The position numbers were made by a program, and so were the translations under genes. From a virus, in IMG/VR virus record IMGVR_UViG_3300050014_000169, positions 1 through 43,291 of that record: 43,291 bases of DNA; one strand, written 5' to 3'. Each line of letters starts with the position of its first letter. The first letter of the stretch is position 1. The notes beneath the pieces were generated by a model. The model did not search any database, had not been told where the DNA came from, and worked only from the letters and a program-made list of their open reading frames with translations. Positions 1-43,291 of the stretch are shown here, piece by piece.

Positions 1-33
1 TTGAAACCTTAATCGGTTTTAGTGGCTCTTTTT
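1..33 (+). terminator. Terminator hairpin, cut by window edge
   Basis: The window opens inside a hairpin: AAACC (4-8) pairs with GGTTT (15-19), then comes the arm TGGCTCT (23-29) and a T run. The left outer arm is outside the window, but the complete equivalent is seen at 42263-42306, where AGAGCCA pairs with TGGCTCT. It sits immediately before the small virion gene. Between the two copies the inner stem sequence differs but pairing is kept. Confidence 0.6.
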
Positions 34-59
34 ATATTCCATTCAAGGAGGTGATACAC

Positions 60-185
60 ATGGCAGATAACGGCAAAAGCAATCCCTTTGGCAATACCTC
101 AGCGCAGAAAATTACTGCGGACAGCAAACAGTCTAAAGGCAAACAGCCGCAGATAGTCAAGGGCAATGACCTCAGAAGTAAATAA
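60..185 (+). CDS. Small conserved virion-operon protein, 41 aa (copy 1)
   Basis: A 41-residue, Lys/Ser/Asn/Gln-rich, hydrophilic protein starting MADNGKSNPFGN and ending NDLRSK. The start is set by a very strong ribosome site (AAGGAGGTGATA) just upstream. It lies directly before the scaffold-like gene, downstream of a terminator hairpin. The second copy of this locus at 42332-42457 encodes almost the same protein, with the few changes near codons 11-15, so the reading frame is preserved and the gene is real. No family is recognised; position suggests a small head or packaging accessory protein. Confidence 0.6.
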   Translation: MADNGKSNPFGNTSAQKITADSKQSKGKQPQIVKGNDLRSK

Positions 186-232
186 AATTCGCTTGGGATA
201 GCGTCACAAACCCAAATTGAAAGGAATTTATT

Positions 233-1072
233 ATGGCTGATGAAATACAAGGCGGTACAGTTGCGGAAGTCGCCGCCCCGCAAAGCACAGAGACAATAGA
301 GACTGTTGACACAGGCGTTGATAATTCTGCAGCCGCCGAGCAGATAGACAGTCCGGCTAAACCAGCACAGTCACAAGACGATAACGCTCGTTTTGCCGCG
401 GCTCGCCGCGAATCTGAAACGGCGTTAAAGACAGAACGTGAGAAATTTTCTCACACAACCGAATTGATTAAAAACTACGGCGCGACAAATGGTTGTTATT
501 CAGATGCAGACGTTTCCGCTAAATACGGTTCAACAGATGGCATCACGACACTTGATCAACTCGCCGCCGAAGTTGAACGGCAGGCGGCTATTCAAAGGGG
601 AGAACCCGACCCCCAAAAAGTTAAAAGCATGATTGACGAGGCGGTGAGTAACCACCCACTGATTAAAGCGGCGCAGGAAGCGCAGGCAAAGTCAACAATG
701 GATGGTTGGGTTTCAGAGCTTAAAACCGCGTTCCCCGACGAGAAGTTTGACGGAGAGAATCCATCTTTAGGATTACCCGAAGATGTGGCAACTCAAATGT
801 CATTATTCATCAAGCGGGGGTTCAGCCCGGTCGAGGCTTATGTTCAGGCAAACTGGAAATCCATTCAGTCAAAAAGCACCGCCGCAGGTAAACAGGCCGC
901 GCTTAACGACTTAAATTCAAAGGGACACCTTAAACCCACAGGCGGAGGGGTTGACGTTTCAAATGTCAATGTACCTCCCGAGACTTACAAGCTTTACAAG
1001 ACAATGAACAAAGGAATGACAGATGAACAGATTAAAAAACATTATGCCAAATCCTTAAAGGAGGGTTTTTAA
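233..1072 (+). CDS. Capsid assembly scaffold-like protein (copy 1)
   Basis: A 279-residue, acidic, Ala/Gln/Glu-rich protein located between the portal block (end of the circular map) and the major capsid gene, the usual place of a scaffold. Residues about 15-50 form a low-complexity Thr/Ala/Pro/Gln linker; about 50-75 (ARFAAARRESETALKTEREK) looks like a charged helix; the C-terminal 40 residues are basic and end YAKSLKEGF, fitting a capsid-binding tail. The start follows GAAAGGAATTTATT. The stop abuts the next ATG with no gap, so the two are translationally coupled. The second allele at 42505 differs in the linker (residues about 17-49) and near residues 83-92. Assignment rests on position and composition, not a motif. 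Confidence 0.6.
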   Translation: MADEIQGGTVAEVAAPQSTETIETVDTGVDNSAAAEQIDSPAKPAQSQDDNARFAAARRESETALKTEREKFSHTTELIKNYGATNGCYSDADVSAKYGSTDGITTLDQLAAEVERQAAIQRGEPDPQKVKSMIDEAVSNHPLIKAAQEAQAKSTMDGWVSELKTAFPDEKFDGENPSLGLPEDVATQMSLFIKRGFSPVEAYVQANWKSIQSKSTAAGKQAALNDLNSKGHLKPTGGGVDVSNVNVPPETYKLYKTMNKGMTDEQIKKHYAKSLKEGF

Positions 1073-1471
1073 ATGGCTTTTAAAAGATCAAAAGCAATTA
1101 TCGGTCTTTCGACCACACTCGAATACTACCAGATGACCAACAGTGAGGCCGTGACTATCGGAGAGGCACTTGTGCTGACTTCCGGCAGGCTCACCAAATG
1201 CGGAGCAACCGCAATACCTCAGTTTATCGCAATGGCAACAGCGGCTTCCGCAGCGGCAGGCCCCGTAATTCCCGTCGAGCGCTGCACAGAGGGAATTGAG
1301 TATGAGACAACTTCAAGCGCAACCGTCGCCGCTACACTTATCGGCACGGTGGTTACTATTGGTTCTGACGGACTTACCGTAACCGCAACAGCCACTTCGG
1401 GCGTGTTTGAAATCTCGACAACCGATGGCGCTACAACCACTTCAACCGTTCGCGGATTTTTCAGGAGATAG
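1073..1471 (+). CDS. Head decoration-like protein, 132 aa
   Basis: A small Ala/Thr/Ser-rich beta-type protein lying between the scaffold and major capsid genes. It starts MAFKRSKAIIGLSTT and has a long stretch of alternating hydrophobic and Thr residues (about 75-125), as seen in small phage head-decoration or capsid-cement proteins. Start ATG follows GGAGGGTTTTTAA, overlapping the end of the scaffold gene. No enzymatic motif is visible. The assignment as decoration protein is an inference from order and composition. Confidence 0.5.
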   Translation: MAFKRSKAIIGLSTTLEYYQMTNSEAVTIGEALVLTSGRLTKCGATAIPQFIAMATAASAAAGPVIPVERCTEGIEYETTSSATVAATLIGTVVTIGSDGLTVTATATSGVFEISTTDGATTTSTVRGFFRR

Positions 1472-1484
1472 GAGAGTGAATTAA

Positions 1485-2519
1485 ATGGCAGGAGTAATTT
1501 TTGAAAAAGGTTCAAACCTCAACGATACCCAGATAGGCAAATCCCTACAGCCAATTCGCGCATATATCGAGCAACAGGTCGAGGCGTTTGAAAACAAATC
1601 CCTCGTAAATGAAATCTTTATCCCCGACACCACAACTGATTTTGCCGCCAAATATGGTTATGAGACATCTGTCGGCAACTTCGAGAATACCGGTGAGGGC
1701 GGCGCATATCCCGAAAACGGAATGCAGGACGGCTATTCACAGTATTTAGAGCCTTGCACATTCAAAAATAAACTTGTGGTAACACAGGAAATGATTGAAG
1801 ATGCAAAGTTCGGAAAAATCAAGTCCAAAGCGGGCATGTTTACGCTTTCATACGGTCGCACACGTGAAGAACTCGGTGCTGCAATGCTTATGGGCGCATC
1901 GGGGACAGCGGTTACATACGGCAACGGCAATGCCTTATTGAACAGTTATAAGACAACCGGCGCTGATGCTGTAGCTCTGTTCACCACGGCTCACCCCTCG
2001 AAGACAGGCGGCGCAGCCAACCAGTCGAATTTCTATGCAGGCGAGCTGACGTATGACAACCTTTGCTATGCGCAGCAGTACATGCACCTGTTCAAGGACG
2101 ACGACGGGCATCTGCTTTCAATCAGTCCCGATACAATCATAATACCTGACGATGCAAGAGCCCGCAAGATGGTTGCTGACATCGTGGGAACTGAGGGCGT
2201 ACCCGGTACTGCAAATAACAGTTCCAATTCGCAGAAAGGCAACTGGAACGTCCTGATCTGGCCGTACCTGAACGCCTTTATCCCGTCCGGCGTGACTGCC
2301 GGTAAAATGCCGTGGTTCCTGATGGACAGCGGTTTCAATGAAGTCGGACAGGGCGCAATCTGGCTTGACAGAGTAAACCTGACAATAAAGGTTGACATGG
2401 ATCCGGCGAATGACAACACCCTATTTAAAGCCCGCGCTCGTTTCGTCCCGGGCTTTAACAACTGGCGTGCATTCCTCGGCTCGTTCCCCGGTCTCGGCGG
2501 GACAGCATTCCCGACGTAA
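1485..2519 (+). CDS. Major capsid protein (Mu gpT / HK97-fold type)
   Basis: A 344-residue protein with features I associate with Mu gpT-like major head subunits: a region FTTAHPSKTGG followed by QSNFYAGELTYDNL (around residues 165-195), and a C-terminal section on VDMDPANDNTLFKARAR near residues 305-320. The protein would form the HK97-fold shell of the capsid. It is preceded by ATAGGAGAGTGAATTAA as ribosome site and followed by a GC hairpin that could stabilise or attenuate the abundant message. It lies directly after scaffold and decoration-type genes and before several small head or surface proteins. Confidence 0.8.
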   Translation: MAGVIFEKGSNLNDTQIGKSLQPIRAYIEQQVEAFENKSLVNEIFIPDTTTDFAAKYGYETSVGNFENTGEGGAYPENGMQDGYSQYLEPCTFKNKLVVTQEMIEDAKFGKIKSKAGMFTLSYGRTREELGAAMLMGASGTAVTYGNGNALLNSYKTTGADAVALFTTAHPSKTGGAANQSNFYAGELTYDNLCYAQQYMHLFKDDDGHLLSISPDTIIIPDDARARKMVADIVGTEGVPGTANNSSNSQKGNWNVLIWPYLNAFIPSGVTAGKMPWFLMDSGFNEVGQGAIWLDRVNLTIKVDMDPANDNTLFKARARFVPGFNNWRAFLGSFPGLGGTAFPT

Positions 2520-2525
2520 TAATAA

Positions 2526-2545
2526 GGGCGGCTTAATAACCGCCC
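2526..2545 (+). terminator. GC hairpin after the major capsid gene
   Basis: GGGCGG (2526-2531) pairs with CCGCCC (2540-2545) around an 8-base loop, followed by TCCAATTGGAGG, which contains the next ribosome site. There is no T run, so it is more likely a partial attenuator or a 3' stabiliser of capsid mRNA than a full terminator. Confidence 0.4.
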
Positions 2546-2564
2546 TCCAATTGGAGGTAATCAA

Positions 2565-2927
2565 ATGGCTTTAAATAAAGACGCAAAGCGCGGATGGACA
2601 AGACTTGACCAAGAGGGTTGCTCTACCGGTGAGGTTGATTTTGTAACAGGAATTTCCCTTGCATCCGGTGACGTAACACTCACTACTGCCCAGAGCAAAG
2701 CGGTCACACTTGAAGTGGCAACAGGCCACGCTTCAAATTCAATCGTAATCGCGGCGGTTGACGCTGTGCCGGGCAAGTTATATATCGTCGTCAACCTCGA
2801 TAGTTCCCTTGCGGCAAACATCAAAGTCGCCAGCGGCGCGGCTGTAGCACTTGCGGCCTCAAAAACCGCAATAGTCCGCACAAAATCAGACGGTACGCAG
2901 GTTTTAAGAGTGACCGCAGACAGTTAA
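2565..2927 (+). CDS. Small structural protein, 120 aa, beta-rich
   Basis: A 120-residue Ala/Val/Thr-rich protein starting MALNKDAKRGWTRLDQEG. The remainder (about 35-115) alternates hydrophobic and polar residues with several Ser-Asp-Gly and Ala-Ala turns, fitting a beta-sandwich. TTGGAGGTAATCAA provides the ribosome site. It lies between the capsid gene and a run of small genes, with a GC hairpin on each side. It could be a capsid-stabilising or decoration protein; no family is recognised with certainty. Confidence 0.5.
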   Translation: MALNKDAKRGWTRLDQEGCSTGEVDFVTGISLASGDVTLTTAQSKAVTLEVATGHASNSIVIAAVDAVPGKLYIVVNLDSSLAANIKVASGAAVALAASKTAIVRTKSDGTQVLRVTADS

Positions 2928-2934
2928 GGAATAC

Positions 2935-2952
2935 GGGGCGGCAACACGCCCC
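2935..2952 (+). terminator. GC hairpin between small head genes
   Basis: GGGGCG (2935-2940) pairs with CGCCCC (2947-2952) around GCAACA, followed by TCTCTTTGGAGG, the next gene's ribosome site. Same design as the hairpin at 2526: short, GC-rich, directly before a ribosome site, no T run. Likely an attenuator or mRNA end stabiliser. Confidence 0.35.
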
Positions 2953-2968
2953 TCTCTTTGGAGGAAGC

Positions 2969-3184
2969 ATGTTTAAAATCAATGAAAATAATTGCATTAC
3001 AGTAAGCGAACAAATCCTTTACAATATCATGGAAGTCGTTACAAGGGGCATAGAACCGCCTAAACCAATACCCGCACAATTGCCTGTTTCAATAGGAAAG
3101 TGCGCTGTGTGCGGTCGTGAGTGGTCTAACAACGGGCAACGGCTCGCATGCGTGAGAAAACATAAAAAGGAGGTCACAAAATGA
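2969..3184 (+). CDS. Small protein with C-terminal zinc-binding motif
   Basis: A 71-residue protein whose second half carries CAVCGREW, then a Cys and a His (CVRKHKK), a C-x2-C...C-x3-H arrangement suggesting a small zinc finger. The N-terminal half has PPKPIPAQLP, a Pro-rich linker. Ribosome site TTGGAGGAAGC. Its last four bases overlap the start of the next gene. Several other genes in the late operon also encode tiny Cys-pair proteins. Function unknown. Confidence 0.5.
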   Translation: MFKINENNCITVSEQILYNIMEVVTRGIEPPKPIPAQLPVSIGKCAVCGREWSNNGQRLACVRKHKKEVTK

Positions 3185-3429
3185 GAACTTCTATAGATTA
3201 CGCGTACGGTGGAAATGTCGAATACATAACCGACACAGCAGAACATGTTGTTAATGCTAAATTTGCAATATGTGAAACTGACGTTGTTATTTCGGCAGTC
3301 ACTTTAAATAGTACAGTTACAGGAAACTCAGTTTTGACGGGGACACATCCTAAAGGGACTATGCTACCTTTCTCATTTTCAAAAATAACATTAACTTCGG
3401 GCCAGTTATGGGCGGTCAGGGGGCTTTGA
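3181..3429 (+). CDS. Small late protein, 82 aa
   Basis: An 82-residue protein (MRTSIDYAYGGNVEYITDT...) of beta-type composition, rich in Thr, Val and Ser, ending GQLWAVRGL. ATG overlaps the upstream stop (ATGA), after AAAGGAGGTCACAA. It is followed after one base by the jelly-roll-type gene; the pair and the next gene look more AT-rich than the flanking capsid and adaptor genes. It may be an attachment or accessory part of the surface protein encoded next. Confidence 0.45.
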   Translation: MRTSIDYAYGGNVEYITDTAEHVVNAKFAICETDVVISAVTLNSTVTGNSVLTGTHPKGTMLPFSFSKITLTSGQLWAVRGL

Positions 3430-3430
3430 T

Positions 3431-3907
3431 ATGTTTGGATTAAATATGAGTTTAGCAGGTCAATCAGGCAGATTTAGCAAAAACCTATTTAACCCCGCAG
3501 TTGGCTCAATCACGGCAAATGGTGTTACTTGCACAGTTGCGACAGGCGGTACAATTACTTTAAATGGAACGGCAACAGCAAATACAAGATTTTGTTTAAC
3601 GGGTGCAACTTTACAATCTTCTAATGATTTGGGATTTGCAGACCAATATTTAGCGCCAATCAAAATAGTTCCGTACACATTAAGTTCGAGTCAAATTATT
3701 CCTTCCAACATGTTTGTTTATGTTAGAGAAGTCAACGTAAATTTATTAACGCTTAACAATACTTTAACTAATACGCAAACGCCTATCACACTTGACCACA
3801 TATCTTATGTTTTTATAAGAGTAGTTTCGGGTGCTGCTTTTACAAACTTCTCTTTCAAACTTCAACTCGAACAAAACACCGTGGCAACGGCGTGGGAACA
3901 ATACTAA
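3431..3907 (+). CDS. Jelly-roll (carbohydrate-binding-like) surface protein
   Basis: A 158-residue protein with the pattern typical of phage virion jelly-roll domains: N-terminal NLFNPAVGSITANGVTCTV, then GGTITLNGTATAN, and a C-terminal strand FKLQLEQNTVATAWEQY. In other phages such domains decorate heads or tails and are thought to bind sugars. There is only a weak ribosome site at this start, but the previous stop is one base upstream, so coupling is likely. Base composition is AT-rich compared with neighbours, consistent with an exchanged host-interaction cassette. Function as a glycan-binding decoration is an inference. Confidence 0.6.
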   Translation: MFGLNMSLAGQSGRFSKNLFNPAVGSITANGVTCTVATGGTITLNGTATANTRFCLTGATLQSSNDLGFADQYLAPIKIVPYTLSSSQIIPSNMFVYVREVNVNLLTLNNTLTNTQTPITLDHISYVFIRVVSGAAFTNFSFKLQLEQNTVATAWEQY

Positions 3908-3926
3908 ATCTTAAGGAGTGTTTTAA

Positions 3927-4112
3927 ATGGCAATAAAATATCATTGCACCAATGTCAATTCAAACGAAAGCATAACACAAGCAACCTTTACGGCAAGTTC
4001 GGATGATAAAACAGTTAGTGGCTCACTAACCGTTTCAATCGCAAGTGCCAATGATGCTATCTATCAGACCGCAAAGGACTATGACGCAAATCTACAGTTA
4101 GTCGCTGAATAA
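3927..4112 (+). CDS. Small late protein, 61 aa
   Basis: A 61-residue protein starting MAIKYHCTNVNSNE with a beta-type, Ser/Thr/Ala-rich sequence. Ribosome site TTAAGGAGTGTTTTAA. It closes the group of small, relatively AT-rich genes between capsid and adaptor genes. No family recognised; probably a minor virion protein. Confidence 0.45.
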   Translation: MAIKYHCTNVNSNESITQATFTASSDDKTVSGSLTVSIASANDAIYQTAKDYDANLQLVAE

Positions 4113-4126
4113 AGGCGGTGCTTTAA

Positions 4127-5089
4127 ATGTCTAAAACTTTCGCAGACATAAAAAACGACATTATTGTCCTCATAAACAACAAATCGCAGGGCGGCGTTCT
4201 TACCCCGACCAGTGATGCGGCTCAACAGGACTATATAAACCGTATGCCGTCTTTAATAAACGCTGTAAATCGTGAGATTTCAACGGTTTATAAAAAAATA
4301 CCCGCAAAATTAGTTCTCTCTCAATACCCGATAGACAACGCTTTATCTAACCCTTTGAATATGTTCGACATTCAGTTGCACACAAATTCTGACTTGATTT
4401 TTCAATGCAGTACGGCGCTTTCTTACTACTTTGAGGTGGACAATCTCGCGGATATTTACATTGAGGAGCAGGTCAACGGTGTATTTCAAGCACTTCCTGC
4501 GCCGGTTCACATATCGGTCGTGACAAAACCAACAGGATATATCGCATATAAAGGTTTTATCACACCGTCAAACGTAAACAACCCTATTCAAATACGTTTT
4601 TCAGGCTCTTACACATACAGGGCAAGGAATATCGCTCTTTATAATGTAGCGTTTGCTACGTTATCAGACATTCCGAATTATCAGTCTTATAACGTGTATA
4701 CCATGCCTGATGATTTCTTTCAACTCATGCCGGACGGTGTGAGTTTAACAGGGAATTTCAGTGACGGAAACCGATTTTTAAGACCTACTGATTATTTTTG
4801 GAAAGAGCCAAATCAAATACTCTTGAATTATTACGACATGGGCGAATATACCATCAACTATTATAAATACCCCGTGACTATTGATGATACCACGGCAGAC
4901 ACGTTCGTCATGGAGAACACGCCCGACGCGGTTGATATTATTGCTACTTACGTGGCGGCTTATCTTTTGGCTGATGAACGCCCCGACCTGTTCACGACCT
5001 ACGAGAATATATATGAGCAAAAAGTTCAACGGTTAAATCCGTTGCAGGATTACGGGACAGCCGAAATTCAGAACGTGACGGGGTGGTAA
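4127..5089 (+). CDS. Head-tail adaptor (phage adaptor protein)
   Basis: A 320-residue protein beginning MSKTFADIKNDIIVLINN, with an N-terminal helix pair (residues 1-60), a central insert of beta type (about 95-165, FEVDNLADIYIEE...SGSYTYRARN) and a helical C-terminal part with WKEPNQILLNYYDMGEYTINYYKYPV, then IIATYVAAYLLADERPDLF. In my judgement this matches the adaptor proteins found in short-tailed phages just before the stabilisation/tail-hub protein. It would sit under the portal ring. The next gene starts one base after its stop. Confidence 0.6.
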   Translation: MSKTFADIKNDIIVLINNKSQGGVLTPTSDAAQQDYINRMPSLINAVNREISTVYKKIPAKLVLSQYPIDNALSNPLNMFDIQLHTNSDLIFQCSTALSYYFEVDNLADIYIEEQVNGVFQALPAPVHISVVTKPTGYIAYKGFITPSNVNNPIQIRFSGSYTYRARNIALYNVAFATLSDIPNYQSYNVYTMPDDFFQLMPDGVSLTGNFSDGNRFLRPTDYFWKEPNQILLNYYDMGEYTINYYKYPVTIDDTTADTFVMENTPDAVDIIATYVAAYLLADERPDLFTTYENIYEQKVQRLNPLQDYGTAEIQNVTGW

Positions 5090-5090
5090 T

Positions 5091-6941
5091 ATGCCGGTAA
5101 AAATACTCGCAACCCCAAAAGTTTATACGTGGAAACTCGACAACATCAACGGGGGTCTGAATTTAGAGGACAACCCTTATCAGCTTTTGGATAATCAGGC
5201 GCAGGACTGTAAAAATGTTTACTATAATCAGACATTTTGCAAACGTCCGGGGTCAAGATCGCTCAACGTCACTGCCACGGGCGCGCCTATCCTTTCGATG
5301 TACGACTACCTATACAAGGGCGTTCTGGTGTTCTCTACAGGTACAAACCTTTGCACGATGAACCCGACTTTAACCTCATATACAACCGTTTATACAGGTC
5401 TGACGGCGGCAAAGGGTACATTCTTCAAATATAACGGATTTCTTTACTACATAAATGGACATGAGTACGTGAAGTTTGACGGGACAACATGCGTTGCGGT
5501 AGTGCCGTATGTGCCAACGGTGGTTATCAATAGAACGCCAACAGGCGGGGGAACCTCCACCAATAATTATAACCGTCTCGGCGCGGGATTTTTAGACTCA
5601 TTCAACGGTGACGGAACATCCACCGCATACCAATTAACGGACTTAGGGCTTGATGCAACAACGGTTACTTGCACGGTTGGTGGGGTTGCAAAAGTTGAGG
5701 GTACAAATTTCACGGTAAACCGCACGACCGGAGTCGTCACATTCACGGTTGCCTCCGCATCAGGTCAGAACAACGTTTTAATAACCGCCTATAAAACAAA
5801 TGCGACAGACAGAAACTATTTGCTTAACTGCACCATCGCCACAGCTTTTGGGGGAGATACCTCAAACCGTATATTCTTTGCTGGAAACAACACGGCAAAC
5901 TATTATTATTCGGATACCGCGAACCCCGAATACATTCCCATACTTCAGTACAACAATATCGGTCAAAATGACGACCCGATCTCTCAAATGGCTATTCAGA
6001 ATGACACGATGATACTTTTTAAACAGAGAAGTATTTACGGCATGACTTACGGAGGACTTTCTACCGCTGCCATTCCTATCCCTTTATTCCCTGTTGTATC
6101 TCTCAACTCCAACATCGGATGTGACTGCCCCAAAACCGTACAACTCGTTGATAACAAATTGGTGTGGACTAACTCATACTTTGGGGTTTGTACCCTTGTG
6201 AACGAAACTACAGCTATTGTGAGCGATACGGTTTATCGCAATGTGAAACCGCTAAGCAGAAATATAAACGGCAACGCTCGCAGACAAGGATTATTGCAGG
6301 AAAGCAACATTACAAGCGCGGTTGCAATCAATTTCAACAATAAATACTGGGTAGCGGTAAACGGAAAAGTCTATCTGTGGGATTGGGGTTTGACACCTTA
6401 CAATTCTCAGCAAAATCAAGAAAAAATGCAACAGGAATTAGCTTGGTGGGTATTTGATAGCCTGCCGATCAGTTGTTTTGCGCAGGACACCATTTACCTG
6501 TATTTCGGAGACACTGTGAGTGGATATATAGAAGTGTTTGAAAACACCTTTATTGATAACGGTGCCGCAATAAATTCATATTGGCAGATGGGGACAAATC
6601 ATTTCGGCTCACCAAACTTGTTAAAAACGATTAGAAAATGGTGGTGCTCTGCAAAGTCTGACACACCGGAAACAATCGGTATTACATATTTTACAGACCA
6701 AAACGAGGGTGGAGTAGCGGATTCGCAACCGATTTCAATTGATGCATTATTCGACTGGAATAATTGGGACTGGGATAACTTCTCGTGGGGTTCCGACCCG
6801 TGGTTTAACGAACCGATGCGTAAACCTATAGCAAGATCAACCAAATCATTTTCGTTGAAACTCAGTAATAATGTGGCAGGCGAAGACATGAACGCTTCAA
6901 ATATTAACATTCAGTACGTCGTTGTAAAGGAAGTGAAATAA
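5091..6941 (+). CDS. Stabilisation / tail-hub protein with inserted beta domain
   Basis: A 616-residue protein whose start region (WKLDNINGGLNLEDNPYQL, then FCKRPGSRSLN around residues 45-60) matches the N-terminus of podoviral stabilisation / tail-tubular-B-like proteins, which describe the DNA path below the adaptor as a beta-propeller. Residues about 165-238 (LDSFNGDGTSTAYQLTDLGL ... TGVVTFTVAS) look like a separate immunoglobulin-like beta module inserted into that fold. The C-terminal part is Trp/Asn-rich (FDWNNWDWDNFSWGSDPW). The gene abuts the adaptor and overlaps the next ATG by one base, so the three are coupled. Confidence 0.6.
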   Translation: MPVKILATPKVYTWKLDNINGGLNLEDNPYQLLDNQAQDCKNVYYNQTFCKRPGSRSLNVTATGAPILSMYDYLYKGVLVFSTGTNLCTMNPTLTSYTTVYTGLTAAKGTFFKYNGFLYYINGHEYVKFDGTTCVAVVPYVPTVVINRTPTGGGTSTNNYNRLGAGFLDSFNGDGTSTAYQLTDLGLDATTVTCTVGGVAKVEGTNFTVNRTTGVVTFTVASASGQNNVLITAYKTNATDRNYLLNCTIATAFGGDTSNRIFFAGNNTANYYYSDTANPEYIPILQYNNIGQNDDPISQMAIQNDTMILFKQRSIYGMTYGGLSTAAIPIPLFPVVSLNSNIGCDCPKTVQLVDNKLVWTNSYFGVCTLVNETTAIVSDTVYRNVKPLSRNINGNARRQGLLQESNITSAVAINFNNKYWVAVNGKVYLWDWGLTPYNSQQNQEKMQQELAWWVFDSLPISCFAQDTIYLYFGDTVSGYIEVFENTFIDNGAAINSYWQMGTNHFGSPNLLKTIRKWWCSAKSDTPETIGITYFTDQNEGGVADSQPISIDALFDWNNWDWDNFSWGSDPWFNEPMRKPIARSTKSFSLKLSNNVAGEDMNASNINIQYVVVKEVK

Positions 6942-7810
6942 TGACTAATTTTGGATTTAATCCGGTAACAGGCTTAAGTGATACAAACACATTTCCGCAA
7001 AAGCCCGGGGCTACAGCCGCAAGACAACAGTTTATGACCTTGTTTAATCAGATCAGGGATTGGATAAACGGCACATTATTGAACGGGAACGGGACGATTA
7101 CGGCCGACAACGCAACGGCCGGGTCAAACCTTGCGGACGGGTGGACGCTGATTTCTCAGGTGCTTACATACGCCACCGCTGATGCGCCAACTTTTACGGC
7201 AACCACCTCAGCAGACTTGACACCGTTTATATCAGTCGGTATGAGGATAATGCTCACAAATACGACAGTCAAGTATTTTATTGTGACCGCGATAACATCA
7301 TCCACTATAACGCTATACGGTGGTACGGATTATGCCCTCACAAATGTTGCAATCAGCGCAGTTTATTACAGCCCTCATAAAGCCCCGTTCGGCTTCCCTC
7401 TTGACCCGAATAAATGGAAAATCCGGGTAGTTGATAACACAGGGTATACTCTTTCAGGGCCGGGCGTAGGAACATATTACAATCCGGGGTCTCTTAAAGC
7501 TACGCTTCCAATTGGAAGTTGGACTTTATCAGGTCAGTTCCAGATGTACGTCAGTGGTTCGGCGGGGGTAATCTATACCATTAGTGGTGCGTTATCAACG
7601 TCGGCCAGTTCTGTGTCTGATACCGATCTTGTGGATTTCGGTACACTTATTGATGTTGCCACCGCAAAATTCTTGCGGATAAAAACTTTAACTATAGCAA
7701 CTAAGACAATATATTACCTAATCCTTGGCGTGATATATGGAACACCCACATCCATTAGTATACCACTGTCAAGTAATACGGTACTGGAAGCAGTTTGTGC
7801 TTATCTATAA
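6941..7810 (+). CDS. Tail protein, candidate receptor-binding component
   Basis: A 289-residue protein. The start, MTNFGFNPVTGLSDTNTFP followed by ATAARQQFMTLFNQIRDWIN, resembles the N-terminal particle-anchoring segments of phage tail proteins. The rest is beta-rich, with a middle region of Thr/Ala/Ser repeats (about 75-130) and a C-terminal domain starting near residue 165 (GYTLSGPGVGTYYN). Directly downstream of the tail-hub gene (ATG overlaps its stop), in the position where short-tailed phages place receptor-binding proteins. No enzymatic motif is visible. Confidence 0.45.
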   Translation: MTNFGFNPVTGLSDTNTFPQKPGATAARQQFMTLFNQIRDWINGTLLNGNGTITADNATAGSNLADGWTLISQVLTYATADAPTFTATTSADLTPFISVGMRIMLTNTTVKYFIVTAITSSTITLYGGTDYALTNVAISAVYYSPHKAPFGFPLDPNKWKIRVVDNTGYTLSGPGVGTYYNPGSLKATLPIGSWTLSGQFQMYVSGSAGVIYTISGALSTSASSVSDTDLVDFGTLIDVATAKFLRIKTLTIATKTIYYLILGVIYGTPTSISIPLSSNTVLEAVCAYL

Positions 7811-7824
7811 AGGAGGTTTAAATT

Positions 7825-8760
7825 ATGGCATTACTCGACGACATTCTCGCAACGGCAAAGAAAAATCCATATGGCACGAACACAGGCGACACTTCCATTG
7901 ACGCGCTCGGAAATCAAGCAAATTCTTCCCTTGCTACTGCACTTAATCAACTGTATCAAACAAACAATTCCGGACTAAACGACCTGAACAATCAAATGGC
8001 ACCTATTCAGCAGAATTTAGCCGCAGTACCCGCGAAGTATCAGCCTCAGTACGACCAAAACGCCGTGACCGAGCAGTCTAATTTAAAGCGGGCTTTAGAG
8101 AATGCGGCTAATTACGGTCAACTCGGCGGTGGCGCATATCAGCAGTGGCAACTTGACGCATCCGGCAACAGGCAGAACGCCGACACTGCTGTAAACGCTA
8201 ATAAGGCGAGTGACCTGACGAATTACGGAAATCAGATTAACGATTTGACCGGGAAAATAAACACGTTTAACAGTAACGGGCAGAATGATTTAGCCTCACT
8301 TTTAAGCAAATCATCCAGCGATTATAACGGTGCGGTAAATGTGCAAAAGAACAATGAGGCGGCGGCGGCACAGGCAGAGTATGACAAGCAGATGGCTTTG
8401 CAGAACGCTTATAACATTGCGCAGATAAATCATAGCGGTTCAGGCACAACCGTCAAAGCTCCAGCAACACCCACGGTTTCAGACTTTATGAAAAACTTCG
8501 CGGGGAATTATACCAATGTAACCAAAGGGATTGACCCACAGACAGGTTATGCCACAGGGACGACTACAAGCACTATTTCCGACCCCGACGCTCTGATAAA
8601 CGCTATTACCAGTTCAGGGTTAAGCCAACAAGACCAAATTAATTTAGTCGCTCAATATCCTTACAAATACAACGGTATTACCCTTGCACAATACATTGCA
8701 AGCCCGAACAGAACTTATATTTCTCCAAGCGGAAACAGTTATCAAACTACTGGTTATTAA
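7825..8760 (+). CDS. Internal / ejection-type virion protein
   Basis: A 311-residue Asn/Gln/Ala-rich protein. Residues about 35-200 are predicted helical coiled coil, with many Gln and Asn (LATALNQLYQTNNSGLNDL, KQMALQNAYNIAQINH), and the C-terminal 100 residues are more globular. Strong ribosome site AAAGGAGGTTTAAATT. Long helical, glutamine-rich proteins next to a very large protein are typical of internal core / ejection proteins of short-tailed phages, which pass through the tail to build a channel. The assignment is by position and composition. Confidence 0.45.
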   Translation: MALLDDILATAKKNPYGTNTGDTSIDALGNQANSSLATALNQLYQTNNSGLNDLNNQMAPIQQNLAAVPAKYQPQYDQNAVTEQSNLKRALENAANYGQLGGGAYQQWQLDASGNRQNADTAVNANKASDLTNYGNQINDLTGKINTFNSNGQNDLASLLSKSSSDYNGAVNVQKNNEAAAAQAEYDKQMALQNAYNIAQINHSGSGTTVKAPATPTVSDFMKNFAGNYTNVTKGIDPQTGYATGTTTSTISDPDALINAITSSGLSQQDQINLVAQYPYKYNGITLAQYIASPNRTYISPSGNSYQTTGY

Positions 8761-8777
8761 ATTAAGGGGGTGCCAAT

Positions 8778-11700
8778 ATGCCAATACCTGATTATTTAAA
8801 GGCAGCATTCGCAGGTAAAAGTAAAATACCTGATTATTTGGCATCGGCTTTTCCCAATAAACCTGTACCCGTTGTTGCCCCCCCTGCACAAACTATTACT
8901 CGTTCTGCCACAACCAATTCAAATCTTCCTAACTTCCCCGCGCTTAACGCCGCTTCACATCCAACTTATAAGCAAATTATGAGTACGCCTGCGCCGAAAC
9001 TTACTGCGCAGCAACAACATGACGCAGATGCGCAAGCCGCCGGGCCAATGACACACAATCCCCTTGAACAGTGGCGAGTAATGCTTTTTGGGACACCAGC
9101 TGAAAAGAAAAAATTTAAATTACAACTCGATTATGTCACTCCTCCTAAACCCGCTTCCGCACCAGCAGCTGCTGTGCTTGGTGCACTAAATGATTTGGGT
9201 GCTGGCAATCTCACTACGGCCATGACAGGTGACGACAGACTTCAAAGGTATTTTGAAGCAGCTCAACAGCAACACCCCGTTGCTTATGGGGCTGGCAGTA
9301 TTGCGGGATATATTGCGCCTGGCTCTCTTGTTGATAAAGGTGTGAGCATGGCCGCAAGACCTTTACTTGAAAAAGTGGGTACAACCATTGCGGGTAAAAT
9401 TGCCTCTCGTGCCGCTACAGCCGCAGTTTCAAACGCCGCGCTTTTCGGTGCAAGCGATAAACTGCAAGGCGTATCAAATAGCCAAACCTTAAAAGATATG
9501 GCTCTACAAGGGCTTGTGGGTGGTGCTCTTGGCGGCGGTATGAGTGCTATAGGCGCACGCTCAGCTATAAAAACAGCAACAAGGGAATTAGGGGCAAAGG
9601 GGCTTGTTACGCCTGCTTCTAAAATTCCGTCAAACATTGCGAAAGCCGCAGAAGATAGAGCCGTGGCAAATGCCACCAAGACATTCGGGATAGGCAAGGA
9701 ACCTGCATTAACGCCCACAGCCGCTAAACTTTCACCGGTGGTGAATGATGTGGTTAAGGCAAATACGGCACTCACAAAGGCACAGGTGGGCGCAGGGAAC
9801 GTGTTGAAGCCCATAAATACTATTGACAAAATAGTTTCGGGCAAACCTACTTTATTGCAAAATATGAAAACTACCCTTACCCCAACAGCAGGCAGACCTA
9901 AAGCAATTTTGAGTGATTTGTACCAGCGTTTTGTCAATGTTCAAAATCCAACAAAAGCATTTTCAAAAGCGGCAGGGGCTAAAGTTGCGTCTGAAAACCC
10001 CTACATTCTTTCAATGAACGCATCAAATTCAGGCGGTGTATCTAATTTTATTCTCAATGAGGGGTTGGCCGATAAAAGCGGTAATATCATAGGCAAAAGT
10101 TTTAAAGATGTTACAGCCGAAATCCCCAAGACACAGCAGAACGCATTCGAGGACTATTTACTGAATAAACACAATATTTCACGTACCGCAGAGGGCAAAC
10201 CTGTATTTACCACGGATATAAACGGCAATAAAGTTGATTCCACTGTTTCAAAGCAGGTGGTCGCCGCTTACGAAAAAGACCATCCTAACTTTAAAACTGC
10301 AAGTGAAAATCTTCAAAAGTGGTGGGGATCATTTATTGACGAATGGGGTGTCAATTCAGGACTTATTTCAGAAGATACAGCAAAGGTTATGAGAAAAACA
10401 TACCCAGATTATGTGCCGACATACAGAGACTTTGCAGATATTGAACGCACGAGCGGAGTTAAGGGGGCAAAATCAGAGTTTGTAAATCAATCCAACACTC
10501 TTAAGAAAGCAACAGGCAGTGACCGCAATGTGATAAGCCCTATGCAGTCATTTACTCAACTCGTTCAGAAAATGGTCAAGGCCTCAAAATATAATGAAGT
10601 CGGTCAAGCAATCGTTAAAGCAATTAAAAAAAGTCCTGATGAATTACGTGCTTTTGCTGAAATTGTACCCGAAAAAGACTCTTTCAATCTCGGAAATAAT
10701 CTTGAAAATGGCATCGATGAACTTTCAGTACAATGGAAAAATGCAACATCTGATTTATCAAAGAATAATATTGTGCGTGTCATGGTAGGCGGTGAACCTG
10801 TTCACATTCAGATTAACGATAAGTCGTTTTTGAGGGCGTTGACAGGCGCAGATCAGCAACCTTCCGCTAATCTCGCCGCAAAAGTGCTAAGAAAAGGTAC
10901 CGGCACTTATAAGGCACTTATCACAGGAGATAACCCTTTGTTTGCACTAACGAATATTGCCCGTGACGTTCCGACCTATCTAATAAATGGCACTGAAAAT
11001 AACCCTATCAAAGCACTCGGCACTCTTGGAAAAGCTGCCAAAGGCGTACTGACAAACTCAAAAGAATTTCAGGAATATAAGGCTCTTGGCGGTGGCGGTG
11101 GCGGTTTCTTTAAACAGGATTACGCCAGCCTCGGTAAAAAAGGCGGATTAATATCAAAAGTCGAAAAGTTTAATAACGCAACAGAACAAACCCCTCGTTT
11201 TGCCGAATATTTATCAACTAAAAATAAACTCGGCAATACTTACGATGCAAAGGTGCAAGGGCTTTACAATGCAAACGACGTTACAACAAACTTTGCACGA
11301 CACGGCGATGTAACAAAGTCAGTCGATATGGGAGTACCTTATCTCAACCCAGGGGTACAAGGCCTTGATAAAATTATAAGGCAAGTGGTTACCCACCCAG
11401 TAGGCACTCTTGTAAAGGGCGTTGTCGCTGTCACACTGCCCACGGTGGCACTTGACGCTATCAACTGGAACAACCCAAATTATCAGGCGCTCGATAACCG
11501 CACAAAAGATAATTACTTTCTTATTCCGAATGGACTTGATAAAGATGCAAATGGGCAAGCAAAGACATTTATTAAAATTCCTAAGTCACGTGAGTTTGGT
11601 GTGCTTTTTGGTTCTTTGGCAGAACGAATTACACGTCAAGTAATGGGACAGCCCAATTCATTTAAGGGTTTTGGAAGTTCGGCAATGTCAAATATCGCGC

Positions 11701-12650
11701 CTGCTAATCCTATTTCGAGTAACTTCTTCACACCTGTCGCCACGTTGGCAACAGGAGGGAATAAGGACTGGGCAGGTCGTCCAATAGTTCCGGCAGCACT
11801 TCAAAATTTATCACCTAAAAATCAGTATGATGAAAAGACTTCTGAAATTGCAAAGTCGTTAGGCAATATGACAGGAATGTCACCCAAACAAATTGACTAT
11901 CTCATTACTTCTTATATGGGCGTAATAGGCCAGTTGGGATTACCTTTTGCGACAAAATCAAGTTACGGCAGTAATGTCGGAGGCAACCTGTTAAGCCCTG
12001 TAACACGCAAATTTACCTCAGATCCGCTTTACAGCAATCAAGCAGTGCAAGACTTTTACGACAACGCTCAAAAGGCAAAAACAGCCGCAGCAGATAAAAA
12101 CTTCTCATTAGGTGCAAATAGCCAAACAACCCCCGAAGATACCATCAACAGCCAATTCACGGCTGCACAGACTAAAATGTTGGCACTTCAAAAGCAGATC
12201 AACGCTTTAAATTCCGGTGGCGACTTGCAAAAGCAAAGCAAAATATTATCGTTACGCCAGCAGATGGTTCAGACCGCAACTGATGCAAACAGTCTAATGA
12301 CTGGCAAATTAACACCGCAGCAAAGTTTAGCAAATAGCCTATCTCAGTTCTCAGCAAGTAAAACAAATAAATCAGATGAAATCAAGCAATACGTTATACA
12401 AAATCCATCAATAGGTGCAGGAACACTATCAAGCAAATTTAGCATATCAATTACACAATCAAGGGATGTTGTTAGAAGTGTTAAGGATAGTTCAACAACT
12501 TCAACATATTCAGAATCGGTTAAAAAGTATTTAGGGTTGAGTAAAGCGGATATGCTGAAATATTATGATGCACTTGACCCACAATCCAAAGCATTACTTG
12601 ACAGCCAATTATCAGCAAGCGGATTAAACCGATATGGTAATAAAAAATAG
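8778..12650 (+). CDS. Giant internal virion protein with LPD38-like region
   Basis: The largest gene, 1290 residues. The N-terminus carries a short repeat: IPDYLKAAFAG (residues 3-13) and IPDYLASAFPN (17-27). Residues about 150-265 are Ala/Gly-rich and could insert in membranes. The region about 685-935 (TGDNPLFALTNIARDVPTYL, then ATEQTPRFAEYL, then DVTTNFARHGD) resembles the large-polyvalent-protein-associated domain LPD38 that is common in ejected podoviral proteins. A helical C-terminus contains Gln-rich coils (about 1120-1190) and a short HTH-like segment. Start after AAGGGGGTGCCAAT. It most likely is packaged in the capsid and ejected with DNA. It replaces a tape measure in this gene order. 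Confidence 0.6.
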   Translation: MPIPDYLKAAFAGKSKIPDYLASAFPNKPVPVVAPPAQTITRSATTNSNLPNFPALNAASHPTYKQIMSTPAPKLTAQQQHDADAQAAGPMTHNPLEQWRVMLFGTPAEKKKFKLQLDYVTPPKPASAPAAAVLGALNDLGAGNLTTAMTGDDRLQRYFEAAQQQHPVAYGAGSIAGYIAPGSLVDKGVSMAARPLLEKVGTTIAGKIASRAATAAVSNAALFGASDKLQGVSNSQTLKDMALQGLVGGALGGGMSAIGARSAIKTATRELGAKGLVTPASKIPSNIAKAAEDRAVANATKTFGIGKEPALTPTAAKLSPVVNDVVKANTALTKAQVGAGNVLKPINTIDKIVSGKPTLLQNMKTTLTPTAGRPKAILSDLYQRFVNVQNPTKAFSKAAGAKVASENPYILSMNASNSGGVSNFILNEGLADKSGNIIGKSFKDVTAEIPKTQQNAFEDYLLNKHNISRTAEGKPVFTTDINGNKVDSTVSKQVVAAYEKDHPNFKTASENLQKWWGSFIDEWGVNSGLISEDTAKVMRKTYPDYVPTYRDFADIERTSGVKGAKSEFVNQSNTLKKATGSDRNVISPMQSFTQLVQKMVKASKYNEVGQAIVKAIKKSPDELRAFAEIVPEKDSFNLGNNLENGIDELSVQWKNATSDLSKNNIVRVMVGGEPVHIQINDKSFLRALTGADQQPSANLAAKVLRKGTGTYKALITGDNPLFALTNIARDVPTYLINGTENNPIKALGTLGKAAKGVLTNSKEFQEYKALGGGGGGFFKQDYASLGKKGGLISKVEKFNNATEQTPRFAEYLSTKNKLGNTYDAKVQGLYNANDVTTNFARHGDVTKSVDMGVPYLNPGVQGLDKIIRQVVTHPVGTLVKGVVAVTLPTVALDAINWNNPNYQALDNRTKDNYFLIPNGLDKDANGQAKTFIKIPKSREFGVLFGSLAERITRQVMGQPNSFKGFGSSAMSNIAPANPISSNFFTPVATLATGGNKDWAGRPIVPAALQNLSPKNQYDEKTSEIAKSLGNMTGMSPKQIDYLITSYMGVIGQLGLPFATKSSYGSNVGGNLLSPVTRKFTSDPLYSNQAVQDFYDNAQKAKTAAADKNFSLGANSQTTPEDTINSQFTAAQTKMLALQKQINALNSGGDLQKQSKILSLRQQMVQTATDANSLMTGKLTPQQSLANSLSQFSASKTNKSDEIKQYVIQNPSIGAGTLSSKFSISITQSRDVVRSVKDSSTTSTYSESVKKYLGLSKADMLKYYDALDPQSKALLDSQLSASGLNRYGNKK

Positions 12651-12659
12651 GAGGAAAAT

Positions 12660-13658
12660 ATGAAAGTGTATTTAGACCCGGGCCATGGCGGCGCAGACAG
12701 CGGAGAAGCCGCAAACGGTATACTCGAAAAGAATGTCAATCTATCGGTGGCACTCAAATTAAAGCCTCTACTTATAGCGGCGGGGTTGGAAGTCAAACAG
12801 TCCCGCGAAACTGATGTATTCATAAACGTAAATGACCGCCCTGTAATGGCTAACTCATGGGGCGCAGACCTCTTTATAAGCATACACCACAACGGCGGTA
12901 AAGGTATAGGCTATGAGATTTACAAGAGCATTTCAGGCAGTTGTAACGACCTTTCCGCTAAGATAGCGGCAGAATACGAGAAACTCGGCCGCAAGCCTCA
13001 CAATGGCGGCGCTCAGACAAAAACAGGCTCTGACGGCAAGGATTATTATGCGGTCATAAGGGACACAAACATGCCTGCTATTCTCTCGGAATTCTGTTAT
13101 CTTGACAGCTCAGACGTGACCGCCATAGACAGCGATTTGAAGCAGGCGCAGGAGGCACAAGCCATGGCAAGCGGTATACTTGCCCACTTAGGTATTAAGC
13201 CCGTGCAGGTCACGCAAACACCCTTACAACCGGTAAACATAGTTGCCGCCGTGGTGCCGAAGACCGCCTCCCCGATGCCCTCCGGTGACCCTGCTGTCAA
13301 AACATATCAGACTAAATTAAACCGTCTGCACATCGGCACACCGCTTGTGACTGACGGTGTTAGAGGGCCGATAACAATTAATGCGGTCAAACTGTTCCAG
13401 TCTGCGGTGGGTATCACCGTGGATGGCGTGTACGGCTCGCAGAGCGGTGGAGCGTATCAGGCCATAGTATCTAAACCCACGCTCAAACAAGGCTCTACAG
13501 GCATTACAGTTCGCTATATACAGTATCGGTTAGGATGTGCGATTGATGGGCAGTTCGGGGCAAAAACGGCGGCGGCAGTAAAAGCCTTTCAGTCTCGGAA
13601 TGGACTATCAACAGATGGAATAGTCGGAAATTTGACATGGATTAAATTGGTAGGTTAG
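12660..13658 (+). CDS. Endolysin: N-acetylmuramoyl-L-alanine amidase
   Basis: A 332-residue lysin cutting the amide bond between muramic acid and the stem peptide. Residues 1-175 are an Amidase_3 domain with zinc ligands H9 (LDPGHGG), E23 and H76 (SIHHNGG) and the catalytic glutamate E144 (ILSEFCYLD). Residues about 215-332 hold two PG_binding_1 repeats, one around VTDGVRGPITINAVKLFQ and one around IDGQFGAKTAAAVKAFQ. No signal peptide, so release depends on the holins encoded just downstream. Ribosome site AGGAGGAAAAT. The domain pair is typical of phages of Clostridia and Bacilli. Confidence 0.92.
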   Translation: MKVYLDPGHGGADSGEAANGILEKNVNLSVALKLKPLLIAAGLEVKQSRETDVFINVNDRPVMANSWGADLFISIHHNGGKGIGYEIYKSISGSCNDLSAKIAAEYEKLGRKPHNGGAQTKTGSDGKDYYAVIRDTNMPAILSEFCYLDSSDVTAIDSDLKQAQEAQAMASGILAHLGIKPVQVTQTPLQPVNIVAAVVPKTASPMPSGDPAVKTYQTKLNRLHIGTPLVTDGVRGPITINAVKLFQSAVGITVDGVYGSQSGGAYQAIVSKPTLKQGSTGITVRYIQYRLGCAIDGQFGAKTAAAVKAFQSRNGLSTDGIVGNLTWIKLVG

Positions 13659-13670
13659 GGGGAATGACGG

Positions 13671-14042
13671 GTGGAACAGGTGGTCGGAACACAGGCACAG
13701 ATAACAGCTCAACAGCAGGCGCAAATCACGGCTCAAATAGTGGCGGCAGCAGTGAGGGAGGCTGCAACAGCTACAGCGCAAGCAGTGAGGGAGACAGCAA
13801 CAGCAGCGGCAACGGTCAAAGAAAATGAAAACAACTCGGTATCAACCGAAATCGCACTCTTACAGCAAAAAATGGTTACTTTAGAGGGTCAAATGACTAA
13901 GTTTGATAACACATTTACGCTTATGTTTACAAAACTTGATGAGATCAATAAAGGGCGCCTGCCGTGGGCAGTTACAGCACTTATCTCACTTTTGACAACA
14001 GCATGCGGTATTTTAGCAACAGTTGCGATTTTGCATGGATAA
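13671..14042 (+). CDS. XhlA-like holin accessory protein
   Basis: A 123-residue protein starting at GTG behind AGGGGGAATGAC. Residues 1-60 are Gln/Ala/Thr-rich helical repeats (AQITAQQQAQITAQ), 60-98 a heptad-like coil (LLQQKMVTLEGQMTKFDNTF), and 100-121 one C-terminal transmembrane segment (WAVTALISLLTTACGILATV) ending near the last residue. This coil-plus-C-terminal-anchor design matches the XhlA family, which works with a holin and an endolysin in membrane damage. It lies between endolysin and holin genes. The low-complexity front is longer than in XhlA as I know it. Confidence 0.6.
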   Translation: MEQVVGTQAQITAQQQAQITAQIVAAAVREAATATAQAVRETATAAATVKENENNSVSTEIALLQQKMVTLEGQMTKFDNTFTLMFTKLDEINKGRLPWAVTALISLLTTACGILATVAILHG

Positions 14043-14067
14043 TAATAAAACGAAAGAGGTAAAAACA

Positions 14068-14340
14068 ATGGATGAAAACACAGTAGTAACCCCAGTAGAG
14101 GCACCGGTTACACCAGTAGTAACCCCAGTCACAGCCACAATCGTCAAACAATCTCGTTGGAAGTCCTCAATCCTTTGGGCATCAATCATAGCGCAGGTTA
14201 TTGTTATTGTTCAGATCACCGGCGTACTCAAAGATTTGGGATTTGATGCGGGTGTAGTTGGTAACATTGTTGCCGCAGTATTGCAACTACTTGTCACAGC
14301 GGGTGTACTCAACAATCCCAGCGACGCAGTTAATTTCTAA
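14068..14340 (+). CDS. Holin, phi-LC3-like
   Basis: A 90-residue protein. After a Thr/Val/Pro-rich start (VVTPVEAPVTPVVTPV) come SRWKSSILWASIIAQVIVIVQITGVL, a first membrane span, and VVGNIVAAVLQLLVTAGVLNNP, a second span; the closing GVLNNPSDAVNF resembles the end of phi-LC3-type holins. I chose the ATG at 14068, behind GAAAGAGGTAAAAACA, rather than an in-frame upstream codon that would overlap the previous gene. It would form the membrane lesions that let the endolysin reach peptidoglycan. Last gene of the late transcript before a strong terminator. Confidence 0.75.
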   Translation: MDENTVVTPVEAPVTPVVTPVTATIVKQSRWKSSILWASIIAQVIVIVQITGVLKDLGFDAGVVGNIVAAVLQLLVTAGVLNNPSDAVNF

Positions 14341-14366
14341 AGGTTCCGGAAAAACACGCCATAATT

Positions 14367-14400
14367 AAAGCCCCCAATTAAGGGGGCTTTCTGCTGCTTG
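14367..14400. terminator. Terminator ending the late operon
   Basis: AAAGCCCCC (14367-14375) pairs perfectly with GGGGGCTTT (14382-14390) around AATTAA, followed by TCTGCTGCTTGTTTTT. It ends the late transcript after the holin gene. Because the opposite-strand moron gene ends at 14404, the symmetric hairpin may serve both convergent transcripts. Confidence 0.8.
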
Positions 14401-14403
14401 TTT

Positions 14404-15126
14404 TTAGGGATAAAGGTTATAAATCGAAGCTAAATTGTTTAAATGATATGAGTTCTCATTTGATACGGCGTTTGACTTTGATACGGTCATGCTTGGCAAT
14501 GAGGATATGTCGGATTGCTCTGTGGCGTAATCGGTGTTTAATCGCACAAGCCCCGGTTTCTGATCGGTTAGGGTCTGCCCGTTCTCCATCATGATATTAT
14601 AGTACAGAAGTTCTTGCCTATCGGGTTCTGCTATACCACATTCAATGCGGTGCTTATTATAATCGTTATATTGCTTAAATGGTATATCATAATCGCTCTG
14701 CAACTTCGCAATCTCTGTGGTTGTATCTCTCGCATTCTCAGCCTTAAACCCGTCTATCTCGTTCTGCAACGCCGTAATCTGTGGGTCATACTGTGTATCT
14801 ATATCAGTCAGTACCGCCGTATGCCTATCATTCTCACCCTGTAGAGCCGCATTACGCGCATCCGTGTTATCAACCGTCGAAACCGTACTACTTGATACGT
14901 CCTGCGCCTGAACGTCCGGAGCAGACGAGAGAGCGGATGAAACTTCGCTTGATACTTCGCTCGACACTTCGCTCGAAACACTTGATGTATCTAATACTTG
15001 ATTTGTTGCATATGTCGGTTTGCTATTAACTGTTGCGTTCATCCCAACAACGGTTATTGCAAGTGGTATGCCAATAGCGGACGAAACAACTATAGCTCCA
15101 GCAGCTATTAATATTTTCTTGTTCAT
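14404..15126 (-). CDS. Membrane-anchored Ser-rich coiled-coil protein (moron)
   Basis: A 240-residue protein. I start it at MNKKILIAAGAIV (15126) behind AGAGGGAAATTTT; a longer reading frame has no ribosome site. Residues 4-28 are one hydrophobic segment without a lipobox Cys, so either a signal anchor or a cleavable signal. Residues about 48-75 hold repeated SSEV units encoded by 12-bp tandem repeats, then a Ser/Ala/Thr linker; residues 95-165 look like a long coiled coil (LTDIDTQYDPQITALQNEID). Own promoter: TTTACA (15173-15178), 16-bp spacer, TATACT (15151-15156), both on the minus strand. Between lysis genes and attP and opposite to both, it looks like a lysogenic-conversion gene exposed on the cell surface. 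Function unknown. Confidence 0.65.
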   Translation of the reverse strand: MNKKILIAAGAIVVSSAIGIPLAITVVGMNATVNSKPTYATNQVLDTSSVSSEVSSEVSSEVSSALSSAPDVQAQDVSSSTVSTVDNTDARNAALQGENDRHTAVLTDIDTQYDPQITALQNEIDGFKAENARDTTTEIAKLQSDYDIPFKQYNDYNKHRIECGIAEPDRQELLYYNIMMENGQTLTDQKPGLVRLNTDYATEQSDISSLPSMTVSKSNAVSNENSYHLNNLASIYNLYP

Positions 15127-15150
15127 AAAATTTCCCTCTTTCTCCATTAC

Positions 15151-15178
15151 AGTATATACCTGTGGTTTTATTTGTAAA
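15151..15178 (-). promoter_or_regulatory. Promoter of the minus-strand moron
   Basis: On the minus strand, TTTACA (15173-15178) and TATACT (15151-15156) stand 16 bases apart, about 25 bases before the start codon at 15126. Both boxes are close to the sigma-A consensus. This gives the surface-protein gene expression independent of the late operon, as expected for a prophage-expressed moron. Confidence 0.5.
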
Positions 15179-15204
15179 GAGATATTTTGAAATAATGTTA
15201 ATTT

Positions 15205-15247
15205 CGTGTTGCATATCATGTTGCATAGACCGTAAAAATGCAACATA
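15205..15247. promoter_or_regulatory. Integrase arm-type site, P side
   Basis: A 22-bp element beginning CGTGTTGCAT at 15205-15226 is repeated with one mismatch at 15422-15443, on the other side of the tRNA/tmRNA-like core. Each copy itself contains two TGTTGCAT units 12-13 bp apart, and an inverted unit ATGCAACAT follows at 15239-15247. The arrangement, flanking the core next to the integrase gene, is what arm-type binding sites look like. Binding is an inference. Confidence 0.5.
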
Positions 15248-15320
15248 TCCATGTAAAATCTAATTAATTCAAGTAAAAATAAATATACTGAACATAGTGC
15301 TCAAGCCGCATGGCATAAGG

Positions 15321-15345
15321 AAAGCCGCCCATTCAGGCGGCTTTT
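15321..15345. terminator. Terminator beside attP
   Basis: AAAGCCGCC (15321-15329) pairs with GGCGGCTTT (15336-15344) around the loop CATTCA, followed by one more T, AATT. Stem and loop are nearly the same as the terminator at 34758-34777. It lies 5 bases from the attP core and likely ends the integrase message after the stop at 15414, as well as any transcript from the other side. Confidence 0.65.
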
Positions 15346-15349
15346 AATT

Positions 15350-15378
15350 GGTGGAGGCGAGGGGAGTTGAACCCCTTA
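15350..15378 (-). other. attP core: 3' end of a tmRNA or tRNA-Ala-like gene
   Basis: Read on the minus strand the segment gives AGGGG-TTCAACT-CCCCT, a 5-bp T stem with a canonical 7-base T loop, followed by CGCCTCC, discriminator A and CCA. The acceptor half-strand with U70 would pair with a 5' strand GGGGGCG to give the G3-U70 pair of alanine-accepting RNAs, so the host target is a tmRNA (ssrA) or tRNA-Ala gene. Only the 3' end is present; no tRNA body precedes it. Its place right after the integrase gene marks it as the phage copy of the attachment core; integration would restore the host gene. Confidence 0.75.
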
Positions 15379-15413
15379 AAAATGTTCTTTAAGCCGCCTA
15401 TAATAGCCATTTG

Positions 15414-16463
15414 TCAATCGTCGTGTTGCATTTCATGTTGCATGATTTTTTCAAAACGGCTGTCTATAGCCTCATTTATTGACTGCCTTTTATTTATAGT
15501 TGTGTGCTCATATCGTTTTTTATATATATCGCTGCCCCACCCTCCGCGCTCCGCAATGTATTTATCGGGGACGTTTTCTTCAAGCATTATCGTTGCGTTT
15601 GTGTGGCGCAGATCGTGAAAACGAAACGGCCCTACTCCTGCCCTACTGCAAATCCGCACAAACCTCTTATATATTGCTTGCCCCGACAGACTTGTTATAT
15701 ATTTTCTATCATCTGTAATCAATACGTCCATTCTCTGTTGAATATATGCTGGGAATGATATAGCACGTGTTCCTTTCTTTGATTTTGTGCCTTTTTCAAC
15801 GGCTCCATCGTCACCCTGAACGATAGCTTTTTCAACAACTACTTTACCGTTACCCATTTTAGAACATTTGAGCCCTCTGATTTCTGACACGCGCAAACCA
15901 AGCCAAGAGGCAAGGAGTATCGGCAGTTCCATTTCGGTACCGTAAGCCAAAACATATATCTTTCGCAAATCATCATCGAGCGGCACATCTTTAATCGTGG
16001 GATAAACGGTTGGCAAGTCTATTCTATATTTAAAATCAGGCCGGTATTTTTTGAGGACTGTGTTCAATAGGCCGAAAGCGTTGTATACAGTTTTGGGGGA
16101 ATACTTCCCTGCCTCATTATTAACTTCGTTTTTTATAATTTTTTCTGTTAATTTTACAAGTTTTACGGTTAAAATTACTTTTAAATGGCTCTTTTGTATT
16201 CTGTGATATCCGGCAATCGTAGCAGGAGACAATATATTGCTTAACGAGGCTATATGCGCGTCTATGGCTTCGCTGACGGTCATGTTGGCACCGTCTGATG
16301 TAATTGCCTTGTAATGTTCCTGCCACTCCATAGCGGCAAGGTTAGCCTTGCGCTCGGTGGATTCCGTAAAGGATTTATATTGACGTTTGCCACTTGCGTC
16401 TTTACCGGCGTATACAAGAACACGCCAGTTCCCGTCTTTACTAAGCTTTTTAGCGTTTGCCAT
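15414..16463 (-). CDS. int: Tyrosine integrase
   Basis: A 349-residue site-specific recombinase. Residues 10-55 are an arm-binding beta domain (NWRVLVYAGKDASGKRQYKS), 60-150 the SAM-like core-binding domain, 160-340 the catalytic domain with R191 (LGLRVSEIRG), a beta-hairpin lysine (about K229), H283-x-x-R286 (HDLRHT), W309 in place of the second His, and nucleophile Y318 (KRYEHT). All catalytic positions are intact and normally spaced. The gene runs toward the attP core, and its last codons overlap one arm-site repeat (15422-15443). It belongs to the lysogeny group with the repressor upstream. Confidence 0.95.
   Translation of the reverse strand: MANAKKLSKDGNWRVLVYAGKDASGKRQYKSFTESTERKANLAAMEWQEHYKAITSDGANMTVSEAIDAHIASLSNILSPATIAGYHRIQKSHLKVILTVKLVKLTEKIIKNEVNNEAGKYSPKTVYNAFGLLNTVLKKYRPDFKYRIDLPTVYPTIKDVPLDDDLRKIYVLAYGTEMELPILLASWLGLRVSEIRGLKCSKMGNGKVVVEKAIVQGDDGAVEKGTKSKKGTRAISFPAYIQQRMDVLITDDRKYITSLSGQAIYKRFVRICSRAGVGPFRFHDLRHTNATIMLEENVPDKYIAERGGWGSDIYKKRYEHTTINKRQSINEAIDSRFEKIMQHEMQHDD
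15422..15443. promoter_or_regulatory. Integrase arm-type site, P' side
   Basis: Second copy of the 22-bp element beginning CGTGTTGCAT (first at 15205-15226; one mismatch). It lies inside the last codons of the integrase gene, where it encodes QHEMQH, so coding sequence and binding site are superimposed. Together with the first copy it brackets the 15350-15378 core. Confidence 0.45.
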
Positions 16464-16473
16464 GTTCTCACCT

Positions 16474-17046
16474 CTATGTCAATTGTCTTTCTTTTTCTGC
16501 TTCGTTTTCTTTGTCTGCTCTACTTTGTATTTCACCCATTAATACGCATTTTTCCATAAAACCAAGTTTTACTATTCTCGACTGAAACTGATTGTAAAAA
16601 TCCATAAGGTCTTCATCTGAAGCAACGCCAAGTTTTTCACCTAAGTATATGCATTTCTGTCTATATACTACTGATAAAAGGCCATAATACTGTTTGTTAA
16701 AAAATTCTTCGTGTAGATCGTTTCGCGTACTTTTGTTAAAGAATGACACCAATATAGAGATTATGGCTAAGTCTCGTCCCCAAGATACTCCGTTACTAAA
16801 AAATATAATCCAATATGCATTAGAACTTATGGCAAAAACTATAACCATAGCGCCTATGTATATAAGCGGATAAGCTATGAGATAGATGAACTGTTTTAAA
16901 ATTATTGCGATTTTTGTTTCTCTTTTTATGCTGTAATAAATGGATAAAGGCAAACTATAAAACAAACTGTAAATAATTTGACAGCAGAAAAAATAATGAG
17001 CAATAAAAGAAATTGCCAGTGAAAGTAAAAATATAAAAACGTTCAC
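16474..17046 (-). CDS. Membrane protein of the lysogeny region
   Basis: A 190-residue protein with three or four predicted membrane segments in the first 100 residues (FIFLLSLAISFIAHYFFC, IAIILKQFIYLIAYPLIYIG, VIVFAISSNAYWIIFF, DLAIISILVSFF) followed by a charged cytoplasmic tail rich in Lys, Glu and Tyr ending AEKERQLT. It lies between integrase and repressor and would be expressed from the prophage. Genes at this place often protect the lysogen (superinfection exclusion or immunity helpers), but no family is recognised. The sequence is AT-rich relative to the structural genes, which hints at separate acquisition. Confidence 0.6.
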   Translation of the reverse strand: MNVFIFLLSLAISFIAHYFFCCQIIYSLFYSLPLSIYYSIKRETKIAIILKQFIYLIAYPLIYIGAMVIVFAISSNAYWIIFFSNGVSWGRDLAIISILVSFFNKSTRNDLHEEFFNKQYYGLLSVVYRQKCIYLGEKLGVASDEDLMDFYNQFQSRIVKLGFMEKCVLMGEIQSRADKENEAEKERQLT

Positions 17047-17103
17047 TTCATCCCGCCCTATTCTTTATATATTACCCTTTCGGGAAATACGCAAATAAAT
17101 CTA

Positions 17104-17472
17104 TCAATATGCCAGTTCTCCCCCCGCCGCCGCGATTGTGTTTTTTAAGGCTTTATACCTTGCAAACATTAACAACTCTTCTTTATCTTCGTTATTACAT
17201 ACTTTATAACATCCGATTAATTCTTCTAAATCAGTTTCGAGAGATAACTCTTGGGGCTGATTTTTTGTGTCTAAACCGTTATCTTCAATAATATTGCTTT
17301 TTTTAATTCCGAAATGATCGGCAATTTTTTGAATAACTCCCATTCTGGGTTCTTTGGTTTCGGTTTCCCATGCCGAGACGGCCTTATCGGTTACTCCAGC
17401 TATTTTAGCAAGTTCTACTTGAGTGAGGTTGTGCATCTCTCTCAGTTTTTTAATATTCATACCAATTGACAT
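17104..17472 (-). CDS. CI-like lysogeny repressor (XRE family)
   Basis: A 122-residue protein. Residues 5-60 form an XRE/HTH_3 DNA-binding domain (IKKLREMHNLTQVELAKIAG ... AVSAWETETKEP). There is no peptidase domain, so it is not a RecA-cleaved LexA/CI type; the C-terminal half (about 80-120, LEELIGCYKVCNNEDKEELL) is helical and likely dimerises. Start ATG at 17472 follows AGGAGCTGTTTAAA; a second in-frame ATG lies four codons on. It is divergent from the Cro-like gene, with palindromic operators in both promoters, so it should repress the lytic promoter and control its own. Confidence 0.85.
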   Translation of the reverse strand: MSIGMNIKKLREMHNLTQVELAKIAGVTDKAVSAWETETKEPRMGVIQKIADHFGIKKSNIIEDNGLDTKNQPQELSLETDLEELIGCYKVCNNEDKEELLMFARYKALKNTIAAAGGELAY

Positions 17473-17514
17473 TTTAAACAGCTCCTATTTATTATCCTTT
17501 TTATGATATTCAAA

Positions 17515-17543
17515 AGTATAAACCTAAAGTAGAAAATAATCAA
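17515..17543 (-). promoter_or_regulatory. Repressor promoter (PRM-like) with operator
   Basis: On the minus strand TTGATT (17538-17543) and TATACT (17515-17520) are separated by exactly 17 bp. The spacer holds an operator-like site at 17519-17533 that matches 12 of 15 positions of TCTACTTAAAGTAGA. Placement suggests autoregulation of the repressor. Confidence 0.6.
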
Positions 17544-17560
17544 CACTTTTTTTAAAAATA

Positions 17561-17575
17561 TCTACTAAAAGCTCT
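17561..17575. promoter_or_regulatory. Degenerate operator between the two promoters
   Basis: TCTACTAAAAG at 17561-17571 keeps the left half and centre of the 15-bp operator TCTACTTAAAGTAGA (10 of 15 positions). It sits next to the -35 box of the lytic promoter and between the two complete sites. Probably a weak third site of the switch. Confidence 0.4.
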
Positions 17576-17603
17576 TGACAGTCCACTTAAAGTAGAGTAA
17601 CAT
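17575..17603 (+). promoter_or_regulatory. Early lytic promoter (PR-like) with operator
   Basis: TTGACA (17575-17580), a 17-bp spacer and TAACAT (17598-17603), followed by the ribosome site GAAGGAGGTGGG of the Cro-like gene. The spacer contains the operator at 17582-17596, which matches TCTACTTAAAGTAGA with one change. A repressor bound there would block RNA polymerase directly. Confidence 0.7.
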
Positions 17604-17626
17604 ATTAAATAGAAGGAGGTGGGAAT

Positions 17627-17866
17627 ATGATTTTAACCATAAAGCAAGCAAGACTTTTAAAGGGGAAGACGCAACGCCAAATGGCTGAGAGCCTTGGCTT
17701 ACACGTAGATACCTACAGGAAAATCGAAAGAAATCCTGATGTGGCAACCGTGGGGCAGGCGAAGAGAATATCCGAAATCACGGGCATACCATACAATGAT
17801 ATTTTTTTCGATAAAATATCTACTTTAAGTAGAGAGTTAGATTCCGCAGCACCCACCAGCACCTAA
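17627..17866 (+). CDS. Cro-like XRE regulator
   Basis: A 79-residue protein made almost only of a helix-turn-helix domain (ILTIKQARLLKGKTQRQMAE ... HVDTYRKIERNPDVATVGQA). First gene of the rightward early transcript, divergent from the repressor. Start follows AGAAGGAGGTGGGAAT. Its last third contains a further palindromic operator (17819-17833), so repressor or Cro could act inside the gene. It should favour lytic growth by shutting the repressor promoter. An antirepressor-type or activator role cannot be excluded. Confidence 0.8.
   Translation: MILTIKQARLLKGKTQRQMAESLGLHVDTYRKIERNPDVATVGQAKRISEITGIPYNDIFFDKISTLSRELDSAAPTST
17819..17833. promoter_or_regulatory. Operator inside the Cro-like gene
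   Basis: TCTACTTTAAGTAGA is a 15-bp palindrome broken only at its centre and is the same word as the operators at 17519-17533 and 17582-17596. It lies within the 3' part of the Cro-like gene, about 235 bp from the lytic promoter operator, a distance that could allow DNA looping or roadblock repression. Confidence 0.6.
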
Positions 17867-17875
17867 CCATACATA
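17856..17875 (+). repeat. 20-bp junction repeat, copy 1
   Basis: A 20-bp word containing CCTAACCATACATA spans the end of the Cro-like gene and the gap to the next gene. It recurs with one mismatch at 19531-19550, again just after a small HTH gene and just before an AAAGGAGG ribosome site. A shared boundary word between modules may reflect recombination between early cassettes. Confidence 0.6.
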
Positions 17876-17892
17876 AGAAAGGAGGAATTGGG

Positions 17893-18249
17893 TTGAAACG
17901 TGTTGCACTTGAGGCAAAGAAAATTTCTGATGCGGCAATCGGGAAATTGCTGAAAACCGATTTTTCTCTTTATCCCGAAATTTGCGACATTTTAAATCAT
18001 TGGAAATGGGATGATCGGCTCGGTGAAAAGCCGGAAGGATGGGATGCATTACCTTACTCTCGGCCACTGGAATTTTGGGCAAGAAGAAAGGAAAAGCTAA
18101 CTAAATACATAATAATACATCCGGTTATAAAGGCCATTGAAGACCTTGCAGGGGAAAAATCTATTTTTCGATACCATCATTTGCACAATTTACATCGCAC
18201 CGAATTGCAATTTGAGGACTGGTATTCTTCTTATCATCGGGATTGGTAG
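17893..18249 (+). CDS. Unknown early protein, 118 aa
   Basis: A 118-residue protein starting at TTG (17893) behind AAAGGAGGAATTGGG; no ATG lies near. It is rich in Trp, His, Lys and Tyr (ILNHWKWDDRLGEKPEGWDA, FEDWYSSYHRDW) and basic-acidic mixed, without a membrane span. No family recognised. Second gene of the early transcript, after the Cro-like regulator. An alternative gene model is not evident on the other strand. Confidence 0.55.
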   Translation: MKRVALEAKKISDAAIGKLLKTDFSLYPEICDILNHWKWDDRLGEKPEGWDALPYSRPLEFWARRKEKLTKYIIIHPVIKAIEDLAGEKSIFRYHHLHNLHRTELQFEDWYSSYHRDW

Positions 18250-18254
18250 GATTG

Positions 18255-18572
18255 TTATTTTCGGAGATATTCCAAAATTCCAAAAGCCAATGTCGCCATC
18301 AATGTTGCAATTCCAATAGTTAATGATATTGTAAAATTTCTTTTTCTTATTTTAGTTTCCTCAATGTAATCTTCTCCTGAAGGCATGATACGGTAATGGC
18401 TATATTTCCCATCGTAATCATCAGATATGCAGTTTTCAGAAACGAGCATTCCAAGATATTTGGCGTCTAATTCAATAAACTCTTGAATTTCTGTTTCTAA
18501 TGCGTTTCTGCCATATTTCTTATTAGCCTTGCCTAAAGCCTTAAGCACTTGATACTTTTTATTATCTGGCAT
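18255..18572 (-). CDS. Small winged-helix-like protein with C-terminal anchor
   Basis: A 105-residue protein on the minus strand, opposite to its neighbours. I start it at MPDNKKYQVLKAL (18572) behind AAAAGGGGTGTTACT. Residues 5-75 could form a small winged helix (ETEIQEFIELDAKYLGMLVS ... SHYRIMPSGEDYIEE); residues 80-102 are a membrane segment (FTISLTIGIATLMATLAFGI). The stop is 6 bases from the opposing gene's stop. Possibly a moron that senses or alters the membrane; no family recognised. Confidence 0.5.
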   Translation of the reverse strand: MPDNKKYQVLKALGKANKKYGRNALETEIQEFIELDAKYLGMLVSENCISDDYDGKYSHYRIMPSGEDYIEETKIRKRNFTISLTIGIATLMATLAFGILEYLRK

Positions 18573-18630
18573 AGTAACACCCCTTTTAAATTTAATATTA
18601 TCACAAAAATAAACAGAAAGGAACATCAAA

Positions 18631-19293
18631 ATGCAATCTCTTGTATTTCTCGAACCCGACAATATCAAGGCAATACCGTTTACGACAAGCGACTTAATTG
18701 CAGAACGTACCGAAAACAATTATCGCTCAGTTCAGCGCACCATTGAGAACCAAATGAAACGGCTTGAAACATTCGGAGTAATGCGATTTGAAATCACATT
18801 ACCTGCGAAAGGCAGCAAGGGCGGGCGTCCGAAAAAGATTTATCAACTTAACGAGCCACAAGCCACTTTACTTATTACCTTTTTAAAGAACACCGATATT
18901 GTAGCAGATTTTAAAACCGAACTTGTCCGTCAATTCTATCTCATGCGCGCCGAACTCCAAAAGCGGCAAATGCTCCGGCAGCAATTAAAACCTATTCGGC
19001 GTGAACTGACCGACATTATTCAAGAAAATCCGGATAAAGGCGAATGGTCGTATAAACTCTACACCGACTTGGCGTATAAGTTCGTAACCGGAAAAATATC
19101 CGCTCAGTTGCGGAAAGAGCGAAACGCCCCTAAAAAATCAAAGGCGATAGATTACATGACATCAGAAGAGATTGAAAAGATTGCGAAACTTGAAAATCAA
19201 ATTGGGGTGCTTAAAGAAATGGGCATGGACTATTACCAAATCAAATCATTATTGCTCAATAGGCAGATGGTCGGGAACGTGGGGGTTGCATGA
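18631..19293 (+). CDS. Rha-family phage regulatory protein (first copy)
   Basis: A 220-residue protein. Residues 3-105 match the Rha (Phage_pRha) domain: IPFTTSDLIAERTENNYRSV, MKRLETFG, GRPKKIYQLNEPQATLLIT, FLKNTDIVADFKTELVRQFY. The C-terminal part is helical and basic, perhaps a DNA-binding or oligomerisation tail. Start after AGAAAGGAACATCAAA. Rha of phi80 and P22 relatives interferes with growth in hosts lacking IHF; in Gram-positive phages it is a common early regulator. A second Rha-type gene follows at 20224. Confidence 0.75.
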   Translation: MQSLVFLEPDNIKAIPFTTSDLIAERTENNYRSVQRTIENQMKRLETFGVMRFEITLPAKGSKGGRPKKIYQLNEPQATLLITFLKNTDIVADFKTELVRQFYLMRAELQKRQMLRQQLKPIRRELTDIIQENPDKGEWSYKLYTDLAYKFVTGKISAQLRKERNAPKKSKAIDYMTSEEIEKIAKLENQIGVLKEMGMDYYQIKSLLLNRQMVGNVGVA

Positions 19294-19296
19294 ATT

Positions 19297-19530
19297 ATGC
19301 CAAAACTTCGGGCATCCCCCACCGAGCAAAACAACCGCGAAATTATAGCCAAAATCCGATACGGCATGGAAATGCAACAAGTTACGCACGAAGAATTAGC
19401 TTTGGCAGTGCGGATAACCAAACAAACATTATATCACCGCTATAAACGCCCTGATGAATTTAGACTATGCGAGTTAAGGCAAGTATCTAAAAAGTTGCAT
19501 GTTCCAATTTTAGAACTTTTAGGCGAATGA
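19297..19530 (+). CDS. Small XRE-like regulator, 77 aa
   Basis: A 77-residue protein with one helix-turn-helix domain (EIIAKIRYGMEMQQVTHEEL, then ITKQTLYHRYKRPDEF). It starts 3 bases after the Rha gene stop, probably by coupling, since no strong ribosome site is seen. A 20-bp word shared with the end of the Cro-like gene follows its stop. Likely a second transcription factor of the early region. Confidence 0.65.
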   Translation: MPKLRASPTEQNNREIIAKIRYGMEMQQVTHEELALAVRITKQTLYHRYKRPDEFRLCELRQVSKKLHVPILELLGE

Positions 19531-19550
19531 CCAGCGCCTAACCATACATA
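19531..19550 (+). repeat. 20-bp junction repeat, copy 2
   Basis: Second copy of the word containing CCTAACCATACATA (first at 17856-17875; one mismatch). As in the first case it follows a small HTH gene and precedes a gene with an AAAGGAGG ribosome site. Confidence 0.6.
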
Positions 19551-19578
19551 GCAGTAATTAGGAAAGGAGGTGAAAATT

Positions 19579-19851
19579 ATGACAAAGGATAATTTTGAAA
19601 AAGCAGAAAACGCACTTTTGAAAGCAATCGACGAAATCAGCACAAAAGAAAATGCCACGCTCTACTCTGACAAGTTGAACGCGACAGTTTCTACATTAAT
19701 TCAATTAGAAATAAACAAACGCTCGATCGTTATTGTTGGTAATGACCTCTTAATAGAAACGGCCAACACAATGGGCAACAATCCCTGCAATGCGCCTGGA
19801 ACAAATGTACTTGCACCGAATAATACCGCTATTGGATGCCGTGAGAATTGA
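19579..19851 (+). CDS. Unknown early protein, 90 aa
   Basis: A 90-residue protein. I start it at the ATG at 19579 because AAAGGAGG (19563-19570) is 8 bases upstream; an in-frame GTG overlaps that ribosome site. Residues 1-60 are likely helical (NFEKAENALLKAIDEISTKE), the end is Asn/Pro-rich (MGNNPCNAPGTNVLAPNN). The last 23 bases overlap the end of the opposite Cas2-like gene, so the two transcripts are antisense there. No family recognised. Confidence 0.5.
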   Translation: MTKDNFEKAENALLKAIDEISTKENATLYSDKLNATVSTLIQLEINKRSIVIVGNDLLIETANTMGNNPCNAPGTNVLAPNNTAIGCREN

Positions 19852-20095
19852 GCCATTTTACAGTATCCGGTTTATGCTGCCCGGCGCAATTTGTGACTTG
19901 AGACACAAATAGAAGATCGCTCGTATCCATGACGCTAAGAATATAGCGTTTTATTTCCGCCGGATTTTTAGCTGTAGAAATAAACCAGCCCGATTCCATG
20001 GCGTGGCAGTAATCTCCATACGATTCAATAGCCTTATGAACTGTCTCATAGTTTTGTCCGGGTTTGTCTAAATCGTAACAAACCAAGTAAACCAT
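19829..20095 (-). CDS. Stand-alone Cas2-like protein
   Basis: An 88-residue protein started at MVYLVCYDLDKPGQNY (20095) behind AAGGAGGGGATATT. The first strand with YDL (Asp8) matches the conserved acidic residue of the Cas2/VapD ferredoxin-like fold; then ESYGDYCHAMESGWFI and LLFVSQVTN give the expected helix-strand pattern. Proteins of this shape are commonly annotated as Cas2-like or (misleadingly) SinR-family. Cas2 proper is a scaffold in spacer acquisition; VapD relatives are RNases. No cas1, no repeat array is in the window, so a CRISPR role is unlikely. It is a minus-strand insert with its own ribosome site and an upstream hairpin. Product function unknown. Confidence 0.65.
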   Translation of the reverse strand: MVYLVCYDLDKPGQNYETVHKAIESYGDYCHAMESGWFISTAKNPAEIKRYILSVMDTSDLLFVSQVTNCAGQHKPDTVKWLNSHGIQ

Positions 20096-20153
20096 AATAT
20101 CCCCTCCTTTCGCCAACAGTTTACATTATTCGGGCGAAAAAGACAAGAAAAAA

Positions 20154-20171
20154 GCACCGCGCTAACGGTGC
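20154..20171 (-). terminator. Hairpin insulating the Cas2-like gene
   Basis: GCACCG (20154-20159) pairs with CGGTGC (20166-20171) around CGCTAA. Read on the minus strand it is followed by TTTTTTCTTGTCTTTTT, so it terminates leftward transcripts. It sits about 60 bases before the Cas2-like start, with a weak promoter (TTGTCT, 17 bp, TAAACT) between, and may protect that gene from read-through. Confidence 0.55.
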
Positions 20172-20223
20172 AATGGAAAAATCTATACCGCTATTATAAG
20201 CGGATTTGAAAGGAAAGTCAATA

Positions 20224-20871
20224 ATGAACGAATTAGTTTTTGAAAAGCAGGACAAGCCAATGACCGACAGTCTGAAAGTGGCTGAATATTTTAAGAAAAA
20301 CCACAAAGAGGTTTTGCGAGATATTAGAAATCTTGAATGTTCAGAGGAATTTGGAAAGCGCAACTTTGCGCCCTCGTTTTATATCAGCGAACAGGGGCAT
20401 CGCATCCCAAAGGTAAATACTACTTTTGACGGTTTTATGTTCCTTGCAATGGGTTATCGTGGGAAGAAAGCGGCAGTACTTAAAGAGGCGTACATAAAAG
20501 AGTTTAACCGCATGTCAGACTTCATTCATCAACTCGATACTGCTCGCCTTGAATTCCATGACTTGGCCGACGCAATAAAAGAAGCCCATAAAGACGATTA
20601 TCACAATTATCATTTTTCTAACGAGCTGGATTTGATAAACCGTATTGTTCTTGGAACGTCAACGCGCAAGTTTAAAAAGGAACACGGAATTGAAGCAAAC
20701 ACCATTAGGCCAGAACTGACACCCGATCAACTTTCAGGGGTAATTAAATTACAAAGGCTTGATATTGGACTGCTTATGACTACTCCGGAATACGAAGACC
20801 GCAAGCAAATACTAAGCAAATACTATTCGCGCATCCGGCAATTATCGCTAAAAGAGGGGATTTCCTTATGA
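20224..20871 (+). CDS. Rha-family phage regulatory protein (second copy)
   Basis: A 215-residue protein started at the ATG at 20224 (MNELVFEKQD) behind GAAAGGAAAGTCAATA. Residues 2-105 match Rha: KPMTDSLKVAEYFKKNHKEV, RNFAPSFYIS, VNTTFDGFMFLAMGYRGKKA, AYIKEFNRM. The C-terminal 110 residues are helical and unlike those of the first Rha gene (18631-19293), so the two are paralogous only in the N-terminal domain. Its stop overlaps the next ATG. Likely an early regulator or antirepressor. Confidence 0.8.
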   Translation: MNELVFEKQDKPMTDSLKVAEYFKKNHKEVLRDIRNLECSEEFGKRNFAPSFYISEQGHRIPKVNTTFDGFMFLAMGYRGKKAAVLKEAYIKEFNRMSDFIHQLDTARLEFHDLADAIKEAHKDDYHNYHFSNELDLINRIVLGTSTRKFKKEHGIEANTIRPELTPDQLSGVIKLQRLDIGLLMTTPEYEDRKQILSKYYSRIRQLSLKEGISL

Positions 20872-21074
20872 AAGAAACAATCGGAGTGTGTGAGGCTGCA
20901 AAACGGCTCAACATGAAACCCCTGAATTTAGAGGGGGCAATCGAAAAGGGACTTATGCCATTTTTGAACGCCGTTATTGTGCCATGTGAAAAATCTAACC
21001 GCTACATAATACCACGTGAAAGATTTGAGCGATGGATAAGCGGTCGGGATATGCTGCCGGTCAGGATGGTATAG
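20868..21074 (+). CDS. Small MerR/excisionase-like DNA-binding protein
   Basis: A 68-residue protein with an excisionase/MerR-like winged-helix pattern: IGVCEAAKRLNMKPLNLEGA at the front and RYIIPRERFERWISGRD near the end. ATG overlaps the stop of the Rha gene (ATGA) and follows GAGGGGATTTCCTT. It could be the excisionase partner of the integrase or another early regulator; the sequence alone does not decide. Confidence 0.6.
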   Translation: MKETIGVCEAAKRLNMKPLNLEGAIEKGLMPFLNAVIVPCEKSNRYIIPRERFERWISGRDMLPVRMV

Positions 21075-21116
21075 GACAAGCAGTAAAAATTCGAACAACT
21101 GAAAGGATGATGAAAA

Positions 21117-21323
21117 GTGCATCCAATAGATTTTTTCTTAGGTGAACTTTATGACGATTTAGTATGTTATTCACGCAAACATCCTAACCGAATTATTGAA
21201 ACCGCTTACACCGAAAACAACAAGGCTTTAGCGGAGGCAAAGCGTGAGCGCAGACGTACAAGAAATCTTTATCTTGTGGTTTGTGGTGGGATGTCAGCGG
21301 CGAGATGGGAGGAAAAGAAATGA
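21117..21323 (+). CDS. Unknown early protein, 68 aa
   Basis: A 68-residue protein starting at GTG (21117) behind GAAAGGATGATGAAAA. It is acidic at the front (FFLGELYDDLVCYSRKHPNR) and strongly basic in the middle (AEAKRERRRTRN). Its stop overlaps the next start (ATGA). No family recognised. Confidence 0.5.
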   Translation: MHPIDFFLGELYDDLVCYSRKHPNRIIETAYTENNKALAEAKRERRRTRNLYLVVCGGMSAARWEEKK

Positions 21324-21484
21324 ATACCGAAAAGTTTGAACCTATGGATGTTAAAAAACTGCCCCACCTTTACACGGTGAGTGATGTGCAGATACAAAAG
21401 GTGATACGTGAGGCTAAGAGTGGCGGCCCTGTGGTGCGGTACGGCATGTTAAGGGCGCTGGAAGTGCTTGGCTTGCCATCATGA
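21320..21484 (+). CDS. Unknown early protein, 54 aa
   Basis: A 54-residue protein started at ATG 21320 (MNTEKFEPMDVKKLPHLY), overlapping the previous stop and preceded by GGGAGGAAAAGAA. It contains a possible short helix-turn-helix (VSDVQIQKVIREAKSGGPVV). Overlaps the next gene by four bases. No family recognised. Confidence 0.5.
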   Translation: MNTEKFEPMDVKKLPHLYTVSDVQIQKVIREAKSGGPVVRYGMLRALEVLGLPS

Positions 21485-21684
21485 ATGATTTTTTACCGAT
21501 TGAGCAGTTGCCGGAGGGCATCACAGTATTACTGCATACAGGCAACCAATTCTTTTACGGCTACATATTGGAAGATAAGATCTATCGGTTTACTGGCGAA
21601 TCCTATAACGGTATTGTCAGCCCTTATGAGTTTCGCAGATTGACGAAGTTTGAGGAAATGAATTTGGGCAAATACCATGTATGA
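21481..21684 (+). CDS. Unknown early protein, 67 aa
   Basis: A 67-residue protein (MNDFLPIEQLPEGITVLLHT...). Strand-rich pattern with FYGYILEDKIYRFTG, which could be a small SH3-like barrel. ATG overlaps the upstream stop; its own end overlaps the next tiny membrane-protein gene by eight bases. No family recognised. Confidence 0.5.
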   Translation: MNDFLPIEQLPEGITVLLHTGNQFFYGYILEDKIYRFTGESYNGIVSPYEFRRLTKFEEMNLGKYHV

Positions 21685-21766
21685 AATAGGCGTTATCTTA
21701 ATTGTGATTATCTGTACCATGGCGTTTTTTACTATCGGAGGGCTATTATCGGGTGAAAAATGGTAA
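21677..21766 (+). CDS. Tiny membrane protein, 29 aa
   Basis: A 29-codon frame almost entirely one membrane segment (EIGVILIVIICTMAFFTIGG) with a short charged tail GEKW. It overlaps the end of the previous gene by eight bases, so it is probably translated by coupling; there is no strong ribosome site. It is directly followed by a perfect 8-bp hairpin. Likely real because the hydrophobic segment is complete, but short. Confidence 0.35.
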   Translation: MYEIGVILIVIICTMAFFTIGGLLSGEKW

Positions 21767-21795
21767 GGCCGTGAAAGCTCTGAACTCTCACGGCC
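21767..21795 (+). terminator. Strong hairpin in the early operon
   Basis: GGCCGTGA (21767-21774) pairs perfectly with TCACGGCC (21788-21795) around a 13-base loop. No T run follows (AAGGGAAAATATC), so it may be a processing or mRNA stability element, or a Rho-dependent pause, rather than an intrinsic terminator. Confidence 0.4.
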
Positions 21796-21853
21796 AAGGG
21801 AAAATATCTATACATATTTTAAGCCTTTATAAGGCAGAAAGCAAGAGGAAACT

Positions 21854-22015
21854 ATGAAATTTAGAATCCACTGGGCTATTGGTGGTTGCGAGGACAGCGT
21901 TGATATTGTCGGTGAAAACATTGAGGAAATAAGAGCAAAAGCAATAGCCGCAACCGATATTCGCGGTTTAGATGTTGACAAAAATAACTTATGGTCGGAG
22001 GAATTAGAATGTTAG
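21854..22015 (+). CDS. Small early protein, 53 aa
   Basis: A 53-residue protein (MKFRIHWAIGGCEDSVDIVG...) preceded by AAGAGGAAACT. The pattern of one strand, a short turn and a helix (ENIEEIRAKAIAATD) looks like a small single-domain fold seen in many phage early proteins. Its end overlaps the next start by seven bases. No family recognised. Confidence 0.5.
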   Translation: MKFRIHWAIGGCEDSVDIVGENIEEIRAKAIAATDIRGLDVDKNNLWSEELEC

Positions 22016-22719
22016 AAAAAGATGTAAAAATAGGCGATAGGGTTGTGCCGTTTCAGAAAACAAGGCAACCTAACATTATAAATTGGACTAAGTTTTTGGA
22101 ATATGGAAGTGATACTTCTAAATTTTTTAAAGAAAATGGGTATTTGATAGTCCGAAAAATATATCAAGATTATTTTTCCTTGGGTAACGGCACCGATAAA
22201 TGCGATAAATTTGAATTCAACGCCTCCGACTTTGAACCCTATGAAGAGCCTGTTGAAGACAATGGTATCAAAAAGATGCTTACTCGTGGCAATAGAACGA
22301 TCGTGTTCCTTAAAGGGAGCAGAAAAGGCGTTTCGGTCTGTTCACCCTCAGACACATTCGACCCCGTAAAAGGCGTTGCACTGGCGTATGCAAGGGCTTT
22401 AGGGCAGACGGTGGATGATATTGAGATTGTTGTAAACCCCGCGCAGAACGCACCACAGGAGGACAAGCCCTTGACATTTGAGGTGGGGGAGATGGTGAAA
22501 TTCCGTGAAGATTTAATTGACGGTAAAACTTATGACCACATGACTTATTACGATTCAATGAAAAACAATTTGCCTAAAACCTTTGCTTTACCAGAGATTA
22601 ATGCCGTAAGAAACTGCCATCTTGACAGTTGGCACTTTCCCCTATGCATGCTTGAAAAAGTCCCACAGGTCAAGCACGAAGTTATCATCGATGGCGTGAA
22701 GTATGTGAAAGAACCATGA
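22009..22719 (+). CDS. Unknown early protein, 236 aa
   Basis: A 236-residue protein started at ATG 22009 (MLEKDVKIGDRVVPF), behind CGGAGGAATTAGA. Three short segments look like SH3-type or protein-binding modules: an N-terminal beta part (1-75), a central part with RTIVFLKGSRKGVSVCSPSD and DPVKGVALAYARA (about 100-135), and a C-terminal beta part with FEVGEMVKFREDL. The central piece recurs in small proteins of other clostridial phages, to my recollection, without known function. Stop overlaps the next start. Confidence 0.5.
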   Translation: MLEKDVKIGDRVVPFQKTRQPNIINWTKFLEYGSDTSKFFKENGYLIVRKIYQDYFSLGNGTDKCDKFEFNASDFEPYEEPVEDNGIKKMLTRGNRTIVFLKGSRKGVSVCSPSDTFDPVKGVALAYARALGQTVDDIEIVVNPAQNAPQEDKPLTFEVGEMVKFREDLIDGKTYDHMTYYDSMKNNLPKTFALPEINAVRNCHLDSWHFPLCMLEKVPQVKHEVIIDGVKYVKEP

Positions 22720-22967
22720 GCATCGACGCATACAACGACTCACAAGTTGAAAGACAGGAACGGAGATTTTTAGAGCCTAAACCTGATAAATGTCTTTATG
22801 GATTTTACATAGACGACAGGGTAGCAGTAATAAAAAGAAACTTTTCTGATTTTGGATTTGAGGGCGTTATTTTAGGGTTTGACGAGGGAGTTTTAAAAGT
22901 TGAAATTGAGGGCGACACCATGAAATGGGTTGATTGGTTGCCGCCGCAGGATTTAATAAAAATTTAA
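22716..22967 (+). CDS. Unknown early protein, 83 aa
   Basis: An 83-residue protein. After a charged start (YNDSQVERQERRFLEPKP) residues 28-80 look like a small beta barrel (FYIDDRVAVIKRNFSDFGF, VILGFDEGVLKVEIEGD) ending VDWLPPQDLIKI. ATG overlaps the stop of the previous gene. No family recognised. Confidence 0.5.
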   Translation: MSIDAYNDSQVERQERRFLEPKPDKCLYGFYIDDRVAVIKRNFSDFGFEGVILGFDEGVLKVEIEGDTMKWVDWLPPQDLIKI

Positions 22968-22988
22968 TAAAATAATGGAGGGAAATTA

Positions 22989-23477
22989 ATGTCAAGTTTA
23001 TACGAATTAACGGGGCAAATATTTGATCTAAAAATCATGTTTGAGGCAGGGGAGATTGACGAGCAGACGCTCACCGACACAATGGAATCGCTTGATGCCG
23101 ACATTGAGGTTAAGGCAGAGGGATACTGCAAAATCATTGCTTTATGGTCAGGTGATGTTGCCTCTGCAAAAAGTGAAATTGACCGATTAACCGAGCATAA
23201 GAAAACCCTTGAAAACAGCGTTAAGCGTTTAAAGGACAACCTGCAAACGGCTATGAGCGTGCAGGGGAAGCAGAAGTTGGCAGCCGGTACATTTACCGTA
23301 TCAATAGCTAAGAACCCCGCAAGCGTCAACGTGCTTTGTGAGGAACTCATTCCAATAGAATATTTCAAAACTCCTGACCCTGTACTCGTAAAAAAGGAAT
23401 TGCTCGATGCTTTAAAGGCTGGGACAGTCGTGCCGGGGGCGGAGTTAAAACAAGGCGAAAGTTTGAGGATTAAATAA
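22989..23477 (+). CDS. Siphovirus Gp157-family protein
   Basis: A 162-residue protein matching the Gp157 family: LYELTGQIFDLKIMFEAGEI, then DTMESLDADIEVKAEGYCKI, a coiled coil (KSEIDRLTEHKKTLENSVKR) and the C-terminal IPIEYFKTPDPVLVKKELLD with GTVVPGAELKQGESLRIK. In Streptococcus phages this family has been linked to phage resistance and it is normally found just before recombination genes, as here. Ribosome site ATGGAGGGAAATTA. Its stop overlaps the annealing-protein start by one base. Confidence 0.85.
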   Translation: MSSLYELTGQIFDLKIMFEAGEIDEQTLTDTMESLDADIEVKAEGYCKIIALWSGDVASAKSEIDRLTEHKKTLENSVKRLKDNLQTAMSVQGKQKLAAGTFTVSIAKNPASVNVLCEELIPIEYFKTPDPVLVKKELLDALKAGTVVPGAELKQGESLRIK

Positions 23478-24220
23478 TGAAATTTAGGGAACTTAAGGCA
23501 GAAGAGATTGATGTACGTCAGGCGCAACTAAGCGACAAAGGTTGCTCTGTCCTACTTTATAAAGACGCTCGATGCGATATGAATATTTTAGATGAAACGG
23601 TCGGTTCGGACGGTTGGCAGCGCAAACATTACGATTGTAAGGGTAATCTCTTTTGCTCGGTTGGTATAAAGTGCGGCGAGATATGGGTATGGAAAGACGA
23701 CTGCGGCTCTGAAAGCAATGTTGAAAAAGAAAAAGGGGAGGCTTCTGATAGTTTCAAAAGGGCTTGCTTTAATTGGGGAATAGGTCGAGAACTTTACACT
23801 TCGCCTTTTTTATGGATACCGGCAGCAAAATTAAAATTGGAAGTCAAGAATGGCAAAAATGTTACATACGATAAATTCAGTGTTAAAAATATCGAGTATG
23901 CAAACGGTCAAATAATCGAATTAACAATTATAAACCAACGCTCAGAAACAGTATTTGATACATTTAAAAAGTCTAAGCAGGGTGAACAGCCACCAATTGT
24001 ACCGTCGGAGGATATCCCACCTATTTTACAGCCGCGCATAAGCCCTATAAAAGCTAAAGTCATCAACGACTTAGCTTTAAAGCACAACCTATCAAGCACT
24101 TTGCAAAAATCCATTGAAGCAAGTTATAACGTAAAAACAGCTGGGGAACTTTCCGAGACGCAGGGGGACTTTATTTTAATATGGTTGAACAAGAAGGTAA
24201 ACAATGGAACTACAGTTTGA
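23477..24220 (+). CDS. Rad52/Sak-like single-strand annealing protein
   Basis: A 247-residue protein. Residues about 30-115 carry the phage Rad52-like signature: VGSDGWQRKHYDCKGNLFCS, the middle CGEIWVWKDDCGSES, and GEASDSFKRACFNWGIGREL. The C-terminal half has a Pro-rich linker (about 170-190) and a small helical domain (IKAKVINDLALKHNLSSTLQ) that may bind SSB. It would anneal single strands in phage recombination. Between Gp157 and NinB-like genes. No partner exonuclease is recognised nearby, so it may work with host nucleases. Confidence 0.75.
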   Translation: MKFRELKAEEIDVRQAQLSDKGCSVLLYKDARCDMNILDETVGSDGWQRKHYDCKGNLFCSVGIKCGEIWVWKDDCGSESNVEKEKGEASDSFKRACFNWGIGRELYTSPFLWIPAAKLKLEVKNGKNVTYDKFSVKNIEYANGQIIELTIINQRSETVFDTFKKSKQGEQPPIVPSEDIPPILQPRISPIKAKVINDLALKHNLSSTLQKSIEASYNVKTAGELSETQGDFILIWLNKKVNNGTTV

Positions 24221-24737
24221 TTTTGCGAAGTGGCAACAGGATAGCGAGGGGTTTTGGCTGCTTTTAAAAGCTAAAGCCCCTGCCCTTGCAAAAGAATTTG
24301 TTGCGGGGATGAAGTACAAAAACTATGTTGCCACTCTGAAAGAATACCGACAGAAACGCAGTTTAGACGCTAACGCTTATTTATGGGTTTTGTGTCAAAA
24401 GATTTCCGAGGTCATCCGAAACACCAAAGAATTTGTTTATCAAGACGCAATAAAAAACGTGGGACAGTTTGATTTTTTCCCACTTCGTAACGATGCGGTC
24501 GAGACATTTTTGCATAGGTGGAACTGCCGAGGTATGGGCTGGTTTGCGGAGGAATTTGAGGATAGCAAACTTGCAGGGTATAAAAAGATTATAGCCTATT
24601 ACGGCTCGTCAGTTTACGACACGCGAGAAATGAGCGTACTGATCGACTACATAGTCAACGAGGCAAAAGAGTTAGACATTGAAACCATGACGCCGCAGGA
24701 ATTGGCTCTGTTGAAAAGCAGGTGGGGCAATGAATAA
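24204..24737 (+). CDS. NinB-like recombination protein
   Basis: A 177-residue protein with the NinB-type start (KNYVATLKEYRQKRSLDANA, then YLWVLCQKISEVI) and the C-terminal YDTREMSVLIDYIVNEAKEL with TMTPQELALL. NinB (lambda Orf) binds single strands and helps strand annealing with SSB. The gene overlaps the Rad52-like gene by 17 bases and the HNH-type gene by 8, so the group is coupled. Confidence 0.75.
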   Translation: MELQFDFAKWQQDSEGFWLLLKAKAPALAKEFVAGMKYKNYVATLKEYRQKRSLDANAYLWVLCQKISEVIRNTKEFVYQDAIKNVGQFDFFPLRNDAVETFLHRWNCRGMGWFAEEFEDSKLAGYKKIIAYYGSSVYDTREMSVLIDYIVNEAKELDIETMTPQELALLKSRWGNE

Positions 24738-24978
24738 ATGCTGGGTATGCGGTACAACTCAAAACTTAGAATCTCATCATTGTTTTGGAGGATGCCGGAG
24801 GAAAACATCAGAAATATATAATCTGAAAATATGGCTATGCCGGTATCATCATCAAATCGTGACAGACGAAAAAGACAAGGAACTGGTAATACAAATACAT
24901 CGGCATGGGCAGCGCAAATTTGAGGGAGAACATCCTGAACTCAATTTTTTATCAGTTTTTGGAAAATCATATTTATAA
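24730..24978 (+). CDS. HNH-type nuclease-like protein
   Basis: An 82-residue protein with a compact zinc and HNH-like motif: CWVCGTTQNLESHHCFGG, then LCRYHHQIVTD. The C-x2-C, HH, C-x2-HH order matches small phage HNH/recombination nucleases located beside NinB and SSB. It could process recombination intermediates. It lacks room for any other domain. ATG overlaps the end of the NinB-like gene. Confidence 0.65.
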   Translation: MNKCWVCGTTQNLESHHCFGGCRRKTSEIYNLKIWLCRYHHQIVTDEKDKELVIQIHRHGQRKFEGEHPELNFLSVFGKSYL

Positions 24979-24990
24979 GGGAGAATTATT

Positions 24991-25419
24991 ATGCTCAATG
25001 TATGCGCCTTGAACGGTAGGCTCACGGCGGAGCCAGAGTTAAAACACACTCAATCTGATATTCCAGTCACTTCTTTCACGCTCGCGATAGACCGCGGATA
25101 CGTCAAAGCAGGCGCCGAGCGTCAGGCGGATTTTATCGAAATCGTCTGCTGGCGGCAGACAGCCGAGTTTGTATCGAAGTATTTTCACAAAGGTCAACTT
25201 GTAGCGGTCACGGGTACCATTCAGACGCGCTCCTATGAGGACAAGCAGGGCAATAAGCGTAAGGCCACAGAGATAGTAGCGTCACAGGTTGACTTCGCAG
25301 AGCCGCGCAGGGACGGCATGAACGAGATTGCAAAGAACGCGGAAAATATGGGTGTACCAATGACCGAGGAAAATTGTGACGATTTTGTCGAGATTGCAGG
25401 GGACGATCTCCCTTTCTAA
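24991..25419 (+). CDS. ssb: Single-stranded DNA-binding protein
   Basis: A 142-residue SSB. Residues 1-105 form the OB-fold (LNVCALNGRLTAEPELKHTQ, FIEIVCWRQTAEFVSKYFHK, GTIQTRSYEDKQGNKRKATE), and the C-terminus ends DDLPF, the acidic tip that recruits recombination and replication partners. It binds single strands during replication and annealing. Ribosome site AAGGGAGAATTATT. Surrounded by recombination genes. Confidence 0.92.
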   Translation: MLNVCALNGRLTAEPELKHTQSDIPVTSFTLAIDRGYVKAGAERQADFIEIVCWRQTAEFVSKYFHKGQLVAVTGTIQTRSYEDKQGNKRKATEIVASQVDFAEPRRDGMNEIAKNAENMGVPMTEENCDDFVEIAGDDLPF

Positions 25420-25511
25420 AGCCCAAAAATTTATATAAAGGCTATTCAACGAATGCGACAGGGGCAGAATTTTATGAATGATTATCTGCCCCACAATTTG
25501 AAAGGAGAAAC

Positions 25512-26183
25512 ATGAATAAAACTAAAATAGACTGGTGCTCAGCCTCCTTAAATCCGGTTGTCGGTTGCACTTATGGCTGCCCATTTTGTTACGCAAAAAA
25601 GATGAACGACCGCTTTCAGTGGATTGAGGATTTTTCAAAGCCGGAGTTTTTCCCAGACCGTTTGAAATCTCTCTACAGCAAAAAGCCGCAGACTATTTTT
25701 ATGGACAGTATGAGCGATATTGCGGATTGGCGGCCGGAGTGGCTTGAAGCGGTATATAAGGCTATGGCCGATAACCCGCAGCACAAATATTTGTTTCTTA
25801 CAAAGCGAATTAAAAAATTTATAGACACAGATTATTTGTTATGGAACAGCAGGCGAACCCCGCGCAACGAACCAGAATATTCCTGGGTTGGAATCTCGAT
25901 AACTCGGCAAGATATGGTTCCTCCCGATTTTAGATCTTCTGGAGATTTTTGGAGCATTGAGCCAATTTTAGAACCAATAACGTGTCAATTCACAGACGAG
26001 ACGAAACCCAAGTGGGTCATCATCGGCGCAGAAACCGGAAACCGCAAAGAAAAAGTAATCCCGAAACGTGAGTGGGTGCAGGATATTGTTGATCAGTGCA
26101 AAGCCGCAAATGTTCCGGTATTCCTCAAAAGTTCACTGGCTGATATTTGGGACGAGCCACTTATTCAAGAATTTCCATGGTAG
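25512..26183 (+). CDS. DUF5131 / Gp37-Gp68-like protein with Cys3 motif
   Basis: A 223-residue protein of the phage Gp37/Gp68 (DUF5131) family: N-terminal IDWCSASLNPVVGCTYGCPF CYA with C19-x3-C23-x2-C26, the three-cysteine pattern of radical-SAM iron-sulfur sites; then TIFMDSMSDIADW, LFLTKRIKKF, WVGISI, WSIEPILEPI and VIIGAETGNR. The fold is predicted to be a TIM-barrel-like radical-SAM relative. Substrate unknown. Separated by about 90 bases from ssb, with its own ribosome site (AAAGGAGAAAC). Confidence 0.8.
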   Translation: MNKTKIDWCSASLNPVVGCTYGCPFCYAKKMNDRFQWIEDFSKPEFFPDRLKSLYSKKPQTIFMDSMSDIADWRPEWLEAVYKAMADNPQHKYLFLTKRIKKFIDTDYLLWNSRRTPRNEPEYSWVGISITRQDMVPPDFRSSGDFWSIEPILEPITCQFTDETKPKWVIIGAETGNRKEKVIPKREWVQDIVDQCKAANVPVFLKSSLADIWDEPLIQEFPW

Positions 26184-26246
26184 CAACAAGCCCAATAAAT
26201 AATACAATACGTATAATTTAGGTGGATGAATGGGGGGTGAAAAATT

Positions 26247-26498
26247 ATGAGATATGGTTCTGAATTAAACTGCGATGAATTTTTAAATGAGTTTGAAAAG
26301 TGCATTGCATTGCAAAATAAATTCTACGACCGCCCATGCGACAAGAGGGATTTAAATTTGGCAAAGTGTAAGATATCAACCTTTTTTGGCAAAGACCGTG
26401 AAGATGATTACAGAGACAAAATACAAATCCTCTGTAATTTATCGGGCTACAATTTTTCAAGAATTTATAGAAAAAGACATTTCCCTAAAGAATTATAG
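26247..26498 (+). CDS. Unknown protein before the replication gene, 83 aa
   Basis: An 83-residue protein (MRYGSELNCDEFLNEFEKCI...) with Cys residues in the front half and a basic tail (FSRIYRKRHFPKEL). Ribosome site GGGGGGTGAAAAATT. It lies just upstream of the replication initiator. No family recognised. Confidence 0.5.
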   Translation: MRYGSELNCDEFLNEFEKCIALQNKFYDRPCDKRDLNLAKCKISTFFGKDREDDYRDKIQILCNLSGYNFSRIYRKRHFPKEL

Positions 26499-26556
26499 AA
26501 ATGCGCGAGCGGCTATTTTAGACAATTTATTTCAAACTGAATGGGGGTGAACAACT

Positions 26557-27288
26557 ACGGCAGACGTGCAAAAGGAAAATGGGTATACCTCGGTTGCAAA
26601 TGAAATCCTTGAAAATATTATAAAGCTTCCGCTCAACGGGACACAATTCCGAATTATCATGTTGCTCTGGCGTGAAACATACGGGTTCAACCGTAAAGAA
26701 TGTTCTTTGTCAGTGTCTTACATATCGTCACGATTAAGTATTTCGCGCCGACAGGTCCAGCGAGAGATGGTAATTCTTTTTGAGTGTAAAATTTTGTTGA
26801 TAATTAAAGAGTCAACTTATAGCAATTCAAGGGTTATTTCTTTTAATAAAAATTATGACGAGTGGCGGCTAATTAGCCATGAGGTGACTAATAAGACACC
26901 AGATGACGGATTAGACACCGCGCCAGATGACGGATTAGACACCCATAGAAAGAAACCATTAAAGAAACCATTAAAGAAACCCCCTATACCCCCCGAAGAA
27001 CCTAACATTTTTGAGGGTAAATCCTTTACGGCTGATCTTCAAGCAAAAATTTTAGAATGGCTCAAATACAAAAAAGAAAAGAAAAAACCATATGAGCCGA
27101 TAGGGCTGAAATCCCTTTTAACGCAGATTGAGAACAAACTAAAAATTTACTATGAGGCTGACGTTATCGAGCTGATTACTGAGTGTATGTCAAATATGTG
27201 GCAGGGAATTATATGGGACAAGTTAAAGGGTAAAGAAATTGCTAAAAAACCTGCAGGCTGGGGATATGAGGGGATGGATAAATTATGA
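26557..27288 (+). CDS. Replication initiator, phage O-like, ACG start
   Basis: A 243-residue protein if translation begins at ACG 26557. In that frame the protein starts (M)ADVQKENGYTSVANEILE, which is what O-like proteins usually look like, and the ribosome site GGGGGTGA (26543-26550) is six bases before ACG; the first GTG in frame (26566) is 15 bases away and would lose ADV. Residues 10-105 are a winged helix (FRIIMLLWRETYGFNRKECS, SRLSISRRQVQREM), 115-145 a repeat-rich linker (PDDGLDT twice, KPLKKPLKKP) and the rest a helical helicase-loading part. The linker DNA carries iteron-like repeats. Overlaps the DnaB gene by 4 bases. Confidence 0.75.
   Translation, partial: TADVQKENGYTSVANEILENIIKLPLNGTQFRIIMLLWRETYGFNRKECSLSVSYISSRLSISRRQVQREMVILFECKILLIIKESTYSNSRVISFNKNYDEWRLISHEVTNKTPDDGLDTAPDDGLDTHRKKPLKKPLKKPPIPPEEPNIFEGKSFTADLQAKILEWLKYKKEKKKPYEPIGLKSLLTQIENKLKIYYEADVIELITECMSNMWQGIIWDKLKGKEIAKKPAGWGYEGMDKL
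26885..26981 (+). repeat. Iteron-like repeats inside the replication gene (candidate origin)
   Basis: Two exact 21-bp repeats (26899-26919 and 26923-26943, period 24; each starts CCAGATGACGG) and a degenerate third copy upstream (26885-26900, 13 of 16 positions). They are followed by a 12-bp unit AAAGAAACCATT repeated at 26949-26960 and 26961-26972 and partly at 26973-26981. They encode the linker of the O-like protein. In lambda the origin is also a set of iterons plus an A-rich stretch within gene O. Function as origin is inferred. Confidence 0.55.
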
Positions 27289-28565
27289 CATATTCAATTG
27301 AGGCAGAACAATCTGTTTTAGGTGCCATGCTCATAGAGCCGTCAGAGAGTATCCCACTTGTCAGTTTTTTAAGCGAAAGTGACTTTTATCTGCCAGAGCA
27401 TCAGGCCACCTTTGCGGCGATGATGGACATGCATAAGCAGAGCAAACCGATTGATTTTGTGACACTGCTCGAAGAATTAAACAGACTGTATGGTAATGAC
27501 GCTGGAAAAGCTTTTCTTTTACAACTCGCCCAGATGGTTCCCACGTTGGCGAATACAAAAGCATACGCCGAGATTGTAAAAGCTAAAAGTCAAAAGCGGC
27601 GGGTGACCGGAAAACTTCAAGATTTGATTTTTTGTGACATGGATGCCGATGCTCTAATTCCGGCGGTTGAAAAAATAGTTGAGGATGAGCGAGGCGGCTC
27701 CTCGACAAAGGACGTTGAAGAGGACAGGAAACAGACCCTTATCAGTTACATAGACACGATTTATAAACCGCTCGACCGCGACACAAGGATTTGGACGGGG
27801 TACAAGCACATTGATGACAAAACAGGCGGCCTGTTAAAGGGCGGTATCTCCTGCTGGGGAGCGCCTCCGTCCACCGGCAAAACTGCAATAGCAATAAATG
27901 TCGTTGAAAATCAGATCAAGACAAAAAACAAAATTGCCTTTTTCAGCCTCGAAATGTCGAAAGAGCAGATTTACAACAGGATGTTTTCGTCGCTGCTCAG
28001 TATTCCATACGACGGCATAAAAAATAAATATCTTGACAAAGAGCAACAGCAGAAAATATCTCAAAGCGTCTCTGATCTCTATGGCAAAAAACAACTTTAT
28101 CTGTTTGGCGACATTTATACAATTGAGGAAATCTCACGCAGGATATATGAGTTAAAGCCCGATTTGGTTGTCGTCGATTTTATCCAGCGTGTCAGAACTG
28201 TCGAGAAAATGAAAGACACAAGGGAACGAATTAACTTTTTAACGGCTGAATTTAAGTGGCTGGCGAAGAAAAATAATTGCCACATCATGCTTTTATCGCA
28301 AGTGTCAAGGCAAGCGGACAAAAGCGGCAAGCCAAAACCTCCGAGAATGTCAGACTTGAAAGAGAGTGGAAATATTGAAGAAGATTCCGATTACATTTTT
28401 ATGATTTTTCGCCCTTATGTTTACGAGAAGTCAAAAGACTATACACCGGAACAAACTCAATTACTGATCGACAAAAACAAAGACGGTGAAACAGGCATGA
28501 TTGAAATGTATTTTAGGGGGTCAGTGCAGCGCTTTGAGGAGGTTGAAACGCGATATGATAACTGA
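27285..28565 (+). CDS. dnaB: DnaB-like replicative helicase
   Basis: A 426-residue hexameric helicase. Residues 1-105 are the DnaB N-terminal domain (EAEQSVLGAMLIEPSESIPL, HQATFAAM, KPIDFVTLLEEL), 150-426 the RecA-like motor with Walker A GAPPSTGKTA (192-201), FFSLEMSKEQI, Walker B LVVVDFIQRV and IMLLSQVSRQADK, then SGNIEEDSDYI. It is slightly shorter than bacterial DnaB but complete. The preceding O-like protein should load it at the origin. ATG overlaps the initiator gene stop. Confidence 0.93.
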   Translation: MTYSIEAEQSVLGAMLIEPSESIPLVSFLSESDFYLPEHQATFAAMMDMHKQSKPIDFVTLLEELNRLYGNDAGKAFLLQLAQMVPTLANTKAYAEIVKAKSQKRRVTGKLQDLIFCDMDADALIPAVEKIVEDERGGSSTKDVEEDRKQTLISYIDTIYKPLDRDTRIWTGYKHIDDKTGGLLKGGISCWGAPPSTGKTAIAINVVENQIKTKNKIAFFSLEMSKEQIYNRMFSSLLSIPYDGIKNKYLDKEQQQKISQSVSDLYGKKQLYLFGDIYTIEEISRRIYELKPDLVVVDFIQRVRTVEKMKDTRERINFLTAEFKWLAKKNNCHIMLLSQVSRQADKSGKPKPPRMSDLKESGNIEEDSDYIFMIFRPYVYEKSKDYTPEQTQLLIDKNKDGETGMIEMYFRGSVQRFEEVETRYDN

Positions 28566-28722
28566 AAACGCCGCCTACATCCTCGAAGATGCCCGGTTGA
28601 ACGGCAAACAAGGCGATTACAAAAATTATGCTCAATACCGTTTTAGGCTTTGCCTTTTGAATTTGTCGGATGCAGAATACGAGCAAAATATTAAAAAGCT
28701 TTGCGAGATGCTTAAACTATGA
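28555..28722 (+). CDS. Small protein after DnaB, 55 aa
   Basis: A 55-residue protein started at ATG 28555, overlapping the helicase stop by 11 bases and preceded by GAGGAGG 12 bases upstream. It looks like two helices (ENAAYILEDARLNGKQGDYK, DAEYEQNIKKLCEML). No family recognised; coupling to dnaB suggests a replication role. Confidence 0.45.
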   Translation: MITENAAYILEDARLNGKQGDYKNYAQYRFRLCLLNLSDAEYEQNIKKLCEMLKL

Positions 28723-28872
28723 GGATTGCGGCAGAAAAGGCGAGAGGTGAGGAATAACCCCGTCAGCCCCTCCACAAGCCCCATAGACAGTGCGGAATGA
28801 TAGAGGGCGTGGAATTACTCAATTGAGGACTAAGCGCAGTGTAGCCCCTCACAGGGGCGAAGAAAGGCAGAG
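28723..28872 (+). other. Non-coding gap in the replication operon
   Basis: A 150-bp gap holds no credible gene. It has a hairpin GCCCC-TCACA-GGGGC near 28842-28856 and a related CAGCCCCTCC word at about 28764. No promoter boxes are convincing. Confidence 0.4.
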
Positions 28873-29019
28873 ATGAATAAAGAATACCCTTGCGAGAATG
28901 AAGACTGCGAATTTTTTGAAACGTTGTCAAAAGGCTCACATTGTGCCGCGGAAGATTATTGCGGAGGATATTACAACGATAAGGAGGCTGAGCAGGATGA
29001 AAACAATAACGGTTTTTAA
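28873..29019 (+). CDS. Cys-rich mini-protein, 48 aa
   Basis: A 48-residue protein (MNKEYPCENEDCEFFETLSK...) with Cys at residues 7, 12, 24 and 30 and an acidic, Asn-rich end. Ribosome site GAAAGGCAGAG. It overlaps the next, also Cys-rich, gene by 23 bases in another frame. Probably a small zinc-binding protein. Confidence 0.45.
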   Translation: MNKEYPCENEDCEFFETLSKGSHCAAEDYCGGYYNDKEAEQDENNNGF

Positions 29020-29320
29020 ATGCGATTACTGCCAGACAATTCGAAGAACAGAAAAAGGCATTATAAAGCATGAAACTCAATGCTATAAAAATCCGAATTC
29101 ACTGAATTGCTATTTATGCGAAAACGCCGAAATTGGCGATACTTATTCATATGAAGGTTACCCCGTCAACTCGGGCCCATGCTGCAAATACCAAGAAGAA
29201 GAGATAAACGAAAACATAGCATCTCGGTGTGCTGGATATGTCAACTGCCATAAAACTATTTACGAGAGGTTGTGGGAAGAAGCTATTGCTGCAAATGACC
29301 GCAGAACAAAGGAGGGCTAA
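28997..29320 (+). CDS. Zinc-finger-like early protein, 107 aa
   Basis: A 107-residue protein started at ATG 28997 (MKTITVFKCDYCQTIRR) behind AAGGAGGCTGAGCAGG. First comes a C2H-C-like finger (CDYC...KHETQC), then a second Cys cluster (CYLCENAEIG ... GPCCKYQ) and CAGYVNCHKTIYERLW. It ends RRTKEG with the stop just before the ACG start of rusA, whose ribosome site lies inside its last codons. Function unknown. Confidence 0.5.
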   Translation: MKTITVFKCDYCQTIRRTEKGIIKHETQCYKNPNSLNCYLCENAEIGDTYSYEGYPVNSGPCCKYQEEEINENIASRCAGYVNCHKTIYERLWEEAIAANDRRTKEG

Positions 29321-29323
29321 AAA

Positions 29324-29752
29324 ACGAAAATCAAATTTACAATACCAGGCGCACCGATGGGAAAGGGCAGACCGAAGTTTGCAAGGCGTGGGAATTTTGT
29401 AAGTACATATACGCCGGAGAAAACCGCCAACTATGAAACGCTTGTCAAATGGTATTTTCAGCAGGAGGCACAAGGGCAAAAACTTGACGGAATGCTAAAA
29501 GTTGAAATCGACGCTTTTTACCCGATTCCGAAGTCGACATCCAAAAAGCAAGCCGAAAATATGAGGAATGGAATTATACGCCCTGTAAAGAAACCCGACT
29601 TTGACAATGTTGGAAAAATCATATGTGATTCGCTCAATGAGATAGCCTTTAAAGATGATTCTCAAATTGTTGACGGTAGGGTGCAGAAATTTTATTCAGA
29701 CACACCGAGAGTAGAAATTGAGATTGGAGAATTTTTAGGAGGGGCGAAATGA
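29324..29752 (+). CDS. rusA: RusA-family Holliday junction resolvase, ACG start
   Basis: A 142-residue protein if it begins at ACG 29324: (M)KIKFTIPGAPMGKGRPKFA is the usual RusA start, and AAGGAGGG (29309-29316) is seven bases before ACG. The first ATG in frame (29357) would cut off 11 residues of the first beta strand. The active-site acidic residues are present in KKPDFDNVGKIICDSLNEIA and FKDDSQI. RusA dimers cut four-way junctions made by recombination. Coupled to the upstream gene (stop at 29320) and to the next (ATGA). Confidence 0.8.
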   Translation, partial: TKIKFTIPGAPMGKGRPKFARRGNFVSTYTPEKTANYETLVKWYFQQEAQGQKLDGMLKVEIDAFYPIPKSTSKKQAENMRNGIIRPVKKPDFDNVGKIICDSLNEIAFKDDSQIVDGRVQKFYSDTPRVEIEIGEFLGGAK

Positions 29753-30135
29753 CAAATAAATGCATAGATGAATATTTTGCGTATAAAGCAACCAACCTTA
29801 CCCCTGCCGAGGTTACCGAACTCGCACGGGCGAAAGAGGAAGGGCGGCTGGTGGTGCTGCCGTGTAAGGTGGGAGACAAAGTAAAGGTTGATTGCGAAAA
29901 GTGGGGAAACTCGTGGAATTTCAAAACTTTTGAATATGGAAAATTTCTTCATGGAGAAATAATTGCAATTATTCAAACCAAAAAGCAAACTCTTATGAAA
30001 ATTCAAATTGAGCATAATGTTTCATGGAAACGGGAAAGAAAACGGTATCCAGCAAGCGCATTGGGAATAACGGTTTTTATTATGCAAGAGGCCGCCGAGG
30101 CCGAGAAAGAGAGGCTAGAGCATGGAAAGACTTGA
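29749..30135 (+). CDS. Unknown early protein, 128 aa
   Basis: A 128-residue protein. Residues 10-40 are helical with LTPAEVTELARAKEEGRLVV, then LPCKVGDKVKVDCEKW begins an SH3-like beta part that recurs in small phage proteins of clostridia as far as I recall. The tail is helical (EAAEAEKERLEHGKT). ATG overlaps the rusA stop. Function unknown. Confidence 0.55.
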   Translation: MTNKCIDEYFAYKATNLTPAEVTELARAKEEGRLVVLPCKVGDKVKVDCEKWGNSWNFKTFEYGKFLHGEIIAIIQTKKQTLMKIQIEHNVSWKRERKRYPASALGITVFIMQEAAEAEKERLEHGKT

Positions 30136-30571
30136 CGAAATCCGCGAGAGGCTGAATAAGGCAACACCGAATAATTGGTGTCATATGCCAAATATCAAAA
30201 AGGGCCGCTCAATATTTAGCAACCCAGACACAAGATTAAAAATTGGAGAAGCGTATTCATATGACGATGCGGTTTTTATATGTTACGCCCCGGAAGACAT
30301 CAAATACCTGTTGGAGCAGATCAACGCTTTGCAGGAGGAAAACGAGAGGCTGAAAAAGAGCCTCGACAATTGGAAATATGAGGCACAATGTGAACATGAC
30401 CATGTTGTTGGATTTATGAGGGACAACGCCACCCTCACAAAGGCGCTGGAGATGGCGTGCGAAGAAAGCGAATGTTTATGGAGCGGCGGGATAACGCCTG
30501 ATACTTTAGCTGCGGCGTATATAGAGCAAGCCCGCTCCACCATCAACAGCAAGGAGGGACACGGGGAATGA
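30122..30571 (+). CDS. Ead/Ea22-like early protein, 149 aa
   Basis: A 149-residue protein with MERLDEIRERLNKATPNNW at the front, YAPEDIKYLLEQINALQEEN and a coiled coil after it (ERLKKSLDNWKYEAQCEHDH), then an acidic end. The front and the APEDI-YLLE pattern resemble Ead/Ea22-like early proteins of temperate phages. Start overlaps the previous gene by 14 bases behind AGAGAGGCTAGAGC. Confidence 0.5.
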   Translation: MERLDEIRERLNKATPNNWCHMPNIKKGRSIFSNPDTRLKIGEAYSYDDAVFICYAPEDIKYLLEQINALQEENERLKKSLDNWKYEAQCEHDHVVGFMRDNATLTKALEMACEESECLWSGGITPDTLAAAYIEQARSTINSKEGHGE

Positions 30572-30684
30572 AAATTTTAATTATTAACTTGATAGTTTGG
30601 TCTGTTTATTTTATAGGAATGGGCATCGGATATTTGTGGGGTAGATATGTTTATAAAAATAAGGAGGCCACACATGGCAAATAA
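30568..30684 (+). CDS. Tiny membrane protein, 38 aa
   Basis: A 38-residue frame with one membrane span (ILIINLIVWSVYFIGMGIGY) and a basic end. ATG overlaps the preceding stop and follows AGGAGGGACACGGGGA. It overlaps the next gene start by 11 bases. One of three tiny hydrophobic proteins in the early region (also 21677 and 30967). Confidence 0.45.
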   Translation: MKILIINLIVWSVYFIGMGIGYLWGRYVYKNKEATHGK

Positions 30685-30970
30685 AATGCAACCGGCAGAA
30701 TGTGCGGAGAGCCTTGACGAATTAGACGAAATCGCCCTCGATCAGTTGAGGTGGAGGGACGTAGAGAAAGAGCTGCCAAAGTATACCGGCGATTATAATG
30801 TGGTTTGCAATGTGGGAAGCATGCTCGGCGGATACACAACGGTACGCACATATAGATTTGAGCGCATTTCCGGAAGAGAACCAAGATGGTGTATACAAAA
30901 TCGACCTGATGAAGTTGTGACAATCACCCATTGGCTCCCACTTCCGCAAGCGCCGGTGGTGAAAAAATGA
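30674..30970 (+). CDS. DUF551-family protein, 98 aa
   Basis: A 98-residue protein started at ATG 30674 behind AAGGAGGCCACAC. It has LRWRDVEKELPKYTGDYNVV, then FERISGREPRWCIQN and the closing VVTITHWLPLPQAP, the conserved end of DUF551 proteins (THWLPLP). Widely found in phages and prophages without known function. Stop overlaps the next small membrane gene. Confidence 0.7.
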   Translation: MANKMQPAECAESLDELDEIALDQLRWRDVEKELPKYTGDYNVVCNVGSMLGGYTTVRTYRFERISGREPRWCIQNRPDEVVTITHWLPLPQAPVVKK

Positions 30971-31107
30971 AAACAGGCTTAATTATTAATCTGATCGGTT
31001 CATTGCTCACGCTTACCTTTATGCTACTCAGCTATTACACAAAAGATATTTACGGACTCGTATTTTGCGGAATACTTTTTCTAAATTTTACAAGAGAATG
31101 GAAGTGA
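30967..31107 (+). CDS. Small membrane protein, 46 aa
   Basis: A 46-residue frame with two hydrophobic stretches (LIINLIGSLLTLTFMLL, YGLVFCGILFLNF) and a basic end. ATG overlaps the DUF551 stop. It begins with an LIINLI segment similar to that of the tiny membrane protein at 30568-30684, suggesting a duplicated signal or anchor. A 12-codon frame follows at 31113-31151 but is too short to support. Confidence 0.45.
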   Translation: MKTGLIINLIGSLLTLTFMLLSYYTKDIYGLVFCGILFLNFTREWK

Positions 31108-31147
31108 ATAAGATGCCTAAAACAGTTATTTACAAGGTGGTGAGAGG

Positions 31148-32173
31148 ATGATGGATGTTACAAAAGCGCTTTACTGCACGGTATTATCATACACAGAAAA
31201 TAATAAGGTTTCTTGGGTATCGGTTCAAGACGAAATGTTTGGAATGTTTGGAATTGATCTAACCCCCGAACAGTGGCGCGCTAAATACCGCGGCATGACT
31301 GGACTATCCCATAAGGCACGGAATAAGAAAGTGAGGGATGCTAAAACGGTGAGTGAAATTAGCACAAGTCAAAAACCTATAGAAAAGCCCGAGAAAATTG
31401 AAGTCGTGCAGAACTTTGAACCGACAGAACATAGCGCAATTTGGAAAGGAAATCTTAAAATCCGCTTCGGGCTGATGGGCGACACTCACATCAACAGTAA
31501 ATTCACGCAGCTTACATATCTGCACCAGTTTTATGACGAGTGCAAAAGGCAGGGGATAACGCATGTGTACCACACAGGCGACATAGACGAGGGCGAGCAG
31601 ATGCGCCCGGGGCATCAATACGAGTGTTACACGCAGGGAGCGGACGACCATGTAAAAGAGATATGCCGAGTATATCCAAAAATAGACGGCATAAAAACGC
31701 ACTTTATCATAGGCAACCACGATTCAAGCATTATAAAAAGGTGCGGCTACAATATAGGGCTGACAATAGCCGACCGTCGCCCAGACATGGAGTATTTAGG
31801 GCAGGACTGCGCTATTATTAATCTAACGCCTAATTGTACGCTTGAATTAAGACATCCGTGGGATGGCTCTGCATACGCAATAAGCTACAAGCCTCAAAAA
31901 ATTATGGACGCAATGTCCGGAGGCGAGAAAAGCAATATTTTAGCAATCGGGCATTATCACAAAGCGGAATATATATTTTATCGCAATATTCATTGCTTTC
32001 AGTCAGGTACATTTTGCGGTCAAACTCCTTTTATGAGAGGCAAGGGTTTAGCGGCTCATATGGGCGGTTGGATAATAGACATTGATGTTGACGAGTGCGG
32101 ATTTATACAAAAAATCATACCGCAGTTTATACCGTTTTATGTGGCAATTACGGACGATTATAAAAATTTCTAA
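31148..32173 (+). CDS. Calcineurin-like metallophosphoesterase
   Basis: A 341-residue protein. Residues 1-60 could be a small helical (possibly DNA-binding) domain; residues 100-330 hold the metallophosphoesterase signature: GDTH (111-114), GDIDE (144-148), GNHD (189-192) and GHYH (268-271). All metal ligands are present. Family members hydrolyse phosphoesters, including nucleic acids and nucleotides. Two ATGs in tandem (31148, 31151) follow GTGAGAGG. It stands between the DUF551 and DUF4406-type genes in the early operon. The substrate cannot be told from sequence. Confidence 0.8.
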   Translation: MMDVTKALYCTVLSYTENNKVSWVSVQDEMFGMFGIDLTPEQWRAKYRGMTGLSHKARNKKVRDAKTVSEISTSQKPIEKPEKIEVVQNFEPTEHSAIWKGNLKIRFGLMGDTHINSKFTQLTYLHQFYDECKRQGITHVYHTGDIDEGEQMRPGHQYECYTQGADDHVKEICRVYPKIDGIKTHFIIGNHDSSIIKRCGYNIGLTIADRRPDMEYLGQDCAIINLTPNCTLELRHPWDGSAYAISYKPQKIMDAMSGGEKSNILAIGHYHKAEYIFYRNIHCFQSGTFCGQTPFMRGKGLAAHMGGWIIDIDVDECGFIQKIIPQFIPFYVAITDDYKNF

Positions 32174-32232
32174 ATTTACACATTACCATTGAAAAAGCAA
32201 CCACAATGAGCAGAAATGAAAAGGAGAGCAAC

Positions 32233-32553
32233 ATGAAACTCAGCCGTGAATTAGTAAAACATAAACTGTATTACTTAGCGCATCCACTTTCCGGAGATCC
32301 CGACAAAAACAGGGTTGACGCTGCAAATATAGAATTAGAATTGTTTCGCGGGGGAGTATTTGTTGTAAATCCCTTACTAACCATCCCGCCGAACACACCG
32401 GAGCCGGTAGCTATGGGAAAATGTGACCGCCTATTAAAGGCCTGTGATGGAATTATCCTTTGCCAGAATTGGCGAAAATCAACGGGCTGCCGGCATGAAA
32501 AAATATTAGCTGAAGAGTGGGAACTTGAAATTATAGAAGTGAAGGAGGGCTGA
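32233..32553 (+). CDS. DUF4406 / deoxyribosyltransferase-like protein
   Basis: A 106-residue protein started at ATG 32233 (MKLSRELVKHKLYYLAHPLS) behind AAAGGAGAGCAAC. Signature YLAHPLSGDPDKNRVDA at the front and ACDGIILCQNWRKSTGCRHE near the end, as in DUF4406 proteins, a group with a nucleoside 2-deoxyribosyltransferase-like fold. A role in nucleotide metabolism is likely. It ends EVKEG, with the ribosome site for the next ACG-start gene in its last codons. Confidence 0.7.
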   Translation: MKLSRELVKHKLYYLAHPLSGDPDKNRVDAANIELELFRGGVFVVNPLLTIPPNTPEPVAMGKCDRLLKACDGIILCQNWRKSTGCRHEKILAEEWELEIIEVKEG

Positions 32554-32555
32554 AT

Positions 32556-32879
32556 ACGGTTAATAACAGAAAAACACCAATTGAAATGTGCGCGTTAGTC
32601 CATGCCCTTTGTGGGATGCGGTGGACGGGAATAAAGGGCAAGGTCAAGCCGTTAGACCTTGATGCTTACATAGAGGCGTACAGGTTCAAGCACACGCCAG
32701 TAAAGCCGCCCAAACCACCTAAACTGCATAGGCCAACAGTCAAAGAGTTAAAAGCAGAGCGCAATAAAAAGATTATTGAGATGCACAACGCAGGGGCGTC
32801 ATACCCCGAAATATGCCATGCGCTAAATGTCAGTCGCTCGGCGGTGCAACAAATTATTTGGAGGTATAACAAAGGATAA
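32556..32879 (+). CDS. C-terminal HTH protein, ACG start
   Basis: A 107-residue protein if it begins at ACG 32556, six bases after AAGGAGGG and two after the previous stop. In frame, the first ATG (32586) lies 34 bases after the ribosome site and would drop 10 residues (VNNRKTPIEM). The middle is Pro/Lys-rich (KHTPVKPPKPPKLHRPT); the end is a helix-turn-helix (KKIIEMHNAGASYPEICHAL, VSRSAVQQII). Likely a regulator at the end of the early operon, just before a terminator. Confidence 0.6.
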   Translation, partial: TVNNRKTPIEMCALVHALCGMRWTGIKGKVKPLDLDAYIEAYRFKHTPVKPPKPPKLHRPTVKELKAERNKKIIEMHNAGASYPEICHALNVSRSAVQQIIWRYNKG

Positions 32880-32883
32880 TAAA

Positions 32884-32912
32884 AGCCCCTCAACCAAGAG
32901 GGGCTAATCTTT
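32884..32912. terminator. Terminator ending the early operon
   Basis: AGCCCCTC (32884-32891) pairs perfectly with GAGGGGCT (32898-32905) around AACCAA, followed by AATCTTTT. The opposite strand gives TTTT too, so it can end both the rightward early transcript and the leftward small operon whose last gene ends at 32921. Confidence 0.8.
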
Positions 32913-32920
32913 TCACCGGA

Positions 32921-33163
32921 TTAAGCGCGTACGCCTGCTGTCTTATAGAGTTCTTTGTATCTGTCAAGAGCAATTATGACATTACCAGTATCCATTTCAG
33001 TTTCAACTACGCAATCATATAAATCGTGTGCAATTCCGGCTTCGCTGCCTGACATGTGATTGTTATGGATGTTACGCCAAAAAGCATTTTTAATGCGCTG
33101 CTGCCACTGTGTTTTAGACAGTACAAGAGTTTTTAAACATTTGCCGTCTTGGTAATATGCCAT
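32921..33163 (-). CDS. Unknown protein of the minus-strand operon, 80 aa
   Basis: An 80-residue protein (MAYYQDGKCLKTLVLSKTQW...) with a Trp/His/Asn-rich middle and an acidic helix (TEMDTGNVIIALDRYKELYK). Ribosome site AAGGAGGCGTTTTATAA. Last gene of a three-gene leftward operon that begins at 33710. No family recognised. Confidence 0.55.
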   Translation of the reverse strand: MAYYQDGKCLKTLVLSKTQWQQRIKNAFWRNIHNNHMSGSEAGIAHDLYDCVVETEMDTGNVIIALDRYKELYKTAGVRA

Positions 33164-33197
33164 TTATAAAACGCCTCCTTAAATTTTGGAATGGAAT

Positions 33198-33216
33198 AGG
33201 GCCGATGCTCGACCCT
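33198..33216 (-). terminator. Hairpin between minus-strand genes
   Basis: AGGGCCGA (33198-33205) and TCGACCCT (33209-33216) pair over eight positions with one wobble and a three-base loop. No T run follows on the minus strand, so it may be an attenuator or a stability element between the two leftward genes. Confidence 0.35.
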
Positions 33217-33226
33217 TTAGGAGCAG

Positions 33227-33460
33227 CTAAAATGCAAGCCCAAGAGAAACACCATCGCACACAATGCCCGAGATTTTTTCGGCCAGACCATAATCCATAC
33301 CGTATTTATTAGCAAATTCCTGAATTGCCTTGACTGTTTTGTTCCATTCGGTTTTAATCTCATCATCTGGCATACATTTGTTTGCATAGCAGTAGCGTCT
33401 TGTCTGTGTTCCGATAGTCTTACAATCACGCGCCCATTCTTCAATATTTGGCTTTTTCAT
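33227..33460 (-). CDS. Unknown protein of the minus-strand operon, 77 aa
   Basis: A 77-residue protein started at ATG 33460 (MKKPNIEEWARDCKTIGTQT), seven bases after GAGGGA. It has four Cys and is rich in Lys, Glu and Tyr (RRYCYANKCMPDDEIKTEWN), with a hydrophobic end (SGIVCDGVSLGLAF). No family recognised. An overlapping frame on the same strand is not supported by a ribosome site. Confidence 0.5.
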   Translation of the reverse strand: MKKPNIEEWARDCKTIGTQTRRYCYANKCMPDDEIKTEWNKTVKAIQEFANKYGMDYGLAEKISGIVCDGVSLGLAF

Positions 33461-33494
33461 TTTCAAATCCCTCTTTCATCGTTTTGTGGTGTGA

Positions 33495-33710
33495 TTATGC
33501 TACAGTTGACTTGATTCTCTTCGGCTTACTATAAGGTATAAATTCTTCCTCACCCTTAATAATGCTGAATTCTGACCGTAAAAATGGATGTGTTTCTTTT
33601 GCTTGGTAAATTCTAATAAGATCGACAGCGGATTTTCTGTCTGCCGTGCTCGCTGCCATCATGCCATCCTTGAAAACATAAAACTTTGTCATTGCATTAA
33701 CTGCGCTCAT
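33495..33710 (-). CDS. Unknown first protein of the minus-strand operon, 71 aa
   Basis: A 71-residue protein (MSAVNAMTKFYVFKDGMMAA...) with a mixed alpha/beta pattern and a basic end (YSKPKRIKSTVA). Ribosome site GAAGGTCACATAA. First gene after the leftward half of the divergent promoter at 33748-33775. No family recognised. Confidence 0.5.
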   Translation of the reverse strand: MSAVNAMTKFYVFKDGMMAASTADRKSAVDLIRIYQAKETHPFLRSEFSIIKGEEEFIPYSKPKRIKSTVA

Positions 33711-33747
33711 TTATGTGACCTTCTTTCAATTCGTTTTTGATACTCTA

Positions 33748-33775
33748 ATAATAACATTGATAAATGTCATGTCAA
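33748..33775 (-). promoter_or_regulatory. Leftward promoter with ACATT-N4-AATGT operator
   Basis: On the minus strand TTGACA (33770-33775), a 16-bp spacer and TATTAT (33748-33753). The spacer is filled by the palindrome ACATT-GATA-AATGT (33754-33767). It drives the three-gene minus-strand operon and should be shut when a regulator binds the palindrome. Confidence 0.6.
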
Positions 33776-33842
33776 TGGGCAAATAAAAAGTAATATTCGG
33801 CAATAGCCACAATCTTTAGCAATGTTATTTGTGTATTATATC

Positions 33843-33874
33843 ACATTGCATAATGTCATCAAAAGTAGTATTAT
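33843..33874 (+). promoter_or_regulatory. Rightward promoter with ACATT-N4-AATGT operator
   Basis: TTGCAT (33846-33851), a 17-bp spacer and TATTAT (33869-33874), followed by GAGGTGATAGC and the ribbon-helix-helix gene. The palindrome ACATT-GCAT-AATGT (33843-33856) overlaps the -35 box. Same word and same spacing as in the leftward promoter 80 bp away, so one regulator probably controls both. Confidence 0.6.
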
Positions 33875-33891
33875 ATTGTAGAGGTGATAGC

Positions 33892-34107
33892 ATGATGCAA
33901 ACAGCAGCACACATCAGGGCGACTAATAGATGGATAGCAAAAAAGCGTGACCGAATAACCATAGTAACCCTTAAGGGCAACAAGGAGCGCATCAAGCAGG
34001 CCGCCGCAGGTGCAGGGAATGATAGTATTAACGATATGATATTAGCGGCTCTGGAGCAGTACACGGGGCTGACAGGGCTGCGGCTTAAAGGGGAGAGGGA
34101 AGAATGA
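33892..34107 (+). CDS. Ribbon-helix-helix (Arc-like) regulator
   Basis: A 71-residue protein. Residues 18-60 fit a ribbon-helix-helix domain: a basic strand (DRITIVTLKGNKERIKQAAA) then NDSINDMILAALEQYT. Such proteins bind short palindromes as dimers of dimers. Two ATGs in tandem (33892, 33895) follow GAGGTGATAGC. It is divergent from the 33495-33710 operon, and the ACATT-N4-AATGT palindromes in the shared promoter are the likely targets. Stop overlaps the next start. Confidence 0.7.
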   Translation: MMQTAAHIRATNRWIAKKRDRITIVTLKGNKERIKQAAAGAGNDSINDMILAALEQYTGLTGLRLKGEREE

Positions 34108-34292
34108 ACATCAATTTAAGCGCAGAAGAGATTGATGCGTTGTATGACCTGCTAAGCAAAATGAATTATTATGAAACTGCCGCAATATTGTGCAAGACGC
34201 ACCCAAACGAGCAGATGATAAATGACGTTAGTTCCGCGCTATTTATAGTGGCAAGAAAATTAGAAGTTGCGAAAGGGGAGAAGGAAGAATGA
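34104..34292 (+). CDS. Small acidic protein, 62 aa
   Basis: A 62-residue helical, acidic protein (MNINLSAEEIDALYDLLSKM...) ending VAKGEKEE. ATG overlaps the regulator stop; AGGGAAGA precedes it. Overlaps the next start. No family recognised. Confidence 0.5.
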   Translation: MNINLSAEEIDALYDLLSKMNYYETAAILCKTHPNEQMINDVSSALFIVARKLEVAKGEKEE

Positions 34293-34429
34293 GAGACTAT
34301 CAAAAGGAATATGACGAGATATGCAAAAAAGAGAATGATATGGCAAACTTAGAAAAATATCAGATAGAAACCGAAATTAATAAATTGCAGTCAAGACTTC
34401 AAACATTGAAAGGAGAGAAGGCAATATGA
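34289..34429 (+). CDS. Small coiled-coil protein, 46 aa
   Basis: A 46-residue protein (MRDYQKEYDEICKKENDMAN...) that looks like one long helix with heptad hydrophobics (YQIETEINKLQSRLQTL). ATG overlaps the previous stop behind GGGGAGAAGGAAGA. Overlaps the next start. No family recognised. Confidence 0.45.
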   Translation: MRDYQKEYDEICKKENDMANLEKYQIETEINKLQSRLQTLKGEKAI

Positions 34430-34584
34430 TTGACAAAAACAGCGCCGAATATTTGATAGGTTACGCTGACGGATTTAAAGAGGCCGAAAAAAAGGTCAAG
34501 AATGATTTGCGGCGAGAGTTCGAACTGGCAAATGAGATCAGAGCAGGAGGGATTAAAAATGAAAAAAGAAACAAAGTGCAATGA
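34426..34584 (+). CDS. Small helical protein, 52 aa
   Basis: A 52-residue protein (MIDKNSAEYLIGYADGFKEA...) with a Lys/Glu-rich helix (EKKVKNDLRREFELANEI). The YLIGYADGFKEAEK pattern is common in small phage proteins. ATG overlaps the previous stop behind AAAGGAGAGAAGGCAAT. Overlaps the next gene by 26 bases. Confidence 0.45.
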   Translation: MIDKNSAEYLIGYADGFKEAEKKVKNDLRREFELANEIRAGGIKNEKRNKVQ

Positions 34585-34747
34585 GAAAATACCACCTCCC
34601 ATTACGGTTGGCGGAATACAAATACCGGCAGAAGTTATTATTATGTCGTCATCGGAAGCAATAAGGAATATGAATGAGCAGGAGCGAAAAGAGTTTTTAG
34701 AAAAATGTGCGCCATATATGCAGGATATAAAGGCCAAAATCAAATAG
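34559..34747 (+). CDS. Small protein, 62 aa
   Basis: A 62-residue protein started at ATG 34559 (MKKETKCNEKIPPPITVGGI) behind AGGAGGGATTAAAA. The first half is Pro-rich, the second a helix (EAIRNMNEQERKEFLEKCAP). Last gene of the small operon before a terminator. No family recognised. Confidence 0.5.
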   Translation: MKKETKCNEKIPPPITVGGIQIPAEVIIMSSSEAIRNMNEQERKEFLEKCAPYMQDIKAKIK

Positions 34748-34757
34748 ACATAGTTTA

Positions 34758-34786
34758 AGCCGCCCATTGAGGCGGCTATTCTTTTG
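34758..34786. terminator. Terminator before the packaging region
   Basis: AGCCGCC (34758-34764) pairs perfectly with GGCGGCT (34771-34777) around CATTGA, followed by ATTCTTTT. Stem and loop are almost the same as those of the hairpin beside attP (15321-15345). It separates the small operon from the promoter of the late packaging genes. Confidence 0.75.
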
Positions 34787-34896
34787 CCCTTCTTGTTGCA
34801 CAAAATGCGCACTGACTACATAGGCTCAAACCGCATGAGTACAGGGTTTGTAACAATATTATGTTAATAATTCAGGCACTTCTGACAAAATTGATG

Positions 34897-34925
34897 TTGC
34901 GTGTAACGCTAATGTACGATACAAT
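34897..34925 (+). promoter_or_regulatory. Promoter of the RepL-like / packaging region
   Basis: TTGCGT (34897-34902), a 17-bp spacer and TACAAT (34920-34925), about 44 bases before the GTG start at 34969. The 220-bp gap from the previous terminator holds no other gene. Probably the start of the transcript through terminase and portal genes. Confidence 0.55.
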
Positions 34926-34968
34926 AAGTATATAGATAATCAACAGAGAGTTATATTGGGGTGATTAT

Positions 34969-35475
34969 GTGAGTGCTGAGACCAGGGCAGTAGTAGACAC
35001 GGAGACCGGCGAGTACATCACATCGTTATTGCCAGGCGATAAAATCATGCACCGCGAGATCATCGACCGATTACAACTTGAGGACGCAAACAAAATGATA
35101 TTTGCGCCGGAGACATGGGGCAAGGCTTATGATGGTGCAATAGGCAAGCTGGCACGGCTCAAACTGACAGCAGCCGAGTATCGCATCATATTGTTAATGT
35201 TGCCGCTAATAAGAGCTTGCAGCGGCCTTGTGGCATATGGCAATTACAAGCCGGTGCAGATAGACTACATAATAAGCGAGTTGGGCATGACACGTAAAAC
35301 CGCAAACACATCATTGCAAAGGCTGATTGATTTACGAGTAATGAGCAGAGCCGAGAGCGGCCATGATTATATCATCGTGTTCAATCCCTACATATACAAC
35401 CGCGGCAGGCTCATTAATAAGACACTTTATGAGATGTTTAAACGGTCCAGTTGGGCAAAATGCAAATCTGGCTAA
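34969..35475 (+). CDS. RepL-like winged-helix protein
   Basis: A 168-residue protein starting at GTG behind TTGGGGTGATTAT. Residues 65-160 match the RepL family of Gram-positive plasmids and phages: IILLMLPLIRACSGLVAYGN, IISELGMTRKTANTSLQRLI, DYIIVFNPYIYNRG, KTLYEMFKRSSW. RepL starts plasmid replication; in phages its relatives stand near packaging genes. Here the genome already has an O/DnaB pair, so I favour a regulator role (winged helix) for the late genes, preceded by its own promoter. Either job is possible. Confidence 0.65.
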   Translation: MSAETRAVVDTETGEYITSLLPGDKIMHREIIDRLQLEDANKMIFAPETWGKAYDGAIGKLARLKLTAAEYRIILLMLPLIRACSGLVAYGNYKPVQIDYIISELGMTRKTANTSLQRLIDLRVMSRAESGHDYIIVFNPYIYNRGRLINKTLYEMFKRSSWAKCKSG

Positions 35476-35600
35476 TCTATATAGATAGACCAACTTTACG
35501 AAAAAACAGGGTTAAAGCCTTATGGCAACAGGGCTGCAAGGCATTTGAGCTGCGGAAAAAAATTTCCGATGCAAAGAGATAGATTGAGGAGTTGAGAGAG
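35476..35600 (+). other. Intergenic stretch before the small terminase
   Basis: A 125-bp gap with no gene. It contains short repeats around GCCTTATGGCAACAGGGCTG and the purine run GGAAAAAAATTTCC. Being directly before the small terminase gene, it could be part of the packaging recognition site (pac or cos), which often lies in or near that gene. No firm motif. Confidence 0.3.
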
Positions 35601-36122
35601 ATGGCGGATAAAGTCGGACGGCCCACGAAATATAAAGATGATTATGCAGAGCAGGCATATAAACTGTGTTTACTTGGCTCAACTGATAAAGATATGGCAG
35701 ATTTTTTTGATGTTTCGGAGTCAACTCTCAATTTGTGGAAATTGGAGCAAAAAGAATTTTCGGAGTCCATAAAAAGAGGCAAGTCTTTTGCAGATGCAAA
35801 TGTGGCAGATAGACTATATCAAAGAGCGACAGGATATGAGCATCAAGATACAGAGTTCGCGTCATATCAGGGCGAGATTACCGACGAGAAGCAGTATATC
35901 AAGCATTATCCACCAGACACAGCAGCCGCTATATTCTGGCTCAAAAACAGGCAAAAGGACAAATGGAGAGATAAGTTAGAGCAGGACATCAATCTGGGCA
36001 ATAAAGACGGCGAGCCCCTGCAAATATCCACTCTAACCGATGCAGAGTTAGCCGATCAACTCACCAAAGCGGCAATATTATTGGCCGGTAGTATGCAAGT
36101 TACGAGGCTGCTTGATGCATGA
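35601..36122 (+). CDS. terS: Terminase small subunit
   Basis: A 173-residue protein started at ATG 35601 (MADKVGRPTKYKDDYAEQAY), behind GAGGAG nine bases upstream; an in-frame TTG nearer the ribosome site is less fitting. Residues 15-55 form a helix-turn-helix (LGSTDKDMADFFDVSESTLN), then IKRGKSFADANVADRLYQRA and, after a beta stretch, PPDTAAAIFWLKNRQKDKWR. This is the normal build of clostridial phage small terminases, which bind the packaging site and hand DNA to the large subunit. Confidence 0.88.
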   Translation: MADKVGRPTKYKDDYAEQAYKLCLLGSTDKDMADFFDVSESTLNLWKLEQKEFSESIKRGKSFADANVADRLYQRATGYEHQDTEFASYQGEITDEKQYIKHYPPDTAAAIFWLKNRQKDKWRDKLEQDINLGNKDGEPLQISTLTDAELADQLTKAAILLAGSMQVTRLLDA

Positions 36123-36493
36123 CCTGTCTATGTACGGCGGATTTAAGCCCTCAAAACACAGCAAAATTCTTGCAAGTGCCACAGATGGCGTAGGTAGGCC
36201 AATGTGTACCGGTCAAAAGATGTATTTTGTATAATAGACTGATATAGTATACAATAGAGACTTGCATATTACATACCATCCATGTACTCAATGCAATACA
36301 AAAGCACACACTACTACTGGCAATGATAGACACCATGTCCTACACTCATGGAGGCGCACACTCATACATACGCAGACCAGTGCAGACGGATGACGGTGGG
36401 CAGGGGAGGGGGTAGGGCTCCCGGGGGCGAGGCAATCAAATAAGTAGTACCTACACTCGACAATATTTTTACAAATCTGAGAAAGGCGATTGA
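36123..36493 (+). other. 370-bp non-coding gap with G-quadruplex motif
   Basis: No gene is credible here. It has: an inverted repeat TTGTATA (36227-36233) / TATACAA (36248-36254) with TATAAT-like boxes inside, a possible promoter; then a G-run GGG-CA-GGGG-A-GGGGG-TA-GGG at 36398-36417, a canonical quadruplex pattern on the plus strand; and a C/G-rich CTCCCGGGGGCGAGG after it. The surroundings are AT-rich and repeat words like CACACTCATACATAC. Lying directly after the small terminase gene it is a candidate packaging or regulatory element. Confidence 0.45.
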
Positions 36494-36784
36494 ATGAACA
36501 TACCCGATAAAGTAAAAATAGGTGGTCTGATATATGATGTGTCAATAGAAAAAGGCGTATGCCATGGATTAAATAAAGCATATGGGACTTGCGATTATGA
36601 AGCCCTTGAAATATCTATTGAGAAAGACTATTCAGAACAGAAGATTAAGCAAACATTTTGGCATGAGGTAATGCATGCGATTGACAATGAATATCATGCA
36701 GGATTAAGCGAGAAGCAGATAGATCAAATGGCTTGTGGACTTTATTCAGTTATCGTTGACAACCCCGACATATTCAAGGAGTAG
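36494..36784 (+). CDS. Zincin-like metallopeptidase protein, 96 aa
   Basis: A 96-residue protein with HEVMHAID (H57-E58-x2-H61), a zinc-peptidase core motif, following a beta front half (VKIGGLIYDVSIEKGVCHGL, YEALEISIEKD). The tail MACGLYSVIVDNPDIFKE resembles ends of small phage metallopeptidase-like proteins. It is too short for a full ImmA/IrrE protease but keeps the HExxH helix. Ribosome site GAAAGGCGATTGA. Lies between the two terminase genes. Confidence 0.65.
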   Translation: MNIPDKVKIGGLIYDVSIEKGVCHGLNKAYGTCDYEALEISIEKDYSEQKIKQTFWHEVMHAIDNEYHAGLSEKQIDQMACGLYSVIVDNPDIFKE

Positions 36785-36787
36785 CTT

Positions 36788-36976
36788 ATGAAACCATTTA
36801 GCCCTTGCGAAATATGCGAACCATCAGTCAAACCCTTATGTGTGCAGGACTGTCAAAACGTCTGCCCTGAGGTTATACGGCTTAGACATTGCGAAAATAC
36901 CAACTGCTTATATAATTCTACTCATTGCACAAATAGAGCGTATCAAGACATGACGAAATGCAAAGGGTATAAGTAA
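36788..36976 (+). CDS. Cys-rich small protein, 62 aa
   Basis: A 62-residue protein with eleven Cys (SPCEICEPS, LCVQDCQNVCPEV, RHCENTNCLYNSTHC), a pattern that could bind two zinc ions or an iron-sulfur cluster. Starts 3 bases after the previous stop (AAGGAGTAGCTT). No family recognised. Confidence 0.5.
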   Translation: MKPFSPCEICEPSVKPLCVQDCQNVCPEVIRLRHCENTNCLYNSTHCTNRAYQDMTKCKGYK

Positions 36977-36993
36977 ATACTTAAGGAGGAAAG

Positions 36994-37098
36994 ATGAAAA
37001 TTAGAAGAATGTTATATCAGGACAATAATGGGAAATGGAAACATCACGTATGGATATTGTTTAAACACTCGATTTGGGCAATAGGACTTCATAAGTAA
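36994..37098 (+). CDS. Basic mini-protein, 34 aa
   Basis: A 34-residue protein (MKIRRMLYQDNNGKWKHHVW...) rich in Trp, His, Lys and Arg, behind a perfect AAGGAGGAAAG. The excellent ribosome site argues it is made. It ends immediately before the structured non-coding region 37099-37434. Confidence 0.5.
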   Translation: MKIRRMLYQDNNGKWKHHVWILFKHSIWAIGLHK

Positions 37099-37434
37099 AT
37101 ACGCATGTGGTGGCGAATAAAACGCGGTTAAGACAATAATCTGCTCCCGAACGGTGGGTAATTGCCGAAAGGTTAAACCATGCAGGAGTATTGCAGTTTG
37201 TGAAACTCATCTGCCCACATGCTTATTTTATAAATTGCCGTTGAAATCATTGCTGCGTGAGAAAGTGATGATTGAGGCATTCGAGGGGTTTTGTGTTGTC
37301 CCTTTCTCAATAAGGGAAACCTGAAAACAAAACACATCAATATTAAGTGGCCTGTCTCCGAATACGAGACCTCCACAATCAAACCGCTATATGCGGTAAG
37401 TGGGGTATGGCTTAGGCTGTATCCCTTTTTATTT
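37099..37434 (+). ncRNA. Candidate structured RNA upstream of tRNA-Asn
   Basis: No gene fits in this 336-bp stretch, but many paired words occur: a long-range 8-bp stem GCATGTGG (37103-37110) / CCACATGC (37215-37222); AATCAT (37245-37250) / ATGATT (37268-37273); TCCCTT (37299-37304) / AAGGGA (37312-37317); alternative pairing TGAGAAAG (37258-37265) / CTTTCTCA (37302-37309); and a three-way junction with GCCT (37350-37353) / AGGC (37414-37417) holding the hairpin GTCTC / GAGAC (37354-37370) and the stem CTCCAC / GTGGGG with inner ACCGC / GCGGT (37371-37405). It runs into tRNA-Asn. Large ornate RNAs beside tRNAs (such as GOLLD or ROOL) are known in phages; this one is not identified. Confidence 0.4.
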
Positions 37435-37509
37435 TGAGAAGTAGCGCAACGGTAGAGCTCCAGATTGTTACTCTGGGGGTTATAGGTTCAAGTCCTATCT
37501 TCTCAGCCA
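37435..37509 (+). tRNA. tRNA-Asn (anticodon GTT)
   Basis: A complete cloverleaf: acceptor TGAGAAG / CTTCTCA, D arm GCGC...GAGC with one G-A mismatch, anticodon stem CCAGA / TCTGG with loop TTGTTAC (anticodon GTT), T arm ATAGG-TTCAAGT-CCTAT, discriminator G and an encoded CCA. It lies on the plus strand between small and large terminase genes and is not the attB-type fragment found beside the integrase. Phage tRNAs often correct codon supply; it could also be a processing landmark in a longer RNA. Confidence 0.92.
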
Positions 37510-37652
37510 GCTATCGGTTTCCGGTGACAGTTTAGTTATGAACCGGTGCGATCTCTCTATCCGATCTCAAAAGGATAAAAAGAAGAGGGCAAGTTCGCCG
37601 AAGTTCTCTCGCCATAGCGAAAAATCGGCAACCCTTAGGGGTAAGGAGAAAT
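37510..37652 (+). ncRNA. Structured leader between tRNA-Asn and terL
   Basis: A 143-base stretch with no gene but four successive hairpins: ATCG/CGAT (37513-37552) with inner CCGGT/ACCGG; ATCC/GGAT (37559-37576) flanked by CTCT/AGAG; GCCGA/TCGGC (37597-37629) with inner TCGC-CATA-GCGA (37609-37620); and CCTTA-GGGG-TAAGG (37633-37646). The last one takes up part of the ribosome site AAGGAG of the following 15-codon ORF. It may be part of the same RNA as 37099-37434, or a separate translational control leader for the terminase gene. Confidence 0.4.
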
Positions 37653-37700
37653 ATGAAACGTAAACACTGGAGATTGAATTATCAATTAAGACTTGCATAA
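37653..37700 (+). CDS. Leader peptide before terL, 15 aa
   Basis: A 15-codon frame, MKRKHWRLNYQLRLA, with a good ribosome site (TAAGGAGAAAT) and its stop overlapping an ATG at 37700. The ribosome site is partly sequestered in the hairpin 37633-37646. Basic and aromatic; could act as a leader coupling translation of the terminase gene. Very short, so conservation is the only proof. Confidence 0.35.
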   Translation: MKRKHWRLNYQLRLA

Positions 37701-37711
37701 TGGAGGCCAAT

Positions 37712-39286
37712 ATGCCGGAAACTATGACCCGTGAAGATGCAATATTAAGGCTCAATGAAGCAAATCGACGCAAAGCAAAAAACGATTGTGCGTTCTTCAT
37801 AGATACATTTGTACACGTCGAGGACAAGGATGCAGTCGATACAGTCACCCCGTTCCACCTCTGGGAGGGACAAAAGAAAGCACTTGATACTTTTCTGAAC
37901 AGTCGGCTTTCAATTGTTCTAAAGGCGCGCCAGCTCGGTCTTACATGGCTTGTGCTGGCACTGGCGGTTTGGAACATGATATATAAGAGCGGGTATACAA
38001 TACTTGCCCTGTCTAAAAAAGAAGACCCCGACGCGAAAGAATTAATCCGCCGCGTTTGTTTTATATTAAAGTATATGCCTAAGTGGTTTATCAAAAAGAA
38101 AGGCGAAGATGGGAACGCACTTTTAACATGGGACAATACCGCATTGCAGGTCACAGTTTTTCACACCGGAAGTGAGCCGTCAGTGTTTCAGAGTTTTGCA
38201 GCAGCCGAAGATAGTGGGCGTTCATTTACTGCAAACCTCGTTATACTTGATGAGTGGGCGTTTCAGCAATGGGCGCGTCAGATATGGACAGCTGCTTACC
38301 CTACTATCAACAGGACTACAGGCGGGCAACTCATAGGAATTTCCACAATGGAGCGCGGCACCTTATTTGAAGAGAAGTACAAAGAGGCAATGTCTGGTAT
38401 TAACGCATTCGCCCGGGTGTTCCTACCGTGGAATACAGATCCGCGCAGAGATATTACGTGGTACGAAAATACCAAGATTGAAATGAAAGGGCTCATGACC
38501 GCCGAATATCCCGCGACAGAGGAAGAGGCTCTATCAGTCCCTGGGGGTACATTCTTTTCAGAGTTCACCGAGAGCATACACGTCAAACCGCCCGAAGAGA
38601 TACCCGATTATGCGCAGCGATATGTCAGTGTGGATTATGGATTTGATAAACTTTCTGTTTTATGGTACTTGATAGATAAAAACGGTAACGCCCGAATTTA
38701 TAGAGAACTGGCAGAAAGTAATTTGATTGTTTCGGATGCAGCAAAAAAGGTACATGAATTGCAAACCAATTCAGAGGGAAAAGAGGAACACATAACCGCT
38801 TATCTCGCACCACCAGATTTAATACATTCTCGCCATAGAGAAACAGGGAAAACCACCGCAGACATATTTGCATTAGAGGGAATTTACCTCACCGAGACTT
38901 CTAACAACCGTAAAACAGGCTGGCTATGCGTAAGAGAACTACTTAAACCCCTTGAAGAAACAGACGAGCAGACAGGCGAAAAATCCCTTACTGCAAAACT
39001 CACAATAGACGAGGGCATTGCGCCCGATTTAAAATATTGTTTGCTTAACATTCAGCGCAGTAAAACCGTGTATAACGATGTCGACGGAAAAGGCAAACCC
39101 GCTCATGATCTCACGCATGGCCCAGACAGTTTGAGAGCCTTTGCAATCTATTGGATTACACCATCAGGTGAACCTACCGAAGAGCGGCGGGCAAAGTGGA
39201 CTGAGGACATGTATGAGGACTACTACAACTGCAAAAACGATGAAGATAGAAACTATCTATTAGGAATTTGGGGAAATCCATTTTGA
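37712..39286 (+). CDS. terL: Terminase large subunit
   Basis: A 524-residue packaging ATPase-nuclease, started at ATG 37712 (MPETMTREDA) because GGAGG lies five bases upstream; the ATG at 37700 lacks a ribosome site. Walker A-type KARQLGLTW (about 71-79), Walker B NLVILDEW, and then a nuclease domain with YVSVDYGFDKLSVLW and DSLRAFAIYW in the C-terminal third. It cuts concatemers and pumps DNA into the prohead through the portal. Partners: small terminase 1.5 kb upstream, portal 170 bases downstream. Motif order is intact. Confidence 0.9.
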   Translation: MPETMTREDAILRLNEANRRKAKNDCAFFIDTFVHVEDKDAVDTVTPFHLWEGQKKALDTFLNSRLSIVLKARQLGLTWLVLALAVWNMIYKSGYTILALSKKEDPDAKELIRRVCFILKYMPKWFIKKKGEDGNALLTWDNTALQVTVFHTGSEPSVFQSFAAAEDSGRSFTANLVILDEWAFQQWARQIWTAAYPTINRTTGGQLIGISTMERGTLFEEKYKEAMSGINAFARVFLPWNTDPRRDITWYENTKIEMKGLMTAEYPATEEEALSVPGGTFFSEFTESIHVKPPEEIPDYAQRYVSVDYGFDKLSVLWYLIDKNGNARIYRELAESNLIVSDAAKKVHELQTNSEGKEEHITAYLAPPDLIHSRHRETGKTTADIFALEGIYLTETSNNRKTGWLCVRELLKPLEETDEQTGEKSLTAKLTIDEGIAPDLKYCLLNIQRSKTVYNDVDGKGKPAHDLTHGPDSLRAFAIYWITPSGEPTEERRAKWTEDMYEDYYNCKNDEDRNYLLGIWGNPF

Positions 39287-39295
39287 GGTGATTAT

Positions 39296-39457
39296 ATGAG
39301 TAAGTCAGAAAAAGAAATAGAGCGTAAAAATATAGAAAAAGGATTGCCTAAATGTTTTATGGATGGGGTTTGCTGCTATCAAGTGGAAGACATAAATGAA
39401 TGTATTGAGAAATTAAATAGGCCCGGATATAAAACATGTCCATTTGGTGTGAGGTGA
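39296..39457 (+). CDS. Cys-containing small protein, 53 aa
   Basis: A 53-residue protein (MSKSEKEIERKNIEKGLPKC...) with five Cys (PKCFMDGVCCYQVED, NECIEKL, KTCPFGVR), likely a zinc-binding mini-protein. Ribosome site GAGGTGATTAT. It sits between terL and portal, where small zinc-finger genes recur in this phage. No family recognised. Confidence 0.5.
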   Translation: MSKSEKEIERKNIEKGLPKCFMDGVCCYQVEDINECIEKLNRPGYKTCPFGVR

Positions 39458-39462
39458 AATGA

Positions 39463-41292
39463 ATGTTCGAACGCATAAAAGCAGGGGTGAAGAAATTGGC
39501 AGATAATTTAAAACAGCAGCAAAAGGACGGTTCAGAACTCGCCGATTGGCAGGCAAAATTCAATTCCGCGCGTGACGGGTATCAAACTAAACTCGATCTG
39601 ATGGACGAACGCGAAATGCTCTATCTCGGCACGTCAAAGGTTGATATGAATGTCAATGCGAAGTCGGTTCCGAAAGATGGAGTAAAGAAAGCCAATAACG
39701 TCCGCAATGTTATATTTGAATTTATAGAAACTCAGGCCGACAGTGCGATACCTCAACCCCTAATTACGGCGAAGTCTCCCGAAAATGAGGGACTTGCCAA
39801 AGCTATTGAGGACAGTTTAAAAGCCGACATATTGGATTTACATATTGAGCGTCACAACGACCAACAGGAACGGACATGCCCTATTCAAGGCCATTCACTA
39901 TTTGAAATTCTTTGGAACACGAATAAAAGAACTCACACTTATATAGGCGGAATAGACGTTAGGCTTATCCACCCTAAACAGTTTGTACCATACCCTGGAG
40001 TATGGGAAATTCAGCAGATGCCCTATTTCTTTATCATGTCGTCCGTCACAAAGCAGTTTATAAAAGACCGTTACGACGTTGACGTGTCTGAAGAAACCGA
40101 AAGCGACCCACAGATAAACTCGCTTAAAGATATTGGAGCGTCAAATAAAGCGTCGGATAAAGTCACTGAAAAAGTCTGCTGGTATAAAGACGATGACGGA
40201 GATATAGGTCGGTATGTTTGGTGCAACGATATTAAACTCGAAAGTCTGCCTAAAATATTCAAGCGCAAACAAGAGGGCAAGGACGTTGAGACATTTACAC
40301 TTGACACGGATTATACCGACGCAAACGGTCAACCGATCATACCGAAAGGCACCGTGTTACCCTACTTCACCCCCGACCGTTACCCGATTGTTTTGAGAGA
40401 AAATGTCCCTATTCCTTTTGATTTTGGCGGGCAATCCGACGTTGATGTTATTAGAGATCAACAGGACGCAATTAAAAAGGTCATCAGTCGGATTGAGGAA
40501 AAAATATTAAGCACTACATCAGTTGTGACATATCCCGACTCTCTAAAAGGAAAATTCAGTCTAACCAATGCGGCAGTGACCGGAGTGCCTATAAAACCGA
40601 ACGAAGCAAATCTTTTCAGTGCTTCTAATTTAGCCCCGAATGTTTCGCAGGACAGAGAATTTGCGCAAGACCAGTACAATATCGCACAATCTACTCTTGG
40701 TATAACAGACGCTTTGCAGGGAAAACCGGACGCATCCGCCCGCAGCGGCACCGCAAAACAGATACAAATTGCACAGTCCACGGGACGATTGAAGTCGAAA
40801 CAAGCCAATAAAATACAGGCGTACCGTGAACTTTTTGAAATCATGTTCCAATTTAAACTCGCTTACTCTGATGAACCGCGACCATATGTCACCAAAGGAC
40901 AAAGTGGGGAACCTGCATACGGAGATTTTAATAAACTTGCTTTTTTAAAACAAGATGCGGCAAAAGAATGGTATTACGACACTGATTTTATATTCAATGC
41001 CGATGCAAACGGCGGTCTGCCGTCTGATAGAAACTGGCAGTTAGGGCAGAACACACAACTTTTACAATATGGGGCTTTCGGAAACCCCCAAGACCCTCAA
41101 GCAATGTTGAGATTTTGGACTACAATGGTTGAAATCCATTACCCCGGCGCTGAAATGGTTAAAAAGAGTTTTCAGGATGCGGTGGCTCAGGCACAACAGG
41201 CACAACAACAGATGGCGCAACAGGCGGCACAGATGCAGTCAGCGCAAGGCACACAACCGCAACAGTCACAACAAATTGGAGGGATGCAATAA
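39463..41292 (+). CDS. Portal protein
   Basis: A 609-residue portal of the large type found in short-tailed phages. The N-terminal helical part has KLADNLKQQQKDGSELADWQ and YLGTSKVDMNVNAKSVPKDG; the central part carries QERTCPIQGHSLFEILWNTN, VRLIHPKQFVPYPGVW and VIRDQQDAIKKVISRIEEKI; the C-terminus is a Gln/Ala-rich barrel tail (QAQQAQQQMAQQAAQMQSAQ). It forms the ring at the unique vertex for DNA packaging. Ribosome site GTGAGGTGAAATGA. It directly follows terL and a 53-aa gene. Confidence 0.85.
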   Translation: MFERIKAGVKKLADNLKQQQKDGSELADWQAKFNSARDGYQTKLDLMDEREMLYLGTSKVDMNVNAKSVPKDGVKKANNVRNVIFEFIETQADSAIPQPLITAKSPENEGLAKAIEDSLKADILDLHIERHNDQQERTCPIQGHSLFEILWNTNKRTHTYIGGIDVRLIHPKQFVPYPGVWEIQQMPYFFIMSSVTKQFIKDRYDVDVSEETESDPQINSLKDIGASNKASDKVTEKVCWYKDDDGDIGRYVWCNDIKLESLPKIFKRKQEGKDVETFTLDTDYTDANGQPIIPKGTVLPYFTPDRYPIVLRENVPIPFDFGGQSDVDVIRDQQDAIKKVISRIEEKILSTTSVVTYPDSLKGKFSLTNAAVTGVPIKPNEANLFSASNLAPNVSQDREFAQDQYNIAQSTLGITDALQGKPDASARSGTAKQIQIAQSTGRLKSKQANKIQAYRELFEIMFQFKLAYSDEPRPYVTKGQSGEPAYGDFNKLAFLKQDAAKEWYYDTDFIFNADANGGLPSDRNWQLGQNTQLLQYGAFGNPQDPQAMLRFWTTMVEIHYPGAEMVKKSFQDAVAQAQQAQQQMAQQAAQMQSAQGTQPQQSQQIGGMQ

Positions 41293-41609
41293 TGGCACAA
41301 TCAGCAGCACAAAAGGCGGCATTTCAGAAGATGTTGGCAAGTAGAAAGTCTAATCCCATGAAAAAGGCAGGCCCAACACTGGTGCAGGTTTTCGCTCCGA
41401 AGAAAAAACCTAAGACTTATAAAGGTAAGAGTATGGTACTCGGCGGCGGCGGTCAGTTTTTAAAAATGCAGGATGCAATAGTCAAAGAGGGAAAAACTCC
41501 GCAGGCGGCCGCAGCCATAACCGCCAGCATCGGTATTAAAAAGTTAGGCCAATCCAAAATGACTAAACTTGCAACCGCGGGCAAGAAAAGGGCGGCGAAA
41601 AAGAAATGA
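41292..41609 (+). CDS. Basic small head protein, 105 aa
   Basis: A 105-residue very basic protein: KKAGPTLVQVFAPKKKPKTY, GQFLKMQDAIVKEGKTPQAA, AAITASIGIKKLG, ending KKRAAKKK. Such Lys-rich proteins next to the portal may bind packaged DNA or aid assembly. The ATG overlaps the portal stop by one base and follows GGAGGGATGCAATA. Function inferred from composition only. Confidence 0.5.
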   Translation: MAQSAAQKAAFQKMLASRKSNPMKKAGPTLVQVFAPKKKPKTYKGKSMVLGGGGQFLKMQDAIVKEGKTPQAAAAITASIGIKKLGQSKMTKLATAGKKRAAKKK

Positions 41610-41869
41610 CAGACGATGAAGCATTAAGCCAGTCCACAGACCCCACCACAGACCCCGTAGTTCCCGACCCGACACGTTGCTCCGCTTGTGGACTACCCTT
41701 GCACGTTAAAAACGGCGGCTATGGTTTTGCAGACGATGGGGTTACTCCTGTATGGGTTACTCCGATGATATGCACAAACAACAGTCTTAACGGTTCAGGA
41801 AACCCCTGCGGAATGTTTGAGCAAGTGCAGGGCATCGTGAAATCTGTAATGGAAAGATATGAGGGCTAA
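41606..41869 (+). CDS. Small zinc-ribbon-like protein, 87 aa
   Basis: An 87-residue protein with a front rich in Asp/Thr/Pro, then CSACGLPLHVKNGGYGF, a Cys (MICTNN) and PCGMFEQVQGI: a C-x2-C...C...C zinc ribbon. ATG overlaps the previous stop. No family recognised. Part of the late operon. Confidence 0.5.
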   Translation: MTDDEALSQSTDPTTDPVVPDPTRCSACGLPLHVKNGGYGFADDGVTPVWVTPMICTNNSLNGSGNPCGMFEQVQGIVKSVMERYEG

Positions 41870-42004
41870 ATGATAAACGATAATCAGCGTAATCCTAAAG
41901 AAATTCGGTGCAGGAAGTGCAATAAATTACTCTTCAAAGCAAATCACGCAGATTGTGAAATAAAATGTCCTCGATGCTCAGAACTGAACACCATTAAAAT
42001 TTAG
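41870..42004 (+). CDS. Com-like zinc-finger protein, 44 aa
   Basis: A 44-residue protein with two Cys pairs, IRCRKCNKLLFKA and IKCPRCSELNTIKI, the pattern of the Mu-type Com family, which in Mu switches on translation of mom. Here no mom is visible. Starts one base after the previous stop (TAAATG). In Gram-positive prophages such Com-like proteins are often found beside portal and terminase genes. Confidence 0.65.
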   Translation: MINDNQRNPKEIRCRKCNKLLFKANHADCEIKCPRCSELNTIKI

Positions 42005-42026
42005 AACACCTAAGGAGTGTCAACAA

Positions 42027-42242
42027 ATGGAACTATTAACTAAAAATTTAAAAATCAATGATATTATAAGGGACAGAGGCTTAACTAAGTCAGAATTAGC
42101 GTGGATGGCGCACATCACATTGAACGACTTTTATCAAGCCACAAATGGTAGAAAAACATTCTTCCCTGCATGGCGTAAACGTATTTCTACCGCCTTAGAA
42201 ATGTCAGAAGATGAAGTTTTCCCCGAGTATATTAAAATTTAA
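42027..42242 (+). CDS. Small XRE-like protein, 71 aa
   Basis: A 71-residue protein of helix-turn-helix type (INDIIRDRGLTKSELAWMAH, then FYQATNGRKTFFPAWRKRIS, EMSEDEVFPEYIKI). Ribosome site TAAGGAGTGTCAACAA. Last gene before the terminator at 42263. An HTH gene inside a structural operon is unusual; it may tune late transcription or be a moron. Confidence 0.6.
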   Translation: MELLTKNLKINDIIRDRGLTKSELAWMAHITLNDFYQATNGRKTFFPAWRKRISTALEMSEDEVFPEYIKI

Positions 42243-42262
42243 TATCAAATAGAGCTCCACAG

Positions 42263-42306
42263 AGAGCCATTATTACCGATTAATTCGGTTTTAGTGGCTC
42301 TTTTTA
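42263..42306 (+). terminator. Terminator / attenuator before head genes
   Basis: AGAGCCA (42263-42269) pairs with TGGCTCT (42295-42301); inside, ACCGA (42275-42279) pairs with TCGGT (42285-42289); a T run follows. The first-copy equivalent (1-33) has AAACC/GGTTT as inner stem, so base changes keep the pairing. Since the head genes follow within 30 bases, read-through must be allowed or regulated. Confidence 0.7.
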
Positions 42307-42331
42307 TATTCCATTTAAGGAGGTGATACAC

Positions 42332-42457
42332 ATGGCAGATAACGGCAAAAGCAATCCCTTTAACAATGCCTCGGCGCAGAAAATTACTGCGGACAGCAAA
42401 CAGTCTAAAGGCAAACAGCCGCAGATAGTAAAGGGCAATGACCTCAGAAGTAAATAA
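42332..42457 (+). CDS. Small conserved virion-operon protein, 41 aa (copy 2)
   Basis: Second allele of the 60-185 gene: MADNGKSNPFNNASAQKITA against MADNGKSNPFGNTSAQKITA. Same ribosome site AAGGAGGTGATA. The substitutions keep the frame and length, supporting that the small protein is real and under selection. Confidence 0.6.
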   Translation: MADNGKSNPFNNASAQKITADSKQSKGKQPQIVKGNDLRSK

Positions 42458-42504
42458 AATTCGCTTGGAATAGCGTCACAAACCCAAATTGAAAGGAATT
42501 TATT

Positions 42505-43291
42505 ATGGCTGATGAAATACAAGGCGGTACAGTTGCGGAAGTCGCCGCCCCGCAAGAAACGGTAAGCACTGAAACAGGTGTAGAAACCCCTATAGAAACC
42601 CCTGTAGTCGCCGAACAGGGCAGTGTAAAGCCAGTACAGACACCCGATGATAACGCTCGTTTTGCCGCTGCCCGCCGCGAATCTGAAACGGCGTTAAAGA
42701 CAGAACGCGAGAAATTTTCTCACACAACCGAATTGATTAAAAACTACGGCGCGACAAATGGTTGCTATTCAGATTCTGATGTTGCGACGCAGTACGGCAC
42801 GCAGGGCATCACGACGCTTGAACAACTCGCCGCCGAAGTTGAACGGCAGGCGGCTATTCAAAGAGGCGAACCTGACCCCCAAAAGGTCAAAAGCATGATT
42901 GACGAGGCGGTAAGTAACCACCCGCTGATTAAAGCAGCGCAGGAAGCGCAGGCAAAGGCGACAAAAGACGGTTGGATTTCAGAACTTAAAACCGCATTCC
43001 CCGACGAGAAGTTTGACGGCGAAAACCCGTCTTTGGGATTACCTGAAGATGTGGCAACTCAAATGTCATTATTCATCAAACGCGGGTTCAGTCCGGTCGA
43101 GGCTTACGTTCAAGCGAATTGGAAATCCATTCAGTCAAAAAGCACCGCCGCAGGTAAACAGGCTGCGCTTAACGACTTAAATTCAAAGGGACACCTTAAA
43201 CCCACAGGCGGAGGGGTTGACGTTTCAAATGTCAATGTACCTCCCGAGACTTACAAGCTTTACAAGACAATGAACAAAGGAATGACAGATG
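42505..43291 (+). CDS. Capsid assembly scaffold-like protein (copy 2, 3' cut by window)
   Basis: Second allele of the 233-1072 gene, running off the window after about 262 codons. Residues 1-16 are identical to copy 1, then the linker differs strongly (QETVSTETGVETPIETPVVA versus QSTETIETVDTGVDNSAAAE), with one codon fewer, and residues about 82-90 differ (SDSDVATQYGTQ versus ADVSAKYGSTD). The C-terminal half is almost the same. The pattern suits a tolerant linker and conserved capsid-binding end. Confidence 0.65.
   Translation, partial: MADEIQGGTVAEVAAPQETVSTETGVETPIETPVVAEQGSVKPVQTPDDNARFAAARRESETALKTEREKFSHTTELIKNYGATNGCYSDSDVATQYGTQGITTLEQLAAEVERQAAIQRGEPDPQKVKSMIDEAVSNHPLIKAAQEAQAKATKDGWISELKTAFPDEKFDGENPSLGLPEDVATQMSLFIKRGFSPVEAYVQANWKSIQSKSTAAGKQAALNDLNSKGHLKPTGGGVDVSNVNVPPETYKLYKTMNKGMTD

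Follow-up and report, generated by a model that had tools for sequence, protein, structure and literature searches.

The stretch of about 550 bases at positions 37099-37652 of the viral record analysed here (43,291 nucleotides in its entirety, referred to as the window) consists of a row of separate structured RNA elements, A to E (Table 1), which are conserved in other phages, partly covary among homologues and have parts swapped between cassettes. We consider it probable, at roughly six chances in ten, that we are dealing with a modular cassette of independently folding RNAs that is subject to horizontal exchange, lies in the late operon of a temperate phage and places a drum sRNA beside a tRNA. 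The phage is temperate, with an integrase (15417-16463, minus strand) and a repressor (17107-17472, minus strand). When both strands were read, no convincing protein gene was found between the 34-aa and the 15-aa ORF that flank the stretch, in agreement with the initial annotation, which had described it as free of protein genes. That annotation had further proposed a structured non-coding RNA adjoining a phage tRNA in the late region and had set covariation among homologues beforehand as the check; homologues do exist, and compensatory changes were found. The local hairpins are present at the positions claimed and the tRNA-Asn is intact, while the drum RNA and the terminator had been overlooked. 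Folding of the whole stretch was better than that of 100 out of 100 dinucleotide shuffles (z -3.0), a signal stemming mainly from segment 37341-37434 (z -4.3; 5' part -1.9, drum part -2.0, post-tRNA part -1.5).

Table 1. Features of the RNA cassette and of its immediate surroundings in the window.
Feature	Position	Strand	Remarks
96-aa gene, phrog_1233, unknown function	36494-36784	+	precedes the cassette in the window, L126, L127 and L131
34-aa ORF	36994-37098	+	slot holds a different small gene in each relative
Element A, tRNA-like RNA, ends conserved, core variable	37097-37232	+	five homologues
Acceptor-like 8-bp stem of A	37103-37110 with 37215-37222	+	five phages; one G-U pair in L127
D-arm-like hairpin of A	37113-37125	+	GCG/CGC; GUG/CAC in L131
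T-arm-like hairpin of A	37193-37214	+	GCAG/CUGC, abutting the 3' strand of the acceptor-like stem
Element B, drum RNA (Rfam RF02958)	37236-37340	+	48.7 bits against a curated cut-off of 43
Drum pseudoknots	37258-37265 with 37302-37309; 37292-37297 with 37331-37336	+	strand comparison, 13 drums
Element C, three hairpins including a final intrinsic terminator	37345-37434	+	five phages; 3 compensatory pairs; model R1
Intrinsic terminator	37402-37435	+	10-bp stem, UUAG loop (37402-37425), then TTTTTATTTT
Element D, tRNA-Asn (GTT)	37435-37509	+	relatives carry Asn, Ile, Thr or no tRNA
Element E, leader before terL	37510-37652	+	stem 37597-37601/37625-37629; hairpin 37632-37634/37639-37641
15-aa ORF	37653-37700	+	Shine-Dalgarno-like AAGGAG; stop overlaps terL start (TAATG)
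terL, PHROG 2 type	37700-39286	+	

In an Rfam search of the whole window, two matches exceeded the curated cut-offs, the tRNA and a drum RNA, the latter covering the model in full length (1-112; E 3.1e-6). Both pseudoknots of the drum family, which were derived here from 13 drums with recognisable motifs (a set that includes three closely related or duplicate sequences), are kept in the window copy as UGAGAAAG/CUUUCUCA and UGUGUU/AACACA. Across the family, the pairing strands vary between sequences while their complementarity stays, and for the first pseudoknot the mean own-partner helix was 6.58, compared to a maximum of 5.96 in 200 partner swaps. Based on the score above the cut-off and the presence of both pseudoknots, the membership of element B in the drum family is therefore secure as judged from its sequence. 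A K-turn has been predicted for the family (PMC11974997), and at the level of sequence UGA/GAG strands occur at the corresponding places of the window drum. The drum was present in 2 of the 398 genomes sampled from one phylum, in 7 of 250 from a family and in 19 of 250 from a class. The roughly 1.5 kb around these genomic drums contained no called tRNA, and in the two copies that were read by eye (L073 and L074), terminator-like hairpins come directly after the drum. Like the chromosomal drums, the window drum has a terminator downstream, but it is a divergent copy, resides in a phage cassette adjoining a tRNA, and is separated from the terminator end by a 90-nt three-hairpin module. Drum DNA pattern scans of IMG/VR yielded two further viral drums on the contigs L076 and L077, the remaining matches being false. 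On L077, which has 11 tRNAs, the drum sits between tRNA-Trp and tRNA-Gln, the latter preceded by a hairpin and a T-run. The same array holds an uncalled tRNA-Leu-like RNA (8705-8816, minus strand); its variable arm is long, its anticodon-type loop measures 8 nt, and its cloverleaf differs from the free minimum-energy fold. The window resembles this array in the company that the drum keeps and differs from it in having a single tRNA, located at the packaging-gene locus.

Five cassettes were compared, those of the window, L126, L127 (L125 reversed), L131 and L140, all of which are metagenomic IMG/VR records. L127, L126 and L131 were reached via scans for the unusual D-arm of the tRNA-Asn and for the 96-aa neighbour, and L140 was added by a scan for the 5' end of A. 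The interval between A and C is occupied by the drum in the window, by a drum and a block termed X in L131, by a small ORF and X in L126, and by a 79-aa ORF in L127, a close relative of which is found in L140. C is followed by tRNA-Asn (window, L127), tRNA-Ile (L131), tRNA-Thr (L140) or no tRNA at all (L126), and E by terL in the window, L127 and L140 or by a small gene and then portal in L126 and L131. The TerL proteins beside the cassette fall into four PHROG types (best hits phrog_2, 979, 3717 and 38). Thus, exchange of a part depends neither on the other parts of the cassette nor on the terminase. The outer parts are conserved; C and E show compensatory changes, and A keeps its stems despite changes in sequence. 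Block X (L131:4843-5168 and L126:4938-5166) is conserved, non-coding and 93% identical between the two contigs, absent from the window, and folds no better than shuffled sequence (z about -1). Among the relatives of the window TerL, 62 viral and 7 genomic (best 52-59% identity), no drum was present in the records searched, and the viral loci among them had no alignable intergenic region. Apart from the tRNA, none of the RNA parts had a DNA match in isolate phages and plasmids, and neither A nor C elements were found in isolate phages. In some TerL relatives, tRNAs are located directly 5' of terL in the absence of a cassette (L016:1746-2214; L030 and L031:3605-3678; Gln and Cys; Ile).

Element C ends in a G+C-containing stem-loop followed by a T-run, and the stem of this terminator is kept in all five phages. 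The second hairpin of C carries three double compensatory pairs (GUCUC/GAGAC in the window versus GCUCC/GGAGC in the others), a score that was reached by 2 of 500 shuffles; the three pairs are neighbours and may represent one event. A model built from C scored the five phages at 77-119 bits, with nothing else comparable among 48 sources, the E-values of this home-made model being rough. Its weak matches in bacterial genomes (12 of 380, at 29-38 bits) looked like ordinary terminators in the three alignments inspected. The three-way junction that had been proposed at 37350-37417 does not stand up to this comparison. It competes with the terminator fold, the two being mutually exclusive, and is predicted at -24.4 kcal/mol compared to -32.9 for the latter; moreover, its closing stem is broken in 3 of 20 cells among the relatives without any compensation, while the five phages retain all scored pairs of the terminator fold. 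It might be speculated that both folds are used in alternation and that C is a cis-acting attenuator tuning the expression of the tRNA and terL to an unknown signal, since the two exclude each other, the junction would form first in growing transcripts according to folding computation, and a CCUCCAC/GUGGGG pairing is possible in all five phages. This pairing never varies, however, and is therefore uninformative, and such a role is improbable given the broken closing stem, the outright replacement of the third hairpin by an unrelated 11-bp hairpin in L140, and a downstream gene that is not the same across phages.

The internal terminator also bears on the proposal that the stretch forms one large RNA wrapped around the tRNA, which had been made in analogy to GOLLD and ROOL. 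GOLLD is a single large RNA, in many cases longer than 800 nt, whereas the present stretch measures 554 nt, is divided by a terminator and has its parts swapped. The Rfam models of GOLLD and ROOL gave no match, even at E values of up to 5, and parts are gained and lost independently, with the terminator separating the drum part from the tRNA. A single ornate RNA of this type that includes the tRNA is thus very improbable, even though the stretch adjoins a phage tRNA, its overall fold is better than that of shuffled sequence, and the GOLLD linker can carry tRNAs (PMC12286853). What the cassette has in common with GOLLD and ROOL is that these, too, are phage non-coding RNAs near tRNAs (PMC12286853); it differs by being composed of separate small RNAs. 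The related suggestion of an undescribed class fails for the drum, a known Rfam family, but may hold for element A and, to a lesser degree, module C. Element A may be undescribed in the sense that it is without counterpart in Rfam 15, ARAGORN or the literature searched.

The 8-bp stem pointed out in the initial annotation is the acceptor-like stem of A, and GCAUGUGG and CCACAUGC pair exactly as described. About 2.5 perfect 8-bp pairings are expected by chance at the size and composition of the stretch, so that the stem meant little by itself and relatives had to be compared; that it is real is shown by five phages in which it encloses different interiors. The ends of A are nearly invariant among the five homologues (AAATACGCAUGUGGUGG and CCCACAUGCUUAUUUUAUA), and the cores vary in sequence and length, with 36-94 nt from D arm to T arm. 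In all five, the acceptor stem, D-arm and T-arm are in place: a D-arm-like hairpin of 3-4 bp begins 1-2 nt after the acceptor-like stem, and a T-arm-like hairpin of 4-7 bp, directly abutting the 3' strand of that stem, is formed by GCAG/CUGC, GCAAG/CUUGC, GCAAGG/CCUUGC or GCAAUGG/CCAUUGC. Shuffled interiors yielded stems at least as long at frequencies of 8.8% (window), 0.8% (L126), 0.65% (L131) and 1.45% (L127); the stems were picked after inspection, and these percentages are therefore guides rather than strict probabilities. In intron mode, ARAGORN called the A element of L127 as a tRNA containing an insert of 26 nt, a result that did not recur in any of 300 shuffles. The other homologues were left uncalled, very loose settings returned hundreds of meaningless calls, and the Rfam tRNA model had no match to any A element. 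The D-arm of L131 shares 18 of 19 bases with that of a phage tRNA-Leu. Taken together, the stem geometry, the intron-mode call, the likeness of the D-arm and the non-match in Rfam identify element A as tRNA-like, and not as a tRNA by standard definitions; it is probably tRNA-derived. Class II tRNAs of the tRNA-Leu type are its closest match in the arms, including the D-arm of L131 and a canonical T-loop in L127, but A differs from these by its 8-bp acceptor-like stem, its long core, the lack of an encoded CCA and, in the window, of a recognisable anticodon arm, and by escaping ARAGORN and the Rfam tRNA model. In a constrained fold, the window core did not form a 5-bp arm with a 7-nt loop; in the L131 core, there is an arm of 7 bp whose 7-nt loop lacks U33. 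No covariation was demonstrated for the core among the five homologues.

These features allow two readings of A. It could be decaying tRNA debris, a set of pseudo-tRNAs with ends that are conserved as homology for recombination between phages. The wholesale replacement of the core between nearly invariant ends would fit such a history, as would the D- and T-loops, which range from canonical (L127) to degenerate (window, L140), and the upstream small genes, which in the window and its relatives are swapped and all end at the same AAGTAAATACGC joint. Decay is rather unlikely, however, in view of D- and T-stems that stay paired in all five homologues despite changed sequence, of four elements with folds that surpass those of shuffled sequence (z -2.3 to -3.0; L127 -0.9), and of a long identical core segment common to the window and L140. 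Alternatively, A might be the founding member of a new family of phage tRNA-like RNAs that are functional, lack an anticodon and combine a fixed acceptor/D/T shell with a core that can be exchanged. Such RNAs would be produced along with drum and tRNA from a swappable cassette and perhaps mislead or bind tRNA-directed host enzymes or defences, a doubtful idea that we put forward tentatively. Phage tRNAs have been proposed to counter tRNA-cutting defences of the host (PMC10264068), which is a lead for A and not evidence.

Downstream of the tRNA, the hairpins that had been noted are thermodynamically unremarkable as a group, and yet one hairpin and the final CCC/GGG hairpin are conserved. The stem of E has three pairs with double changes among relatives, and the invariant CCC/GGG hairpin is located 5' of the Shine-Dalgarno sequence. 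The overlap of the 15-aa ORF stop with the terL start possibly allows translational coupling. Since the cassettes of the window and L127 are located between terS and terL, the conserved sequences might be taken for a site of DNA packaging (cos/pac) instead of RNA genes; this is extremely improbable, as the changes are compensatory at the RNA level and the cassette accompanies four TerL types, lying 3' of terL in L126 and L131. Two other non-coding regions occur nearby. A conserved block before terS (window 34820-34960), with a promoter-like TTGCGT-N17-TACAAT in relatives, is a possible late-operon promoter, and a region after terS (window 36123-36490), conserved in L125 and L140, harbours TTTTGTATAATA and repeated CTTGCA motifs and is a possible promoter, operator or packaging-site region.

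For the cassette, the following course of expression might be hypothesized. Transcription reading through from upstream would yield the tRNA-like RNA A; within the cassette itself no promoter-like site was found, the sole one listed being at 37674-37701. The 3' end of the drum sRNA would be set by the terminator of C to give a drum+C RNA of about 200 nt, as we infer from the anatomy and from the chromosomal drums, which likewise end in a terminator. Partial read-through past the terminator would then feed the tRNA-Asn and the terL mRNA. The terminator lies directly 5' of tRNA-Asn and precedes terL, and therefore read-through or another promoter is needed, a point that counts against the cassette reading. 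A and the tRNA probably serve as processing punctuation for RNase P and RNase Z, which would free the drum RNA. On a more speculative note, the drum, as a stable RNA with pseudoknots, would most likely act in trans during infection, for instance on translation or the tRNA pool, and A might act on tRNA-directed enzymes.

The occurrence of drum in phages next to tRNAs, behind a terminator and once within a tRNA array, adds it to the tRNA-associated phage RNAs such as GOLLD and ROOL, and a temperate phage offers the means, induction and deletion, to test its role. The cassette itself documents the slot-by-slot exchange of RNA genes among phages at the packaging-gene locus and includes a recurrent tRNA-like element that is missed by tRNA finders. 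If element A is functional, similar uncalled RNAs, such as the one in L077, may be common in phage tRNA arrays.
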